From Nocardioides mangrovicus (GTDB lineage: Bacteria; Actinomycetota; Actinomycetes; Propionibacteriales; Nocardioidaceae), in assembly GCF_003674065.1 (NCBI RefSeq), contig NZ_RDBE01000001.1, positions 222,257-286,256 of the forward strand: a stretch of 64,000 nucleotides of DNA. The letters run 5' to 3'. The notes under the pieces were generated by a model. The model saw only the letters and a program-made list of their open reading frames with translations. It did not search any database and was not told the origin of the DNA. The translations under genes were made by a program, and so were the position numbers. Positions 1-64,000 of the stretch are shown in pieces (positions within the stretch are counted from its first letter, which is position 1; the number at the start of each line of letters is the position of its first letter).

Positions 1-214
1 GGACTCCGGCGCCACCAGCTCGAGCACCGCCGACTCCGGCACGACCACCGCCACCGCCGCCAACGTCAGCGGCAACCCGGCCGAGAAGGCGCTGATGACC
101 TCGCTCGCCGCCCCCGTGCTCGGGGTGCCGGCCGACCAGGTCGGCGACGTCACCACGCTGCTCTTCGGCCCGCTCGCCCGCGGGTCGCAGGTGGACATGG
201 AGGCGAGCAAGTAG
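1..214 (+). CDS. MCE family protein, MceA-like (C-terminal fragment)
   Basis: Only the last 70 codons are in the window; the gene begins upstream. The frame opens at base 2 and ends with TAG at 212-214. The fragment has a Ser/Thr/Gly-rich stretch followed by a conserved-looking tail (LLFGPLARGSQV), which resembles the C-terminus of MceA-type subunits. The stop codon overlaps the GTG start of the next gene (TAGTG), so the two are translationally coupled. Its place before five further mce genes and the standard order mceA-F support the MceA call. MceA subunits are periplasmic or cell-wall substrate-binding parts of an ABC-type lipid importer. The yrbE permease genes that should precede it lie outside the window. 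Confidence 0.75.
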   Translation, partial: DSGATSSSTADSGTTTATAANVSGNPAEKALMTSLAAPVLGVPADQVGDVTTLLFGPLARGSQVDMEASK

Positions 215-1305
215 TGGCCTCCCTGCTGGACAAGAAGACCCGCTCCGACGGGCTCAAGCTGCTGATCTTCATCGTCGTCACCAGCCTCGCCACCGGCGTG
301 CTGGTGGTGCTGATCGGCAACTTCACCTTCGGCGCCAAGCGCACGTACAAGGCCGAGTTCGCCGACGCCACCGGGGTCACCAAGGGCGACGACGTCCGGA
401 TCGCCGGCGTCAAGGTGGGCAGCGTCAAGAGCATCGCCGTCTACCACCGCACCAAGGCACTGGTGACCTTCAGCGTCCTCGACGACGCCACCGTCACCCG
501 CTCCTCGACCGCCACCATCCGCTACCGCAACCTGGTGGGGCAGCGCTACATCTCGCTCACCCAGGGCATCGGCGACACCTCGCGCCTGCCCGACGAGGCG
601 ATGATCCCGCTGGACCGCACCCAGCCCGCCCTCGACCTCACGGTGCTGCTCAACGGCTTCAAGCCGCTGTTCGCCGCGCTCTCGCCCAGCGACATCAACA
701 AGCTGTCGTACGAGGTGATCCAGGTCTTCCAGGGCGAGGGCGGCAACATCGAGGGCCTGCTGGCCGACACCGCCTCGCTCACCCAGACGCTGGCCAGCAA
801 GGACAAGGTCATCGGGGAGCTGATCGACAACCTCAACGCGGTGCTGAGCACCGTCGCCAAGCGCGACAATGAGCTGAGCTCGCTGATCGTGCGGTTGCGG
901 CAGTTCGTCGGCGGCCTCAAGGACGACCGGCAGGCCATCCTGGGCTCGCTGGACAGCATCTCCGACCTCACCGACTCCACCGCCGGCCTGCTCACCGAGG
1001 CCCGCCCGCCGCTGGCCAACGACGTCACCCAGCTCAAGCGCGTCACCGCCAACCTCAACCAGGGTGCCCCCGAGCTCGACCGAGCGCTGCAGGTGCTGCC
1101 GATCAAGCTGACCAAGATCGGCCGGACCGCCATCTACGGCTCGTTCTTCAACTTCTACCTCTGCCAGCTCAACGGCACGATCCAGATCCCCAGCCAGCTG
1201 TCCGCCTTGCTCAACACCCTGCCGCTCAACGGCACCCTCGACGGCAACGACATCAAGCTGAGCGTCTTCAACAACACGGCGGCGAGGTGCTCCCTCAACC
1301 CATGA
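214..1305 (+). CDS. MCE family protein, MceB position
   Basis: 363 aa. GTG start, chosen because it overlaps the preceding stop. There is one N-terminal membrane anchor (about residues 15-38), then an MCE/MlaD domain (about 44-118) with the family-typical stretch GVTKGDDVRIAGVKVGSVKS, then a long helical region to about 310. MCE proteins form hexameric tubes that carry hydrophobic substrates (sterols, fatty acids, phospholipids) across the envelope; the actinobacterial set uses six different subunits A-F. This is the second of six consecutive mce genes. Its stop overlaps the next ATG (ATGA at 1302-1305). The substrate cannot be read from sequence. Confidence 0.88.
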   Translation: MASLLDKKTRSDGLKLLIFIVVTSLATGVLVVLIGNFTFGAKRTYKAEFADATGVTKGDDVRIAGVKVGSVKSIAVYHRTKALVTFSVLDDATVTRSSTATIRYRNLVGQRYISLTQGIGDTSRLPDEAMIPLDRTQPALDLTVLLNGFKPLFAALSPSDINKLSYEVIQVFQGEGGNIEGLLADTASLTQTLASKDKVIGELIDNLNAVLSTVAKRDNELSSLIVRLRQFVGGLKDDRQAILGSLDSISDLTDSTAGLLTEARPPLANDVTQLKRVTANLNQGAPELDRALQVLPIKLTKIGRTAIYGSFFNFYLCQLNGTIQIPSQLSALLNTLPLNGTLDGNDIKLSVFNNTAARCSLNP

Positions 1306-2255
1306 GCCTGCCCTTCCGCGAGCGCAACCCGGTGACCATCGGGCTGGTCTCGTTCGCCGTGATCATCTTGTTGATGCTGGCCGCCTTCAAGGCCGACCAG
1401 CTGCCGCTGATCGGTGGCGGCGACACCTACTACGCCAACTTCTCCGACGCCAGCGGCATCGTCGCCGGCAACGAGGTCCGCGTCGCCGGCGTCCGCGTCG
1501 GCAAGGTCAAGAGCGTCGACCTCTCCCACGGTCACGTCCGGGTCGCCTTCCAGGTGCAGGACAAGCTGGACCTCGGCGCCGACACCGCGGCCCAGATCAA
1601 GGTCAAGACGTTGCTCGGCTCGATGTTCTTGGCCCTCGAGCCGGCCGGATCGGGCCACCTGCAAGACGGCGCCACCATCCCGCAGAGCCGCACCAAGTCC
1701 GCCTACGACATCGTGCAGGCGTTCAGCGGGCTGGCCAGCCGCACCGAGAAGATCGACCTCGACCAGCTGCGCACCTCGCTCAATACCCTGGCCGGGGTCA
1801 CCGAGAACACCCCCGAGGAGTTCCAGGGCACGCTCAAGGGCCTCTCCGACCTCTCGGCCAACATCGCGGCCCGCGACGACCAGCTCAACACGCTCCTGGC
1901 CAACGCCAAGTCGGTCAGCACGGTGCTCGCCGATCGCAACCAGGACGTCGTGAAGCTGATGAAGGACTCCGACGTGCTGCTGCGGGCGCTGGTCGCGCGG
2001 CGCGAGGCGGTGCACCGGCTGCTGGTCTCCACCAGCCAGCTCTCCACGCAGCTCTCCGGGCTGGTCAACGACACCAAGACCACCCTCAAGCCCGCGCTGG
2101 ACAGCCTCCAGCAGGTGACCCAGCTGCTGCTGAAGAACCAGGACAACCTCGATTCTTCGCTGCGGCTGATGGCGCCCTTCTACCGGGTCTTCGCCAACAC
2201 GCTCGGCTCGGGCCCGTGGTTCGACACCTACATCCAGAACCTCCCCCCGGTCTGA
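1302..2255 (+). CDS. MCE family protein, MceC position
   Basis: 317 aa from the ATG at 1302, which overlaps the upstream TGA. An in-frame GTG at 1287 exists but lies inside the previous gene and adds nothing conserved. A single N-terminal transmembrane helix (about residues 12-30) is followed by an MCE domain (about 43-118; ASGIVAGNEVRVAGVRVGKVKS) and a heptad-like helical C-terminal half with many polar Gln/Asn/Ser positions. It is the third subunit of the presumed six-subunit Mce lipid-transfer complex. A 13-bp gap separates it from the next gene. Confidence 0.88.
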   Translation: MSLPFRERNPVTIGLVSFAVIILLMLAAFKADQLPLIGGGDTYYANFSDASGIVAGNEVRVAGVRVGKVKSVDLSHGHVRVAFQVQDKLDLGADTAAQIKVKTLLGSMFLALEPAGSGHLQDGATIPQSRTKSAYDIVQAFSGLASRTEKIDLDQLRTSLNTLAGVTENTPEEFQGTLKGLSDLSANIAARDDQLNTLLANAKSVSTVLADRNQDVVKLMKDSDVLLRALVARREAVHRLLVSTSQLSTQLSGLVNDTKTTLKPALDSLQQVTQLLLKNQDNLDSSLRLMAPFYRVFANTLGSGPWFDTYIQNLPPV

Positions 2256-2268
2256 GCGGCGATGTGAC

Positions 2269-3447
2269 ATGACGACCTCGACGCTCTCCAAGGCCCTCGG
2301 CGCCCTCATCGTGGCCGCCCTGGTGGTGGCCGGCTTCCTGCTGTTCATGCCGGGCGGCACGAAGATGCACCTCACCGCCGAGTTCCCGCGCACCGTCTCG
2401 CTCTACTCCGGCTCCGACGTGCGCATCCTCGGCGTGCGGGTCGGGTCGGTGGACTCGGTGACCCCGGCGGGCACGAAGGTCGTGGTCAAGATGACCTACG
2501 ACGCCAAGTACAAGGTCCCGAAGAACGCCAAGGCGGTCCTGGTCTCGCCCTCGATCGTCGGCGACCGCTTCATCCAGCTCACGCCGGCCTACACCAAGGG
2601 CGCCGTGATGGCCGACCACACGGTGCTCAGCCAGAAACGCACGGCGACGCCGCTGGAGCTCGACCAGATCTACGGCAGCCTGAACGACCTCTCCGTGGCC
2701 CTGGGACCCGACGGTGCCAACTCCTCCGACGGCGGCACCAGCGAGGGCGCGCTGACGCGCATCTTGGACTCGACCTCGCGCAACTTCGACGGCCAGGGCG
2801 TCCAGGCCCACCAGACCATCGAGAACCTGAGCCGGCTGACCAAGACGCTGGACGACAACAAGGAGAACCTGTTCGGCACGGCCAAGCAGCTCGAGACGTT
2901 CGTCAACGCGCTGGCCACCAACGACGACACCGTGCGGCGGTTCAACGACTCGCTGACCCAGGGCGCCGACCTGTTGGCGGGCGAGCGGCAGGACCTCGCG
3001 GCCGCGCTGAAGAACCTCGGCACCGCGCTGGTCGACGTACGCCAGTTCGTCGAGACCAACCGCGACGCGCTCACGACGAACATCAAGGGGCTCAACCAGG
3101 TCACCCAGATCCTGGTCAAGCGCCGCGACCAGCTGGCCGAGGTGCTCAAGGTGGCGCCGACGGCGCTAAACAACCTCGGCCTGGCCTACAACCCCAAGAC
3201 CGGCACGCTGGACCAGCGCACCAACCTCAGCGAGAACATCACCAACGGCCTCAACCAGCCGGGCACCGTGCTGTGCGGCTTCCTCGCCCCCGCGGGTCAG
3301 GTGCTGAGCACGAGCCAGTGCACCCAGTTCCTCAACGGCATCGGCCTGAAGCGGGCTGGTGCACTCACCCGGTCCTCGACGCCGGACAACCGCTACCAGT
3401 ACGTCGACCCGACGCTGGCCGGCTTGGTGGAGGTGAAGCACCGGTGA
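2269..3447 (+). CDS. MCE family protein, MceD position
   Basis: 392 aa, ATG start. An N-terminal hydrophobic anchor (about residues 8-28) is followed by an MCE domain (about 34-110; SLYSGSDVRILGVRVGSVDS) and a long helical domain. The stop overlaps the GTG of the lipoprotein gene (GTGA at 3444-3447). Fourth in the mceA-F order. Function as for its paralogues: envelope subunit of an Mce importer; the substrate is unknown. Confidence 0.88.
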   Translation: MTTSTLSKALGALIVAALVVAGFLLFMPGGTKMHLTAEFPRTVSLYSGSDVRILGVRVGSVDSVTPAGTKVVVKMTYDAKYKVPKNAKAVLVSPSIVGDRFIQLTPAYTKGAVMADHTVLSQKRTATPLELDQIYGSLNDLSVALGPDGANSSDGGTSEGALTRILDSTSRNFDGQGVQAHQTIENLSRLTKTLDDNKENLFGTAKQLETFVNALATNDDTVRRFNDSLTQGADLLAGERQDLAAALKNLGTALVDVRQFVETNRDALTTNIKGLNQVTQILVKRRDQLAEVLKVAPTALNNLGLAYNPKTGTLDQRTNLSENITNGLNQPGTVLCGFLAPAGQVLSTSQCTQFLNGIGLKRAGALTRSSTPDNRYQYVDPTLAGLVEVKHR

Positions 3448-4979
3448 GGCGCTCGATCGCCGCGGTGGCGTTGCTGGTCAGCGGCCTGCTCGTCTCCGGC
3501 TGCGGCTCCCTCTACGACGCCCAGCTCCCCGGCGGGGCCAAGGTGGGCAAGAACCCGATCACCGTGCACGTAATGTTCCGCGACGTGCTCGACCTGGTGC
3601 CGCAGTCCACCGTGAAGGTCGACGACGTCACCGTCGGGAAGGTCACCGGCATCAAGCTCAAGGGCTACGTGGCCGACGTGACCCTCCAGCTGCCGCGCAA
3701 CGTCGACCTCCCCGACAACGCCACGGCCCAGATCCGCCAGACCAGCCTGTTGGGCGAGAAGTTCGTCTCGCTGGCCAAGCCGGGCACCGGGGCCTCCGGC
3801 AAGCTCTCCAACGGCGACGTCATCCCGCTCTCACGGACCGGGCGCAACCCGGAGGTCGAGGAGGTGCTGGGCGCCCTCTCGCTGATCCTCAACGGCGGCG
3901 GCGTGGCCCAGCTGAAGACGATCGCCGCCGAGCTGAACAACGCCGCCGGCGGGCGGGAGTCCGACATCCGCTCGGTGCTCGACCAGCTCCACGAGTTCGT
4001 CGGTCAGGTCAACGACAACAAGGAGCAGGTCGTCGCCGCGATCGAGGCGCTCAACCGGCTCTCGGGCTCGCTGCGCAAGCAGGACGGCGCCATCAAGAGC
4101 GCGCTGGACGACCTGCCCGCCGCGGTGCGCTCGCTCAACGGGCAGCGGGCCGACCTGGTCAAGACGCTGCAGGCGCTGAGCCGGCTCAGTGCCGTCGGCA
4201 CGAAGGTCATCGAGGCCTCCAAGACCTCCACGGTCAACACGCTGCGCGATCTCGGCCCGGTGCTGGACAAGCTGGCCGACGCCGGCCAGGCGCTGCCGGA
4301 CTCGCTGCAGGTGGCGCTGACCTACCCGTTCGTCGACGACGTCGTGGGCAAGGACCCGCAGGTGGCGCGCAACCTGCACATGGGCGACTACGTCAACCTC
4401 GCGATCAATCTCAACATCAACCTCACCAGCCTGCCCGCCATCCCTCAGGCGCCGCTCAACCTGCCCACGAACGTTCCCCTCACGGTGCCCTCGCAGGTGG
4501 CGAACGCCTGCAAGCAGGTCAAGCAGCAGGTGCAGCAGCTCGTCGTCGGTCAGCTGCAGGCGCTCAACGTGCTGGGCCAGTTCACGCAGACCCAGCTGGC
4601 CACCCTGGTCACCGCGGTGCTGGCCAGCATCGACTGCGACCACCCGGGCAACCTGACCACGAAGGTGCCGGCCCTGGTCAACTCGATCCTGGCTCAGCAC
4701 CTCATCGCCTCGCTGCCCCAGCTGCCGGCCACGGTCCTGAGCTCCCTGCCCACGGTGCCGCTGCCCACGGCCGCGCTCTCCAGCGTCCTCGGCGGTCTCA
4801 CCGCGCCGCTGACCTCCGGACTCGGCCTTGGCCGGGTGGGGACGGGCCTGGACGGCGCCGTGACGACGAAGAAGGACGGCAGTCTCGACGTCCTCAACGG
4901 CCCGACGGGCACGGTGGCCAGCCTGGGCTACAACTCCACGCTCGGCTCGCTGCTGCTGCAGGGGGTGGAGTCGAAGTGA
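3444..4979 (+). CDS. MCE family lipoprotein, MceE position
   Basis: 511 aa from the GTG at 3444, which overlaps the mceD stop. This start places a typical lipoprotein signal at the N-terminus: RR, a hydrophobic stretch and the lipobox LVSGC with Cys20 as the lipidated residue. An upstream extension of the frame would bury that signal. The MCE domain follows (about residues 35-115; DLVPQSTVKVDDVTVGKV). The C-terminal 200 residues are rich in Leu/Pro/Val/Gln and low in complexity. In actinobacterial mce operons the fifth subunit is the lipoprotein (LprK-like in Mycobacterium), so signal and position agree. The stop overlaps the start of the next gene. Confidence 0.9.
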   Translation: MRRSIAAVALLVSGLLVSGCGSLYDAQLPGGAKVGKNPITVHVMFRDVLDLVPQSTVKVDDVTVGKVTGIKLKGYVADVTLQLPRNVDLPDNATAQIRQTSLLGEKFVSLAKPGTGASGKLSNGDVIPLSRTGRNPEVEEVLGALSLILNGGGVAQLKTIAAELNNAAGGRESDIRSVLDQLHEFVGQVNDNKEQVVAAIEALNRLSGSLRKQDGAIKSALDDLPAAVRSLNGQRADLVKTLQALSRLSAVGTKVIEASKTSTVNTLRDLGPVLDKLADAGQALPDSLQVALTYPFVDDVVGKDPQVARNLHMGDYVNLAINLNINLTSLPAIPQAPLNLPTNVPLTVPSQVANACKQVKQQVQQLVVGQLQALNVLGQFTQTQLATLVTAVLASIDCDHPGNLTTKVPALVNSILAQHLIASLPQLPATVLSSLPTVPLPTAALSSVLGGLTAPLTSGLGLGRVGTGLDGAVTTKKDGSLDVLNGPTGTVASLGYNSTLGSLLLQGVESK

Positions 4980-6271
4980 TCACCGCGAGGACGAAGCGAC
5001 AGCTGCTGGTGTTCGTGCTCATCACCCTGATCGGGGTGGCGTTCGTGGGCGCCCGATACGCCAAGCTGAACCGGCTCTTCTACGACACCAGCTACCCGGT
5101 GACGGCCAAGTTCGTCGACTCCGGCGGGGTGTTCGCCGGCGCCGAGGTGACCTACCGCGGAGTGCGGGTCGGCCAGGTCAAGGCGCTGGACCTGACGCGC
5201 AACGGGGTCGACGTCGTCATGGACATCGACCGGTCGCAGAAGCAGATCCCGGCCAAGACGCTCGCGGTGGTGGGCAACAAGTCCGCCGTCGGCGAGCAGT
5301 ACGTCGAGCTGCAGCCCCAGACCGACTCGGGGCCCTACCTGCACGCGGGCTCGACGATCGCCCACGCCGACACCCGGATCCCGATCAGCACCACGACGCT
5401 GCTGACCAACATCGACCAGCTGGTCAACTCGGTGCCGCAGGACGACCTGCGCACCGTCATCGGCCAGCTCGGCACCACGTTCGAGGGCACCGGGCGCGAC
5501 CTGCAGCAGATCATCGACACCAGCAACGCGTTCATCCGAGCCGCCGACCAGAACTTCCAGACCACCTCGGCGCTGATCGACGACTCCAACGTCGTGCTGC
5601 AGACCCAGGTCGACAAGACCTCCGACATCAAGAGCTTCGCCAAGAACCTGGCGCTGTTCAGCGGCACCCTGGCCGGGTCGGACGCCGACCTGCGCAAGGT
5701 CATCGACAACGGGGCGGCCACCACCGAGCAGCTGCGCACCTTCTTGGAGGAGAACCAGGTCGACCTGGGCCAGCTGATCAACAACCTGGTCACCACCGGT
5801 CAGATCGTGGTGAAGAAGCTGCCGGGCATCGAGCAGATCCTGGTGATCTACCCCTACATCGTCGAAGGCGCCTACAGCGTGCTGGCCAAGGCCGACAACG
5901 GCGCCTACAACGCCGACTTCGGGCTGGTGCTGACCCAGACCCCGCCGGTCTGCCACAGCGGCTACGAGACCACCCAGCGCTCGCCGGTCACCACCGAGGG
6001 CCTCTCCGACCAGCCGATGGACGAGAGCGTCAGCTGCAAGGAGCCGGCCAGCCAGAGCGATGCCCGTGGTGCGCAGAACGCTCCCGACAACCGCGCCGCG
6101 ACGGCGTACCGGGCGCCTACGGTCGCCACGTACGATCGCGGCACCGGCAAGGTCACCTGGACCGACCAGAGCACGGCGCCGGACCAGGTCACCTACACCG
6201 GCGGCGCCCAGCGCACCTTCGGGAAGGACTCCTGGAAGTGGCTGCTGCTGCAACCGGTGGCCGACCAGTAG
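4976..6271 (+). CDS. MCE family protein, MceF position
   Basis: 431 aa, GTG start overlapping the mceE stop (GTGA). An N-terminal helix (about residues 10-28) is followed by an MCE domain (about 38-115; SGGVFAGAEVTYRGVRVGQVK) and an extended helical region. The last roughly 110 residues contain two or three Cys and a Thr/Ala/Asp-rich segment, giving a slightly longer C-terminus than subunits B-D. It is the sixth and last mce subunit of the operon, followed after 18 bp by the Mce-associated genes. Confidence 0.88.
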   Translation: MITARTKRQLLVFVLITLIGVAFVGARYAKLNRLFYDTSYPVTAKFVDSGGVFAGAEVTYRGVRVGQVKALDLTRNGVDVVMDIDRSQKQIPAKTLAVVGNKSAVGEQYVELQPQTDSGPYLHAGSTIAHADTRIPISTTTLLTNIDQLVNSVPQDDLRTVIGQLGTTFEGTGRDLQQIIDTSNAFIRAADQNFQTTSALIDDSNVVLQTQVDKTSDIKSFAKNLALFSGTLAGSDADLRKVIDNGAATTEQLRTFLEENQVDLGQLINNLVTTGQIVVKKLPGIEQILVIYPYIVEGAYSVLAKADNGAYNADFGLVLTQTPPVCHSGYETTQRSPVTTEGLSDQPMDESVSCKEPASQSDARGAQNAPDNRAATAYRAPTVATYDRGTGKVTWTDQSTAPDQVTYTGGAQRTFGKDSWKWLLLQPVADQ

Positions 6272-6289
6272 GCGACCGGTAGGAGAGGC

Positions 6290-6913
6290 GTGAGCGACAC
6301 CGACACCGGGATCGAGTCCGACCCCGGCGCCCCCGATGCGTTCGCGCGCCCCCGGCGCGGGCCCTCCGCGATGGTGCGCGCGATCATCGCGGCCGTGCTG
6401 GTCGCGCTGCTGGCCGCCGCGGCCGTCTTCGCGGTCACCGGGTGGCGCACCCACCGCCAGGACGAGACCACCGCGCGCGACCGCACGGCCGCGGTGAACG
6501 CCGCCGAGCAGTTCACGCTGCGGCTCGACGCGGTCGACTACAAGGACCTCGACGGCTACAGCAAGCGGCTGAGGGCGCTGCTGACGCCGAAGATGCGCAG
6601 CGACTTCAGCGACAGCTTCAAGACCTTCACGCAGGCCTACCAGGCGATCCAGATCTCCAGCAAGGGCAGCGTGCGGGCCGCCGGTGTCCAAGACATCGAC
6701 GCCGACTCGGCCACCGTCCTGGTCATCCACGACGTCACCGTGACCACGAAGAGCTGTGTGCAGCCGCCCTACAAGCGGATGAGTGTCGACCTGCGCAAGA
6801 TCGGCGGGAAGTGGCTGGTGGACGACTTCAAGGAGGACGTCTCGGGCTGCCAGGGCGGCACCACCTCGGGCTCCTCCTCCGGGTCTTCCTCCGACTCCGG
6901 GAGCGGGCAGTGA
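6290..6913 (+). CDS. Mce-associated membrane protein
   Basis: 207 aa, GTG start preceded by a GGAGAGG-like ribosome site. An acidic N-terminal tail (about 1-22) is followed by one transmembrane helix (about 25-49), an extracytoplasmic alpha/beta domain (about 60-185) of the kind found in Mas proteins downstream of mce operons, and a Ser/Gly tail (SGSSSGSSSDSGSG). These proteins are thought to stabilise or assist Mce complexes; the precise role is not known. The stop overlaps the start of the next gene (GTGA at 6910-6913). Confidence 0.78.
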   Translation: MSDTDTGIESDPGAPDAFARPRRGPSAMVRAIIAAVLVALLAAAAVFAVTGWRTHRQDETTARDRTAAVNAAEQFTLRLDAVDYKDLDGYSKRLRALLTPKMRSDFSDSFKTFTQAYQAIQISSKGSVRAAGVQDIDADSATVLVIHDVTVTTKSCVQPPYKRMSVDLRKIGGKWLVDDFKEDVSGCQGGTTSGSSSGSSSDSGSGQ

Positions 6914-7830
6914 CGAGCCAGCGCGCCGGCGCCACCTGGTACGACCTCCTCGGGGTCGACCGTGACGCCACGCCCGACCAGATCAAGGCCGCCTGGCGCG
7001 ATGCCACCGACCGCTTTGAGCCCGGCTCGGGGACCAGCCAGTTCCGGCTGTTCAACGAGGCCGCCGACGTGCTGCTGGACCCGGCGCAGCGCGCGGCCTA
7101 CGACGCCGGGCTGGAGCGGGAGCCGGTCGCGGCCCCGGTGGACGTGCGCGACCCGGAGTCCACGACCGCCCTGGCACCGTCCCCCCAGCCGACCCTGGCG
7201 CCGACCCCGGAGCCGGCCGAGCCGGGGGAGCAGGAGTCCGAGGAGGCGGAGCGAACCGACGCGGCCGAGGAGTCCGAGGAGGCCGAGGAGGCCGAGGAGG
7301 CCGGGCGCACCGAGGCCACGACCGGGCGACGGCTGGCCGCGGTGCCGCTGTGGGTGCTGGCGCTCCTGACCGTGGTGGTCGTCGCGGTGGTGGCGATCGG
7401 CGCCGTGCTGGCGGTGCGCAACCACGACGCAGGGCAGTCCGACGACGCCGGGCAGGAGGCGAGCGCCGCCGCCGAGCGGGCGCTCCCGGCCGTCTTGTCC
7501 TACGACTACCGGCGGCTCAAGGCCGACAACAAGCGGGCCGACGCCTACCTGACGCCCACGTACCGCAAGGAGTACGACGCGACCTTCGCCAAGCTGATCG
7601 AGGCCGACGGCACGACGGGCCCGGCGGTGCAGACCAAGGCCGTGGTGAAGGCGACCGTGCAAAACGTCGGCGTGGTGAGCGCCGAGGCCGACCGGGTGCG
7701 GGTCATCGCCTTCGTCAACCAGACCACCACCAAGGGCGACGCCTCGCCGACGCTGGCGCTGAACCGGCTGACGATCTCGATGAAGCGCTCGGGCGACTCC
7801 TGGCTGGTCGACGGCATCACCAGCTACTAG
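6910..7830 (+). CDS. J-like domain fused to Mce-associated membrane protein
   Basis: 306 aa, GTG start overlapping the upstream stop. Residues about 9-66 read as a J domain (WYDLLGV ... IKAAWR ... FNEAADVLLDPAQRAAYDAG), but the HPD tripeptide that activates Hsp70 is replaced by Glu-Pro-Gly at about 37-39. A Pro/Glu-rich linker (about 85-135, EEAEEAEEA) leads to a transmembrane helix (about 144-169) and a C-terminal Mas-like domain similar in plan to the preceding gene. Without HPD it probably cannot stimulate DnaK; the domain may serve as a cytoplasmic protein-protein contact. Last gene of the mce transcription unit. Confidence 0.75.
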   Translation: MTSQRAGATWYDLLGVDRDATPDQIKAAWRDATDRFEPGSGTSQFRLFNEAADVLLDPAQRAAYDAGLEREPVAAPVDVRDPESTTALAPSPQPTLAPTPEPAEPGEQESEEAERTDAAEESEEAEEAEEAGRTEATTGRRLAAVPLWVLALLTVVVVAVVAIGAVLAVRNHDAGQSDDAGQEASAAAERALPAVLSYDYRRLKADNKRADAYLTPTYRKEYDATFAKLIEADGTTGPAVQTKAVVKATVQNVGVVSAEADRVRVIAFVNQTTTKGDASPTLALNRLTISMKRSGDSWLVDGITSY

Positions 7831-7919
7831 CGCCGTCGGGCCCAGGGGGTGGCCGCGCCGCCCGCGTGCTTGACCAGCCCGGGTCGACGCCGCACACTGC
7901 TGGACAGCATCAGCCGGTG

Positions 7920-7934
7920 CCGTCGTCACGACGG
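7920..7934. promoter_or_regulatory. 15-bp palindrome upstream of the rpoB promoter
   Basis: CCGTCGT-C-ACGACGG is a perfect inverted repeat with a 1-bp centre, 11 bp upstream of the proposed -35 box of rpoB. This is the size and placement expected of an operator or activator site, but no regulator can be named. Confidence 0.3.
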
Positions 7935-7945
7935 TGTCGAGGCTG

Positions 7946-7975
7946 TTGAAGGGCTCTGTGCGCGTGTGCTATCTT
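7946..7975 (+). promoter_or_regulatory. Candidate rpoBC promoter
   Basis: TTGAAG at 7946-7951 and TATCTT at 7970-7975 are separated by 18 bp and fit the housekeeping sigma-factor pattern. The start of transcription would be near 7982, giving a leader of about 95 nt before the TTG of rpoB. A small hairpin (CTCAC-CGAC-GTGAG, 8047-8060) sits just before the ribosome site. Confidence 0.5.
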
Positions 7976-8077
7976 GCACTTTTGCGCCCTCCTTCAAATG
8001 CTTCCTGCCTGTCCGGCGGCTGGAATGTGGTGGGTGTGGCGCCTCTCTCACCGACGTGAGCCTCGGAAGGATTCCTC

Positions 8078-11000
8078 TTGGCCGCCTCGCGCACCCGCAC
8101 GTCCGCTCCTCGCAACAAGCAGCCCGACACCGCACCACCTCGCCTCTCCTTCGCCAAGATCGCCGAGCCCCTCGCGGTCCCGCAGCTCCTCTCGCTCCAG
8201 ACCGACAGCTTCGACTGGCTGGTCGGCAACGAGCGCTGGCAGGAGCGGGTCGCCGAGCGCCAGGCGGCCGGCGAGGACGTCTCCACCAAGACCGGCCTGC
8301 AGGAGATCTTCGAGGAGATCTCGCCGATCGAGGACTTCTCGGAGACCATGTCGCTCTCCTTCGAGAACCCGGTCTTCTACGACCCCAAGTACACCGAGGA
8401 GGAGTGCAAGGAGAAGGACTTCACCTACTCCGCACCCCTCTACGTCTCCGCCGAGTTCACCAACGGCGAGACCGGTGAGATCAAGGGCCAGACCGTGTTC
8501 ATGGGCGACTTCCCGCTCATGACCCGCAAGGGCACCTTCATCATCAACGGCACCGAGCGCGTCGTCGTCTCCCAGCTGGTGCGCTCGCCCGGCGTCTACT
8601 TCGAGAAGACCGCCGACAAGACCTCCGACAAGGACGTCTTCACCGCCCGGGTCATCCCCTCGCGCGGTGCGTGGCTGGAGTTCGAGATCGACAAGCGCGA
8701 CATGGTCGGTGTCCGGCTCGACCGCAAGCGCAAGCAGAACGTCACGGTGCTGCTCAAGGCGCTGCAGGCGGTCGCGGAGTCCGAGGACTACACCGGCGCG
8801 CCGTACGACTACGACGCCGTCATGGCCGAGCTGCGCCAGTTCGAGTCGATCCAGCTCACCGAGGAGAAGGACAACACCTCCACCCCGGACGAGGCGCTGC
8901 TCGACATCTACCGCAAGCTCCGCCCGGGCGAGCCGCCCACGCGCGAGGCCGCGCTGACGCTGCTGAAGAACTACTACTTCAACCCCAAGCGCTACGACCT
9001 GGCCAAGGTCGGTCGCTACAAGGTGAACAAGAAGCTCGGCCGGCACGAGGCGTTCGACCAGCAGACGCTGACGATCGACGACGTCGTGGACACCATCCGC
9101 TACGTCGTGCAGCTCCACGCGGCGGCGTCCTCGCACTTCGTCGACCCCAGCGGCACGCAGGTCACCGACGCCCACGACGAGGCCATCGAGCTGCGCTCGG
9201 ACGACATCGACCACTTCGGCAACCGCCGGATGCGCACCGTCGGCGAGCTGATCCAGAACCAGCTGCGTACCGGCCTGGCCCGCATGGAGCGGGTGGTCCG
9301 CGAGCGGATGACGACCCAGGACGTCGAGGCGATCACGCCGCAGTCGCTGATCAACATCCGCCCCGTGGTGGCGGCGCTGAAGGAGTTCTTCGGCACCTCG
9401 CAGCTGAGCCAGTTCATGGACCAGACGAACCCGATCGCCGGGCTGACGCACAAGCGCCGGCTCAACGCGCTCGGCCCCGGCGGCATCTCGCGCGACCGCG
9501 CGCAGATGGACGTCCGCGACGTGCACCACTCGCACTACGGCCGGATGTGCCCGATCGAGACCCCGGAGGGCCCGAACATCGGCCTGATCGGTTCACTGGC
9601 CTCCTACGGGCGGATCAACCCGTTCGGGTTCGTCGAGACGCCGTACCGCGTGGTCGTGAACGGGCAGGTCACCGACGAGATCCACCACCTCACCGCCGAC
9701 GAGGAGGAGACCAAGGTCATCGCGCAGGCCAACGCCGTGCTCGACGACGCCGGTCGCTTCGTCGACGAGCGGGTGCTGGTCCGCACCCGCGGCGGCGAGG
9801 CCACCGACATCCCGCGCGACGAGGTCGACTACATCGACGTCTCCCCGCGCCAGATGGTCTCCGTGGCCACCGCGCTGATCCCGTTCCTCGAGCACGACGA
9901 CGCGAACCGTGCGCTCATGGGCGCCAACATGCAGCGTCAGGCGGTGCCGCTTATCCGCAGCGACTCCCCGCTGGTGGGCACCGGCATGGAGTTCCGTGCC
10001 GCGGTCGACGCCGGCGACGTGGTCACCGCGGACCTGGCCGGCGTCGTGAGCTCGGTCTCGGCCGACGTGATCGAGATCGCCGGCGACGACGGCACGCACA
10101 AGACCCACCGGCTGCAGAAGTTCACGCGGTCCAACCAGGGCACGTGCATCAACCAGCGGCCGCTGGTCGAGGCCGGGCAGCGCGTCGAGGTCGGTACGCC
10201 GATCGCCGACGGCCCGTGCACCGACGCCGGCGAGATGGCGCTCGGCACCAACCTGCTGGTCGCCTTCATGCCCTGGCAGGGTCACAACTACGAGGACGCG
10301 ATCATCCTCTCCCAGCGGCTGGTGCAGGAGGACGTCCTCACCTCGATCCACATCGAGGAGCACGAGGTCGACGCCCGCGACACCAAGCTGGGCCCGGAGG
10401 AGATCACCCGCGACATCCCCAACGTCTCCGAGGAGATGCTGGCCGACCTCGACGAGCGCGGCATCATCCGCATCGGCGCCGAGGTCACCACGGGCGACGT
10501 CCTGGTCGGCAAGGTCACGCCCAAGGGCGAGACCGAGCTGACCCCGGAGGAGCGGCTGCTGCGCGCGATCTTCGGCGAGAAGGCCCGCGAGGTCCGCGAC
10601 ACCTCGATGAAGGTGCCGCACGGCGAGTCCGGCACCGTCATCGGCGTCCGGGTCTTCGACCGCGAGGACGCCGACGAGCTGCCCCCGGGCGTGAACCAGC
10701 TGGTGCGCGTCTACGTGGCCCAGAAGCGGAAGATCTCGGTCGGCGACAAGCTGGCCGGCCGCCACGGCAACAAGGGCGTCATCGCCAAGATCCTGCCGAT
10801 CGAGGACATGCCGTTCATGGACGACGGCACCCCGGTCGACGTGATCCTCAACCCGCTGGGCGTGCCCCGCCGGATGAACATCGGCCAGATCCTGGAGATC
10901 CACCTGGGCTGGCTGGCCAAGAACGGCTGGGTCGTCGAGGGTGACGATGCCGACTGGAAGCAGCGGCTGATCGACATTCACGCCGACGAGGCCGCTCCGG

Positions 11001-11626
11001 ACACGAAGGTCGCCACGCCGGTCTTCGACGGTGCCCGCGAGGACGAGATCGTCGGTCTCCTCGGCTCGGCGCTGCCGAACCGCGACGGCAACCGGATGGT
11101 CGGCGAGAACGGCAAGGCCAGCCTGTTCGACGGGCGCTCGGGCGAGCCGTTCCCGGACCCGGTGTCGGTGGGCTACATGTACATCCTCAAGCTCCACCAC
11201 CTCGTGGACGACAAGATCCACGCGCGCTCGACCGGCCCGTACTCGATGATCACGCAGCAGCCCCTGGGCGGTAAGGCCCAGTTCGGCGGCCAGCGGTTCG
11301 GCGAGATGGAGGTCTGGGCGATGGAGGCGTACGGCGCGGCCTACGCCCTGCAGGAGCTGCTGACCATTAAGTCCGACGACGTGCCGGGCCGGGTCAAGGT
11401 GTACGAGGCCATCGTCAAGGGCGAGAACATCCCCGACTCCGGCATCCCGGAGTCGTTCAAGGTGCTCGTCAAGGAGATGCAGTCGCTCTGCCTCAACGTC
11501 GAGGTGCTCAGCCAAGACGGGTCGCAGATCGAGCTCAAGGACGCGGAGGAGGACGTCTTCCGCGCCGCCGAGGAGCTCGGCATCGACCTCTCCCGCCGCG
11601 AGCCCAGCAGCGTCGAAGAAGTCTGA
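8078..11626 (+). CDS. rpoB: DNA-directed RNA polymerase subunit beta
   Basis: 1182 aa. The TTG start at 8078 is preceded by GGAAGGA (8065-8071) with 6-nt spacing; the N-terminal residues (AASRTRTSA) resemble other actinobacterial RpoB, which also start at TTG. Forms the catalytic core with RpoC. The rifampicin region (about residues 439-470) reads [12 protein letters not shown] and [13 protein letters not shown]. Asp and His at the E. coli 516 and 526 equivalents are present, but the Ser531 equivalent is Asn463 (AAC at 9464-9466). The C-terminal conserved block ([18 protein letters not shown]) is intact. It is transcribed with rpoC, 124 bp downstream. Confidence 0.98.
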
Positions 11627-11631
11627 GGTGC

Positions 11632-11692
11632 GGCGCCTCACGCGGGTTGAGGAGGTCGCGCAGCGACCGTCTCGAAACCACCGTGAGGCGCC
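11632..11692. repeat. REP-like palindromic element between rpoB and rpoC
   Basis: An 11-bp perfect inverted repeat (GGCGCCTCACG at 11632-11642, CGTGAGGCGCC at 11682-11692) encloses a second, centred hairpin (GGTCGC-GCA-GCGACC, 11654-11668) flanked by GGTTGAGGA and GTCTCGAAACC. The inner core is of a type I recall as a dispersed intergenic repeat in Nocardioides-like genomes. It could act as an RNA processing or attenuation site within the rpoBC message. Whether it is genome-wide cannot be seen from this window. Confidence 0.6.
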
Positions 11693-11750
11693 CGCCCCGG
11701 TCCCTACAACTTTCCCTGAGTTTCGAACCACCTGAAGGGTTGGGAGCCAC

Positions 11751-15629
<3,879 letters not shown>

Positions 15630-15670
15630 GCGAAGCGACGTTCTGGGTCTAGCAACCCGGGTTGAGCAGT

Positions 15671-15706
15671 CGAGGGCCCGGCCGCGCTTGCGCGGCCGGG
15701 CCCTCG
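15671..15706 (+). terminator. rpoBC terminator
   Basis: A perfect 17-bp GC-rich stem (CGAGGGCCCGGCCGCGC and its complement) encloses TT, 41 bp after the rpoC stop. It lacks a clear T-tract, as is common for hairpin terminators in high-GC actinobacteria. Confidence 0.8.
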
Positions 15707-15778
15707 GCGCGTCGAAACCGGCGACGCGTTCGGCACGACGCCGGCACGACGCCGGCGATGCGTCGACACGACCGTCCG

Positions 15779-15807
15779 TTGACAACCGTTCACTCAGCAG
15801 GTTGCCT
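15779..15807 (+). promoter_or_regulatory. Candidate promoter, leaderless, for the 92-aa acidic protein
   Basis: A consensus -35 box TTGACA (15779-15784) is followed after 17 bp by TTGCCT (15802-15807). The ATG at 15815 is 7 nt further on, so the transcript would begin at or next to the start codon. The -10 box is weak at its second base. Confidence 0.45.
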
Positions 15808-15814
15808 CACAGCC

Positions 15815-16093
15815 ATGAGCGACGAGGACGCGCACGAGTCCGAGCAGGAGCCCGAGCCCGAGTCCGACGGCGACTCCGGCTCGCCCGAGGCCGTCGGCAC
15901 GATGCCGGAGGTATCGGAGGGGGAGCAGGAGCAGATCGAGTCCGAGCGGGAGGAGCGGCTCGACCCCGACAACCGTCCCGACGAGGTCGAGGTCGACAAC
16001 ACCGAGCGTGACTTCGACTCCGAGGCCGGGATGTTCACCGACAACGAGGACTACGAGGAGTCGGAGAAGAAGTTCGACGACAGCGAGTTCTGA
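15815..16093 (+). CDS. Small highly acidic hypothetical protein
   Basis: 92 aa from ATG. I do not recognise a family. Well over a third of the residues are Asp or Glu, with almost no hydrophobic core and no Cys, so it is probably disordered. The upstream frame extends further, but the ATG fits the promoter spacing and avoids reading through the rpoC terminator. The gene stands alone on its own likely promoter, with the DUF429 gene starting 4 bp after it, so the two may be co-transcribed. Confidence 0.6.
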   Translation: MSDEDAHESEQEPEPESDGDSGSPEAVGTMPEVSEGEQEQIESEREERLDPDNRPDEVEVDNTERDFDSEAGMFTDNEDYEESEKKFDDSEF

Positions 16094-16097
16094 CCCG

Positions 16098-16769
16098 GTG
16101 CCGCCGCCCGTGCTGGGGGTCGACGCCTGCCGCGCGGGCTGGATCGGGGCGCTGCTCCACGACGGCCGCGTGCGAGTCCTGGTCGCGGCCGACATCGCGG
16201 CCCTGGTGGCCGCGGCCGGCATCGACGTCGTGGGCGTCGACATCCCGATCGGGCTGCCCGACGCCGGTCGGCGCACCTCGGACGCGCTGGCCCGCAGCCG
16301 GCTGCGCGGGCGCGGCTCGACGGTGTTCCCGACCCTGGCGCGGGCCGCGTTCGAGGCGCCGACGTACGCCGAAGCGCGAGCGGCGAGTCTGGCCGCCACC
16401 GGGCTGAGCGCGAGCGCGCAGTCCTACGCCCTGCGCGCGAAGGTGCTCGACGTCGACGGCTTCGTGCGGTCTCGACCGGGGGTGACGGTGCTCGAGGTGC
16501 ACCCCGAGCTGTCCTTCACCACGATGAGCGGGCTGCGGCTGCCGCCGAAGAAGAGTGCGGCCGGCGCCCGCGCCCGCCGGGCCGCGCTGCGAGCCGCGGA
16601 CGTGGCGCCGCCTGCGTACCGGCGCGGCGGGGGATACGGCGTCGACGACCTGCTCGACGCCTGCGCGGTGGCCTGGACGGCCCGGCGCCACGCGACCGGC
16701 CGCGCCGAGTCGCTGCCGGCCGAGCCCGAGGTGTTCAGCGACGGCATCCCGGCCGCCATCTGGGTCTGA
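16098..16769 (+). CDS. DUF429 domain protein
   Basis: 223 aa from the GTG at 16098; another in-frame GTG at 16110 is also possible. The protein begins VLGVDACRAGWIGALL and contains VGVDIPIGLPD, a fold start typical of DUF429 (an RNase H-like fold family). Conserved-looking EVHPELSF and DDLLDACAVAWTA blocks follow. The biochemical role of DUF429 proteins is not established; the RNase H-like fold suggests nuclease or phosphotransfer chemistry, but that is inference. It lies 4 bp after the acidic-protein gene. Confidence 0.75.
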   Translation: MPPPVLGVDACRAGWIGALLHDGRVRVLVAADIAALVAAAGIDVVGVDIPIGLPDAGRRTSDALARSRLRGRGSTVFPTLARAAFEAPTYAEARAASLAATGLSASAQSYALRAKVLDVDGFVRSRPGVTVLEVHPELSFTTMSGLRLPPKKSAAGARARRAALRAADVAPPAYRRGGGYGVDDLLDACAVAWTARRHATGRAESLPAEPEVFSDGIPAAIWV

Positions 16770-16790
16770 GTCGCGAACCGGGCGCAACGG

Positions 16791-16815
16791 GCGCCGACCT
16801 ACCGAAACTCGGCGC
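16791..16815 (+). terminator. Candidate hairpin after the DUF429 gene
   Basis: GCGCCGA (16791-16797) and TCGGCGC (16809-16815) form a 7-bp perfect stem with an 11-nt loop, 22 bp after the DUF429 stop. It could end the short upstream unit before menJ. Modest stem, no T-tract. Confidence 0.4.
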
Positions 16816-16927
16816 GGCAGCGCCCTTATGACCGGAATTTCCCGGGGTTTTGCCGGGTGCCCGGCAACCCCCCCGCCGCGCGAGCGCCCCACCCCCCACC
16901 CACCCGCCCCTCTGGGAGAATGAACCC

Positions 16928-18160
16928 GTGACGCCCACCTCCACCGACGTGCTCGTCGTCGGCGCCGGCCCCGCGGGGTCGGCGGCGGCCGCGTGGGCGG
17001 CCCGGGCGGGGCTCGACGTCGTGCTGGCGGACGCCGCTACCTTCCCGCGCGACAAGACCTGCGGCGACGGGCTGACCCCCCGCGCGATCGAGGAGCTGAC
17101 CCGGCTCGGGGTCGAGGACTGGGTGTTCGCGCGCACCCGCAACGTGGGGCTGCGCGCCCACGGCTTCGGGCAGACGCTGCACCTGCCTTGGCCGGGTGGG
17201 TCGCTGCCTGCTCACGGGTCCGCCGTGGCGCGCACCGTGCTCGACGACCACCTGCGCACCACCGCCCTCAAGGCCGGCGCCGTCGGCGTGGACGGCGCGC
17301 GGGCGGTCGACGTCCGGCGCGAGGGCGGCCGCGTGTCCGCCGTGGTCTTCGACTCCGGTGAGGGCACGGTCGAGGTTGGCTGCCGCCGGCTGGTGGTGGC
17401 CGACGGCGTCCGCTCGCCGCTGGGCAAGGTGCTGGGGCGCACCTGGCACCGTGACACCGTCTACGGCGTGGCCGGGCGCAGCTACGTGCGCTCGGCGGCC
17501 GCCGACGACCCGTGGATCAGCTCCCACCTCGAGCTGCGCGACGAGGACGACGCCGTGCTCTCGGGCTACGGCTGGATCTTCCCGCTCGGTGGGGGAGAGG
17601 TGAACCTCGGCGTCGGCACGCTGGCCACGGCCAAGCGTCCGGCCGAGGTGGCGCTGCGGCCGTTGATGCGGCACTACGCCGCGCAGCGTCGCGAGGACTT
17701 CGGGCTCGAGGGCGAGCTGCGGGCGCCGACGTCGGCGCTGCTGCCGATGGGCGGCGCGGTGAGCAACGTGGCGGGGCCGAACTGGTTGCTGGTCGGCGAC
17801 GCGGCGGCGTGCGTGAACCCGCTCAACGGCGAGGGCATCGACTACGGCCTGGAGTCGGGCCGGTGGGCGGCCGAGATGCTGCAGGACCACCAGCGCCTGG
17901 AGACGGCGTGGCCGGCGATCCTGCAGGAGCGCTACGGCGAGGCGTTCTCGATCGCGCGGCGGCTGGCCGGTCTGGTCACCGTGCCGCGGCTGCTGCCCGC
18001 GCTGGGACCGGCGGGCATGCGCTCGACCTGGCTGATGACGCTGGCGCTGCGCTGGATGGGGAACCTGGTCACCGACGAGGACCGCGACGCCGCCGCGCGG
18101 GTGTGGCGGTGGGCCGGGCGCCGCTCGGTGCTGCGCGACACCCGTCCGCCCTTCTCCTGA
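16928..18160 (+). CDS. menJ: Menaquinone reductase / geranylgeranyl reductase family FAD protein
   Basis: 410 aa from the GTG at 16928, with GGGAG upstream. An N-terminal FAD-binding Rossmann motif (VLVVGAGPAGSAAAAWAA) is followed by FPRDKTCGDGLTPRA, the family signature around the substrate site, then LLVGDAAACVNPLNGEGIDYGLE, the second FAD contact. It follows the mycobacterial MenJ (Rv0561c) pattern closely from end to end, including the terminal RPPFS. MenJ saturates one isoprene unit of the menaquinone side chain at the membrane. The assignment is from remembered family sequence, so other geranylgeranyl-reductase substrates are possible. The PlsC gene follows 16 bp downstream. Confidence 0.8.
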   Translation: MTPTSTDVLVVGAGPAGSAAAAWAARAGLDVVLADAATFPRDKTCGDGLTPRAIEELTRLGVEDWVFARTRNVGLRAHGFGQTLHLPWPGGSLPAHGSAVARTVLDDHLRTTALKAGAVGVDGARAVDVRREGGRVSAVVFDSGEGTVEVGCRRLVVADGVRSPLGKVLGRTWHRDTVYGVAGRSYVRSAAADDPWISSHLELRDEDDAVLSGYGWIFPLGGGEVNLGVGTLATAKRPAEVALRPLMRHYAAQRREDFGLEGELRAPTSALLPMGGAVSNVAGPNWLLVGDAAACVNPLNGEGIDYGLESGRWAAEMLQDHQRLETAWPAILQERYGEAFSIARRLAGLVTVPRLLPALGPAGMRSTWLMTLALRWMGNLVTDEDRDAAARVWRWAGRRSVLRDTRPPFS

Positions 18161-18176
18161 GCACGAACCACTCCTC

Positions 18177-19040
18177 GTGGACGTGACCTACCGGCTGGCC
18201 AACGCGCTCGGTCGCGGCGTGCTCGGCGCGCTGGGCGTCGACGTGCGGCTGCACGGGGTCGAGCGCATCCCGGAGCACGGACCGGTGCTGCTGGCGGCGA
18301 ACCACTGCTCGTTCCTGGACTTCGTCACGGTCGAGCGGGCGGCGATCGAGCGGGGACGGTTCGTGCGGTTCCTGACCCGCCACGACATGTGGGTGCCCGG
18401 GGTCGGCGCGGCGATGGACGCGATGCGCCACGTGCCGGTGGACCGGCAGGCCCCGGCCGCGGCGTACCTGACGGCGCGTCGGCTGCTGCGCGAGGGCGAG
18501 GCGGTGGGCGTCTTCCCCGAGGCCGGCCTCAGCCACGCCTTCACCATCCGCTCGATGATGCCCGGGGTGGCGGCCCTCTCGCGGGAGACCGGCACGACGG
18601 TGGTGCCGCTGGCCCAGTGGGGTGCGCAGCGGATCACCACCGCGGGCGACCCCACCCGACGTCCCGACCTGACCCGCGGCCGGGTGGTGGACGTCTCGGT
18701 AGGACCGCCGTTCACCGTGCCGGCCGACGGCGACCTGCGCGACTGGACGGCCTACCTGGGGGAGGTGCTCACCGGGCTGCTGGAGGAGCTGCAGCGGCTG
18801 CCGCACCACCGGCCGCGGCCCCACGAGCACGCACCCTGGCATCCCGCGCACCTGGGGGGTCAGGCGCCGACGCTGGCCCGGGCCGCGGAGCTCGACGACC
18901 CGCCGTTCAGCGCAATAGCCCCGACGTGGGGACCTGCTGCACGGGCACCGGGCGGATCGGCGACTGCGCCAGCGGCTCCTCGGGCATCGACGGCCACAGC
19001 CGCTGCTTCAGCCAGCCCACGGGATCGACCAGGGCGTTGA
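18177..19040 (+). CDS. Lysophospholipid acyltransferase (PlsC family)
   Basis: 287 aa, GTG start 16 bp after menJ. The acyltransferase motif NHCSFLD (NHX4D) is near residues 42-48, and the FPEAG motif near 117-121 corresponds to the glycerophosphate-binding FPEGT. Such enzymes acylate 1-acyl-glycerol-3-phosphate or other lyso-lipids at the cytoplasmic membrane. The last roughly 45 residues (Ala/Ser/Thr/Pro-rich) lie in DNA shared with the 3' end of the convergent gene at 18907-20058, and look like read-through rather than a conserved domain. Confidence 0.8.
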   Translation: MDVTYRLANALGRGVLGALGVDVRLHGVERIPEHGPVLLAANHCSFLDFVTVERAAIERGRFVRFLTRHDMWVPGVGAAMDAMRHVPVDRQAPAAAYLTARRLLREGEAVGVFPEAGLSHAFTIRSMMPGVAALSRETGTTVVPLAQWGAQRITTAGDPTRRPDLTRGRVVDVSVGPPFTVPADGDLRDWTAYLGEVLTGLLEELQRLPHHRPRPHEHAPWHPAHLGGQAPTLARAAELDDPPFSAIAPTWGPAARAPGGSATAPAAPRASTATAAASASPRDRPGR

Positions 19041-20058
19041 GGCGTACGGCGAGCACCGGCTGGGCCAGCAGCGTGGCCAGCCCGACCGCCGCCACCGGCA
19101 TCAGCAGTAGGCTCACGCCCGGGTGGGCGTCGGCCCAGTCGGGGACGCCGAGGTAGGTCCAGGCCTTGATGACGAAGCCGTGGAACAGGTAGACGACCAG
19201 CGACGCGGCACCCAACCGGGTCATCCAGGTCCGGCTGGCGGGCACCAGCGAGAGGAACGCGAAGGCGCCGACCAGGCCGAGCGCGATCACGCCGAGGCGG
19301 ATCAGCAGGCCGGCCACGACCGGGTCGCCGATCTCGGCGTAGGTGCTGCGGTAGTAAAGGTACTCGGTGCTGACCAGCCGCACGCTCGGCGCAGCCACGA
19401 AGATGACGGCGAGCGCGAAGAGTCCGGCGAACCGGACGCTGCTGCGGTGCAGCAGCGCGAGGTGCTCGCGGCGCAGCTTGAGCCCCACCACGAAGAACGG
19501 CAGCAGCCCGGCGGCGCGGGCCAGGTCGAAGGTGTGAGGCGCCACGATGCCGCCCACGAGGCTCACCGCGACGGCGACGCCGACCGCGACGAGCAGCGGC
19601 ATCGCCTTGAACAACGGGGTCACCAGCCGCCAGGCGAACAGCGCGGTGAGGTACCACATCGGCCACTTCGGGTCGAGCAGACTCGTGCTGAGCCCCTCGT
19701 GGCCCACGGTGTTGCGGAACAGCACGAGGAGCTCGGAGAAGACGACGTACGGGACGGCGACGGTGCACACCAGCGTCCACAGCCGCTTCGGGGTGTAGGC
19801 GAACGAGCGGGACAGGTAGCCCGTCACCAGCACGAAGGCCGGCACGTGCCAGGAGTACAGGAACGTGTAGACCCAGCCGTGCGCCGTGGTGCCCGGCGTG
19901 AGGACGAGGCTGTGGCCGACGACGACCAGCGCGACGAGTGCGAACTTGGCGTTGTCGAACCACGGGTCGCGCGCGGAGGGTCGCGAGACCTCCGCAGACG
20001 CCGCGTCGGAGGCGGTGGTCGGCGGCGGCGCGGGGGCGGTCGTCGTCGTGGGCATCAT
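18907..20058 (-). CDS. Membrane acyltransferase, acyltransferase-3 / fucose 4-O-acetylase-like family
   Basis: 383 aa from tandem ATGs (20058 or 20055). A Thr/Ala/Pro-rich N-terminal tail is followed by WFDNAKFALVALVVVGHSL, the usual first helix with the conserved His, then WHVPAFVLVTGYLSR and about ten membrane helices. Proteins of this fold transfer acetyl or acyl groups to sugars of the envelope. The upstream frame is open further, but it lacks similarity to the family and contains the divergent promoter region. Its 3' end overlaps the convergent plsC gene by 134 bp. Confidence 0.8.
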   Translation of the reverse strand: MMPTTTTAPAPPPTTASDAASAEVSRPSARDPWFDNAKFALVALVVVGHSLVLTPGTTAHGWVYTFLYSWHVPAFVLVTGYLSRSFAYTPKRLWTLVCTVAVPYVVFSELLVLFRNTVGHEGLSTSLLDPKWPMWYLTALFAWRLVTPLFKAMPLLVAVGVAVAVSLVGGIVAPHTFDLARAAGLLPFFVVGLKLRREHLALLHRSSVRFAGLFALAVIFVAAPSVRLVSTEYLYYRSTYAEIGDPVVAGLLIRLGVIALGLVGAFAFLSLVPASRTWMTRLGAASLVVYLFHGFVIKAWTYLGVPDWADAHPGVSLLLMPVAAVGLATLLAQPVLAVRLNALVDPVGWLKQRLWPSMPEEPLAQSPIRPVPVQQVPTSGLLR

Positions 20059-20169
20059 TCGAAAGTAAGGGGCTGACCTGAACGCTGCCCCAGAAGTACC
20101 TGGGCGAAACGCGTCAGATGGATCACAGGATGGCGGGCGGCTCGGTCGCGACCCTCTCGGGGCACGCAA

Positions 20170-20175
20170 TAGCCT
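20170..20175 (+). promoter_or_regulatory. Candidate -10 box, leaderless start of the HOT operon
   Basis: TAGCCT lies 7 nt before the ATG at 20183. No good -35 box is visible. If used, the message would start at the initiation codon. The GAGGG next to it is too close to the ATG to serve as a normal ribosome site. Confidence 0.35.
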
Positions 20176-20182
20176 GAGGGAC

Positions 20183-21448
20183 ATGTCGGAGACGGTCTTC
20201 ACCTACGGCGCGCCGAACCTGAAGTTCGGGCCCGGGGCGAGCGCGGAGATCGGGTTCGACCTGTCGACGATGGGCGAGGTCCGGCGGGTGCTGGTCGTCA
20301 CCGACGCCGGCGTGGCCGCCACCGGCCACCCGCAGCGGGTGGCCGAGCAGCTGGCCGGCTTCGGCCTGAGCGCCGAGGTCTACGACGGCGCGCACGTTGA
20401 GCCCACCGACGAGAGCCTCGCCGCAGCGGCCGAGTGGGCCCGGGCGAATGGGCCCTGGGACGCCTTCGTCGCCGTGGGCGGCGGCTCGGCCATCGACACC
20501 GCGAAGGCCGTCGACCTGCTCACCACGAACCCGGGGGAGGTGCGCGACTACCTCAACGCGCCGGTGGGGTCGGCCCGCTCGCCCGAGCACCCGCTGAAGC
20601 CGCTCGTGGCCGTGCCGACCACCACCGGCACCGGCTCGGAGTCGACGACGGTGTGCGTCCTCGACGTCCTCTCGCTGCGCGTGAAGACCGGCATCTCCCA
20701 TCCCCGGCTGCGACCGGCGCTCGCCGTGGTCGACCCCGACCTCGTCGGCAGCCAGCCCGCGGGCGTCACGGCGGCCTCGGGGATGGACATCTTGTGCCAC
20801 GCCCTGGAGAGCTACACCGCTCGTCCCTACACCTCGCTGCCGGCGAAGCGGGCCGAGCAGCGTGTGCCCTACTGCGGCGCCAACCCCGTCTCGGACATGT
20901 GGGCGCGCGAGGCGCTGCGGCTGCTCGCGGGCTCGTTCCGGCGGGCCGTGGCCGACGGGGAGGACCGCCAGGCGCGCGCCGACATGGCGCTCGCCGCCAC
21001 CTATGCCGGCATGGGCATCGGCAACGCCGGGGTGCACATCCCGCACGCGAACGCCTACCCGATCGCCGGCCAGGTCCGCGACTTCCACCCCGACGGATAC
21101 CCCGACAGCGAGCCGATGGTGCCGCACGGCATGGCGGTGGCGCTGACCGCGCCGGAGAGCTTCCGGTTCACCTACGAGGCCGACCCGGGACGTCACGAGC
21201 ACGCGGCCGACCTGCTCGAGCCCGGGGTGGTCCACGAGGGGCCCGATGCGCTGCCACGGGTGCTGCTCGCGCTGATGCGCGACATCGCGATCCCCGACGG
21301 TCTCGGCGCCGTCGGCTACACCGAGGCCGACACGGCCGGCCTGGCGCAGGGGGCGCTCCAGCAGCAGCGGCTGCTGGCCATCGCGCCGCTCGAGGTCGAC
21401 GAGGACGTCGTCGCGGGGATCATGAGCCGCTCGATGTCGCTGTGGTGA
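20183..21448 (+). CDS. Hydroxyacid-oxoacid transhydrogenase-type iron alcohol dehydrogenase
   Basis: 421 aa, ATG start. Type III metal-dependent alcohol dehydrogenase: nucleotide motif GGGSAID at 99-105, TTTGTGSE at about 146-153, metal ligands Asp202 and His206 (GMDILCHALESY), and later His in PHANAYP and VPHGMAV. The stretch SLPAKRAEQRVPYCGANPVSDMWA matches the HOT/ADHFE1 branch, which carries an insert here. HOT moves a hydride from 4-hydroxybutyrate to 2-oxoglutarate, giving succinate semialdehyde and D-2-hydroxyglutarate. The stop overlaps the FAD-FeS oxidase start, and this pairing supports the HOT reading. Other alcohols cannot be ruled out. Confidence 0.8.
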   Translation: MSETVFTYGAPNLKFGPGASAEIGFDLSTMGEVRRVLVVTDAGVAATGHPQRVAEQLAGFGLSAEVYDGAHVEPTDESLAAAAEWARANGPWDAFVAVGGGSAIDTAKAVDLLTTNPGEVRDYLNAPVGSARSPEHPLKPLVAVPTTTGTGSESTTVCVLDVLSLRVKTGISHPRLRPALAVVDPDLVGSQPAGVTAASGMDILCHALESYTARPYTSLPAKRAEQRVPYCGANPVSDMWAREALRLLAGSFRRAVADGEDRQARADMALAATYAGMGIGNAGVHIPHANAYPIAGQVRDFHPDGYPDSEPMVPHGMAVALTAPESFRFTYEADPGRHEHAADLLEPGVVHEGPDALPRVLLALMRDIAIPDGLGAVGYTEADTAGLAQGALQQQRLLAIAPLEVDEDVVAGIMSRSMSLW

Positions 21449-24180
21449 GCGACCTCCTCGACGCGCTGGGACGGCACGGGGTCGGCGACGTGGACGCGAG
21501 CCCGCTCGCCCAGGCGCTCTACGCCACCGACGCCTCGCTCTACCGCGTGCCGCCCCAGGTGGTGGTCCGGCCCCGCGACGCCGACGAGGTGCTGGCCACC
21601 TTGGCGGTCGCGCGCGAGACCGGCACGCCGGTCACGATGCGCGGCGCCGGCACCTCCATCGCGGGCAACGCCGTCGGCCCGGGCATCGTCGTGGACACCC
21701 GCCGCTGGATGCACGACGTCGTCGGCGTCGACGCCGAGCGCCGGACGGCCGTGGTGCAGCCGGGTGCCGTCCACGCGACGCTGCAGCGCGCGGCCACCGC
21801 GCAGGGCCTGCGCTTCGGCCCCGACCCGTCCACCCACACCCGGTGCACCGTCGGCGGCATGGTGGGCAACAACGCCTGTGGCTCCCGCGCGCTGGGCTAC
21901 GGCCGCACCTCGGACAACGTGGTGGGGCTGCGCGTGGCGCTCGCCGACGGGACGGTGGTCGAGCCCGGCGCCGGTCACGCCGGCGTCACCGACCTCGTGG
22001 CCGCGCACCTGGGCCTGGTGCGCACCGAGTTCGGCCGGTTCACGCGCCAGGTCTCCGGCTACTCCTTCGAGCAGCTGCTGCCCGAGCGGGGGACATCCTT
22101 CGACCGGTTCCTCGTGGGCACCGAGGGCACGCTCGCGGTGGTGCTCGAGGCCGAGGTCCGGCTGGTCGAGGACGCTCCCGCCCGGGCGCTCGCCGTGCTC
22201 GGCTACGCCTCCATGGCCGACGCCGGCGACGCCGTGCCCGCGTTGCTCTCGCATCCGCTGGTGGCCTGCGAGGGGCTGGGACGCCGGATCGTCGACGTGC
22301 TCGTGGCCCATGGCGGCTCGGTGCCGGAGCTGCCGGCCGGCGACGGCTGGCTGTTCGCCGAGGTGACCGCGTCGACGGCCTCCGAGGCGGAGGCGCTCGC
22401 GGCGGCGGTGGCGCGCGACGCCGGCGTCCCGCACCGGGTGGTGACCGACCCGGGCGAGCAGGCGACGCTGTGGCGGATCCGCGAGGACGGCGCCGGCCTG
22501 GCCGCGCGGTCGCTGGCCCGGCAGGCCAAGTCGGGCTGGGAGGACGCCGCCGTACCGCCGGCCCAGCTCGGCGCCTACCTCCGCGACTTCGACGCCCTGC
22601 TGGCGTCCTCGGGCCTCGACGGCGTGCCGTACGGCCACTTCGGCGACGGTTGCGTCCACATCCGCATCGACTTCGAGACCGACGACGCCGCGGGTCGGGC
22701 ACGGTTCCGCACCTTCGTGGAGGACTCCGCCGACCTGGTGGCCCGCTACGGCGGCTCGATGAGCGGCGAGCACGGCGACGGGCGGGCCCGCTCGGAGCTG
22801 CTGCCCAAGATGTACTCCGCCGACGCGATCGACCTGATGGGCCAGGCCAAGCGGCTGCTCGACCCCGGCAACCTGCTCAACCCGGGCGTGCTGGTCGACC
22901 CGGCGCCGTTCGACGCCTCGCTGCGGGTGGTGGGCCGCTCGCCGGTCACCTCGCTGCGGCTGGTGCACGACGGCGGCTCGTTCGCCGGTGCCGTGCACCG
23001 CTGCACCGGCGTCGGCAAGTGCTTGGCCGGGCCAGGGCCCACCGGCGTCATGTGTCCCTCCTACACCGCCACCCAGGACGAGAAGGACTCCACGCGCGGC
23101 CGGGCGCGCGTGCTGCAGGAGCTGGTCGACGGCACCGTGGTCCGCGGCTGGGACGACCCGGCGGTGGAGCAGGCGCTGGACCTGTGCCTGTCGTGCAAGG
23201 GCTGTGCCCGCGACTGCCCGACGGGCATCGACATGGCCACCTACAAGGCCGAGGCGCTGCACCAGCGCTACCGGGGACGGCGTCGTCCCCGCTCGCACTA
23301 CACGCTGGGCCGGCTGCCCCAGTGGGCCCGGCTGACCCCGCCACGACTGGCCAACGCCGCGCTGCGGGTGCCGGTGCTCGCCCGGCTGGCCAAGGCGGCG
23401 GCCGGGGTGGACCAACGGCGCTCGCTGCCCCGCTTCTCGCCGCGACCGCTGCGGACGTCATACGAACGGGTCGCTGCGGCGACCACCTCGTATGACGTCT
23501 GGCTGTGGGCCGACTCCTTCACCGACCGGTTCGCCGCCGACTCCGGCCGCGCGGCCATCGCGTTCCTCGAGGCGGCCGGACTGCGCGTCGGGGTGATCGG
23601 CGAGCAGGCCTGCTGCGGGCTGACCTGGATCAGCACAGGCCAGCTCGACGCCGCCCGCCGCATCGTGGGCGACGCGGTGGCGACGCTGCACCCCTACGTC
23701 GCCTCGGGCGTGCCGGTCGTCGGGCTGGAGCCGTCGTGCCTGGCGACCCTGCGCTCCGACGCCGTCGAGCTGCTCGACGACCCGCGCGCCGCGGTGGTGG
23801 CCGCCGGGATGCGGTCGCTGGCCGAGTTCGTCTCGACGCTGGACCGTGCGGTGCTGCCGGACCTGACCGGGGTGACGGTGATCGCCCAGCCGCACTGCCA
23901 CCACCACGCCGTCATCGGCTGGGAGGTCGACGAGGCGCTGCTCGCCGCCGCCGGCGCCACCGTGACGCGCGTGGGCGGGTGCTGCGGTCTGGCCGGCAAC
24001 TTCGGGGTCGAGCAGGGCCACTACGAGGTCTCGGTGGCGGTGGCCGAGCACGCCCTCTTGCCCGCGGTCCGCGCGGACCCCGAGGCCGTGGTCCTCGCCG
24101 ACGGCTTCTCCTGCCGCACCCAGCTCGACGACCTGGCCGGCGTGCGCGCCCTGCACCTGGCCGAGCTGCTGGCCCGATGA
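21445..24180 (+). CDS. FAD-binding and (Fe-S)-binding 2-hydroxyacid dehydrogenase
   Basis: 911 aa from the GTG overlapping the HOT stop. Order of domains: FAD_binding_4 (about 35-175; MRGAGTSIAGNAVGPG, VGGMVGNNACGSRALGYGR), FAD-oxidase C (about 210-480; GHFGDGCVHIRIDFE, GSMSGEHGDGRARSELLPKMY), an Fe-S region (about 518-595; CTGVGKC, CLSCKGCARDCP), and two CCG domains (about 720 and 845). D-lactate, glycolate and D-2-hydroxyglutarate dehydrogenases share this build. Next to HOT, D-2-hydroxyglutarate is the likely substrate, with electrons passed to quinone or another acceptor. A 46-bp palindrome is embedded in frame at residues about 670-686, between the Fe-S and CCG parts. Confidence 0.85.
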   Translation: MSDLLDALGRHGVGDVDASPLAQALYATDASLYRVPPQVVVRPRDADEVLATLAVARETGTPVTMRGAGTSIAGNAVGPGIVVDTRRWMHDVVGVDAERRTAVVQPGAVHATLQRAATAQGLRFGPDPSTHTRCTVGGMVGNNACGSRALGYGRTSDNVVGLRVALADGTVVEPGAGHAGVTDLVAAHLGLVRTEFGRFTRQVSGYSFEQLLPERGTSFDRFLVGTEGTLAVVLEAEVRLVEDAPARALAVLGYASMADAGDAVPALLSHPLVACEGLGRRIVDVLVAHGGSVPELPAGDGWLFAEVTASTASEAEALAAAVARDAGVPHRVVTDPGEQATLWRIREDGAGLAARSLARQAKSGWEDAAVPPAQLGAYLRDFDALLASSGLDGVPYGHFGDGCVHIRIDFETDDAAGRARFRTFVEDSADLVARYGGSMSGEHGDGRARSELLPKMYSADAIDLMGQAKRLLDPGNLLNPGVLVDPAPFDASLRVVGRSPVTSLRLVHDGGSFAGAVHRCTGVGKCLAGPGPTGVMCPSYTATQDEKDSTRGRARVLQELVDGTVVRGWDDPAVEQALDLCLSCKGCARDCPTGIDMATYKAEALHQRYRGRRRPRSHYTLGRLPQWARLTPPRLANAALRVPVLARLAKAAAGVDQRRSLPRFSPRPLRTSYERVAAATTSYDVWLWADSFTDRFAADSGRAAIAFLEAAGLRVGVIGEQACCGLTWISTGQLDAARRIVGDAVATLHPYVASGVPVVGLEPSCLATLRSDAVELLDDPRAAVVAAGMRSLAEFVSTLDRAVLPDLTGVTVIAQPHCHHHAVIGWEVDEALLAAAGATVTRVGGCCGLAGNFGVEQGHYEVSVAVAEHALLPAVRADPEAVVLADGFSCRTQLDDLAGVRALHLAELLAR
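23454..23499. repeat. 46-bp palindromic element, copy 1 (inside a coding sequence)
   Basis: Arms GACGTCATACGA (23454-23465) and TCGTATGACGTC (23488-23499) are perfect complements. Inside, GGTCGC and GCGACC (23469-23474, 23479-23484) form a second stem around a 4-nt loop. The element lies in frame in the FAD-FeS dehydrogenase gene. It is 39/46 identical to the reverse complement of the copy at 58695-58740. That makes it a mobile or spreading small element rather than a chance hairpin. Confidence 0.85.
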
Positions 24181-24812
24181 AGGCCGCGAGGCGGCCGGCA
24201 CTGCTGCTGGAGGACCTCGACGCCGGAGAGGACCTGCGGCTCGAGCGTTCCCACGACGGGGTCCGGTTCGCCGACGTCGATCTCGCGGGGTCGCAGCTGC
24301 ACGACCTCGACCTGGTCGAGTGCTCGCTCGAGCGGCTGCGCCTCGACGATGCGGTGCTCCGGGGCAGCCGGCTCCGCGAGTCGCGGCTCGTCGGCTGCGA
24401 GGCCACCTCGGTGGCCCTGGACCGCAGTGAGCTGCGCGAGGTGGAGGTCGTCTGGTGCCGGCTGGGTGCGCTGGACCTCTACGACGCGGCGCTGCGAGTC
24501 GTGCGCTTCGTCGACTGCCGGCTGGGCTACCTCAACCTCCGAGGCAGCGAGCTGACCGATGTGACCTTCGAGCGGTGTGTCATCAGCGACCTGGACCTCG
24601 GCGTTGCCAGCGTCGAGCGCGCAGGCTTCGTCGAGAGCCGCGCCGAGTCGCTACTGCTCGGCCAGGCCCGGCTGGCCGACGTCGACCTGCGGGGTCTGGC
24701 CATCGAGCGGCTCGTCGGCGTCGAGGGGCTCAGCGGCGCGACCGTGAGCCAGGAACAGCTGCTCGAGCTGGCGCCGCTGCTCGCCGAGCACCTCGGACTC
24801 ACGGTCGACTGA
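24177..24812 (+). CDS. Pentapeptide-repeat protein
   Basis: 211 aa, ATG overlapping the upstream stop (ATGA). From about residue 30 to 175 the sequence repeats every five residues with Leu/Val/Phe at the centre (VDLAGSQLHDLDLVECSLER), the pattern of a right-handed quadrilateral beta-helix. No N-terminal enzyme domain and no signal peptide are seen. Some pentapeptide proteins (Qnr, MfpA) mimic DNA and protect gyrase, but many have no known role, and nothing here singles out gyrase. Translational coupling to the dehydrogenase suggests a shared unit, although a functional link is not evident. Confidence 0.82.
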   Translation: MKAARRPALLLEDLDAGEDLRLERSHDGVRFADVDLAGSQLHDLDLVECSLERLRLDDAVLRGSRLRESRLVGCEATSVALDRSELREVEVVWCRLGALDLYDAALRVVRFVDCRLGYLNLRGSELTDVTFERCVISDLDLGVASVERAGFVESRAESLLLGQARLADVDLRGLAIERLVGVEGLSGATVSQEQLLELAPLLAEHLGLTVD

Positions 24813-24821
24813 GCGGTCGGT

Positions 24822-25100
24822 TCAGAACCCGCCGGTGGCCAGGTCGAGGTCCTCGGCCAGGTGGGAGCCGAGCCAGCCCAGCGCGGCGACGTGCTCGCCG
24901 GTGCGTTCGGAGTAGGCCGCCACGGCGCCGGCGAAACCCGCCAGTGGCCCGACCAGGGGATCGGGGCAGGCCTCGGCGCAGGCGTGGCCCAGCCGCCGCA
25001 GGTGGGCGCCGGCGGCCTTCACGTCGCGGCCCACCGCCACGAGGTCGACCGCCCCGCTGGCCAACGTGGTGGTCTCGGCGCCGCCGAACCCGGGTCTCAT
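24822..25100 (-). CDS. Small hypothetical protein, helical
   Basis: 92 aa from the ATG at 25100. Predominantly Ala/Leu-rich and likely helical, with no transmembrane segment. The plan (short N-terminal Gly-rich part, then two long helices) and the phrase LASGAVDLVAVGRDVKAAGAHL loosely recall EspC/WXG100-like small secretion-associated proteins, but the central WXG motif is absent, so I leave it as unknown. It is convergent with the pentapeptide gene (9-bp gap) and divergent from rpsL. Confidence 0.55.
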   Translation of the reverse strand: MRPGFGGAETTTLASGAVDLVAVGRDVKAAGAHLRRLGHACAEACPDPLVGPLAGFAGAVAAYSERTGEHVAALGWLGSHLAEDLDLATGGF

Positions 25101-25419
25101 GGCCGTAGGTCTACCCTGACGAGCAGACCTCGACCACCGGCCTGACCGGGCCTGTGGAAAACCGAGCCGGCGACGAGGATCGAGCCGGTCTCGGATGGTT
25201 TTGCCTTGTCCGGGAGGCGCCGGTACTGTGGACATCTGTGTCCGGTCTCCCGGACGCGTGCCGCTCGCCCAGGACTGCTCGCCCGAGCAGGACCCCGGTC
25301 GGCACTCGGGCACCCGCCGCCCGGTCGCACGGCCAGGGCGGCTGATTCCCCGAAACGATCCACTACCGCGCCGGCAGATCGCTGGTGCGCGAGAGCTGAA
25401 CACGAAAGGGAACCACTCG
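25101..25419 (+). promoter_or_regulatory. rpsL upstream region and leader
   Basis: 319 bp without a convincing gene, between the divergent hypothetical gene and rpsL. It holds the promoter at 25201-25229 and a leader of about 185 nt. An open frame extends into rpsL from upstream, but it has no S12 similarity before the GTG at 25420. A ribosome site GAAAGGG precedes the start. I see no clear hairpin terminator or known riboswitch. Confidence 0.5.
25201..25229 (+). promoter_or_regulatory. Candidate str operon promoter
   Basis: TTGCCT (25201-25206) and TACTGT (25224-25229), 17 bp apart, fit a housekeeping promoter for rpsL-rpsG-fusA-tuf. Confidence 0.55.
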
Positions 25420-25794
25420 GTGCCCACCATCCAGCAGCTGGTCCGCAAGGGCCGACAGGACAAGGTGTCGAAGAACAAGACGCCTGCGCTCAAGGGCTCG
25501 CCCCAGCGCCGCGGGGTCTGCACCCGCGTGTACACGACCACCCCGAAGAAGCCGAACTCCGCCCTGCGCAAGGTCGCCCGCGTGCGCCTGTCCAGCGGCG
25601 TCGAGGTCACGGCGTACATCCCCGGTGTGGGCCACAACCTGCAGGAGCACTCGATCGTGCTCGTGCGCGGCGGCCGGGTGAAGGACCTCCCCGGCGTCCG
25701 CTACAAGATCATCCGCGGTTCGCTCGACACCCAGGGCGTGAAGAACCGCAAGCAGGCGCGGAGCCGCTACGGCGCGAAGAAGGAGAAGGGCTGA
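25420..25794 (+). CDS. rpsL: 30S ribosomal protein S12
   Basis: 124 aa from the GTG at 25420. It contains [19 protein letters not shown] and [13 protein letters not shown]; the Lys residues at the E. coli 42/43 and 88 equivalents, which change in streptomycin-resistant mutants, are unchanged. S12 lies at the decoding centre and controls tRNA selection. First gene of the str operon; its TGA overlaps the rpsG ATG (TGATG). Confidence 0.98.
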
Positions 25795-26264
25795 TGCCAC
25801 GCAAGGGCCCCGCTCCGAAGCGGCCGATCGACGTCGACCCGGTCTACGGGTCGCAGCTGGTCTCCCAGCTGGTGAGCAAGGTGCTGCAGGACGGCAAGAA
25901 GCAGGTCGCCCAGCGCATCGTCTACACCGCGCTGGAGGGTTGCCGCGGCAAGACCGACACCGACCCCGTCGTCACGCTCAAGCGGGCGCTGGACAACGTC
26001 AAGCCGGCCATCGAGGTCAAGTCCCGCCGCGTCGGTGGCGCCACCTACCAGGTGCCGATCGAGGTCAAGGGCAACCGCGGCACCACGCTGGCGCTGCGCT
26101 GGCTGGTCGGCTACGCCCAGGACCGTCGTGAGAAGACGATGTCCGAGCGGCTCATGAACGAGATCCTCGACGCCTCCAACGGCCTCGGTGCCGCGGTGAA
26201 GCGTCGCGAGGACACTCACAAGATGGCCGAGTCCAACAAGGCCTTCGCGCACTACCGCTGGTGA
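25794..26264 (+). CDS. rpsG: 30S ribosomal protein S7
   Basis: 156 aa, ATG overlapping the rpsL stop. Begins [11 protein letters not shown] and carries the usual [14 protein letters not shown] and [11 protein letters not shown] blocks. S7 starts assembly of the 30S head by binding the 3' domain of 16S rRNA and lines the E site. In other bacteria S7 represses the str message at the rpsL-rpsG junction; the tight overlap here fits coupling, but no specific site is evident. Confidence 0.98.
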
Positions 26265-26274
26265 CGTCGGTGAG

Positions 26275-26300
26275 GAACACCGACCACCCGCGCGGTGTTC
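26275..26300 (+). terminator. Hairpin between rpsG and fusA
   Basis: GAACACCG (26275-26282) and CGGTGTTC (26293-26300) form an 8-bp perfect stem with a 10-nt loop followed by TTCCCT. Because fusA is normally co-transcribed, this is more likely a partial terminator, RNA processing site or attenuator than a full stop. Confidence 0.45.
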
Positions 26301-26344
26301 TTCCCTACGGCGTAAACACGACTAGCTAAGGAACTCAGAGATCA

Positions 26345-28456
26345 GTGGCTGTTGACATCACCACAGACCTGAAGAAGGTCCGCAACATCGGCATCATGGC
26401 GCACATCGACGCCGGCAAGACCACCACCACCGAGCGGATCCTGTTCTACACCGGCATCACGTACAAGATCGGTGAGGTCCACGAGGGCGCGGCCGTCATG
26501 GACTGGATGGAGCAGGAGCAGGAGCGGGGGATCACCATTACCTCCGCCGCCACCACGTGCTGGTGGAAGGACCACCAGATCAACATCATCGACACCCCCG
26601 GCCACGTGGACTTCACGGCCGAGGTCGAGCGCTCCCTGCGGGTGCTCGACGGTGCGGTCGCCGTCTACGACGGCGTCGCGGGCGTCGAGCCGCAGACCAT
26701 GACGGTGTGGCGGCAGGCCAACAAGTACTCCGTGCCGCGGATGTGCTTCGTCAACAAGCTCGACCGCACCGGCGCGGACTTCTTCCGCTGCGTCGACATG
26801 ATGGTCGAGCGCCTCAACTCCACCCCGCTGGTGCTGCAGCTGCCCATCGGCAACGAGGCCGACTTCATCGGCGTCGTCGACCTGGTCGGCATGCGTGCGC
26901 TCACGTGGCGCGGCGAGACCACCATGGGTGAGGACTACGAGGTCGAGGAGATCCCGGCCGAGCTCGCAGCCCAGGCCGAGGAGTACCGCGAGAAGCTCCT
27001 GGAGACGCTGGCCGAGGCCGACGACGACGTCATGGAGAAGTACCTCGAGGGCGAGGAGCTCTCGGTCGAGGAGCTCGAGGCCGGCATCCGCCGCGCCACC
27101 CTGGCCGACAAGCTCAACCCGGTGCTGTGCGGCACGGCGTTCAAGAACAAGGGCGTCCAGCCCCTGCTCGACGCGGTCGTGAAGTACCTGCCTTCGCCGA
27201 TCGACGTCGAGGGCATCACCGGCCACGCGGTCAACGACGAGGAGAAGGAGATCGTCCGCAAGCCGTCGGACGACGAGCCGTTCTCCGGTCTGGCCTACAA
27301 GATCGCCGCCGACCCGCACCTGGGCAAGCTGATCTACGTGCGCGTCTACTCCGGCAAGCTGGAGGCCGGCACCTCGGTGCTGAACTCGGTCACCGGCCGC
27401 AAGGAGCGGATCGGCAAGGTCTACCAGATGCACGCCAACAAGCGTGAGGAGATCGGGTCGGTCGGCGCCGGGCAGATCGTGGCCGTCATGGGTCTGAAGG
27501 ACACCAAGACCGGCCACACGCTCTGCGACGCCTCGAACCCGGTGATCTTGGAGTCGATGACCTTCCCGGCCCCGGTGATCGAGGTCGCCATCGAGCCCAA
27601 GACCAAGGGCGACCAGGAGAAGCTCGGCGTCGCCATCCAGCGGCTGACCGACGAGGACCCGACCTTCACCGTCAAGACCGACGAGGAGACGGGCCAGACG
27701 ATCATCGCCGGCATGGGCGAGCTCCACCTGGAGGTCTTCGTCGACCGGATGAAGCGCGAGTTCCGCGTCGAGGCCACCGTCGGCAAGCCGCAGGTCGCCT
27801 ACCGCGAGACCATCCGCCGCAAGGTGGAGAACCACTCCTACACCCACAAGAAGCAGACCGGTGGGTCGGGGCAGTTCGCGAAGGTCGTCATGTCGATCGA
27901 GCCCAGCATCGACGAGGAGACCGGGGCGGGTGCGGGCTACGAGTTCGTCAACAACGTCACCGGTGGCCGCATCCCGCGCGAGTACATCCCCTCGGTCGAC
28001 CAGGGCGCCCAGGAGGGCATGGAGTTCGGCGTGCTCGCCGGCTACCCCATGGTCGACGTCAAGGTGAGCCTGGAGGACGGCGCGTACCACGACGTCGACT
28101 CCTCCGAGCTGGCCTTCAAGATCGCCGGCAACCAGGCCTTCAAGGAGGCCTGCCGCATGGCCAAGCCGGTGCTGCTGGAGCCGATGTTCGCCGTTGAGGT
28201 GGTCACCCCGGAGAACTTCCTGGGTGACGTCATCGGCGACATCAACTCCCGCCGCGGGCAGGTGCAGAACATGTCGGAGCGCTCGGGCGACCGGGTCGTC
28301 GACGCGCTCGTGCCCCTGTCGGAGATGTTCGGGTACGTTGGCGACCTGAGGTCGAAGACCTCCGGTCAGGCGTCGTACTCGATGGAGTTCGACTCGTACG
28401 CCGAGGTTCCCCAGAACGTCGCCGACGAGATCATCAAGAAGGTCCGCGGCGAGTAA
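26345..28456 (+). CDS. fusA: Elongation factor G
   Basis: 703 aa, GTG start 80 bp after rpsG. GTPase motifs are present: [14 protein letters not shown] (G1), [10 protein letters not shown] (G2), DTPGHVDFT (G3), NKLD (G4). Domains II-V follow at normal length, including GMGELHLEV and [12 protein letters not shown] drives tRNA-mRNA translocation and, with RRF, ribosome recycling. Third gene of the str operon. Confidence 0.98.
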
Positions 28457-28526
28457 CCTCTGCGCGGGAACCCAGCACGGCGACCACCACACGATTCAGT
28501 AGAGAAAGCAACAGGAGGAGCCCACC

Positions 28527-29720
<1,194 letters not shown>

Positions 29721-29739
29721 TTCCCAGCACCAGCGCGCA

Positions 29740-29767
29740 AGCCCCCGGGTCCTCGGATCCGGGGGCT
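29740..29767 (+). terminator. str operon terminator
   Basis: AGCCCCCGG (29740-29748) pairs with CCGGGGGCT (29759-29767); the inner TCC/GGA extends the stem past one mismatch. It starts 20 bp after the tuf stop and is followed by a short T-containing stretch. Confidence 0.8.
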
Positions 29768-29821
29768 TCGTGCTGTCCGGGCCAGGTGTGGAGTCGGTGC
29801 ACCGCCCGGCGCCGAGCGGAC

Positions 29822-31171
29822 TCAGCCCATCAGCGCCTCGACCGCGCCGCCGAAGACCTCGGTGTGCCGGTCGACGTCGCCGGCGGTGTGGGCCGGCGAG
29901 AACAGCGCCATGTTGTGGAAGGGCGTGAGCAGGACACCGCGGTTGAGGGCATAGAGGTGGAAGAACCCCTCGAATTCCTCATCGACCGCGGCCGCCGCGG
30001 CCGCGCCGTCGCGCGGCGGCGGGCAGAACCAGTACTCCGCACGGCAGCCCAGCCGCTGCACGTGCCAGGGCAGGTCGTGCTGCTCGATGACGTCGGCGAC
30101 GCCGTCGGTGAACCGCTCGGCCAGCGGTGTGGCCACGGCGAAGTCGTCGTCGCGCAGGCTGGTCGACAGGGTGGCTCGGGCGGCGGCCAGCGCCAGCGCG
30201 TTGGCGGTGAGCGTGCCGCCGACGCCGGCGACGTCGATCTCGTGGCCCAGCATCGAGCCCGCCAGCCGGGCGGCCACCTCGGCGCTCATGCCGTAGGCCG
30301 CCAGCGGCACGCCGCCGCCGATCGGCTTGCCCACCACCAGCAGGTCGGGCTGGAGGCCCCACGCGGCCGTGGCCCCGCCGGGGCCGGCGCACAGCGTGTG
30401 GGTCTCGTCGTTGACCAGCAGCACGCCGTGCCGCCGCGTGATCTCGCGGACCTCGGCCAGGTAACCGGGCTCGGGCAGCACGATGCCGATGTTGGTCAGG
30501 GCCGGCTCCATGAGCAGGCAGGCCACGTCGCCCTCGGCGAGCCGCCGTTCGAGGGCCGCGGCGTCGTTGAACGGCACCACCGCGGTGGTGGCGGCGACGT
30601 CGACCTGGGGACCGAGCGCGCCGGGGCGCGGGACGACGCGGCCGCCGTCGAGCACGGCGAGCGTCTCGTCGACGGTGCCGTGGTAGCACCAGTCCATGAC
30701 GGCGATCCGGGGCCGGCCGGTCAGGTGGCGGGCGAAGCGGAGCACGAAGCGGTTGGCGTCGGTGGCCGACATCGCGAACTGCCAGCTGGGCAGGCCGAAC
30801 CGGCGCGCCAGCTCGGCGGCCACCCAGGTCGCGTCGGTCGACGGCAGCATCGTGGTCAGCCCGGTGGCGGCTCGGCGGGATATCGCCTCCGCGACCTGGG
30901 GCAGCGCGTGGCCGGTCATCGCGCCGGTGTCGCCCAGGCACAGGTCCACGTACTCGATGCCGTCGACGTCGACCAGGCGCGCCCCCGACGCCGAGTCGAC
31001 GGTGAGCGCGAACGCGCCGGGCCAGCGCGTCATCCACGGCATCGGCACGCCGGCGAGCAGCGGTCCGGCCGCGTCCTCGGCCAGTGCGGCCGAGCGGGGG
31101 TGCAGGTCGCGGAACCGCTTCTCCTCGGTGGCGCGGAGGTCGGCGAGGCGGCACCGATCGGGCGTGGGCAC
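29822..31171 (-). CDS. Class III PLP-dependent aminotransferase
   Basis: 449 aa from the GTG at 31171. Fold-type I aminotransferase: VNDETHTL (Asp contacting the PLP ring nitrogen) and [16 protein letters not shown] (the PLP lysine). It resembles glutamate-1-semialdehyde aminomutase relatives, but the usual GSAM phrase DEVMTGFR is absent, so hemL is not assigned. The substrate is unknown. Upstream frame is open but has no family similarity, and a TATGTT box lies 6 nt before the GTG, suggesting a leaderless message. Divergent from trmB, and convergent with tuf across the terminator. Confidence 0.78.
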
Positions 31172-31177
31172 GGCGAC

Positions 31178-31183
31178 AACATA
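31178..31183 (-). promoter_or_regulatory. Candidate -10 box, leaderless aminotransferase
   Basis: On the minus strand TATGTT ends 6 nt before the GTG at 31171. No convincing -35 box is seen 17 bp further upstream. Confidence 0.35.
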
Positions 31184-31219
31184 GGGCGTGGCCGCGACCG
31201 TGGGGAGGTGTCTGGGAGC

Positions 31220-31978
31220 ATGGCGCGGGTGTCCGCCCGCCCCACTCCCGGCGTCCGCCCCGCCCGGCCGCACGCGAGCTTCACGCCCGAGGGTCGCCGG
31301 GTGCGCGAGGTGCTCTCCTACTCGCGCCGCGGGGCGCGGCTGAGCGAACGCGAGCAGGACGCCTGGGACCGGCTGGCCGAGCGGTGGGTGGTGCCGGAGG
31401 AGCGGGTCGAGGACACGCCCTGGTCGCACTGGTTCGGCCGTGAGGCGCCGCTGGTGGTCGAGGTTGGCTCGGGCGTCGGCGAGACGCTCGCCGCCGTCGC
31501 CCCGCGTCACCCCGAGCTGGACTTCCTGGCCTTCGAGGTCTGGCGCCCGGGAGTGGCCGGCGCGCTGTGGCGCCTAGAGCAGGCCGGTGCCGAGAACGTC
31601 CGGCTGGTCGACGTCGACGCCGCGTGGTCGCTGATGCACCTGTTCCCGGCAGGCTCGGTGGCCGAGCTGTGGACCTTCTTCCCCGATCCCTGGCCGAAGA
31701 ACCGCCATCACAAGCGCCGGCTGGTGCAGCCGGCCTTCGCCCGCGCGGTCGCCTCGGCGCTGGCGCCGGGTGGCTGCTGGCGACTGGCCACCGACTGGGC
31801 CGACTACGCCGAGCAGGCCCGAGCGGTCATCGACGCCGAGCCGTCGCTCAGCGGAGGCGTCACGGCTCGGTGGGCCGAGCGGCCGATGACGCGGTTCGAG
31901 CGTCGCGGCGTCGAGGAGGGCCGCGCGGTCACCGACCTGACGTACCGGCGGGCTCCAGCGGCATCCCGCGGGCACTGA
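31220..31978 (+). CDS. trmB: tRNA (guanine-N7-)-methyltransferase
   Basis: 252 aa from the ATG at 31220; a GTG at 31229 is an alternative with better spacing from GGGAG (31214-31218). The AdoMet-binding VEVGSGVGETL and the family signature FFPDPWPKNRHHKRRLVQP are both present, as is ATDWADYAE. TrmB methylates G46 of tRNA. The N-terminal roughly 35 residues are basic and Pro-rich. It is divergent from the aminotransferase, and its 3' end overlaps the next minus-strand gene by 50 bp. Confidence 0.92.
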   Translation: MARVSARPTPGVRPARPHASFTPEGRRVREVLSYSRRGARLSEREQDAWDRLAERWVVPEERVEDTPWSHWFGREAPLVVEVGSGVGETLAAVAPRHPELDFLAFEVWRPGVAGALWRLEQAGAENVRLVDVDAAWSLMHLFPAGSVAELWTFFPDPWPKNRHHKRRLVQPAFARAVASALAPGGCWRLATDWADYAEQARAVIDAEPSLSGGVTARWAERPMTRFERRGVEEGRAVTDLTYRRAPAASRGH

Positions 31979-32339
31979 GCGCGGCCTCCACGCGGACCCG
32001 CTCGGCGTCGAGCTCGGGCCCGGCGGGCAGCACCGTGAGCAGGTGCTCGACCCGCAGGGCGGCGCAGGCCTCCGACAGCGCGTGGTCGTAGGCCTGCCGC
32101 AGCGCCTCCAGCTTCACGAAGCGGGTGCCCGGTGCGGGCTGGCGGTAGCGATGCCGCAGCCGGCGCACGTCGAAGGCGACGTCCTCGATCGGCCGGGCGG
32201 ACACCGCGGCCTGCCGTCGCCGGCGCGGCAGATGGTGATCCCAGGCGCTAAGCAGCTCGACGTAGTGGGTGACGGCGGCGAAGACGAGGCCGAACACCGC
32301 GCAGGCCAGCAGCACCTGCAGCGTGCCCACCAGCCCCAT
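31929..32339 (-). CDS. Membrane-anchored hypothetical protein
   Basis: 136 aa from the ATG at 32339. One N-terminal transmembrane helix (about residues 5-27) is followed by a basic soluble part with many Arg and a Leu-rich helix (EALRQAYDHALSEACAALRVEHLL). I do not recognise a family. It lies 11 bp after the RDD gene on the same strand, so it is probably the last gene of the 33978-31929 unit. Confidence 0.6.
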   Translation of the reverse strand: MGLVGTLQVLLACAVFGLVFAAVTHYVELLSAWDHHLPRRRRQAAVSARPIEDVAFDVRRLRHRYRQPAPGTRFVKLEALRQAYDHALSEACAALRVEHLLTVLPAGPELDAERVRVEAALSARGMPLEPAGTSGR

Positions 32340-32350
32340 GCCCGACGACG

Positions 32351-33172
32351 CTACGCCTGGCGCGCCGGGTCGCGCCATCGGTCCTTCAGCCGTTCGCGCA
32401 GCTGCGCCTCACGCGCCAGCCGGCGGGCGTCGCGCTCGCGGCGCTCGGCCTGGACCGCTGCGAGGAACGCCTCCGGTGCGGTGCCCCGCGGCGGCGGTGG
32501 GGCCACGTACGCCGCCACCTGACCGGCGAGCTCGGCGACCAGGCGGGTGCGCGACTGCGGCGAGAGCGAGTCACGGCGGGCGACCAGCTGGCGCACCGCC
32601 AGGGCGAGGTGGTCGGGCAGCGGGGCGACGTCGGCCGCGGCCGCCCAGCCGGCCAGCTCCGGCGGCATCGCGACTGGCGGCGGCAGCACCAGGCGCACCC
32701 GGGTCCGCACGACGTACGTGCCGGCGACGTGGTCGCCCACCCGCTGCCCCTTGCCGCTGACCAGCCCGCTGATCAGCGCGGGCACGCCGGAGAGCACGAA
32801 GACCTCGACGAAGCCCACGAGCGCCCGGATCAGCGCGTGCCGGAACGAGATCGGACCCGCGTCGCTGCGCACGGTGCGCAGTCCCAGGCAGAGCTTGCCC
32901 AGGCTGCGGCCGCGGGTCAGCGTCTCCACCACCGTGGGGAGCACCACCAGACAGCCGACCACGGCGACGATCGAGCCGACGGCGAGCAGGGCCTCGTCGG
33001 AGGCCAGGGCGGTGGCGGCGAAGATCGCCCCGACCAGCAGGGCCACCTCCGCGACGATGTCGATGAGCCCCGAGGCCACGCGCAGCCCGATGGAGGCCGG
33101 CGGCAGGTCGAGGGTGACCGCCTCGCCCGTGACCAGCTCGTCGAGGTCGAGCGCAGCGTAGATGTCGCTCAC
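32351..33172 (-). CDS. RDD family membrane protein
   Basis: 273 aa from the GTG at 33172, which overlaps the upstream stop. The RDD domain (about residues 20-150) begins PASIGLRVASGLIDIV (the Arg and Asp of the family name), has three membrane helices, and contains TRGRSLGKLCLGLRTVR. The C-terminal roughly 110 residues are soluble, Ala/Arg-rich and probably helical. RDD proteins are integral membrane proteins; some relatives are linked to ion transport, but this one has no assigned substrate. RDD genes commonly sit beside SpoIIM and MoxR/DUF58 genes, as here. Confidence 0.82.
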   Translation of the reverse strand: MSDIYAALDLDELVTGEAVTLDLPPASIGLRVASGLIDIVAEVALLVGAIFAATALASDEALLAVGSIVAVVGCLVVLPTVVETLTRGRSLGKLCLGLRTVRSDAGPISFRHALIRALVGFVEVFVLSGVPALISGLVSGKGQRVGDHVAGTYVVRTRVRLVLPPPVAMPPELAGWAAAADVAPLPDHLALAVRQLVARRDSLSPQSRTRLVAELAGQVAAYVAPPPPRGTAPEAFLAAVQAERRERDARRLAREAQLRERLKDRWRDPARQA

Positions 33173-33978
33173 GGGTCGAGCGTAGGTGCGTTGCGCACGA
33201 CGCGCGGGATCGCCGCCAGCATCGCGACGTCCTTCAGCTTCAGGCCCAGGTGCGGGGCCAGCAGCAGCATGGCGACGGGGACCGTCCACGCGCGGCGGGT
33301 GCGTGCGCCCCAGACCGCGACCGCGAGCCCGAGCGCGAACCGCAACAGCCGCAGCCACCACGGCTCGTCGTCTTGCCCGTGCAGCAGGAAGTCGACGTAG
33401 GAGTGCCACAGCCCCGGCGCGAGCACGGCACTGAGCACCGCCAGCCCCGCCGTCCACGCGGACGCCCACAGCAGTGCCGCCCGGTCGCGACGCACCAGGA
33501 ACCACACGAACCCGGCGGCACCGCTGCTCACCTTGGTCAGCGCGGGGAAGGCCCAGAACCCGGCCCGTCGCACCCCGAGCGCGGCGGCGACGCCGAGGAA
33601 GCCGTAGACGTTGCCGAAGATCAGCTCGGGCACGCACATCAGCAGCACCGGCACCCGCCAGCGCACCGGCAGCGGCCAGGTGAGCCAGCACAGCGCCGCC
33701 GCCTCCAGGGCGAGCCACGCGCCGTAGAAGACCCCGAACGGCACCACGGCGAGCGGGCGCATCGCCAGCGCGAACGCGGGGGAGTATAGGAACGCGTCGC
33801 GGTCGCCCGGCACGGCGTGGGCGTACGGATGCGCGCTGCGCCCGGCCAGCCAGTAGGCGTGGGTGTCGTAGCCCAGGCCGTGCGGCACGTAGGCCTGCAG
33901 GTTGAGGAACGCCAGGTAGCCGGCCACGGTCCAGGCCAGGGTGACCAGCGTCGTGCGCACGAGCTGGCGGGCGGTCAC
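33169..33978 (-). CDS. Polytopic membrane protein, DUF2029/GT87-like
   Basis: 269 aa, GTG start. About seven hydrophobic helices. The N-terminal part (YVPHGLGYDTHAYWLAGR ... PYAHAVPGDRDAFLYSPAFAL) matches the start of DUF2029 (GT87) polyprenyl-phosphate-mannose mannosyltransferases, including the Asp after GY and the YSP phrase. It is shorter than typical GT87 enzymes (about 400 aa), so it may be a reduced member. Divergent from the SpoIIM gene with a 35-bp gap. Confidence 0.68.
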   Translation of the reverse strand: MTARQLVRTTLVTLAWTVAGYLAFLNLQAYVPHGLGYDTHAYWLAGRSAHPYAHAVPGDRDAFLYSPAFALAMRPLAVVPFGVFYGAWLALEAAALCWLTWPLPVRWRVPVLLMCVPELIFGNVYGFLGVAAALGVRRAGFWAFPALTKVSSGAAGFVWFLVRRDRAALLWASAWTAGLAVLSAVLAPGLWHSYVDFLLHGQDDEPWWLRLLRFALGLAVAVWGARTRRAWTVPVAMLLLAPHLGLKLKDVAMLAAIPRVVRNAPTLDP

Positions 33979-34013
33979 GGGTCACCATGATGGGGCGCCG
34001 TAGCCTCCCAGGT

Positions 34014-35009
34014 GTGGACCTGGACGCCTACGTCGCCGCGCACCGCGATGCGTGGCGTCGGCTCGAGGAGCTGGCGGGCCGTCCCAGCGCGGGTGGCGCG
34101 GAGGCCGACGAGCTGGTCGACCTCTACCAGCAGGTGGCCACCCATCTCAGCGTCGTGCGCAGCAGCGTGCCCGACGCCGCGCTGGTCGGGTACCTGAGCG
34201 CGCTGCTGGCCCGGGCCCGGGTACGACTGATCGGCAGCGAGCCGGCGCGCTGGTCCGACCTCTCGGACTTCCTGGTGCGCCGCTTCCCGGCCGCCCTGTA
34301 CCGCACCCGGCGCTGGTGGCTGAGCGTGATGCTGGCCAGCTACGCCGTCACCGCGGTGATGATCTGGTGGCTGCTGCAGCACCCGCAGGTCGAGTCGGCG
34401 CTGCTGACGCCTCGACAGGTCGACCAGCTCGTGAACCACGAGTTCTCCGCCTACTACCAGCAGGCCGCTGCCTCGCACTTCGCCGCGAAGGTCTGGACCA
34501 ACAACGCCTGGGTGGCGGCGCTCTCGATCGGCCTCGGCGTCTTCGGACTGCCCGTGCTCTACGTGCTGTGGCAGAACGTCGCCAACCTGGCGGTGGTGGG
34601 GTCGATCATGATGCGCCACGGGCACACCGGCGAGTTCTTCGGGCTGATCCTGCCCCACGGGCTGCTCGAGCTCACCGCGGTCTTCGTCGCCGCCGGCACC
34701 GGGCTGCGGCTGTTCTGGTCCTGGGTCGCGCCGACCTCCCGCAGCCGCGCGGAGTCGCTGGCCGCGGAGGGGCGCTCGGCGGTGGGGGTGGCGATGGGGC
34801 TCGTGCTGGTGCTGTTGGTCTCGGGGCTCATCGAGGGCTTCGTGACGCCCTCGCACCTGCCCACCTGGGCCCGCCTCGGCATCGGCGTCGCGGCCGAGAT
34901 CTGCTTCCTGGGCTACGTCTTCGTGCTCGGTCGCCGCGCCGTGCGCGTGGGCATCACCGGCGACCTCGACGCGAGCCTGCTGGAGGACCGGGTCGCCACG
35001 CGGGCGTGA
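34014..35009 (+). CDS. Stage II sporulation protein M family membrane protein
   Basis: 331 aa from the GTG at 34014 (start VDLDAYVAAHRDAWRRL, the common family opening); an ATG at 33987 would add 9 residues and crowd the divergent gene. A soluble helical N-terminal region (about 1-95) is followed by roughly five membrane helices in the SpoIIM domain (about 100-320), with HGLLELTAVFVAAGTGLRL as the conserved core. In spore formers SpoIIM is part of the engulfment complex; in non-spore-forming actinobacteria its role is unknown. Next to the MoxR/DUF58 cluster. Confidence 0.85.
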   Translation: MDLDAYVAAHRDAWRRLEELAGRPSAGGAEADELVDLYQQVATHLSVVRSSVPDAALVGYLSALLARARVRLIGSEPARWSDLSDFLVRRFPAALYRTRRWWLSVMLASYAVTAVMIWWLLQHPQVESALLTPRQVDQLVNHEFSAYYQQAAASHFAAKVWTNNAWVAALSIGLGVFGLPVLYVLWQNVANLAVVGSIMMRHGHTGEFFGLILPHGLLELTAVFVAAGTGLRLFWSWVAPTSRSRAESLAAEGRSAVGVAMGLVLVLLVSGLIEGFVTPSHLPTWARLGIGVAAEICFLGYVFVLGRRAVRVGITGDLDASLLEDRVATRA

Positions 35010-35034
35010 GGGCCGGGTTCCCCGCCTAGGCGCG

Positions 35035-35086
35035 GAAACCGCCCACCCAACTGGACGAACTGCCCCACGCGAGGGCGGTTTCGTCC
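35035..35086. terminator. Bidirectional hairpin region between convergent genes
   Basis: GAAACCGCCC (35035-35044) pairs with GGGCGGTTTC (35073-35082). A second stem, GGACGAA (35053-35059) with TTCGTCC (35080-35086), shares bases with the first, so the two are mutually exclusive. Located in the 250-bp gap between the convergent SpoIIM and DUF58 genes, where it can serve both strands. The rest of that gap (35087-35259) shows nothing I can name. Confidence 0.5.
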
Positions 35087-35259
35087 ACTTGCGTGGCCGA
35101 TGTGCCGGGTTCCGCCGGGTGCCGGTGTGCACTGGAGCGGGATCCGCGACCCCGGCTGCGCCCGGACCCGAGTGGGGCGCGCCCGGCCGGGCCGGACGGC
35201 CGGGGCGACGGAAGCGACCAGCCAGTCGCCGGTGCCACCGGGCACCGCCTCGCTCGCTG

Positions 35260-36588
35260 TCAGAGCCGGCCGGCGGCCTTGAGCGCGAGGTAGTGGTCGG
35301 CCAGACCGGCCGCCAGCCGGTCGGTGTCGAGGTCGAGGACGTCGACGCCGAGCGCGCCGAGGAGGTCGGCGGTGGCGGCCCGCCTGGCCAGGGCCTGCTC
35401 GGCGGCGGCGGCCTGGTAGACGTCGCGGACGTCGTCGCGCTGGCGGGCCAACCGCTCCAGCGCGGGATCGCGGACGGAGGCCAGCACCACGCGGTGCCGC
35501 GTGGTCAGCGTAGCGAGCGTCGGCAGCAGTCCCTCCTCGATCGCCGAGGGCTCCAGGGGCGTGAGCAGTACGACCAGGGCGCGGTGACGGCCCAGCGCGG
35601 TGACGGCGGCCGCCAGGCGGTTCCAGCTCGTCTCCACCAGCGCGGGCTCGACGCGGGCCAGGGCGTCCTGCACGCGCGGCAGCACCTCGCGACCGGCCCC
35701 ACCGGCCACCTGCGCGCGCACGGTGCGGTCGCCGGCCACCAGGTCCACGCGGTCGCCGGCGCGCGAGGCCAGGGTCGCCAGCAGCAGGGCCGCGTCGAGG
35801 GCGGCATCGAGGCGGGGCACGGCGTCCTCGGATCCCTCGGTCGCCGGTGCGGTGCCCGAGGCGACCCGGCCGGCGCTGGTGCGCCCGGTGTCGACCACGA
35901 CCACCACCCGCCGGTCCCGCTCGGGACGCCAGGTGCGCACCACGACGTCGCGGCTGCGGGCGCTGGCCCGCCAGTCGATGCTGCGCACGTCGTCGCCGCG
36001 CACGTACTCGCGCAGCGAGTCGAACTCCGTACCCTGGCCGCGGGTCAGCACCAGCGACCGGCCGTCGAGCTCGCGCAGCCGCTCCAGCCGGCTGGGCAGC
36101 AGCCGCCGGGAGGGGAACGCCGGCAGCACCCGCAGCGATCCGGGCGCCGTGAGCGAGGCCTGACGCGCAGCCAGGCCGAGCGGGCCGGGCAGCCGCAGCG
36201 TCACCCGGTCGGTCGGCCGGTCGCCGCGGCGGGTGGGCAGGAGCGTCGTGGTCAGCAGCCGGCTGCCGCCGGCGGGCACGTCGAGCCGGTGGCGCTCGCC
36301 GACCGCCCCGGCCGAGGGCACCCAGGCGTCGCGCAGCACCCCGCGCACCCGGCGTCGGCCCGGGTTGGTCACCTCCAGGTCGGTCGTGGTCGCCTCACCC
36401 TGCCGGGTCGCCGGCGTGGCCAGCCGGCGCAGCTCGAGCCGCCGCGGCGAGGGCGCCAGCACGAGGTCGACCCCGACCAGGAGCACCACCAGCGCCAGCC
36501 ACACCCACACCGTGCTGCCGGCCGGACGCAGCACCACCAGCACCACTCCGGCCAGGAGCAGTGCGGGGGTGCGCCAGGTCAGCGACAT
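35260..36588 (-). CDS. DUF58 domain protein
   Basis: 442 aa, ATG start 3 bp after the MoxR stop. Two hydrophobic helices near residues 8-44 are followed by a beta-rich region and the DUF58 core GTEFDSLREYVRGDDVRSIDWRASAR split by short loops, then a von Willebrand A-like half (VVVVVDTGRTSAG; the metal-site DxSxS is changed to DTGRT). DUF58 proteins are near-constant partners of MoxR ATPases and are thought to be their membrane-linked substrates or adaptors. Last gene of the cluster. Confidence 0.85.
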   Translation of the reverse strand: MSLTWRTPALLLAGVVLVVLRPAGSTVWVWLALVVLLVGVDLVLAPSPRRLELRRLATPATRQGEATTTDLEVTNPGRRRVRGVLRDAWVPSAGAVGERHRLDVPAGGSRLLTTTLLPTRRGDRPTDRVTLRLPGPLGLAARQASLTAPGSLRVLPAFPSRRLLPSRLERLRELDGRSLVLTRGQGTEFDSLREYVRGDDVRSIDWRASARSRDVVVRTWRPERDRRVVVVVDTGRTSAGRVASGTAPATEGSEDAVPRLDAALDAALLLATLASRAGDRVDLVAGDRTVRAQVAGGAGREVLPRVQDALARVEPALVETSWNRLAAAVTALGRHRALVVLLTPLEPSAIEEGLLPTLATLTTRHRVVLASVRDPALERLARQRDDVRDVYQAAAAEQALARRAATADLLGALGVDVLDLDTDRLAAGLADHYLALKAAGRL

Positions 36589-36591
36589 GCG

Positions 36592-37577
<986 letters not shown>

Positions 37578-37581
<4 letters not shown>

Positions 37582-38648
37582 AGGTCGTCCTCCAGCTGGG
37601 TCAGGCCCCGGCCGAGCTCGGCCAGGGCGGCGTCGTCGCGGACGGGGGAGTCACGGAGCAGGGTGCCCTGATCGGCCAGGGCAGCGGGTAGGGCGTCGGC
37701 CGCGCGGTCGGGGTCGGACAGCGCCAGCCGCTCGGCGACCCGGCGCCGGGTGGCCGAGCGCAAGATGGCGGCGGCGTGGTCGCGGTCGCGGGCCCGGCGG
37801 TAGAGCCGGCCGCGGCTGCTGGTGGCCTCGGTGGCGCGCACCACCACCGGCACCGGCTCGCTGACCAGCGGACCCAGACGCCGGCCGCGCCAGAGCAAGA
37901 ACGCCACCAGTGCCGCGGCCAGAAGCCACAGCGCCGGGATCAGCCAGTCCGGCAGGAAGGTACGCACGGACACGGCGTCGGCGGCGACGGTGTCGGCCGG
38001 GTCGGCGACGTACCAGACCAGGCGGGGCTGCTGGCCGAGCAGCCGCAGCGCCACGGCCGCGTTGTCGCCCTGCAGCACGCGGTCGTTGCGGAACAGCTCG
38101 GGCGCGGTGACCAGCCAGATCCCGCGGGCCGGTCGCGCGACCACCACCCCGCCGCCGGCGCGGAAGCAGCCGCGTCCCGAGAGCGCCGCGGCGTCGTGCA
38201 GCCGGGCCACCAGGCCCTGCAGCACGCGGGTCCGGCAGCCGGAGTCCACCAGTCCCGACGCGGCGCCGCTGGCGTGCAGGTCGAAGGCCGTCAGCAACGT
38301 GCTGGAGGTGCCGACCAGCACCAGCGACCGCGCTCGCGACGCATGCGAGCGCAGTCGCTGCAGGGTGCTGCGTCCCAACGTGTCGGCGTTGGTGACGACC
38401 ACGCTGGTGCCCGCGTCGACGTCGTCGGCCAGGAGGGCGGACTGGCCGCGGGCGATGTCCACGGCGACCCCGCGGTCGGCCAGCACCCGTGCCACCGCCT
38501 GCGCGCCGGTGGGGTCGGGGTTGCGCGGGTCGAGGGCGCCGTCGTACTGCGCACGGTCGCGCTGCAGCCACGACACCCCGGCCACGAGGACCACCACCAT
38601 CAGGAGCAGCACCAGCGCCGTGCGGTGGCGCCGTGCGAAGTCGGTCAC
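37578..38648 (-). CDS. DUF4350 domain membrane protein
   Basis: 356 aa from the GTG at 38648, overlapping the DUF4129 gene stop. One N-terminal transmembrane helix (about 10-28), an extracytoplasmic domain (about 35-250) starting with YDGALDPRNPDPTGAQAVARVLADRGV, typical of DUF4350, a second helix (about 252-275) and a cytoplasmic Arg-rich tail. Function unknown; always found with MoxR and DUF4129 in related genomes, to my knowledge. Confidence 0.8.
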
Positions 38649-39286
38649 CGGGGCACCGCCACCACCGGCTCGCCGGCCGACGCCGAGGTCGCCGGCGTCG
38701 CGGCGGCCAGCGTCGCCTCCAGGTCGAGCACCTCGCCCGCTCGTTCGCGACGTGCGGGTCGGGCGCCGTAGCGGGTCTCGTCGAAGGCGAGCGCTGCGGC
38801 ACCCAGCCGCTCGGCGAGGTCGGGGAACCGGGGCCGGGCCAGCGCCACCACCTCGTAGGCCGTCGCGGCCGGCAGGTCCGCCACCAGCCCGCGCTCGACC
38901 AGGCCCGCGGTCAGCGCCCGCACACCCTCCACCACTGCGGTGTCGAAGTCGCCGGCCGCGTACGCCGCCTGCGCGAGCGCCCGGTGCTGCTGGGCGCTGC
39001 GGCGTCCTTCGTCGAACACGGTGCGCTGCCCCGGCTCGGCCGCTGGGTTGCGCCGCAGTCGTGAGAGCACGAAAGCGAGCACCGCCACCAGGACGACGCT
39101 GAGCAGCAGCAGAGCAGGCAGGCCGAGGTCGGAGAGCCGCCCGGGCCCCTGGCCGGCGCGGTCGAGCAGACCGCGCAGCCAGTCGGCCAGCCGCTGGGTC
39201 AGGCTCGCGTGGTACTCGCTGCGGTCCAGCTCGCGTCGCAGCCACTCCTCGGCCCGGTCGGGGCCCGGCAGCAGCGGGGTGCTCAC
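38645..39286 (-). CDS. DUF4129 domain membrane protein
   Basis: 213 aa from the GTG at 39286, overlapping the upstream gene stop. A single transmembrane helix (about 54-76) divides a short N-terminal part (ELDRSEYHASLTQRLADWL) from the C-terminal DUF4129 region (AQAAYAAGDFDTAVVEGVRALTAGL split at Val, about 105-175). The family is often fused to transglutaminase-like proteins; here it stands alone. Presumed MoxR-cluster partner. Confidence 0.8.
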   Translation of the reverse strand: MSTPLLPGPDRAEEWLRRELDRSEYHASLTQRLADWLRGLLDRAGQGPGRLSDLGLPALLLLSVVLVAVLAFVLSRLRRNPAAEPGQRTVFDEGRRSAQQHRALAQAAYAAGDFDTAVVEGVRALTAGLVERGLVADLPAATAYEVVALARPRFPDLAERLGAAALAFDETRYGARPARRERAGEVLDLEATLAAATPATSASAGEPVVAVPR

Positions 39287-40389
39287 CGGTCGCGACGCTG
39301 CACGTGCTCGATGAGCTCGATGTCGAAGCCTTCCTTGCGGAACCGCTGGTCGAGGTACTGCAGCACCGCCACCGAGCCGACGAAGGGCGTCACGATCGCG
39401 CCGGAGACGATGTTGGCCAGGTTCGAAGAGACCAGCAGGCCGAGGAAACCGCCGTGGTCGGGGAAGGCCGCGAGGAACAGGGCGCCGACGATGGTGAACG
39501 GCAGCGAGATCACCTGCTGCACCACCCCGGTCACCAGCAGCAGGAGCAGGAAGAGCCCGAGGATCCGCCAGAACTGCCCGCGGGAGAGGCGCGACGCGCG
39601 GCGCACCGCCGCCAGGACGCCGATCCGCTCGGAGACCAGGGCCGGTGCGGCGAGCTGGAACCAGCGGACGTGGATCGACAGCGCCGCCACCGCCGCGAGC
39701 ACGGCGCCGAGGAACAGCAGCGCGATCCCCACGCCGAGCCCGGTGCCCGAGCCGCCGGCGGTGAAGATCACCACGACGGGCAGGCCCACCAGCACGGCGA
39801 ACACCAGCGCGACCACCAGCCCCTCGAGCAGGGAGAGGCCGACCAGCCGCAGCAGCGACCCGCGGGCGCGGCGCCACGCGTCGCCGGGGGAGATGTACTC
39901 GCCCAGGCTGGCACGCGTCACCACCGGCACGACCAGCCCCGCGATGACGATGTTGGCCGCTGCGGTGAACAGCCCCGCCACGAGACTGGCGCCGACCAGC
40001 CCGACGTCGAGGCCGATCGCGTCGGTCGCACTGCTCGAGGTGCCGGTCCCGTCCAGCAGCCGGTCGGGGTCGAAGAGTGTCGAGGCCACCACGGAGAACA
40101 CGATCGGGATCACCATCGCCACGGCCAGCACCAGCGCCGCCAGCCCGATGGTGGCCCGGGGGTTGCGACGCACCGTGCCGAACGCGCCGTCGAAGAAGTC
40201 CCCCAGCGTCAGCGGTCGCAGCGGCACCGTGCCCGGCTTGTGGGGGGAGCGGCCGTACGCCGGGGACGAGGACGCGCCCGACGGCGGGGGAGCGTAGGCG
40301 CCGCCCCCGGCGTACGGCCCGGGTGGCGGCCAGGAGGCCGGAGGCTCGTCGGATGCGCCGGGAGCACCGGGCGGAGGCGGGAGGGACAT
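39283..40389 (-). CDS. Polytopic membrane protein, glycerophosphodiester phosphodiesterase-membrane-domain-like
   Basis: 368 aa from the ATG at 40389, with GAGGA at suitable distance; an ATG at 40398 adds three residues but sits too close to that site. Residues 1-60 are Pro/Gly/Ser-rich and likely disordered (PPPPGAPGASDEPP). A domain with about six long hydrophobic helices follows, in the style of the membrane domain found with GdpP-like or GlpQ-like proteins (LTLGDFFDGAFGTVRRNPRATIGLA split). No phosphodiesterase domain is present. First gene of the MoxR cluster; its stop overlaps the DUF4129 start. Confidence 0.7.
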   Translation of the reverse strand: MSLPPPPGAPGASDEPPASWPPPGPYAGGGAYAPPPSGASSSPAYGRSPHKPGTVPLRPLTLGDFFDGAFGTVRRNPRATIGLAALVLAVAMVIPIVFSVVASTLFDPDRLLDGTGTSSSATDAIGLDVGLVGASLVAGLFTAAANIVIAGLVVPVVTRASLGEYISPGDAWRRARGSLLRLVGLSLLEGLVVALVFAVLVGLPVVVIFTAGGSGTGLGVGIALLFLGAVLAAVAALSIHVRWFQLAAPALVSERIGVLAAVRRASRLSRGQFWRILGLFLLLLLVTGVVQQVISLPFTIVGALFLAAFPDHGGFLGLLVSSNLANIVSGAIVTPFVGSVAVLQYLDQRFRKEGFDIELIEHVQRRDR

Positions 40390-40564
40390 CCGGGTCATCC
40401 TCGCATTCCGCCCCCGCGCGCCCCCGCTGATCGAGGATGACTCGCAGCGACCGGTGGTAGGAACCGAGGGCCTTCCCCGCACGCCCGACCGGACACCGCA
40501 CCGGTGTCGGGACGCCGCGGGCCCGGTCCACGCCTTCCCAGGCTCAGGCGTGAGGCCGGCGGAT

Positions 40565-40593
40565 TTGGCCCGTGCGGAGATCTCTGCCAAGAT
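40565..40593 (+). promoter_or_regulatory. Candidate S10 operon promoter
   Basis: TTGGCC (40565-40570) and CAAGAT (40588-40593) are 17 bp apart. The -10 box deviates from the consensus at its first base. Transcription would begin near 40600. Confidence 0.4.
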
Positions 40594-40839
40594 GTTCAGG
40601 TTGCTCCGGCGGGCTCGCCGGGCGCGCGCATGTTGACCACTGAACAGGTTCTCCTTCGAAGTCAGGTCAGCGCTGTGCGCGCTGAGGTCGGTGAGCCCGT
40701 TCAGATGCAGAGCCTCGGACGCCCTCACGGGACGGCCGGCTCGGCCAGGTGGCAGCCACCAACCGAAACCCTCCAGATTCACGCCTGTCGTGCGTCCAGC
40801 ACCCACGACACGCCCGACCGCGGGGGTGGGAGCACCAGC

Positions 40840-40872
40840 ATGAACCAGAGCCAGCGCAGCACCGAGCAGTAA
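40840..40872 (+). other. Possible 10-codon leader ORF upstream of rpsJ
   Basis: ATG at 40840 with GGGAG seven nt upstream, encoding MNQSQRSTEQ and ending in TAA 15 bp before rpsJ. TAA is rare in this window, where TGA and TAG dominate. It may be a translated leader that couples ribosome loading to rpsJ, or chance. Confidence 0.3.
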
Positions 40873-40887
40873 GGACGAACGGGACCT

Positions 40888-41196
40888 ATGGCGGGACAGA
40901 AGATCCGCATCAGGCTCAAGGCCTACGACCACGAGGTCATCGACACCTCGGCGCGGAAGATCGTGGACACCGTGACCCGGACCGGCGCGAAGGTCGCCGG
41001 GCCCGTGCCGCTGCCCACGGAGAAGAACGTCTACTGCGTGATCCGTTCGCCCCACAAGTACAAGGACAGCCGCGAGCACTTCGAGATGCGCACGCACAAG
41101 CGGCTGATCGACATCATCGACCCCACGCCGAAGACCGTCGACTCGCTCATGCGGCTCGACCTGCCGGCCGGTGTCGACATCGAGATCAAGCTCTGA
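40888..41196 (+). CDS. rpsJ: 30S ribosomal protein S10
   Basis: 102 aa, ATG start. Begins [21 protein letters not shown], the family hallmark, and keeps the loop residues [20 protein letters not shown]10 is in the 30S head and also partners NusB in antitermination. First gene of the S10-spc-alpha super-operon. Confidence 0.98.
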
Positions 41197-41215
41197 TCGC
41201 AGGAGTCCGAAGCTG

Positions 41216-41884
41216 ATGAGCACCACATTCGAGCGCCCCGTCAAGGGCCTGCTGGGCACCAAGCTCGGCATGACCCAGGTCTGGGACGACAACGCCCGCA
41301 TCGTGCCGGTCACGGTCGTCGCCGCGAGCACCAACGTCGTCACCCAGGTCCGCACGCCCGAGACCGACGGCTACAACGCCATCCAGGTCGGCTACGGCGA
41401 GATCGCCGGCTCCAAGGTGACGCGGCCGGAGTCCGGCCACTTCACCAAGGCCGGTGTCACCCCCCGCCGCCACCTGGCCGAGATCCGCACCGCCGACGCC
41501 GGCTCCTACAGCGTCGGCCAGGAGATCGCCCCGGACGTCTTCGCCGCGGGCGAGGAGGTCGACGTCACCGGCACCAGCAAGGGCAAGGGCTTCGCGGGCA
41601 CGATGAAGCGCCACGGCTTCGCCGGCGTCAGCGCCTCCCACGGTGCGCACCGCAACCACCGCAAGCCCGGCTCCATCGGCGCCTGCGCCACGCCGGGCCG
41701 CGTCTTCAAGGGCATGCGGATGTCGGGCCGGATGGGCACCGACACCATCACCACCCAGAACGTCACCGTGCACGCGGTCGACCTCGAGAAGGGCGTGATC
41801 CTGCTCAAGGGCGCCGTCCCCGGCCCCAAGGGCGGTCTCGTCGTCATCCGCACCGCTGCGAAGAGCCAGGAGGTGTCCGCCTGA
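41216..41884 (+). CDS. rplC: 50S ribosomal protein L3
   Basis: 222 aa from the ATG at 41216, with AGGAG upstream. [14 protein letters not shown] opens the protein; the rRNA-contacting loop [17 protein letters not shown] and the [20 protein letters not shown] block (split) are intact. Binds near the peptidyl transferase centre and starts 50S assembly. The stop overlaps the rplD start. Confidence 0.97.
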
Positions 41885-42672
41885 TGGCGACCAACGTCAA
41901 CGTCGATCTCCCCGCCGAGATCTTCGACGTCGAGACCAACCTCGCGCTGATCCACCAGGTCGTGGTGGCCCAGCAGGCCGCTGCTCGTCAGGGCACGCAC
42001 GCCACCAAGACCCGCGGCGAGGTCCGCGGCGGTGGCAAGAAGCCCTACAAGCAGAAGGGCACCGGTCGCGCCCGCCAGGGCTCGACCCGCGCGCCGCAGT
42101 TCGCCGGCGGTGGCACCGTCCACGGTCCGCAGCCGCGCAGCTACGACCAGCGCACCCCGAAGAAGATGAAGGCCGCCGCCCTGCGCGGTGCCCTCTCCGA
42201 CCGGGCCCGCGCCGGCCGCGTCCACGTCGTCGACGGTCTGGTCGAGGGCGACAAGCCGTCGACCCGCGGTGCCGTGCAGGCGCTCGCCACGATCTCCGGC
42301 AACCGTCGCCAGCTGGTCGTGCTCGAGCGTGAGGACGCGCTGACCTGGCTCTCGCTGCGCAACGTCGACGCGGTGCACATCCTGGCCGTCGACCAGCTCA
42401 ACACCTACGACGTGCTGCTGGCCGACGACGTGGTCTTCACCCGCGGCGCCTACGACGCGTTCGTCGGTGGCACCGCCTCCTCGAGCGCACGGCCGGCGAC
42501 GGTCGTCGAGGAGCCCGCCGCCGACGCCGTCAACGAGGCCAGCCCGGCCGTCGAGGACGACAAGCCGGCAGCGAAGAAGGCCCCCGCGAAGAAGGCAGCG
42601 GCCACGAAGGCGCCGGCCAAGAAGGCAGCGGCCAAGAAGACGGCTGCGAAGGCTGAGAAGGAGTCCGAGTGA
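41884..42672 (+). CDS. rplD: 50S ribosomal protein L4, with Lys/Ala-rich tail
   Basis: 262 aa, ATG overlapping the rplC stop. The core (about 1-210) is normal, with the exit-tunnel loop [20 protein letters not shown]. The last roughly 50 residues form an acidic linker followed by repeated AKKA units ([18 protein letters not shown]), not part of the usual L4 fold. L4 lines the exit tunnel and in E. coli regulates the S10 operon; whether it does here is not shown. The stop overlaps the rplW start. Confidence 0.97.
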
Positions 42673-42974
42673 GCACCCTGCACAAGGACCACCGCGACAT
42701 CTTGATCGCGCCGGTCGTCTCCGAGAAGAGCTACGGCCTGCTCGACAACAACAAGTACACGTTCCTGGTGCGCCCGGACGCCAACAAGACCGAGATCAAG
42801 ATCGCGGTCGAGAAGGTCTTCGACGTCAAGGTCACCGCGGTCAACACCGTCAACCGCCAGGGCAAGACCCGTCGCACCCGCAACGGCCTGGGTCGCCGCG
42901 CCAACACCAAGCGCGCGATCGTCAGCCTGGCCGAGGGCGACCGCATCGACATCTTCGGAGGCCCGGTCTCCTGA
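42669..42974 (+). CDS. rplW: 50S ribosomal protein L23
   Basis: 101 aa, GTG overlapping the rplD stop. Contains [19 protein letters not shown] and [16 protein letters not shown]. It sits at the exit of the peptide tunnel and is the docking site for SRP and trigger factor. Confidence 0.97.
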
Positions 42975-42994
42975 CCGGGGTCTGAGAGGACATC

Positions 42995-43828
<834 letters not shown>

Positions 43829-43839
43829 GAAGCACTGAC

Positions 43840-44121
43840 ATGCCTCGCAGCCTGAAGAAGGGCCCGTTCGTCGACGACCACCTGGTCAAGAAGGTCGACG
43901 CGCAGAACGCGGCCGGCACGCACAACGTCATCAAGACCTGGTCGCGTCGGTCGATGATCGTGCCCGACATGATCGGCCACACCCTCGCGGTGCACGACGG
44001 CCGCAAGCACGTGCCGGTGTTCGTCACCGACTCGATGGTCGGTCACAAGCTGGGCGAGTTCGCGCCCACGCGCACCTACCGCGGCCACGTCAAGGACGAC
44101 CGGAAGAGCCGCCGCCGCTGA
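43840..44121 (+). CDS. rpsS: 30S ribosomal protein S19
   Basis: 93 aa from the ATG at 43840. [18 protein letters not shown] at the N-terminus and [20 protein letters not shown] near the end are typical. Located in the 30S head, paired with S13. Confidence 0.98.
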
Positions 44122-44149
44122 GGCGGGGGCAAGAGGAGAACCACCACTC

Positions 44150-44661
44150 ATGAGCGTTACCGAGCGTCAGCGCGTCAGCGCCCGTCGCGAGTCGCTGCTC
44201 GGCGAGGAGCCGGGTGCGTTCGCGTCCGCGCGCTTCGTGCGGATCACCCCGATGAAGGCACGCCGGGTCGTCGACCTGGTGCGCGGCCTCCCGGTCGACG
44301 ACGCCCTCGCGCTGCTGCAGTTCGCACCGCAGTCCGCGTCGGAGACCGTGTACAAGGTCTTGGAGTCGGCGGTGGCCAACGCCACCACCACCGAGGACCT
44401 GGACCGCGGCACCCTGGTCGTGTCCAAGGCACTGGTCGACGAGGGCCCGACGATGAAGCGCTGGCGCCCCCGGGCCCAGGGCCGGGCCAGCCGGATCAAC
44501 AAGCGCACCAGCCACATCACGCTGGTCGTGCAGCCGGCCGAGGCCAAGCCCGAGCCGAAGGCGGAGAAGGCACCGGCCAAGAAGACCGCCGCCAAGAAGG
44601 CGCCCGCCAAGAAGGCCGCCGCCAAGAAGACCACCCCCGCGAAGACGGAAGAGGACGCCTG

Positions 44662-44662
<1 letters not shown>
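44150..44662 (+). CDS. rplV: 50S ribosomal protein L22, with Lys/Ala-rich tail
   Basis: 170 aa, ATG start with AGAGGAG upstream. The core (about 1-128) has the normal [17 protein letters not shown] and [15 protein letters not shown] blocks, the latter lining the tunnel where macrolides bind. The last roughly 40 residues repeat AKK(T/A)A motifs, resembling the L4 tail. The stop overlaps the rpsC start. Confidence 0.97.
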
Positions 44663-45495
<833 letters not shown>

Positions 45496-45498
45496 GCC

Positions 45499-45918
45499 AT
45501 GTTGATGCCCCGTCGTGTCAAGCACCGCAAGCAGCACCACCCCAAGCGGACCGGTGCGGCCAAGGGCGGCACCAAGCTCTCCTTTGGTGAGTACGGGATC
45601 CAGGCCGTCGAGGCGCACTACGTGACCAACCGGCAGATCGAGTCGGCGCGTATCGCGATGACCCGCCACATCAAGCGCGGCGGCAAGGTGTGGATCAACA
45701 TCTACCCCGACCGCCCGCTGACCAAGAAGCCCGCCGAGACCCGCATGGGTTCGGGCAAGGGCTCCCCGGAGTGGTGGATCGCCAACGTCAAGCCCGGGCG
45801 CGTCATGTTCGAGCTGTCCGGCGTCACCGAGGACGTCGCCCGTGAGGCGATGCGCCGCGCGATCCACAAGCTGCCCATGAAGTGCCGCTTCATCTCCCGA
45901 GAGGACGGCGAGTTCTGA
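45499..45918 (+). CDS. rplP: 50S ribosomal protein L16
   Basis: 139 aa. [19 protein letters not shown] is the standard opening, supporting the ATG at 45499. [19 protein letters not shown] (split) and the Arg in the [11 protein letters not shown] region are conserved. L16 helps position the A-site tRNA and organise the active site. The stop overlaps rpmC. Confidence 0.98.
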
Positions 45919-46163
45919 TGCCGACCACCACCCAGGCCAACGAGCTCGACGAGCTCACCGCGGCCGACCTGGAGACCAAGCTGCGCGAGGCCAAGGAAGA
46001 GCTGTTCAACCTGCGCTTCCAGGCCGCCACCGGTCAGCTGGAGAGCCACGGCCGGCTGCGCACGGTCAAGAAGGACATCGCCCGGATCTACACCGTGGTG
46101 CGCGAGCGCGAGCTCGGCATCCGTACCGACCCGGGCGCGAGTGACGAGAAGGATGAGGCATGA
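45918..46163 (+). CDS. rpmC: 50S ribosomal protein L29
   Basis: 81 aa, ATG overlapping the rplP stop. Two-helix protein: [20 protein letters not shown] (20 residues) then [20 protein letters not shown]. Sits at the tunnel exit beside L23. The stop overlaps the rpsQ start. Confidence 0.96.
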
Positions 46164-46429
46164 GCGACGCCGCAGTTGAGCGCACTGCCCGCAAGGTCCG
46201 CGAGGGCCTCGTGGTCAGCGACAAGATGGACAAGACCGTGGTCGTCACCGTCGAGGACCGGGTCAAGCACGCGCTGTACGGCAAGGTCCTGCGGCGCAGC
46301 TCGAAGCTGAAGGCGCACGACGAGCAGAACCAGTGCGGCGTCGGCGACCGGGTGCTGCTGATGGAGACCCGCCCGCTCAGCGCGACCAAGCGCTGGCGCG
46401 TGGTGGAGATTCTGGAGAAGGCGAAGTGA
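46160..46429 (+). CDS. rpsQ: 30S ribosomal protein S17
   Basis: 89 aa, ATG overlapping rpmC. An OB-fold protein: [20 protein letters not shown] and [21 protein letters not shown] short extra N-terminus precedes the core. Primary 16S rRNA-binding protein. It overlaps rplN and ends the classical S10 gene set. Confidence 0.97.
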
Positions 46430-46794
46430 TCCAGCAGGAGTCGCGACTCAAGGTCGCCGACAACACCGGTGCCAAGGAGATCTTGTGCATCCGGGTGCTC
46501 GGCGGCTCCGGCCGGCGCTACGCCGGCATCGGCGACGTCATCGTCGCCACCGTCAAGGACGCCATCCCCGGCGGTGGCGTGAAGAAGGGCGACGTCGTCA
46601 AGGCCGTCGTCGTGCGCACCGTCAAGGAGCGCCGGCGTCCCGACGGTTCCTACATCCGCTTCGACGAGAACGCCGCGGTGATCCTCAAGAACGACGGCGA
46701 GCCGCGCGGCACCCGCATCTTCGGCCCCGTGGGGCGCGAGCTGCGCGAGCGTCGCTTCATGCGGATCATCTCGCTGGCCCCGGAGGTGCTCTGA
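46426..46794 (+). CDS. rplN: 50S ribosomal protein L14
   Basis: 122 aa from the GTG overlapping the rpsQ stop. Opens [19 protein letters not shown] and ends [14 protein letters not shown], both standard. Located at the subunit interface. First gene of the spc gene set. Confidence 0.98.
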
Positions 46795-46795
46795 G

Positions 46796-47152
46796 ATGAG
46801 CGTGAACATCAAGAAGGGCGACACCGTCACGGTGATCGCCGGCAAGGACAAGGGCGCCGAGGGCAAGGTCATCGCGGTGCTGCGCGAGCAGCAGCGGGTG
46901 ATCGTCGAGGGCGTCAACCGCGTCAAGAAGCACACCAAGTCCGTCGACCAGGGCGGTCGCGCCGGCAAGACCGGCGGCATCGTGACCACCGAGGCCCCGA
47001 TCCACATCTCCAACGTGATGCTGACCTCGGGCAAGGGCACGACGCGGATCGGCTTCCGCCGTGACGAGGTCACCAAGACCCGCGCCGACGGCTCGACGTA
47101 CACCGCGCACCGCAGCGTGCGGATCGCGCGCAAGACGGGTGACGAGATCTGA
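46796..47152 (+). CDS. rplX: 50S ribosomal protein L24
   Basis: 118 aa, ATG 1 bp after the rplN stop. KOW motif in [20 protein letters not shown], then [12 protein letters not shown]. An assembly-initiation protein of the 50S subunit. The stop overlaps rplE. Confidence 0.97.
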
Positions 47153-47754
47153 TGACTGAGACCACTGTTGAGGAGACCACCGCGGCCCCGGCCGAGGAGA
47201 AGGTCACTCCGCGCCTGAAGACGCGCTACCGCGAGGAGATCGTCCCCGCGCTGCGCGAGCAGTTCGGCCACGCCAACGTGATGCAGGTCCCCGGCCTGGT
47301 CAAGATCGTGGTCAACATGGGGGTGGGCGAGGCCGCTCGCGACTCCAAGCTGATCGAGGGCGCGGTCAACGACCTCGCCGCGATCACCGGCCAGAAGCCG
47401 CAGGTCACCAAGGCCCGCAAGTCCATCGCCCAGTTCAAGCTGCGCGAGGGCATGCCCATCGGCGCCCACGTGACGCTGCGCGGCGACCGGATGTGGGAGT
47501 TCCTGGACCGCCTGCTCGCGCTCGCGCTGCCCCGGATCCGCGACTTCCGCGGTCTCTCCGACCGGCAGTTCGACGGTCGCGGGAACTACACCTTCGGTCT
47601 GACCGAGCAGGTCATGTTCCACGAGATCAACCAGGACCGGATCGACCGCTCGCGCGGCATGGACATCACGGTCGTCACCACGGCCACGAACGACGACGAG
47701 GGGCGGGCGCTGCTGCGGCAGCTCGGCTTCCCGTTCCAGAGCAACGAGAAGTAG
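47152..47754 (+). CDS. rplE: 50S ribosomal protein L5
   Basis: 200 aa, ATG overlapping the rplX stop. An acidic, Thr-rich N-terminal extension of about 18 residues ([16 protein letters not shown]) precedes the normal core [38 protein letters not shown] (20 residues) and [11 protein letters not shown] are conserved. Binds 5S rRNA. Confidence 0.97.
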
Positions 47755-47767
47755 GGCAGGAGCAGAC

Positions 47768-47953
47768 ATGGCGAAGACCGGACTGAAGGTCAAGGCCGCG
47801 CGCAAGCCGAAGTTCGCGGTGCGCGCGTACACCCGCTGCCAGCGCTGCGGCCGCCCCAAGGCGGTCTACCGCAAGTTCGGCCTGTGCCGGATCTGCCTGC
47901 GCGAGATGGCCCACCGCGGCGAGCTGCCCGGCGTCACCAAGAGCTCCTGGTAA
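47768..47953 (+). CDS. rpsN: 30S ribosomal protein S14, zinc-binding type Z
   Basis: 61 aa. The four zinc ligands Cys24, Cys27, Cys40 and Cys43 are present and the short length is that of the type Z (C+) form. Many actinobacteria also carry a longer zinc-free copy used under zinc limitation; none is in this window. Confidence 0.97.
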
Positions 47954-48028
47954 GTCCAGGCGCCGATCCCACCCGTTGAAGGTCCCGCGACCGCGGGAAA
48001 CCACTGCGAGAAAGAAGCAACCCACACC

Positions 48029-48448
48029 ATGACGATGACCGACCCGATCGCAGACATGCTCACGCGTCTGCGCAACGCCAACCAGGCGTACCACGACGAG
48101 GTCGCGATGCCCTACAGCAAGCTGAAGAGCGGCGTCGCGGAGATCCTCCAGCAGGAGGGCTACATCACCTCCTGGAAGGTCGATGACAACACCGACGAGA
48201 AGGGTCAGCCGGCCGTCGGCAAGACCCTGACCGTGACGCTGAAGTACGGCCGCAACCGGGAGCGCTCGATCGCCGGCGTCCGCCGCATCAGCAAGCCCGG
48301 TCTGCGCGTGTACGCCAAGCACACCGGGCTCCCCAAGGTGCTCGGCGGCCTGGGCGTCGCGATCATCTCGACCAGCCAGGGCCTGCTGACGGACCGTCAG
48401 GCCAACTCCAAGGGCGTTGGCGGGGAAGTCCTCGCCTACGTCTGGTGA
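48029..48448 (+). CDS. rpsH: 30S ribosomal protein S8
   Basis: 139 aa; ATG at 48029, with a second ATG at 48035 also usable. [15 protein letters not shown] and [12 protein letters not shown] are diagnostic. S8 binds 16S helix 21 and in E. coli represses the spc operon. A 75-bp gap precedes it, the longest in this stretch. Confidence 0.97.
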
Positions 48449-48470
48449 CGAGAGCGAGAGGAGAACACCC

Positions 48471-49013
48471 ATGTCCCGCATCGGCAAGCTTCCCGTCGCG
48501 GTGCCCTCGGGCGTCGACGTCGCGCTCGACGCCGCCACGGTGACCGTCAAGGGGCCCAAGGGCACCCTGTCGCACACCGTGGCCGAGCCGATCACCGTCG
48601 CCAAGGGCGACGACGGCGTGCTCGAGGTCAAGCGCCCCAACGACGAGCGGCTCTCCAAGTCGCTCCACGGCCTGACCCGCACCCTGATCAACAACATGGT
48701 CATCGGTGTCACCGACGGCTACACCAAGAAGCTGGAGATCCACGGCGTCGGCTACCGCGTCCTCGCGAAGGGCCCGACGCAGCTGGAGTTCCAGCTCGGC
48801 TACTCCCACCCGATCACCTTCAACGCCCCCGACGGCATCACCTTCGCGGTGGAGAACCCCACCCGGCTCTCCGTCTCGGGCATCGACAAGCAGCTGGTCG
48901 GCGAGGTGGCCGCCAACATCCGCAAGCTCCGTAAGCCCGAGCCCTACAAGGGCAAGGGCGTGCGTTACGAGGGCGAGCACGTCCGCCGCAAGGTCGGAAA
49001 GGCTGGTAAGTGA
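48471..49013 (+). CDS. rplF: 50S ribosomal protein L6
   Basis: 180 aa from the ATG at 48471 with GAGAGGAG upstream. [19 protein letters not shown] at the start and [19 protein letters not shown] near the end are typical. Located near the factor-binding site. The stop overlaps the GTG of rplR. Confidence 0.98.
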
Positions 49014-49399
49014 CGATGGCGATCGCACTGCGTACCCCCAAGCACGCCAGCAGCCGGGCCTCGTCCCGGCTGCGCCGCCAGATCCGCGGCCGCAAGAAGG
49101 TCAGCGGCACCGCCGAGCGTCCGCGCCTGGTGGTCACCCGCTCGGCCAAGCACATCACCGTGCAGGTCGTCGACGACCTGGTCGGGCGCACGCTGGCCTC
49201 GGCCTCCTCGATGGAGGCCGACCTGCGCGGCGCGGACGGCGACAAGAGCGCCAAGGCGCGCAAGGTCGGCGAGCTGGTGGCCGAGCGGGCCAAGGCCGCC
49301 GGGGTCGAGGGCGTGGTCTTCGACCGCGCCGGCAACAAGTACCACGGTCGCGTCGCGGCCCTTGCCGAGGGCGCCCGCGAGGGCGGCCTGAGCTTCTGA
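49010..49399 (+). CDS. rplR: 50S ribosomal protein L18
   Basis: 129 aa from the GTG overlapping the rplF stop; the ATG at 49016 is an alternative that removes two residues. [20 protein letters not shown] and [20 protein letters not shown] are conserved. Binds 5S rRNA with L5. Confidence 0.97.
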
Positions 49400-49430
49400 T
49401 GGACAACGTGAGCAGGGAAGAGGACATCTC

Positions 49431-50054
49431 ATGAGCGGACCCCAGCGCGGGCGTGCCGGCGGCGATCGCCGCGGCGGACGTGACGGTGGTCGCGGCCAGC
49501 AGGGCGAGCGCAGCAACTACCTCGAGCGCGTCGTGGCGATCAACCGCGTCGCGAAGGTCGTCAAGGGCGGTCGTCGGTTCAGCTTCACCGCCCTGGTGAT
49601 CGTCGGCGACGGCGACGGGATGGTCGGCGTCGGCTACGGCAAGGCCAAGGAGGTGCCGGCCGCCATCGCCAAGGGCGTGGAGGAGGCCAAGAAGCACTTC
49701 TTCAAGGTGCCGCGGGTGCAGGGCACGATCCCTCACCCCGTGCAGGGCGAGAAGGCCGCGGGCGTGGTGCTGCTGCGTCCGGCCTCTCCCGGTACCGGCG
49801 TCATCGCCGGCGGCCCGGTGCGTGCGGTGCTGGAGTGCGCGGGCATCCACGACGTGCTGAGCAAGTCGCTGGGGTCCTCGAACCAGATCAACATCGTCCA
49901 CGCCACCGTCGAGGCGCTGCGCTCCCTGGAGGAGCCGGAGGCCGTGGCGGTCCGCCGTGGTCTGTCGGTCGAGGACGTCGCTCCGGCCGCGCTGCTGCGC
50001 GCTCGGGCGGAGAAGCCCGACGAGGCGCCTGCCGCCGCGGAGGTGTCCGCCTGA
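49431..50054 (+). CDS. rpsE: 30S ribosomal protein S5
   Basis: 207 aa, ATG start. A basic Gly/Arg-rich N-terminal extension ([18 protein letters not shown]) precedes the double-stranded RNA-binding fold [20 protein letters not shown] (20 residues) and the [14 protein letters not shown] loop. Tail Ala/Glu-rich. S5 contributes to decoding accuracy; the spectinomycin-site loop [10 protein letters not shown] looks normal. The stop overlaps rpmD. Confidence 0.98.
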
Positions 50055-50245
50055 TGGCCACTACCACCAAGCTGCGCGTGCAGCAGAAGCGGTCCTCGAT
50101 CGGCTGCCTCGCCAACCAGCGCGCGACGCTGCGCTCGCTCGGCCTCAAGCGGATCGGCCACGTCGTCGAGAGGGACGACAGCCCTGAGGTCCGCGGCATG
50201 ATCCACACGGTGCGCCACCTGGTGCACGTCACCGAGGTCGGCTGA
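50054..50245 (+). CDS. rpmD: 50S ribosomal protein L30
   Basis: 63 aa, ATG overlapping rps[21 protein letters not shown] and [14 protein letters not shown] (the L30 signature) are present. Confidence 0.96.
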
Positions 50246-50274
50246 CCCCTACTTTCCATACTGAGGAACTCCAC

Positions 50275-50715
50275 ATGACGCTCAAGCTGCACCACCTGCG
50301 CCCGGCCCCCGGGTCGCGGACCGCGCGTACCCGCGTGGGCCGCGGTGAGGGCTCCAAGGGCAAGACGGCCGGCCGGGGCACCAAGGGCACCAAGGCCCGC
50401 TACCAGGTCTCCGCCGCCTTCGAGGGCGGGCAGATGCCGCTGCACATGCGGCTGCCCAAGCTCAAGGGCTTCAAGAACCCGTTCAAGGTCGACTACCAGG
50501 TCGTGAACCTGGACCGCATCGCCGTGCTCTTCCCCGAGGGCGGCACCATCGGCGTCGACGAGCTCGTGGCCCAGGGTGCGGTCCGCGAGGGCCGCCCGGT
50601 CAAGGTCCTCGGCCAGGGCGACCTGGGCGTGGCCGTGCAGGTCACCGCTCACCGGTTCTCGGAGTCGGCGAAGACCAAGATCGCTGCCGCGGGGGGCTCG
50701 ACCACCGAGCTGTGA
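50275..50715 (+). CDS. rplO: 50S ribosomal protein L15
   Basis: 146 aa, ATG start after GAGGAA. The N-terminal Gly/Arg/Lys-rich segment ([20 protein letters not shown]) threads into 23S rRNA, followed by [20 protein letters not shown] (20 residues). A late assembly protein. Confidence 0.97.
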
Positions 50716-50780
50716 GGGCAACGTCAGGGCAACCTGTGCCCCTGTTAGCCTTCCCTTGAGCTCGAGATAGGAACCCCACG

Positions 50781-52076
50781 TTGCTGCGCGCCTTCGCGAA
50801 CGCCTTCCGGACGCCGGACCTGCGCAAGAAGCTGCTGTTCGTGCTGCTCATCGTGGCGGTCTTCCGGCTCGGCGCGCAGGTGCCGGCCCCCGGCGTCAAC
50901 GTCGCGAACGTGCAGGACTGCTTCCAGCAGAGCAAGGACTCGGGCATCTACAGCCTGATCAACCTGTTCTCCGGCGGCGCGCTGCTCCAGCTCACCATCT
51001 TCGCGCTCGGGATCATGCCGTACATCACGGCGAGCATTATCTTGCAGCTGCTGGTGGTGGTGATCCCGCGGCTGGAGGCGCTGAAGAAGGAAGGCCAGGC
51101 CGGCCAGACCAAGATCACCCAATACACCCGCTACGTGACGCTGGGGCTGGCGATCCTGCAGGCCACCGGCATCGTGGCGCTGGCGCGCTCCGGCAGCCTG
51201 CTCCAGGGCTGCAGCAAGCAGTTGGTCTACGACCAGGACATCTCCACCGCCGTGGTCATGGTCATCACGATGGTGGCCGGCACCGCGATCATCATGTGGC
51301 TGGGCGAGCTCATCACCGAGCGCGGCATCGGCAACGGCATGTCGATCCTGATCTTCACCCAGGTCGTCGCCACGTTCCCGGCCACGCTGTGGCAGCTGAA
51401 GATCGCCAAGGGGTGGTGGGTCTTCGGCGCGACCATCATCGTCGGCTTCGCGATCATCGCCGCGGTCATCTTCATCGAGCAGGCGCAACGCCGGATACCG
51501 GTGCAGTACGCCCGCCGGATGGTGGGCCGCAAGATGTTCGGCGGCTCCTCGACCTACATCCCGCTCAAGGTGAACCAGGCCGGCGTCATCCCGGTCATCT
51601 TCGCCTCCAGCCTGCTCTACCTGCCGGCCATGGCGGTGCAGTTCAACCAGAACTCCAGCGCCGGCTGGGTCGCCTGGCTCTCCTCGCACTTCGTGCGCGG
51701 CGACCACCCGATCTACATGGCCACCTACTTCCTGCTGATCATCTTCTTCACCTACTTCTACGTGGCGATCACCTTCAACCCCGAGGAGGTCGCCGACAAC
51801 ATGAAGCAGTACGGCGGCTTCATCCCGGGCATCCGGGCCGGTCGCCCCACGGAGGAGTACCTGAAGTACGTCCTCGAGCGCATCACGCTCCCCGGTGCGC
51901 TCTACCTGGGCCTGATCGCGCTGATCCCGCTCGTGGCGCTCTCGCTGGTCAACGCCAACTCCAACTTCCCCTTCGGCGGCACCTCGCTGCTCATCATGGT
52001 CGGCGTCGCGCTCGACACGGTGAAGCAGATCGAGAGCCAGCTTCAGCAGCGCAACTACGAGGGTTTCCTCAGATAG
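50781..52076 (+). CDS. secY: Protein translocase subunit SecY
   Basis: 431 aa, TTG start with AGGAA upstream; the encoded start LRAFANAFRTPDLRKK is the common actinobacterial one. Ten membrane helices; GIMPYITASIILQLL and LGELITERGIGNGMSILIF are the SecY signatures. Forms the SecYEG channel for export and membrane insertion. Placed between rplO and adk as in most bacteria. Confidence 0.97.
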   Translation: MLRAFANAFRTPDLRKKLLFVLLIVAVFRLGAQVPAPGVNVANVQDCFQQSKDSGIYSLINLFSGGALLQLTIFALGIMPYITASIILQLLVVVIPRLEALKKEGQAGQTKITQYTRYVTLGLAILQATGIVALARSGSLLQGCSKQLVYDQDISTAVVMVITMVAGTAIIMWLGELITERGIGNGMSILIFTQVVATFPATLWQLKIAKGWWVFGATIIVGFAIIAAVIFIEQAQRRIPVQYARRMVGRKMFGGSSTYIPLKVNQAGVIPVIFASSLLYLPAMAVQFNQNSSAGWVAWLSSHFVRGDHPIYMATYFLLIIFFTYFYVAITFNPEEVADNMKQYGGFIPGIRAGRPTEEYLKYVLERITLPGALYLGLIALIPLVALSLVNANSNFPFGGTSLLIMVGVALDTVKQIESQLQQRNYEGFLR

Positions 52077-52092
52077 GTCCGGGTGAGCTCAG

Positions 52093-52668
52093 ATGCGATT
52101 GATCTTCATGGGTCCCCCCGGTGCCGGCAAGGGCACGCAGGCCAAGCTGGTGGCTGACCGGTTCTCGATCCCCGCGATCTCGACCGGTGACATCTTCCGG
52201 GCCAACGTCTCCGAGGGCACCGAGCTGGGCCGCGAGGCCCAGCGCTACATGGACGCCGGGGAGTACGTGCCCGACGAGGTGACGAACCGGATGGTGCGTA
52301 ACCGCATCGACGAGGAGGACGCCGTCAAGGGCTTCCTGCTCGATGGCTACCCGCGCACGCTGGCCCAGGTCGAGGAGCTCGACGGGATGATCGGCTTCAC
52401 CGGTCACCAGCTCGACGCGGTGGTGGTGCTCACCGTGGAGAGCGAGGAGCTGGTCCAGCGGCTGCTCAAGCGCGCCCAGACCGACGGTCGCACCGACGAC
52501 ACCGAGGACGTCATCCGGCGTCGCCAGGAGCTCTACGTCGAGCAGACCGAGCCGCTGATCGAGGTCTACCGCGAGCGCGGCATCCTGCGGGAGGTCGACG
52601 GCGTGGGCGAGGTCGACGACGTCACCCAGCGGATCTCCGACGCGCTGGCGAGCGTCACCGAGAGCTAA
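52093..52668 (+). CDS. adk: Adenylate kinase
   Basis: 191 aa, ATG start. P-loop GPPGAGKGT at 7-15, STGDIFR, GFLLDGYPRTLAQ and the short lid (no zinc Cys) of the actinobacterial form. Interconverts ATP + AMP and 2 ADP. Between secY (16-bp gap) and map (7-bp gap). Confidence 0.97.
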   Translation: MRLIFMGPPGAGKGTQAKLVADRFSIPAISTGDIFRANVSEGTELGREAQRYMDAGEYVPDEVTNRMVRNRIDEEDAVKGFLLDGYPRTLAQVEELDGMIGFTGHQLDAVVVLTVESEELVQRLLKRAQTDGRTDDTEDVIRRRQELYVEQTEPLIEVYRERGILREVDGVGEVDDVTQRISDALASVTES

Positions 52669-52675
52669 GCCCGCC

Positions 52676-53488
52676 GTGCTGGGTCGCGGCGTCGAGGTCA
52701 AGACGCCCGAGCAGATCGAGGCGATGCGGGTCGCCGGCCTGCTGACCTGCCGCACGTTGGAGCTGCTGCGCGCCGCCGTCCGCCCCGGCGTGACGACGGC
52801 GGAGCTCGACGCGCTGGCCGAGGCCCACATCCGCGACCACGGCGGCGTGCCGTCGTTCCTGGGCTACGGCACTCCGCCCTTCCCGGGTTCCATCTGCGCC
52901 AGCGTCGACGACGTCGTCGTGCATGGCGTGCCGGGACCGCTGGCGCTGGCCGAGGGCGACGTCGTCTCCATCGACTGCGGCGCCATCGTCGACGGCTGGC
53001 ACGGCGACGCCGCGATCACGGTGCCCGTCGGTGCGGTACCGGAGAAGGTGACCCGGATGATCGCCGTGGCCGAGGACGCGATGTGGGCCGGCATCGCCGC
53101 GGCCCACGTGGGCGGCCGGGTCAGCGACATCTCCCGCGCGGTCGAGGGGTGCGTACGCGCGGCGGGGGAGTACGGCATCCTGCGCCACTTCACCGGTCAC
53201 GGCATCGGGACCGCGATGCACCAGGCCCCCGACGTCCCGAACTACGGCGGCTCGGTGCGGACCCGGCTGCGGCCGGGCCTGGCGCTCGCGGTGGAGCCGA
53301 TGATCACGCTGGGCAGCTCGGAGTGGCTGGTCGACGACGACGAGTGGACCATCCGCACCGACGACGGCTCGTGGTCGGCCCACGTCGAGCACACCTTCGC
53401 GCTGACCGAGCGCGGTCTCTGGGTCCTGACGGCCGAGGACGGCGGCCGCACCCGGCTCGGGGCGGCGTACGGCGGGCCCAACGTCTAG
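52676..53488 (+). CDS. map: Methionine aminopeptidase, type I
   Basis: 270 aa, GTG start. Metal ligands by alignment with E. coli: Asp100, Asp111, His175, Glu207 and Glu238 (VVSIDCGAIVDGWHGDAAI, FTGHGIGTAMHQAP, AVEPMI, AHVEHTF). No N-terminal SH3 linker, so it is the short class. Removes the initiator Met from new proteins. It ends the spc gene set; the LLM gene separates it from infA. Confidence 0.96.
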   Translation: MLGRGVEVKTPEQIEAMRVAGLLTCRTLELLRAAVRPGVTTAELDALAEAHIRDHGGVPSFLGYGTPPFPGSICASVDDVVVHGVPGPLALAEGDVVSIDCGAIVDGWHGDAAITVPVGAVPEKVTRMIAVAEDAMWAGIAAAHVGGRVSDISRAVEGCVRAAGEYGILRHFTGHGIGTAMHQAPDVPNYGGSVRTRLRPGLALAVEPMITLGSSEWLVDDDEWTIRTDDGSWSAHVEHTFALTERGLWVLTAEDGGRTRLGAAYGGPNV

Positions 53489-53534
53489 ACCTGCCCGCCG
53501 GCCGGGATCGCGACGGCGTCGCAGGTCGGGGACT

Positions 53535-53578
53535 TCCCACGACGAACTGTCACTTCCCACAGGTCCTGCGTCGTGGGA
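53535..53578. terminator. Inverted repeat after map
   Basis: TCCCACGACG (53535-53544) and CGTCGTGGGA (53569-53578) are perfect complements with a 24-nt loop, 46 bp after the map stop; ACTTCCCAC also occurs twice within it. It may be a terminator of the spc unit or an operator of the next gene. Confidence 0.45.
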
Positions 53579-53662
53579 GGCGGCCGTTCACCATGCCACC
53601 ATGGGGAACGAGTGACGGACGGGGCGCCGGAATCGTCAGCCCCGCCCCGGCGTTGACCCGAC

Positions 53663-54703
53663 GTGAAGCTCTCGGTCCTCGACCTCGTGCCCGTCCGCAG
53701 CGGCCAGTCCAGCGGCGATGCCGTCCACGCCAGCCTGGACCTGGCCCGGACCGCCGACGATCTCGGCTACCACCGCTACTGGGTGGCCGAGCACCACAAC
53801 ATGCCGGCGGTCGCCGCCACCAACCCGCCGGTGCTGATCGCCATGATCGCCGGCGCCACCCGCCGGATCCGCGTCGGGTCGGGCGGGGTGATGCTGCCCA
53901 ACCACGCCCCGTTCGTGGTGGCCGAGCAGTTCGGGCTGCTCGAGGCGGCCTACCCGGGCCGGATCGACCTCGGCATCGGCCGGGCGCCGGGCAGCGACCC
54001 GGTGACGAGCTACGTGCTGCGCCACGGCGGCGGTGGCGTCGAGGACGACGCGGTGGCGCGGTTTCCCCGCTACGTCGACGACATCATGACCATGCTCGAG
54101 CCCGACGGGGCCTCCCTGGAGCTCAACGGCCGCAGCTACCCGCTGCGGGCCACCCCGGCGGCCACCTCCACCCCGCCGCTCTGGTTGCTCGGCTCCTCGG
54201 ACTACTCGGCCCGGCTCGCCGCGCAGAAGGGGCTTCCCTACGTCTTCGCCCACCACTTCTCCGGCAACGGCACCGCGGAGAGCCTCGCGCTCTACCGTGA
54301 CGGCTTCCGCCCCTCCCAGTACGCCGCCGAGCCGACCACCCTGCTGACCGCCAACGTCGTCGTGGCCGAGACCGCCGAGGAGGCCGAGCGGCTGGCGCGG
54401 CCCCAGCTGCTGGCGATGCTCGCACTGCGCACGGGCGCCCCACTGACGCCGCAGCGCACGGTCGAGGAGGCCGCCGCGGTGCAGGTGCCGGCCGCCCACG
54501 AAGGGCTGCTCGAGGCGATGCGCAGCCGCTGGTACATCGGCTCGCCCGACACCGTGGCCCAGGGGCTGGGCCGGCTGGCCGCCGAGCACGGCGTCGAGGA
54601 GCTGATGGTGCATCCGGTCGCGGGAGCGGGCCTGGACACCCCGACGGATTCCTCCCCGGCGCGCGAGGAGTCGCTGCGGCTGCTGGCCAAGGCGATGGAT
54701 TAG
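53663..54703 (+). CDS. LLM class flavin-dependent oxidoreductase
   Basis: 346 aa, GTG start. Luciferase-like monooxygenase fold: LSVLDLVPVRSGQSSGDAV at the start, YWVAEHHNMPAVAATNPPVL split as the usual AEHH phrase, VGSGGVMLPNHAPFVVAEQF and ERIDLGIGRAPGSD-type block (GRIDLGIGRAPGSDPVTSY). The C-terminal YIGSPDTVAQGLGRLAAEHG matches the family. Reduced FMN is supplied by a partner reductase or F420; the substrate cannot be told. It stands between map and infA on the same strand. Confidence 0.85.
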   Translation: MKLSVLDLVPVRSGQSSGDAVHASLDLARTADDLGYHRYWVAEHHNMPAVAATNPPVLIAMIAGATRRIRVGSGGVMLPNHAPFVVAEQFGLLEAAYPGRIDLGIGRAPGSDPVTSYVLRHGGGGVEDDAVARFPRYVDDIMTMLEPDGASLELNGRSYPLRATPAATSTPPLWLLGSSDYSARLAAQKGLPYVFAHHFSGNGTAESLALYRDGFRPSQYAAEPTTLLTANVVVAETAEEAERLARPQLLAMLALRTGAPLTPQRTVEEAAAVQVPAAHEGLLEAMRSRWYIGSPDTVAQGLGRLAAEHGVEELMVHPVAGAGLDTPTDSSPAREESLRLLAKAMD

Positions 54704-54724
54704 GGTTTTCCAGCGCCCTCGGCC

Positions 54725-54730
54725 TACACT
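54725..54730 (+). promoter_or_regulatory. Candidate -10 box upstream of infA
   Basis: TACACT, 22 bp after the LLM stop and about 140 bp before infA. The region 17-19 bp upstream holds only a weak TTAGGG match to a -35 box. Confidence 0.35.
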
Positions 54731-54868
54731 GATGTGTCGGCCTGTGATGGCCGCGCTTCGTGGCGCCCGGTCCCGCCCTCGCCCGTCGGCTCAGTCGCTG
54801 AGCTCCGACCCGTGTGCGGTGGCGTGCGCCGCGCCGAGAAGATCACCCAGACGAAGATTGCGGAGGAC

Positions 54869-55090
54869 ATGCCGAAGAAAGAAGGCGTGATCGAGATGGA
54901 GGGCTCCGTGGTGGAGGCCCTTCCCAACGCCATGTTCCGTGTGGAGCTCTCCAACGGACACAAGGTGCTCGCCCACATCTCAGGCAAGATGCGCCAGCAC
55001 TACATCCGGATCCTCCCCGAGGACCGCGTGGTGGTGGAGCTGTCCCCCTACGACCTCACCCGCGGTCGCATCGTCTACCGCTACAAGTAA
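54869..55090 (+). CDS. infA: Translation initiation factor IF-1
   Basis: 73 aa from the ATG at 54869 after GGAGGA. An S1-type OB fold: [20 protein letters not shown] (20 residues) and [11 protein letters not shown] at the end. Binds the A site and assists IF-2 and IF-3. It starts the alpha gene set. Confidence 0.98.
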
Positions 55091-55107
55091 CGAAGGACGC
55101 CCCGCGC

Positions 55108-55221
55108 ATGAAGGTCAACCCGAGCGTCAAGCCGATCTGCGACAAGTGCAAGGTCATCCGTCGCCACGGTCGCGTCATGGTCATCTGCGACAACCCGCGC
55201 CACAAGCAGCGTCAGGGCTGA
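55108..55221 (+). CDS. rpmJ: 50S ribosomal protein L36, zinc-binding form
   Basis: 37 aa. Zinc ligands Cys11, Cys14, Cys27 and His32. It lies 17 bp after infA. The 180-bp gap that follows holds no gene; I see no clear terminator in it, only the ribosome site of rpsM. Confidence 0.97.
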
Positions 55222-55401
55222 CGCCGGCGCGGAGCCGAGATCCGCGCAGCATCCGGCAAGACGAACGACACAACTGAATAACCCCACTGCGTGATCGCTG
55301 GCCGGGCTCGCCCGGTGACTCACCTCCGGAGCAGTGGCCGGGGACCGCACTCGGTGCGGAACGCGACACGCCACACACCGCTGTGCAACCGAAGGACACA
55401 C

Positions 55402-55776
55402 ATGGCACGCCTCGTCGGCGTCGACCTCCCGCGCGACAAGCGCATCGAGGTCGCGCTCACCTACATCTACGGCATCGGCCGTACCCGCGCCCACCAGGTC
55501 CTCGCGGCCACCGGCGTCGACCCCGACGCGCGCGTCCACGCGCTCAGCGAGGACGACCTGGTCAAGCTCCGCGACGAGATCGAGGCGAACTTCCGCATCG
55601 AGGGCGACCTGCGCCGCGAGACCCAGGCCGACATCCGTCGCAAGATCGAGATCGGCAGCTACCAGGGTCGCCGCCACCGCATGGGCCTCCCGGTCCGCGG
55701 TCAGCGCACCAAGACCAACGCCCGTACTCGCAAGGGTCCCAAGCGGACCGTCGCCGGCAAGAAGAAGGCCAAGTAA
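55402..55776 (+). CDS. rpsM: 30S ribosomal protein S13
   Basis: 124 aa from the ATG at 55402. [20 protein letters not shown] (20 residues) opens the protein and [19 protein letters not shown] closes it. It contacts the P-site tRNA and bridges the subunits. Confidence 0.98.
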
Positions 55777-55779
55777 CCC

Positions 55780-56184
55780 ATGCCTCCCAAGACTCGTCAG
55801 GGCGCGGCCAAGAAGGTCCGCCGCAAGGAGAAGAAGAACGTCGCTGCGGGCGAGGCCCACATCAAGAGCACGTTCAACAACACGATCGTCACGATCACCG
55901 ACCCCACCGGGGCGGTCGTCTCCTGGGCCTCGGCCGGCACCGTCGGCTTCAAGGGCTCGCGCAAGTCCACCCCGTTCGCCGCGCAGATGGCCGCCGAGGC
56001 CGCCGGTCGCCGGGCGATGGACCACGGCATGAAGAAGATCGACGTCTTCGTCAAGGGCCCCGGTTCGGGCCGCGAGACGGCGATCCGGTCGCTGGGTGCG
56101 ATCGGCCTGGAGGTCGGCACCATCCAGGACGTGACGCCCACGCCGCACAACGGCTGCCGCCCGCCCAAGCGCCGTCGCGTCTGA
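55780..56184 (+). CDS. rpsK: 30S ribosomal protein S11
   Basis: 134 aa, ATG 3 bp after rps[21 protein letters not shown] (20 residues) and [14 protein letters not shown] are standard. Part of the 30S platform, near the Shine-Dalgarno helix. Confidence 0.98.
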
Positions 56185-56217
56185 CGTCGACCAGAGACTT
56201 CCGAGGAGAACACCACC

Positions 56218-56826
56218 ATGGCCCGTTACACCGGCCCCATGACCAAGAAGTCGCGCCGTCTGGGCGTCGACCTGGTCGGCGGCGACGCCGCCTTCGAGAA
56301 GCGCCCCTACGCGCCCGGCCAGCACGGTCGCGCGCGGATCAAGGAGAGCGAGTACCGCAACCAGCTGCAGGAGAAGCAGAAGGCCCGCTTCACCTACGGC
56401 GTGATGGAGAAGCAGTTCCACAACTACTACGACGAGGCCAGCCGTCGTCCCGGCAAGACCGGTGACAACCTGCTCCAGCTCCTGGAGTGCCGTCTGGACA
56501 ACGTCGTGTACCGAGCCGGCTTCGCCCGCACCCGCCGCCACGCACGGCAGCTCGTGGTCCACGGCCACTTCCTGGTCAACGGCCACAAGGTCGACATCCC
56601 CAGCTACCAGGTCAGCGCCCACGACGTCATCGACGTCCGGGAGAAGTCGCTGGAGATGACCCCGTTCATCGTGGCGCGCGAGACCCACGGCGAGCGGCTC
56701 GTGCCGGCCTGGCTCGAGGCGCAGCCGAACCGGATGCGCGTCCTGGTCCACTCCGTGCCGGTCCGGGCCCAGATCGAGATCCCGGTCCAGGAGCAGCTGA
56801 TCGTCGAGTACTACTCCAAGAAGTAG
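56218..56826 (+). CDS. rpsD: 30S ribosomal protein S4, zinc-free form
   Basis: 202 aa, ATG start after GAGGAGAA. It has MARYTGPMTKKSRRLGVDL without the N-terminal Cys cluster of zinc-binding S4. The S4 domain LDNVVYRAGFARTRRHARQL (20 residues) is intact. Primary 16S binder; in E. coli it represses the alpha operon. Confidence 0.98.
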   Translation: MARYTGPMTKKSRRLGVDLVGGDAAFEKRPYAPGQHGRARIKESEYRNQLQEKQKARFTYGVMEKQFHNYYDEASRRPGKTGDNLLQLLECRLDNVVYRAGFARTRRHARQLVVHGHFLVNGHKVDIPSYQVSAHDVIDVREKSLEMTPFIVARETHGERLVPAWLEAQPNRMRVLVHSVPVRAQIEIPVQEQLIVEYYSKK

Positions 56827-56952
56827 TCACCAGCAGTTGAGTTAACGCAGTACGCCAGGACGCGGCCGCAGGCGGCCTGGTGCCTTCCCACCACACGAAA
56901 AATGCAGTTCGAGCTCGTCATATAGCGGGTGGGCTCGGAAAGGAAACCAGCA

Positions 56953-57978
56953 GTGCTCATCGCTCAGCGTCCGACCCTGTCGGAAGAGACCGTCGACGAG
57001 TTCCGCTCCCGGTTCGTCATCGAGCCGCTCGAGCCGGGCTTCGGCTACACCCTGGGCAACTCGCTGCGTCGCACCCTGCTGTCCTCGATCCCTGGTGCCT
57101 CCGTCACCAGCATCAAGGTCGACACCGCGCTGCACGAGTTCTCCACGATCGAGGGCGTCAAGGAGGACGTCACCGAGATCATCCTCAACCTCAAGGGCCT
57201 CGTCGTCTCCTCCGAGCACGACGAGCCGGTCACCATGTACCTGCGCAAGCAGGGCGCCGGTGACGTCACCGCGGCCGACATCGCGCCGCCGGCCGGCGTC
57301 GAGGTGCACAACCCCGACCTGAAGATCGCCACCCTCAACGACAAGGGCAAGCTCGAGATGGAGCTCGTCGTCGAGCGGGGTCGCGGCTACGTCAGCGCCG
57401 TGCAGAACAAGGGCGCCGACAACGAGATCGGCCGGATGCCGGTGGACTCGATCTACTCGCCGGTCCTGAAGGTGACCTACAAGGTCGAGGCCACCCGTGT
57501 CGAGCAGCGCACCGACTTCGACAAGCTGGTCATCGACGTCGAGACCAAGCAGTCGATCCGCCCGCGCGACGCCATCGCCTCGGCCGGTAAGACCCTGGTC
57601 GAGCTGTTCGGGCTGGCCCGCGAGCTCAACGTCGAGGCCGAGGGCATCGACATCGGCCCGTCGCCGGTCGACGAGCAGCTGGCCGCCGACCTGGCGCTGC
57701 CGGTCGAGGACCTGCAGCTGACGGTCCGCTCCTACAACTGCCTCAAGCGCGAGGGCATCCACACGGTGGGCGAGCTGATCTCCCGCTCCGAGCAGGATCT
57801 GCTCGACATCCGCAACTTCGGCGCCAAGTCGATCGACGAGGTCAAGGCGAAGCTGCACGAGATGGGTCTCTCGCTCAAGGACAGCGCCCCGGGCTTCGAC
57901 CCGTCGGCGCACCTGGCCGCCTACGACGACGACTACGACGAGGGCGACGGCGCCTCGCTCGAGGACGAGCAGTACTAG
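56953..57978 (+). CDS. rpoA: DNA-directed RNA polymerase subunit alpha
   Basis: 341 aa from the GTG at 56953 with AGGAAA upstream; the start [20 protein letters not shown] (20 residues) is the actinobacterial norm. The N-terminal dimerisation domain has [20 protein letters not shown] (20 residues); the C-terminal domain (about 255-320) holds [14 protein letters not shown] and [16 protein letters not shown] for UP-element binding, followed by an acidic tail ([10 protein letters not shown]). Confidence 0.98.
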
Positions 57979-58031
57979 ATCATCATCACTACCTCGGTAC
58001 CTGACACGGCCGGGGAGGAACGAGAGTCACC

Positions 58032-58628
58032 ATGCCTACTCCCAAGAAGGGTGCCCGCCTCGGCGGCAGCCCGTCGCACCAGCGGCTGATCGTCGCCAAC
58101 CTGGCCACCGCGCTCTTCGAGCACGGTCGGATCACCACCACCGAGGCCAAGGCGCGTGTGCTGCGCCCGGTCGCGGAGAAGCTGATCACCAAGGCCAAGA
58201 AGGCCGAGCTCGGCAGCGTCGCGAGCATCCACCACCGTCGTGAGGTCCTCAGGACCATCCGCGACAAGTCGGTGGTGCACGCGCTGTTCACCGAGATCGC
58301 GCCGTCGTTCGCGGAGCGTCCGGGTGGCTACACCCGCATCACCAAGCTCGGCCCCCGCAAGGGCGACAACGCCCCCATGGCGGTCATCGAGCTGGTGACC
58401 GAGGCCTACGAGCCCAAGCCCGCCTCGGCGAAGCGCTCGACCCCGGCCCCGGCCGCCGCCCCGGTCGTGCAGGAGACCCCGGCTGAGGAGACCCCGGCTG
58501 AGGAGACCCCGGCTGAGGAGACCCCCGCCGAGGAGACCCCCGCCGAGGAGACTCCGGCCGAGGAGACCCCCGCCGAGGACTCCGCTGCCGAGGAGCCTGC
58601 TGTCGAGGAGTCCAAGGACAAGGCGTAG
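58032..58628 (+). CDS. rplQ: 50S ribosomal protein L17, with repeat tail
   Basis: 198 aa, ATG start after GGAGGAA. The L17 core (about 1-125) begins [19 protein letters not shown] and contains [17 protein letters not shown]. The tail has seven copies of ETPAE plus a Glu/Ala/Ser end, giving a protein about 70 residues longer than usual L17. The repeat is 58473-58577. Last gene of the super-operon, followed by a strong terminator. Confidence 0.97.
58473..58577 (+). repeat. Seven 15-bp tandem repeats inside rplQ
   Basis: GAGACCCCGGCTGAG and close variants occur seven times head to tail, in frame, encoding ETPAE each time. The first three copies have the same codons and later ones differ only at third positions (CCG/CCC, GCT/GCC, ACC/ACT), so the repeat is kept at the protein level and is likely length-variable between strains. 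Confidence 0.9.
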
Positions 58629-58640
58629 TAGCCAGCACCT

Positions 58641-58682
58641 GTCGAAGGGGCCCGTCACCGCGAGGTGGCGGGCCCCTTCGAC
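58641..58682 (+). terminator. Terminator of the ribosomal super-operon
   Basis: GTCGAAGGGGCCCGTCACC (58641-58659) and its complement (58664-58682) form a 19-bp stem with one G-T pair and a GCGA tetraloop, 12 bp after the rplQ stop. Confidence 0.85.
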
Positions 58683-58694
58683 GTCGGTGGCCGA

Positions 58695-58740
58695 GACGTC
58701 ATACGTGCTGGCGCCCGGAGCGACCAGTTCGTATGACGTC
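58695..58740. repeat. 46-bp palindromic element, copy 2 (3' end of the flavoprotein gene)
   Basis: Arms GACGTCATACG (58695-58705) and CGTATGACGTC (58730-58740), same total length as the copy at 23454. On the minus strand the element supplies the last codons and the stop codon (TGA, 58699-58701) of the flavoprotein gene. Read in the same frame, copy 1 would also give DVIRTGR...V and a stop. Confidence 0.85.
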
Positions 58741-60408
58741 CTGGGCCAGTTCGGCCAGGTACGCATGCACGAGCGGCACCACGGAGGCACCCTCGCCGGA
58801 GGCGGCGGCCACCCGCTTCATCGAGCCGCCGCGGACGTCGCCGGCGGCGTAGACGCCGGGGACGGTGGTCTCCAGGTTGGCCGGCGGCAGGCCTTCGGTC
58901 CACAGGTGCTGGGGGACGTCGCGGCCGGTGAGGACGAAGCCGTGCTCGTCGCGGCAGATCGGCTCGGGGATCCAGTCGCAGTGCGGCGAGGCGCCCAGCA
59001 GCAGGAAGAGACCGGCCGCCTCGTGGCGCGCGACGGTGCCGTCGGTGAGGTCGCGCACATCGATCCACTCCAGCGAGGCCTCGCCGCCGCCGTCGACGAC
59101 CTCGGCGCAGGGCCGGATGGAGACGACCGGGTTGAAGGCGATCTCGCGGACCAGGTAGTCCGACATCGTCTCGGAGACCTCGGGGCGCCGGATCAGGATC
59201 GTCACCGAGCGGGCGAAGCGCGAGAGGTGCAGCGCGGCCTGACCGGCGGAGTTGCCGCCGCCGACCACGAACACGTCGCGGCCGTCCATGTCGCGGGCGG
59301 CACTGACGGCGGCGCCGTAGTGGACGCCGCGGCCGATGAGGTCGTCGACGGCGGGTACGCCGAGCCGCCGGTAGGCGACGCCGGAGGAGATGACCACCGA
59401 GCGGGCACGGACCTCGCCGCTCTCGGTGACCAGCCGGTGGGGCTCCCCGTCGGTGCCGGCGACCAGCGAGGTGACCGGCAGGCCGGTGAAGAAGCGCGTG
59501 CCGAACCGGATGGCCTGGCTGCGGGCGCGCTGGGCCAGCCGCATGCCGGAGATGCCGCGCGGGAAGCCGAGGTAGTTGCGGATCATCGAGCTGGTGCCGG
59601 CCTGCCCGCCGACGGCCTCGGCCTCGACGACGACGGTCGACAGGCCCTCGGAGGAGGCATAGACGGCGGCCGCCAGACCGGCCGGGCCGGCCCCGACGAT
59701 GGCGACGTCGACGACCGTGTCGACGTCGACCTCGTCGGGTCGCCCGTAGATGCTGACCGCGACGTCGCGCACGGATGAGACCGGTTCGGGGACGCCGCGG
59801 GAGAACGCCCAGATGACCGGCAGCCGGCCCTGGTCATCGGGCGGCAGCTGGCCCAGCACGCGCCGGCCGACCTCGGAGTCGGGTGAGTAGACGCGGCTGG
59901 GCATGCCCATCCGGTCGAGGAAGTCGCGGATGGCGCCCACGACGGGATCGTGGGCGGTGGCGATGATCTTGGTCGACGGCACCTCTGGGTCGGGCACGGT
60001 GGAGCCCCAGTCGGAGAGCAGCTCGGTGAGCGCACCGTGGAACTCCTCGTCGCGGACCCCGCGTGGCATCAGCAGGTAGGCGTCGTACTTGCCCAGGGCC
60101 AACGCCGGGCGCAGCCCGTCGGCGTCCTCGCGGAACCGGGTGTAGTGGGCCGCGACGACGCGGCGGGCGGTGGGCACCAGGGTGCGCCACTCGTGGAAGG
60201 CCCAGAGGATCTCGGCGTCGGGCAGCGTCGACTCGGTGACGATGAGCGCCACCTGACGGCCCGCGTCGACCAGCTCACGGAGGCGCTCGTAGGACTCGGC
60301 CCCGCTCGTGGTGCAGACGACGTCGTACTCGCGCTCGTAGCGGGCGAGCTGCTCGCAGAGCACGTCGTCGTGCGCGGGGGCACAGATGAGGATGACCGGG
60401 GAGGGCAC
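58699..60408 (-). CDS. Fused receiver-like / thioredoxin-reductase-like flavoprotein
   Basis: 569 aa from the GTG at 60408; a GTG at 60423 adds five residues but lies over the truA -10 box. The N-terminal roughly 200 residues ([20 protein letters not shown]) resemble a degenerate response-regulator-like domain pair. A FAD-binding [17 protein letters not shown] begins near 231 and an NADPH-binding [18 protein letters not shown] near 378. The redox-active CxxC of thioredoxin reductase is missing: its place reads [11 protein letters not shown]. So disulfide reduction of thioredoxin is unlikely; ferredoxin/NADP reduction or signalling are alternatives. C-terminal 12 residues come from a palindromic repeat. 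Confidence 0.83.
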
Positions 60409-60413
60409 CTCAC

Positions 60414-60419
60414 TATTCT
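60414..60419 (+). promoter_or_regulatory. Candidate -10 box, leaderless truA
   Basis: TATTCT lies 7 nt before the GTG of truA in the short divergent gap. No clear -35 box. Confidence 0.4.
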
Positions 60420-60426
60420 TCACCGG

Positions 60427-61227
60427 GTGCGGTTGCGGATCGACCTCTCCTACGACGGCGCCGCCTTCCACGGCTGGGCGGCGCAGCCCGGGCTGCGCAC
60501 CGTGCAGGGCGACCTGGAGGCGGCGCTCGACACCGTCCTGCGCACCACCGGCACCCAGCTAACCGTGGCCGGGCGCACCGACAGCGGGGTGCACGCACGC
60601 GGTCAGGTGGCGCACGTCGACGTCGATCAGCACGACGACCGGCTCGCCCGACGGCTCAACGGGGTGCTGGCCCACGACGTCCGCGTGAGGTCGGTGAGCG
60701 AGGCGCCCGAGGGGTTCGACGCCCGGTTCTCGGCGCTGTGGCGGCGCTACGCCTACCGGATCGCCGACACCGCCGAGGCGATGGACCCGCTGCGGCGCGG
60801 CGAGGTGGTGGCCTGGCCGCGGCTGCTCGACGTCGACGCGATGAACCGGGCGGCGGCGGCGCTGCTCGGCGAGCACGACTTCGCCGCGTTCTGCAAGCGT
60901 CGTGAGGGGGCCACCACCATCCGCACGCTGCTCGACCTGGCGTGGGAGCGCGACGCCTCGGGCGTGCTGGTGGGCACCGTGCGCGCCGACGCGTTCTGCC
61001 ACAGCATGGTGCGGGCGCTGGTGGGCTGCCTGGCCGCCGTCGGGGAGGGGCGCCGCGACGCCGGCTGGGCGGGCGAGGTGCTGGCCGGGCAGCGACGCGA
61101 CCCCGGCGTCACGGTCATGCCCGCCCACGGGCTGACGCTGGAGGAGGTCGGCTACCCGCCCGACGACGACCTGGCGGACCAGGCCTCCCGGGCCCGAGTG
61201 GTGCGCACGCTGGGATCCACCCCGTGA
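60427..61227 (+). CDS. truA: tRNA pseudouridine(38-40) synthase
   Basis: 266 aa from the GTG at 60427; the start [17 protein letters not shown] is typical. The catalytic Asp52 lies in [24 protein letters not shown] and [10 protein letters not shown] are conserved. It isomerises U38-U40 in the anticodon arm. truA often follows rplQ; here the divergent flavoprotein gene intervenes. The stop overlaps the next gene. Confidence 0.95.
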
Positions 61228-61829
61228 CCGACCACTACTTCTCCGCCGACCCGAGCGTGCCGTTCGAGCGGTCGCCGGTGGCCGCCACGGTCTGGGGGCA
61301 CGACCTCGAGCTCTCCTCCGGCAGCGGCGTGTTCGCCAACGGTCGGCTCGACGTCGGCACCGCGGTGCTGCTGCGCGAGACCGAGCCGCCCGGCCCCGGT
61401 CGCTACCTCGACCTGGGCTGCGGCTACGGCGTCATCGGGCTGGCGATCGCCGTGGCCCAGCCGAGTGCGGTGGTCGACGCGGTGGACGTCAACGAGCGTG
61501 CGCTGCTGCTGGCCAACGAGAATGCCGCCTCGCTCGACGTCGCCGACCGCTACACCGCGGCCACCTCGCTGCCGGAGACGACGTACGACGAGATCTGGTC
61601 CAACCCGCCGATCCGGATCGGCAAGCAGGCGCTGCACGAGCTGCTGCTCACCTGGCTGCCGCGGCTGGCGCCGGGCGGCCGTGCGGTGATGGTGGTGGGC
61701 AAGAACCTGGGGGCCGACTCGCTGGCGTCGTGGCTGGGCGAGCAGGGCTACCCGACCACGAAGCTGGCCAGCGCGAAGGGGTTCCGGGTGCTGGAGACGC
61801 GGGTGACCCCAGCCCGGATGACACAGTGA
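61224..61829 (+). CDS. Class I SAM-dependent methyltransferase, RsmC-like
   Basis: 201 aa from the GTG overlapping the truA stop (GTGA). Opens [16 protein letters not shown] and has [16 protein letters not shown] (AdoMet), [10 protein letters not shown] and the catalytic NPPI of amino-methyltransferases acting on guanine N2. It matches the small RsmC/RlmG-like (MTS) proteins, about half the size of E. coli RsmC because the N-terminal duplicate is absent. Pairing with truA fits rRNA or tRNA modification. Confidence 0.85.
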
Positions 61830-61834
61830 CGTCC

Positions 61835-62881
61835 ATGACCTGGACGCCGGCCGACGACCGCTACGACCACATGGAGTACCGCTTCACCGGGAGGAGCGGG
61901 TTGAAGCTGCCCGCGATGTCGCTGGGGCTGTGGCAGAACTTCGGCACCGACCGCCCCGAGGACACCCAGCGCGCCATCCTGCGGCGAGCGTTCGACCGGG
62001 GGGTCACCCACATCGACCTGGCCAACAACTACGGCCCGCCCTACGGGCGGGCCGAGGAGAACTTCGGCCGCTACCTGCGCGACGACTTCGCCGGCCTGCG
62101 CGACGAGCTGGTCATCTCGACCAAGGCCGGCTGGGACATGTGGCCCGGGCCGTACGGGCAGGGTGGCGGCTCGCGGAAGTACGTGCTGGCCTCGCTCGAC
62201 CAGTCGCTGGCGCGGCTGGGCCTGGACTACGTCGACATCTTCTACAGCCACCGCTTCGACCCCGAGACGCCGGTGGCGGAGACGATGATGGCGCTCGACG
62301 CCGCCGTCCGCTCCGGGCGTGCGCTCTACGTCGGGATCTCCTCCTACTCGCCCACCAAGACCCGGGAGGCGGCCGAGATCGCGCGCGACCTCGGCACGCC
62401 GCTGCTGATCCATCAGCCCTCGTACTCGATGCTCAACCGCTGGATCGAGGAGCCGGGCCCCGACAACAGCCTCCTCGACGAGCTCGAGGCGCAGGGGATG
62501 GGCTGCATCGTGTTCACCGCGCTCGCCCAGGGCGTGCTCACCGACCGCTACCTCGACGGCGTCCCGGCCGACTCCCGTGCCGCGCGCGAGGGCAGCTCGA
62601 TCGACCGGAGCCACCTCGACGAGCGGACGCTCGACCACGTGCGCCGGCTCAACCAGATCGCCGCCGACCGCGGCCAGCAGCTGGCCCAGCTCGCGCTGCA
62701 GTGGGCACTGCGCGACCCTCGGGTGACCTCGGCGGTCATCGGCGCCTCCAGCGTCGAGCAGCTCGACACCAACCTCGACGCCCTCGACGGCCCGCCGCTG
62801 ACGGACGAGGAGCTGGCCCTGATCGACGCCGACGCGGTGGAGTCGGGCGTCAACCTGTGGGCCAAGCAGACCGCGGACTGA
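61835..62881 (+). CDS. Aldo/keto reductase, YghZ (L-glyceraldehyde 3-phosphate reductase) type
   Basis: 348 aa from the ATG at 61835; an in-frame GTG at 61826 overlaps the previous stop and is an alternative. The sequence follows E. coli YghZ along its length: MEYRFTGRSGLKLPAMSLGL (20 residues), HIDLANNYGPPYG with the catalytic Asp and Tyr, ISTKAGWDMWPGPYG with the Lys, YSHRFDPETP, and SAVIGASSVEQLDTNL at the NADPH site. YghZ-type enzymes reduce L-glyceraldehyde 3-phosphate and other aldehydes. Confidence 0.88.
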   Translation: MTWTPADDRYDHMEYRFTGRSGLKLPAMSLGLWQNFGTDRPEDTQRAILRRAFDRGVTHIDLANNYGPPYGRAEENFGRYLRDDFAGLRDELVISTKAGWDMWPGPYGQGGGSRKYVLASLDQSLARLGLDYVDIFYSHRFDPETPVAETMMALDAAVRSGRALYVGISSYSPTKTREAAEIARDLGTPLLIHQPSYSMLNRWIEEPGPDNSLLDELEAQGMGCIVFTALAQGVLTDRYLDGVPADSRAAREGSSIDRSHLDERTLDHVRRLNQIAADRGQQLAQLALQWALRDPRVTSAVIGASSVEQLDTNLDALDGPPLTDEELALIDADAVESGVNLWAKQTAD

Positions 62882-62899
62882 GCGGCCGCGATCGCCGGG

Positions 62900-62930
62900 C
62901 AGGTGCGCCAACCGCACCCGTGCGCACCTG
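62900..62930. terminator. Hairpin between convergent genes
   Basis: CAGGTGCGC (62900-62908) and GCGCACCTG (62922-62930) pair perfectly with a 13-nt loop, in the gap between the convergent aldo/keto reductase and MOSC genes. Probably a shared terminator. Confidence 0.55.
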
Positions 62931-62990
62931 GCGCGCCATCTCGGCCGGATTCGGCGCGCCCACGTCGCACGTGCGCAGCCGGCGCGAGGT

Positions 62991-63803
62991 CTAGCCCAGC
63001 ACCTCGGCCTCGTCGCCGACCCGGATGACGGCGCCGGGGGAGTCGGGGACGAGGTTGACGCCGAAGAGCGTCTTGCTGCCGCGGCGGCGGATCCGGGCCA
63101 GTGTGGCGATCGGTTCGTGGCCGCGGGCGGCGGTCTCGGGGTCGATGGTGGTCAGCACGCAGCGGTCGCAGGGCTTGACCGAGCGGAAGGTGGCCTCGCC
63201 GATGCGGACCAGGTGCCAGTCGTCCTCCGCCCACGCCGGGGCGCCGCTCAGCACGACGTTGGGGCGGAACCGGGTCATCGTCATCGGCTCGTGCTGGCCC
63301 TGGTGCCTCTCGTGCACGGCGTCGTTGAGAGCGGCCAGCGACTCCTGCGTGGCGAGCAGCAGCGGGTAGCCGTCGGCGAAGGAGACGCGGTCGGTCGGCT
63401 CGGAGTAGTCGGGGTCGGTGGCCCGCCGGGTGGGGTCGTCGAGGTAGACGAGGTGGGCGTCGCGTCCCATCGCCTTCGACAGCCAGGCGTCGGCCTCGGC
63501 CCCGGCCGGTGCGGCGTCGAGGTCGCTGCTCCAGATGCCGACGCGCTGCAGCCGCTCGCCGGTCGGGCGGGCGACGGTGAGGTCGGGCAGGTCCGGCGCC
63601 CCGAGCACCAGCCCGGTCTCGGTGATGACCGGGCGGATCAGCACCATGGGGTTGCACTCGCGGGCGGTGATGACGTCGCCGTCGGCGTCGACGACCATCC
63701 AGCGGCGGTCGCCCCGCAGCCCCCACGGCTCGACCACGGCCTCGGCGATCGACTCGCCGCGACACGACTTCACCGGGTAGCGGCGGATGTCGGTCAGCTG
63801 CAC
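62991..63803 (-). CDS. MOSC domain protein
   Basis: 270 aa, GTG start 4 bp after the ferredoxin stop. The MOSC N-terminal beta-barrel domain (IRRYPVKSCRGESIAEA) is followed by the MOSC domain (about 130-265) with RFRPNVVLSG and KPCDRCVLTTIDPETA; the Cys here corresponds to the molybdenum-ligand Cys of YcbX/mARC proteins. These enzymes reduce N-hydroxylated compounds using a molybdenum cofactor. The electron donor may be the adjacent ferredoxin, since YcbX carries its own 2Fe-2S domain and this protein does not. Confidence 0.88.
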   Translation of the reverse strand: MQLTDIRRYPVKSCRGESIAEAVVEPWGLRGDRRWMVVDADGDVITARECNPMVLIRPVITETGLVLGAPDLPDLTVARPTGERLQRVGIWSSDLDAAPAGAEADAWLSKAMGRDAHLVYLDDPTRRATDPDYSEPTDRVSFADGYPLLLATQESLAALNDAVHERHQGQHEPMTMTRFRPNVVLSGAPAWAEDDWHLVRIGEATFRSVKPCDRCVLTTIDPETAARGHEPIATLARIRRRGSKTLFGVNLVPDSPGAVIRVGDEAEVLG

Positions 63804-63807
63804 CCCG

Positions 63808-64000
63808 TCAGGGTACGAGTCGCAGCGCCTGCAGCGGGCAGGCGTTGCGCGCGCGGTGGGCGTAGCGCTCGAGCTCGGCGGGCACCAGCGGGTCGCGCTC
63901 GCCGGAGCGGCTCTGCGGGTAGCCCCACTCGTCGGTGGCGAGCAGCTCGGGGAGCAGCTCGGCGCAGGCGCCGTGGCCGTCGCAGCGGGTCCAGTCGATG
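63808..64000 (-). CDS. Ferredoxin (partial, 5' end outside window)
   Basis: The last 63 codons on the minus strand, ending TGA at 63808-63810. The sequence has CDGHGAC and a later CP (NACPLQAL), a small single-cluster ferredoxin pattern with three visible Cys, as in the 3Fe-4S or 4Fe-4S ferredoxins that serve cytochromes P450. The N-terminus lies beyond base 64000. It precedes MOSC by 4 bp on the same strand, so the two are probably co-transcribed. Confidence 0.82.
   Translation of the reverse strand, partial: IDWTRCDGHGACAELLPELLATDEWGYPQSRSGERDPLVPAELERYAHRARNACPLQALRLVP

Follow-up and report, generated by a model that had tools for sequence, protein, structure and literature searches.

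Dispersed 46-bp palindromes and the nuclease genes that they flank in Nocardioidaceae

Palindromes in the window

The window, which is the whole 64,000-nucleotide stretch that was analysed, carries two copies of a 46-bp palindromic element (Table 1). The first is located inside a gene for a dehydrogenase with Pfam domains FAD_binding_4, FAD-oxidase_C, Fer4_8 and CCG, in the linker that has the Fe-S domain on one side and the CCG domain on the other. A near-complete palindrome with nested stems had been described from the sequence, and folding agrees, giving an outer stem of 12 bp and an inner stem of 6 bp with a 3x3 internal loop and a 4-nt loop. The predicted energy is -32.1 kcal/mol (z -7.26), and none of 200 shuffles was equally stable. 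The second copy is in the reverse orientation and is identical to the first at 39 of 46 positions (counted by eye), as had been reported. Its minus strand provides the stop codon (GTA TGA) of the gene that ends within it and, by eye, encodes a 13-residue tail of the product. Besides these two copies, the window contains no further arms at 0 or 1 mismatch and no further CGTCAT-N30-ATGACG at up to 2 mismatches. Neither do 12-mers with 2-3 arm mismatches exceed chance there (35 matches in total versus 52.7 expected). Rfam has nothing matching over the first element, and three weak matches adjoin it.

Table 1. Coordinates of the palindromes and associated genes. Positions are those of the window unless a contig is given.
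Feature	Position	Strand	Remarks
46-bp palindromic element, two 23-bp inverted halves	23454..23499	.	within FAD/Fe-S dehydrogenase CDS; frame reads RTSYERVAAATTSYDV
Second 46-bp copy	58695..58740	.	overlaps end of minus-strand gene
Host gene: FAD-linked oxidase / 4Fe-4S / CCG-domain dehydrogenase	21442..24180	+	start from our own gene call
Gene ending inside the second copy (last codons and stop)	58699..60423	-	own gene call
Cognate nuclease gene of the same genome, outside the window	G000:C1:538051-538947		lies between palindromes at 537857/537920 and 538987

The sequence-only reading had the first element inserted in frame within the dehydrogenase gene, at residues about 670-686. Two of the three frames are indeed open through the element but, with a length not divisible by 3, 'in frame' can mean only that. 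An insertion of about 16 residues could not be demonstrated because the linker is hypervariable; the segment from RRSLP to DSFT has 36 residues here, and is 36, 40 and 43 residues long in proteins with the element and 33-46 in orthologues without it. A second case is a carboxyltransferase linker, with 24, 34, 35 and 41 residues where the element is present and a median of 22 (16-46) in 27 proteins that lack it.

A palindrome family of fixed length

The expectation that two copies in one window imply many in the genome was borne out. With spacers of 10-40 permitted, 17 exact-arm copies were found in the same genome, every one exactly 46 bp long (reversed-pattern control, 0), and when up to 3 mismatches are tolerated in the arms the count over the 4.1 Mb rises to 33 (control, 0). 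The family extends across Nocardioidaceae with the 46-bp length strictly conserved, and CGTCAT...ATGACG arms occur in 105 of 197 genomes, copy number ranging from 0 to 104 among genomes of one family. Most inner-stem pairs (pairs 15-20) co-vary. Tandem copies less than 100 bp apart are spaced at 50-52, 62-65, 73-75, 84-85 and 90-94, in steps of approximately 10.5 bp (phase strength 0.65 at 10.5 bp over 14 distinct spacings). The element is a member of a dispersed REP-like palindrome family.

Placement inside proteins had also been emphasized. This holds for 10 of 247 sampled copies, some of them in protein linkers and all in an open frame (7 use one open frame and 3 the second, and none uses the frame with the stop), but the majority (219) are intergenic. 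Palindromes within coding sequences that leave a frame open recall the Rickettsia palindromic elements, and the kinship that had been suggested is plausible. Intragenic repeats of R. conorii correspond to RPE-4 and RPE-6 and are of the CGTC type according to the available part of Di Nocera 2013 (PMC3733652), and the arms here begin CGTCAT.

Convergent gene ends are preferred sites. The 143 distinct intergenic regions that contain copies include 62 convergent and 12 divergent ones, compared with 81 and 120 for all intergenic regions of at least 50 bp in a comparison set (L062-L177). On the transcribed strand, G-U slightly exceeds A-C (145 versus 107, p 0.02, with relatedness ignored). Both biases would be expected if the palindromes were primarily host transcript hairpins, either terminators or protectors of mRNA 3′-ends, with the nuclease described below using one as an operator or simply living among them. 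However, a terminator needs no fixed length of 46 bp, no helical phasing, no genome-specific arms and no copies on both sides of a nuclease gene, and we consider this explanation improbable.

Nuclease genes flanked by palindromes

The earlier reading suggested looking for a transposase or a REP-associated tyrosine transposase in the genome. A Y1 (HUH) transposase (PF01797) was found in 0 of 24 genomes of the genus and was detected in 5 of 14 control genomes. A nuclease, absent from that reading, is associated with the palindromes instead. Flanks were scanned for a strict 46-bp palindrome up to 350 bp upstream or 250 bp downstream of the nuclease gene, at 62 Nocardioidaceae loci out of 74 listed matches of at least 260 bits. 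Palindromes flank 55 of the 62, on both sides in 30. In two further families 12 of 13 loci are flanked (10 on both sides). Twenty distant DUF559 paralogues were rejected as negative controls since 16 of them are palindrome-flanked themselves, with different arms (8 on both sides), and biotin carboxylase and dehydrogenase loci were therefore taken as background. A palindrome was found at 1/30 left and 0/30 right flanks of the former and at 2/25 left and 1/25 right flanks of the latter, never on both sides. Within the first set of loci, all 11 copy pairs 1000-1200 bp apart bracket a nuclease gene and none of 9 other pairs 600-3000 bp apart does so. Compared with MITEs, which are marked by target-site duplication and by a transposon sharing their terminal repeats, the palindromes here also form both ends of a unit, though one built around a nuclease gene.

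The product of the flanked gene is approximately 310 aa and combines an AbiEi-like DNA-binding module at the N-terminus with a DUF559/Vsr-like PD-(D/E)XK nuclease domain at the C-terminus. In the protein model (pLDDT 81.6; residues 256-274, within the nuclease domain, below 50) the N-terminal part matches 6y8q_A (Foldseek E 2.5e-5, the sole match with E <0.001) and then 1zel_A (E 6.2e-3). It is thus predicted to have the AbiEi fold, as in the AbiEi antitoxins of type IV toxin-antitoxin systems and Rv2827c; unlike these, it is fused to a nuclease domain and the sites are dispersed genome-wide. PADLOC AbiEi matches 3 of 3 proteins (E down to 6e-9), and the Pfam AbiEi_4 match stays under the cut-off. 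For Pfam DUF559, two of four tested proteins are above the cut-off and two below. By sequence, the C-terminal domain appears related to DUF559/Vsr-like endonucleases such as Caulobacter VsrA and E. coli YcjD, the latter differing in being a small, single-domain protein of 117 aa. Putative catalytic residues were assigned from our reading of conserved columns. A tblastn search of plasmids with the nuclease of this genome gave no match.

AbiEi proteins autoregulate through inverted repeats according to the available text of PMC7319586, and palindromes are upstream of the nuclease gene at 41 of 62 loci, as would suit autorepression through an operator bound by the AbiEi module, with the dispersed copies forming a regulon. 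However, downstream copies are as frequent (44/62), and the dispersed copies shun divergent promoters and also sit inside coding sequence, making operators alone a very improbable account.

Genomes with the nuclease also tend to be rich in palindromes. At least 5 copies of CGTCAT-N30-ATGACG are present in 48 of 56 nuclease-positive genomes versus 15 of 141 others (n=197; Fisher p 3.5e-24), the exceptions being these 15 and the 8 nuclease-positive genomes with fewer copies. One genome (G080) has the nuclease and zero CGTCAT copies. Arm types match nuclease subfamilies. Three arm types were first seen beside nucleases and then found dispersed in genomes, two of them in every genome that has that arm beside a nuclease. 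TTGTCAG arms are dispersed in 12 of 197 genomes, with up to 49 copies, and these include 4 of the 4 genomes with the arm beside a nuclease; such an arm was seen beside a nuclease in only 5 of the 12. Among the 293 genomes of the order, arms of the form CGTCCGAA are confined to a single genus, where 21 genomes have them, including 8 of the 8 nuclease-positive ones; 13 of the 21 have no nuclease match at a limit of E 1e-70. G125 and G144 carry CGTCATCC and CGTCATCAC arms, respectively, beside their own nucleases, and G127 has two arm types beside its own. Over 81 loci, arm identity and nuclease identity correlate (Mantel r 0.54, 0/2000 permutations), tempered by the fact that a linked arm and nuclease would diverge jointly in any case; restricting the test to Nocardioidaceae leaves a weak correlation (r 0.21, 59/2000).

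Comparison with known repeats and a proposed route of spread

These associations suggest that the nuclease recognises the repeat and spreads it. The closest parallel is with GTAG REPs and their RAYT enzymes (REPtrons), which, in the available part of PMC3733652, are likewise short, dispersed, multi-copy palindromes that favour gene 3′-ends and flank an enzyme gene, in several repeat families each with repeat-specific enzyme genes. The elements here differ in having no GTAG tag and in being longer, strictly 46 bp and palindromic over their full length, and their enzyme, in place of an HUH tyrosine transposase, is of the PD-(D/E)XK nuclease type and carries an AbiEi-like domain. We consider that the palindromes and nuclease probably form a system of the REP/RAYT kind in which the enzyme is unrelated, and for which we infer binding, cutting and mobilisation.

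In such a system the AbiEi module would bind both 23-bp halves of the palindrome as double-stranded DNA, and we propose that this could explain why the length is fixed at 46 bp and why tandem copies are phased with the helix. The nuclease would then nick or cut at the bound palindrome, and repair or templated copying would place new copies elsewhere. Promoters and most of the coding sequence would be cleared of copies by selection, with survivors at gene 3′-ends and in the few protein linkers that tolerate them. According to the portion of PMC7319586 available, the site bound by AbiEi proteins is a pair of 23-bp inverted repeats. The length of that paired site, 2 x 23 = 46, equals that of the palindrome.

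Two genomes with approximately 92% DNA identity (G002 and G009) were compared for turnover of copies. Nine of 11 compared sites are occupied in both, and at the remaining two the copy-less genome differs by kilobases too; no clean empty site was found among these sites and no transposition event was seen. At loci L238, L255, L265, L266 and L271 the element site could not be aligned with a counterpart, and L240, L241, L247, L249 and L253 were covered at the level of the alignment. Copy number changes mostly within existing arrays, for example 1 versus 4 strict copies at L251/L261. This would be expected from homing or cutting without true transposition, where palindromes or palindrome-less sites are cut and repair from another copy homogenises the repeat or spreads it locally. 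The combination of nuclease and AbiEi-like domains is also compatible with such a process; the system could then survive either as a selfish unit that cuts and repairs or as a nuclease for DNA integrity or defence that its sites mark. The Caulobacter DUF559 protein VsrA is responsible for an SOS response in cells lacking a methyltransferase, according to the available text of PMC12907096. However, the many unrelated sites and the wide range of copy numbers within one family need dispersal too, and homing as the whole explanation seems unlikely.

The REP/RAYT-like reading also bears on CGTC-tagged REPs. As described in the available part of PMC3733652, these have stems of 8-9 bp, an unpaired CGTC, a loop of 4-5 and a short tail, mostly CCA, and are reported from five phyla, Actinobacteria not among them. 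The elements here share CGTC followed by AT at the base of the stem, a 4-nt loop and both intergenic and intragenic copies, but their CGTC pairs with GACG and their stems are longer (12+6 bp). No transposase was associated with CGTC-tagged REPs in that text as of 2013; in the 24 genomes of the genus no Y1 transposase was found, but a nuclease gene is flanked. Among the open-access papers listed, no title or abstract opening described the palindrome-nuclease link, none of the text read described repeat linkage for DUF559/Vsr-like endonucleases, and searches for REP-like elements in actinobacteria found no report.

REP-like palindromes are common in bacterial genomes and, in the literature searched, the known enzyme is limited to the GTAG group. 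A nuclease family that goes with a palindrome type of its own in each lineage gives a way to test how other REPs are spread, and touches on the mobilisation of CGTC-tagged REPs. It points to a possible role for DUF559 proteins, and ties the AbiEi fold, familiar from toxin-antitoxin systems, to a function linked to repeats. As a simple handle, the arms next to the nuclease gene can be identified in the genome sequence and used in binding and cutting assays.

More tentatively, with the balance slightly against it, DUF559/Vsr-like nucleases may constitute a second, non-HUH class of REP-dispersing enzymes over several phyla, comprising actinobacterial AbiEi-nuclease fusions with 46-bp palindromes and, elsewhere, small proteins flanked by dispersed hairpins, including CGTC-tagged ones in one Novosphingobium. 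On the same tentative reading, the Novosphingobium case would supply the dedicated enzyme that CGTC-tagged hairpins lacked as of 2013. Among 17 standalone DUF559 loci elsewhere, 8 have inverted repeats of at least 22 bp between their flanks, which also favours the REP/RAYT-like reading, and 9, E. coli ycjD included, have none of at least 16 bp, which counts against it. Inverted repeats of at least 16 bp were found in 0 of 680 shuffles, 172 other windows and 30 biotin carboxylase loci. Two of the hairpins beside standalone DUF559 genes are dispersed families.

Distribution and anatomy of the palindrome

When read and folded, the palindrome at 23454 in the window and the second copy at 58695 both agree with the sequence-only reading. 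Its expectation of many further copies also held, as the 4.1 Mb, 23-contig assembly of the genome containing the window (G000) has 17 copies whose 11-bp arms match exactly and 33 when as many as 3 arm mismatches are allowed, against 0 matches for the reversed-pattern control of the latter search. All 17 exact-arm copies are 46 bp long, with spacers of 10 to 40 bases permitted. Copies were found in 12 of 24 genomes in a survey of the genus, and the arms CGTCATRCG in 69 of 197 genomes and 7 of 26 genera of the family; among the matches listed, 77 of 80 named contigs belong to Nocardioides, Marmoricola or Mumia. The form CGTCAT-N30-ATGACG occurs at least once in 105 of the 197 genomes (reversed control 0).

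Table. Features with coordinates or repeat lengths. L numbers are fetched loci, with the position after the colon; G numbers are genomes.
Feature	Location	Remarks
Palindrome in dehydrogenase gene	window 23454-23499	linker between Fe-S and CCG domains
Second palindrome	window 58695-58740	
Strong hairpin	window 58641-58682	GTCGAAGGGGCCCG...CGGGCCCCTTCGAC
Own nuclease gene	G000:C1:538051-538947	between palindromes 537857, 537920 and 538987
Same dehydrogenase linker, G008 and G015	L035:2197, L037:3609	
Carboxyltransferase linker elements	L279:667, L276, L098:5517, L292	second shared hot spot
Biotin carboxylase element, G000	L279:3048	
Palindrome pair, G029	L185:1499 and 2963	
Other DNA in G002	L254:336 to L309:2929	about 14.6 kb
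Palindrome at that site in G009	L258:4207	
Standalone DUF559 gene	L384:1486-1896	Sphingomonas parapaucimobilis
Flank inverted repeats		S. meliloti 63 bp, Novosphingobium 37, Deinococcus 35, Sinorhizobium 27
Flank inverted repeats		Azospirillum lipoferum 24 bp, two Sphingomonas 23 and 22, Qipengyuania 23

The anatomy is drawn from 247 unique copies in the loci fetched by then, and arm conservation in this sample is partly by construction because the copies were collected via arm matches. CGTCAT and its complement are near-invariant and position 9 is A or G, with variation at the two outermost bases and across the 24 inner ones. Inner pairs 15 to 20, each with two to four pair types, show complementarity 8.6 to 11.2 SD above re-dealt partners (the kinship of the sequences being ignored), and pairs 14 and 21 show little excess (0.7 and 1.7 SD). 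The flanks favour G at -1 (0.70), C at -3 (0.60) and C at -5 (0.61). On transcribed strands G-U slightly outnumbers A-C (145 to 107, p 0.02), which would fit a role in RNA.

Our own codon-usage gene caller places 219 of the 247 copies between genes, 18 across a gene end and 10 within a gene. The 143 distinct copy-bearing intergenic regions (69 co-oriented, 62 convergent, 12 divergent) may be set beside the full set of L062-L177 intergenic regions no shorter than 50 bp (226, 81 and 120, respectively), a sample that is biased because the loci were mostly fetched via the element. The 58695 copy provides the stop codon of a minus-strand gene, and the hairpin immediately ahead of it, seen by eye, is likely a terminator.

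Association with a nuclease gene

Clustering of neighbouring genes returned one protein family, at 15 loci. Palindrome pairs 1000-1200 bp apart bracket this gene in 11 of 11 cases, and 9 further pairs with spacings of 600-3000 bp enclose genes other than this one. The product, of about 310 residues, was modelled from nine sequences (pLDDT 81.6), and the top structural match, the only one below 0.001, is the AbiEi antitoxin 6y8q (E 2.5e-5), with Rv2827c (1zel) also matched at E 6.2e-3. PADLOC assigned AbiEi to 3 of 3 proteins (best E 6e-9) and, more weakly, methyl-directed restriction enzymes; in Pfam, 2 of 4 proteins passed the DUF559 cut-off, and AbiEi_4 scored below its own. E209, D240, E251, D253 and H257 (L123 numbering) are invariant in 13 sequences and are read as putative PD-(D/E)XK residues.

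At a subfamily cut of at least 260 bits (other paralogues score at most 190), 56 of the 197 genomes carry the nuclease. At least 5 copies of CGTCAT-N30-ATGACG are present in 48 of these 56 versus 15 of the 141 nuclease-negative genomes, with medians of 18 and 0 copies. The 15 negative genomes that retain the element are compatible with loss of the enzyme, and also with independence of the two.

The flanks of 62 of the 74 listed Nocardioidaceae matches were scanned, and three of the other 12 (in G002, G009 and G103) are flanked by listed copies. In the strict scan a palindrome lies on at least one side at 55/62 Nocardioidaceae loci (7/62 failing), 12/13 loci of two other families and 16/20 distant paralogues, and on both sides at 30/62, 10/13 and 8/20, against backgrounds of 1/30 and 0/30, and 2/25 and 1/25, for the two sides and 0 for both. 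The looser scan gave 62/62, 12/13 and 17/20 for at least one side and 47/62, 11/13 and 13/20 for both, with backgrounds of 5/30 and 3/30 (both sides 0) and 7/25 and 4/25 (both sides 1). Shuffled windows gave 3/475, and the nuclease genes themselves 8 matches in 76.8 kb.

Two nuclease copies, L237 (G104) with an in-frame stop and L332 (G118) split into two frames, may represent decay following a loss of function; palindromes are still present at the split copy, and the strict scan found none at the other. Two near-identical perfect palindromes in G029 surround a non-nuclease gene, which by eye looks like a zinc-dependent dehydrogenase.

The arms adjoining the nuclease vary by locus (CGTCATACG, CGTCATCCG, CGTCATGGC, CGTCATCAC, CGTCATGAG, CGTGTGACG, CGTCCTACG, CGTCCGAAG, TTGTCAG and others), and are mostly altered on both sides together. 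As a tested prediction, arms seen beside the nuclease were searched for genome-wide. TTGTCAG copies occur in 12/197 genomes, including 4/4 in which that arm had already been seen beside a paralogue; the adjoining gene is known for five of the 12, namely G034 (49 copies), G078 (29), G066 (12), G025 (7) and G080, where the listed copies bracket a paralogue. Arm CGTCCGAA was found in 21/293 genomes of the order, all within one of 37 genera and including 8/8 nuclease-positive genomes of that genus, which have 93 to 2 copies; the remaining 13 have no nuclease match at E 1e-70. Arm and nuclease identity are correlated over 81 loci (r 0.54, 0/2000 permutations), and weakly so within Nocardioidaceae (53 loci, r 0.21, 59/2000). 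A second palindrome family, CGTCATCAGGATCGTGG, shares arrays with the CGTCATACG family in G009 (L256, L263, L261).

The site bound by AbiEi consists of two inverted repeats of 23 bp with 3 bp between them, and Rv2827c binds paired 23-bp repeats set 4 bp apart (PMC7319586); the two 23-bp halves of the palindrome make 46. Neighbours less than 100 bp apart are spaced at 50-52, 62-65, 73-75, 84-85 or 90-94 bp, longer spacings being scattered, and the phase strength is 0.65 at 10.5 bp (14 distinct spacings; approximate p 0.003), with periods of 10 to 11 roughly equal. The AbiEi repeat length and this spacing phase favour recognition of the palindrome as double-stranded DNA, though it may instead be recognised as a hairpin or cruciform.

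Copies within genes and comparison of sites

All 10 intragenic copies are read in one of the two open frames and 0 in the stop frame, with 7 in the TSY...SYDV frame (as read in intact copies) and 3 in the RHT...RMTS frame. Orthologues of the window's dehydrogenase differ in the linker after PLR, and DVW, just past the 23454 element, is found in nearly all genus orthologues that lack the element, so the last GACGTC of the element coincides with older sequence. The same linker holds a palindrome in three genus genomes (G008, G015 and G000), with segments of 36 (G000), 40 and 43 residues against 33 to 46 without it. A carboxyltransferase linker has the element at four loci (G000, G008, the MAG contig L098 and, as a loose match, G078), where segments are 24, 35, 41 and 34 residues long; at 27 loci without it the median is 22 (16-46). 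The element in the biotin carboxylase of G000 is in a conserved part, which is about one residue longer than in many orthologues, raising the question of replacement more than insertion. Intragenic copies may reflect insertion then trimming, or DNA replacement.

Comparison of 11 sites between G002 and G009 revealed neither a new copy nor a clean empty site. Nine of the 11 are filled in both, at times by another type of element. At L252 the copy adjoins a 2.5-kb stretch absent from G009, and at L258 G002 has other DNA where G009 has a palindrome. Copy number varies mainly inside arrays, for example 1 versus 4 strict copies at L251/L261.

Standalone DUF559 loci beyond the actinobacteria

REPs have been divided into GTAG and CGTC groups, with a dedicated transposase not found for the latter (Di Nocera et al. 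2013, PMC3733652). In its main text, the 2025 RepRanger paper (PMC12306157) uses neither 'nuclease' nor 'transposase'. Caulobacter VsrA is a DUF559 protein (PMC12907096), and that paper lacks 'palindrom', sought as a whole word only.

Using E. coli ycjD as the query, 47 plasmid-collection records with DUF559 were obtained, and 16 loci fetched from these, with genera named as CGTC-positive preferred, were combined with ycjD. A flank-to-flank inverted repeat 22 bp or longer is present at 8 of these 17 standalone loci. None of even 16 bp occurred in 680 shuffles, 172 other windows or 30 biotin-carboxylase loci. At the remaining nine loci, ycjD and N. gonorrhoeae among them, the longest is 8 to 14, with a one-sided hairpin in some and a two-sided one in Sphingobium. 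The Novosphingobium repeat is CGTC-tagged (CGTCATTTGC...GCAAATGCCACC), and no copies beyond its own two were found in the plasmid collection; CGTC hairpins were seen at 1/12 alphaproteobacterial loci. The hairpins of S. meliloti (1382 places, 306 records) and Sphingomonas (137 places, 23 records) are dispersed. The S. parapaucimobilis gene lies between sufB and sufC, with inverted hairpins on both sides.
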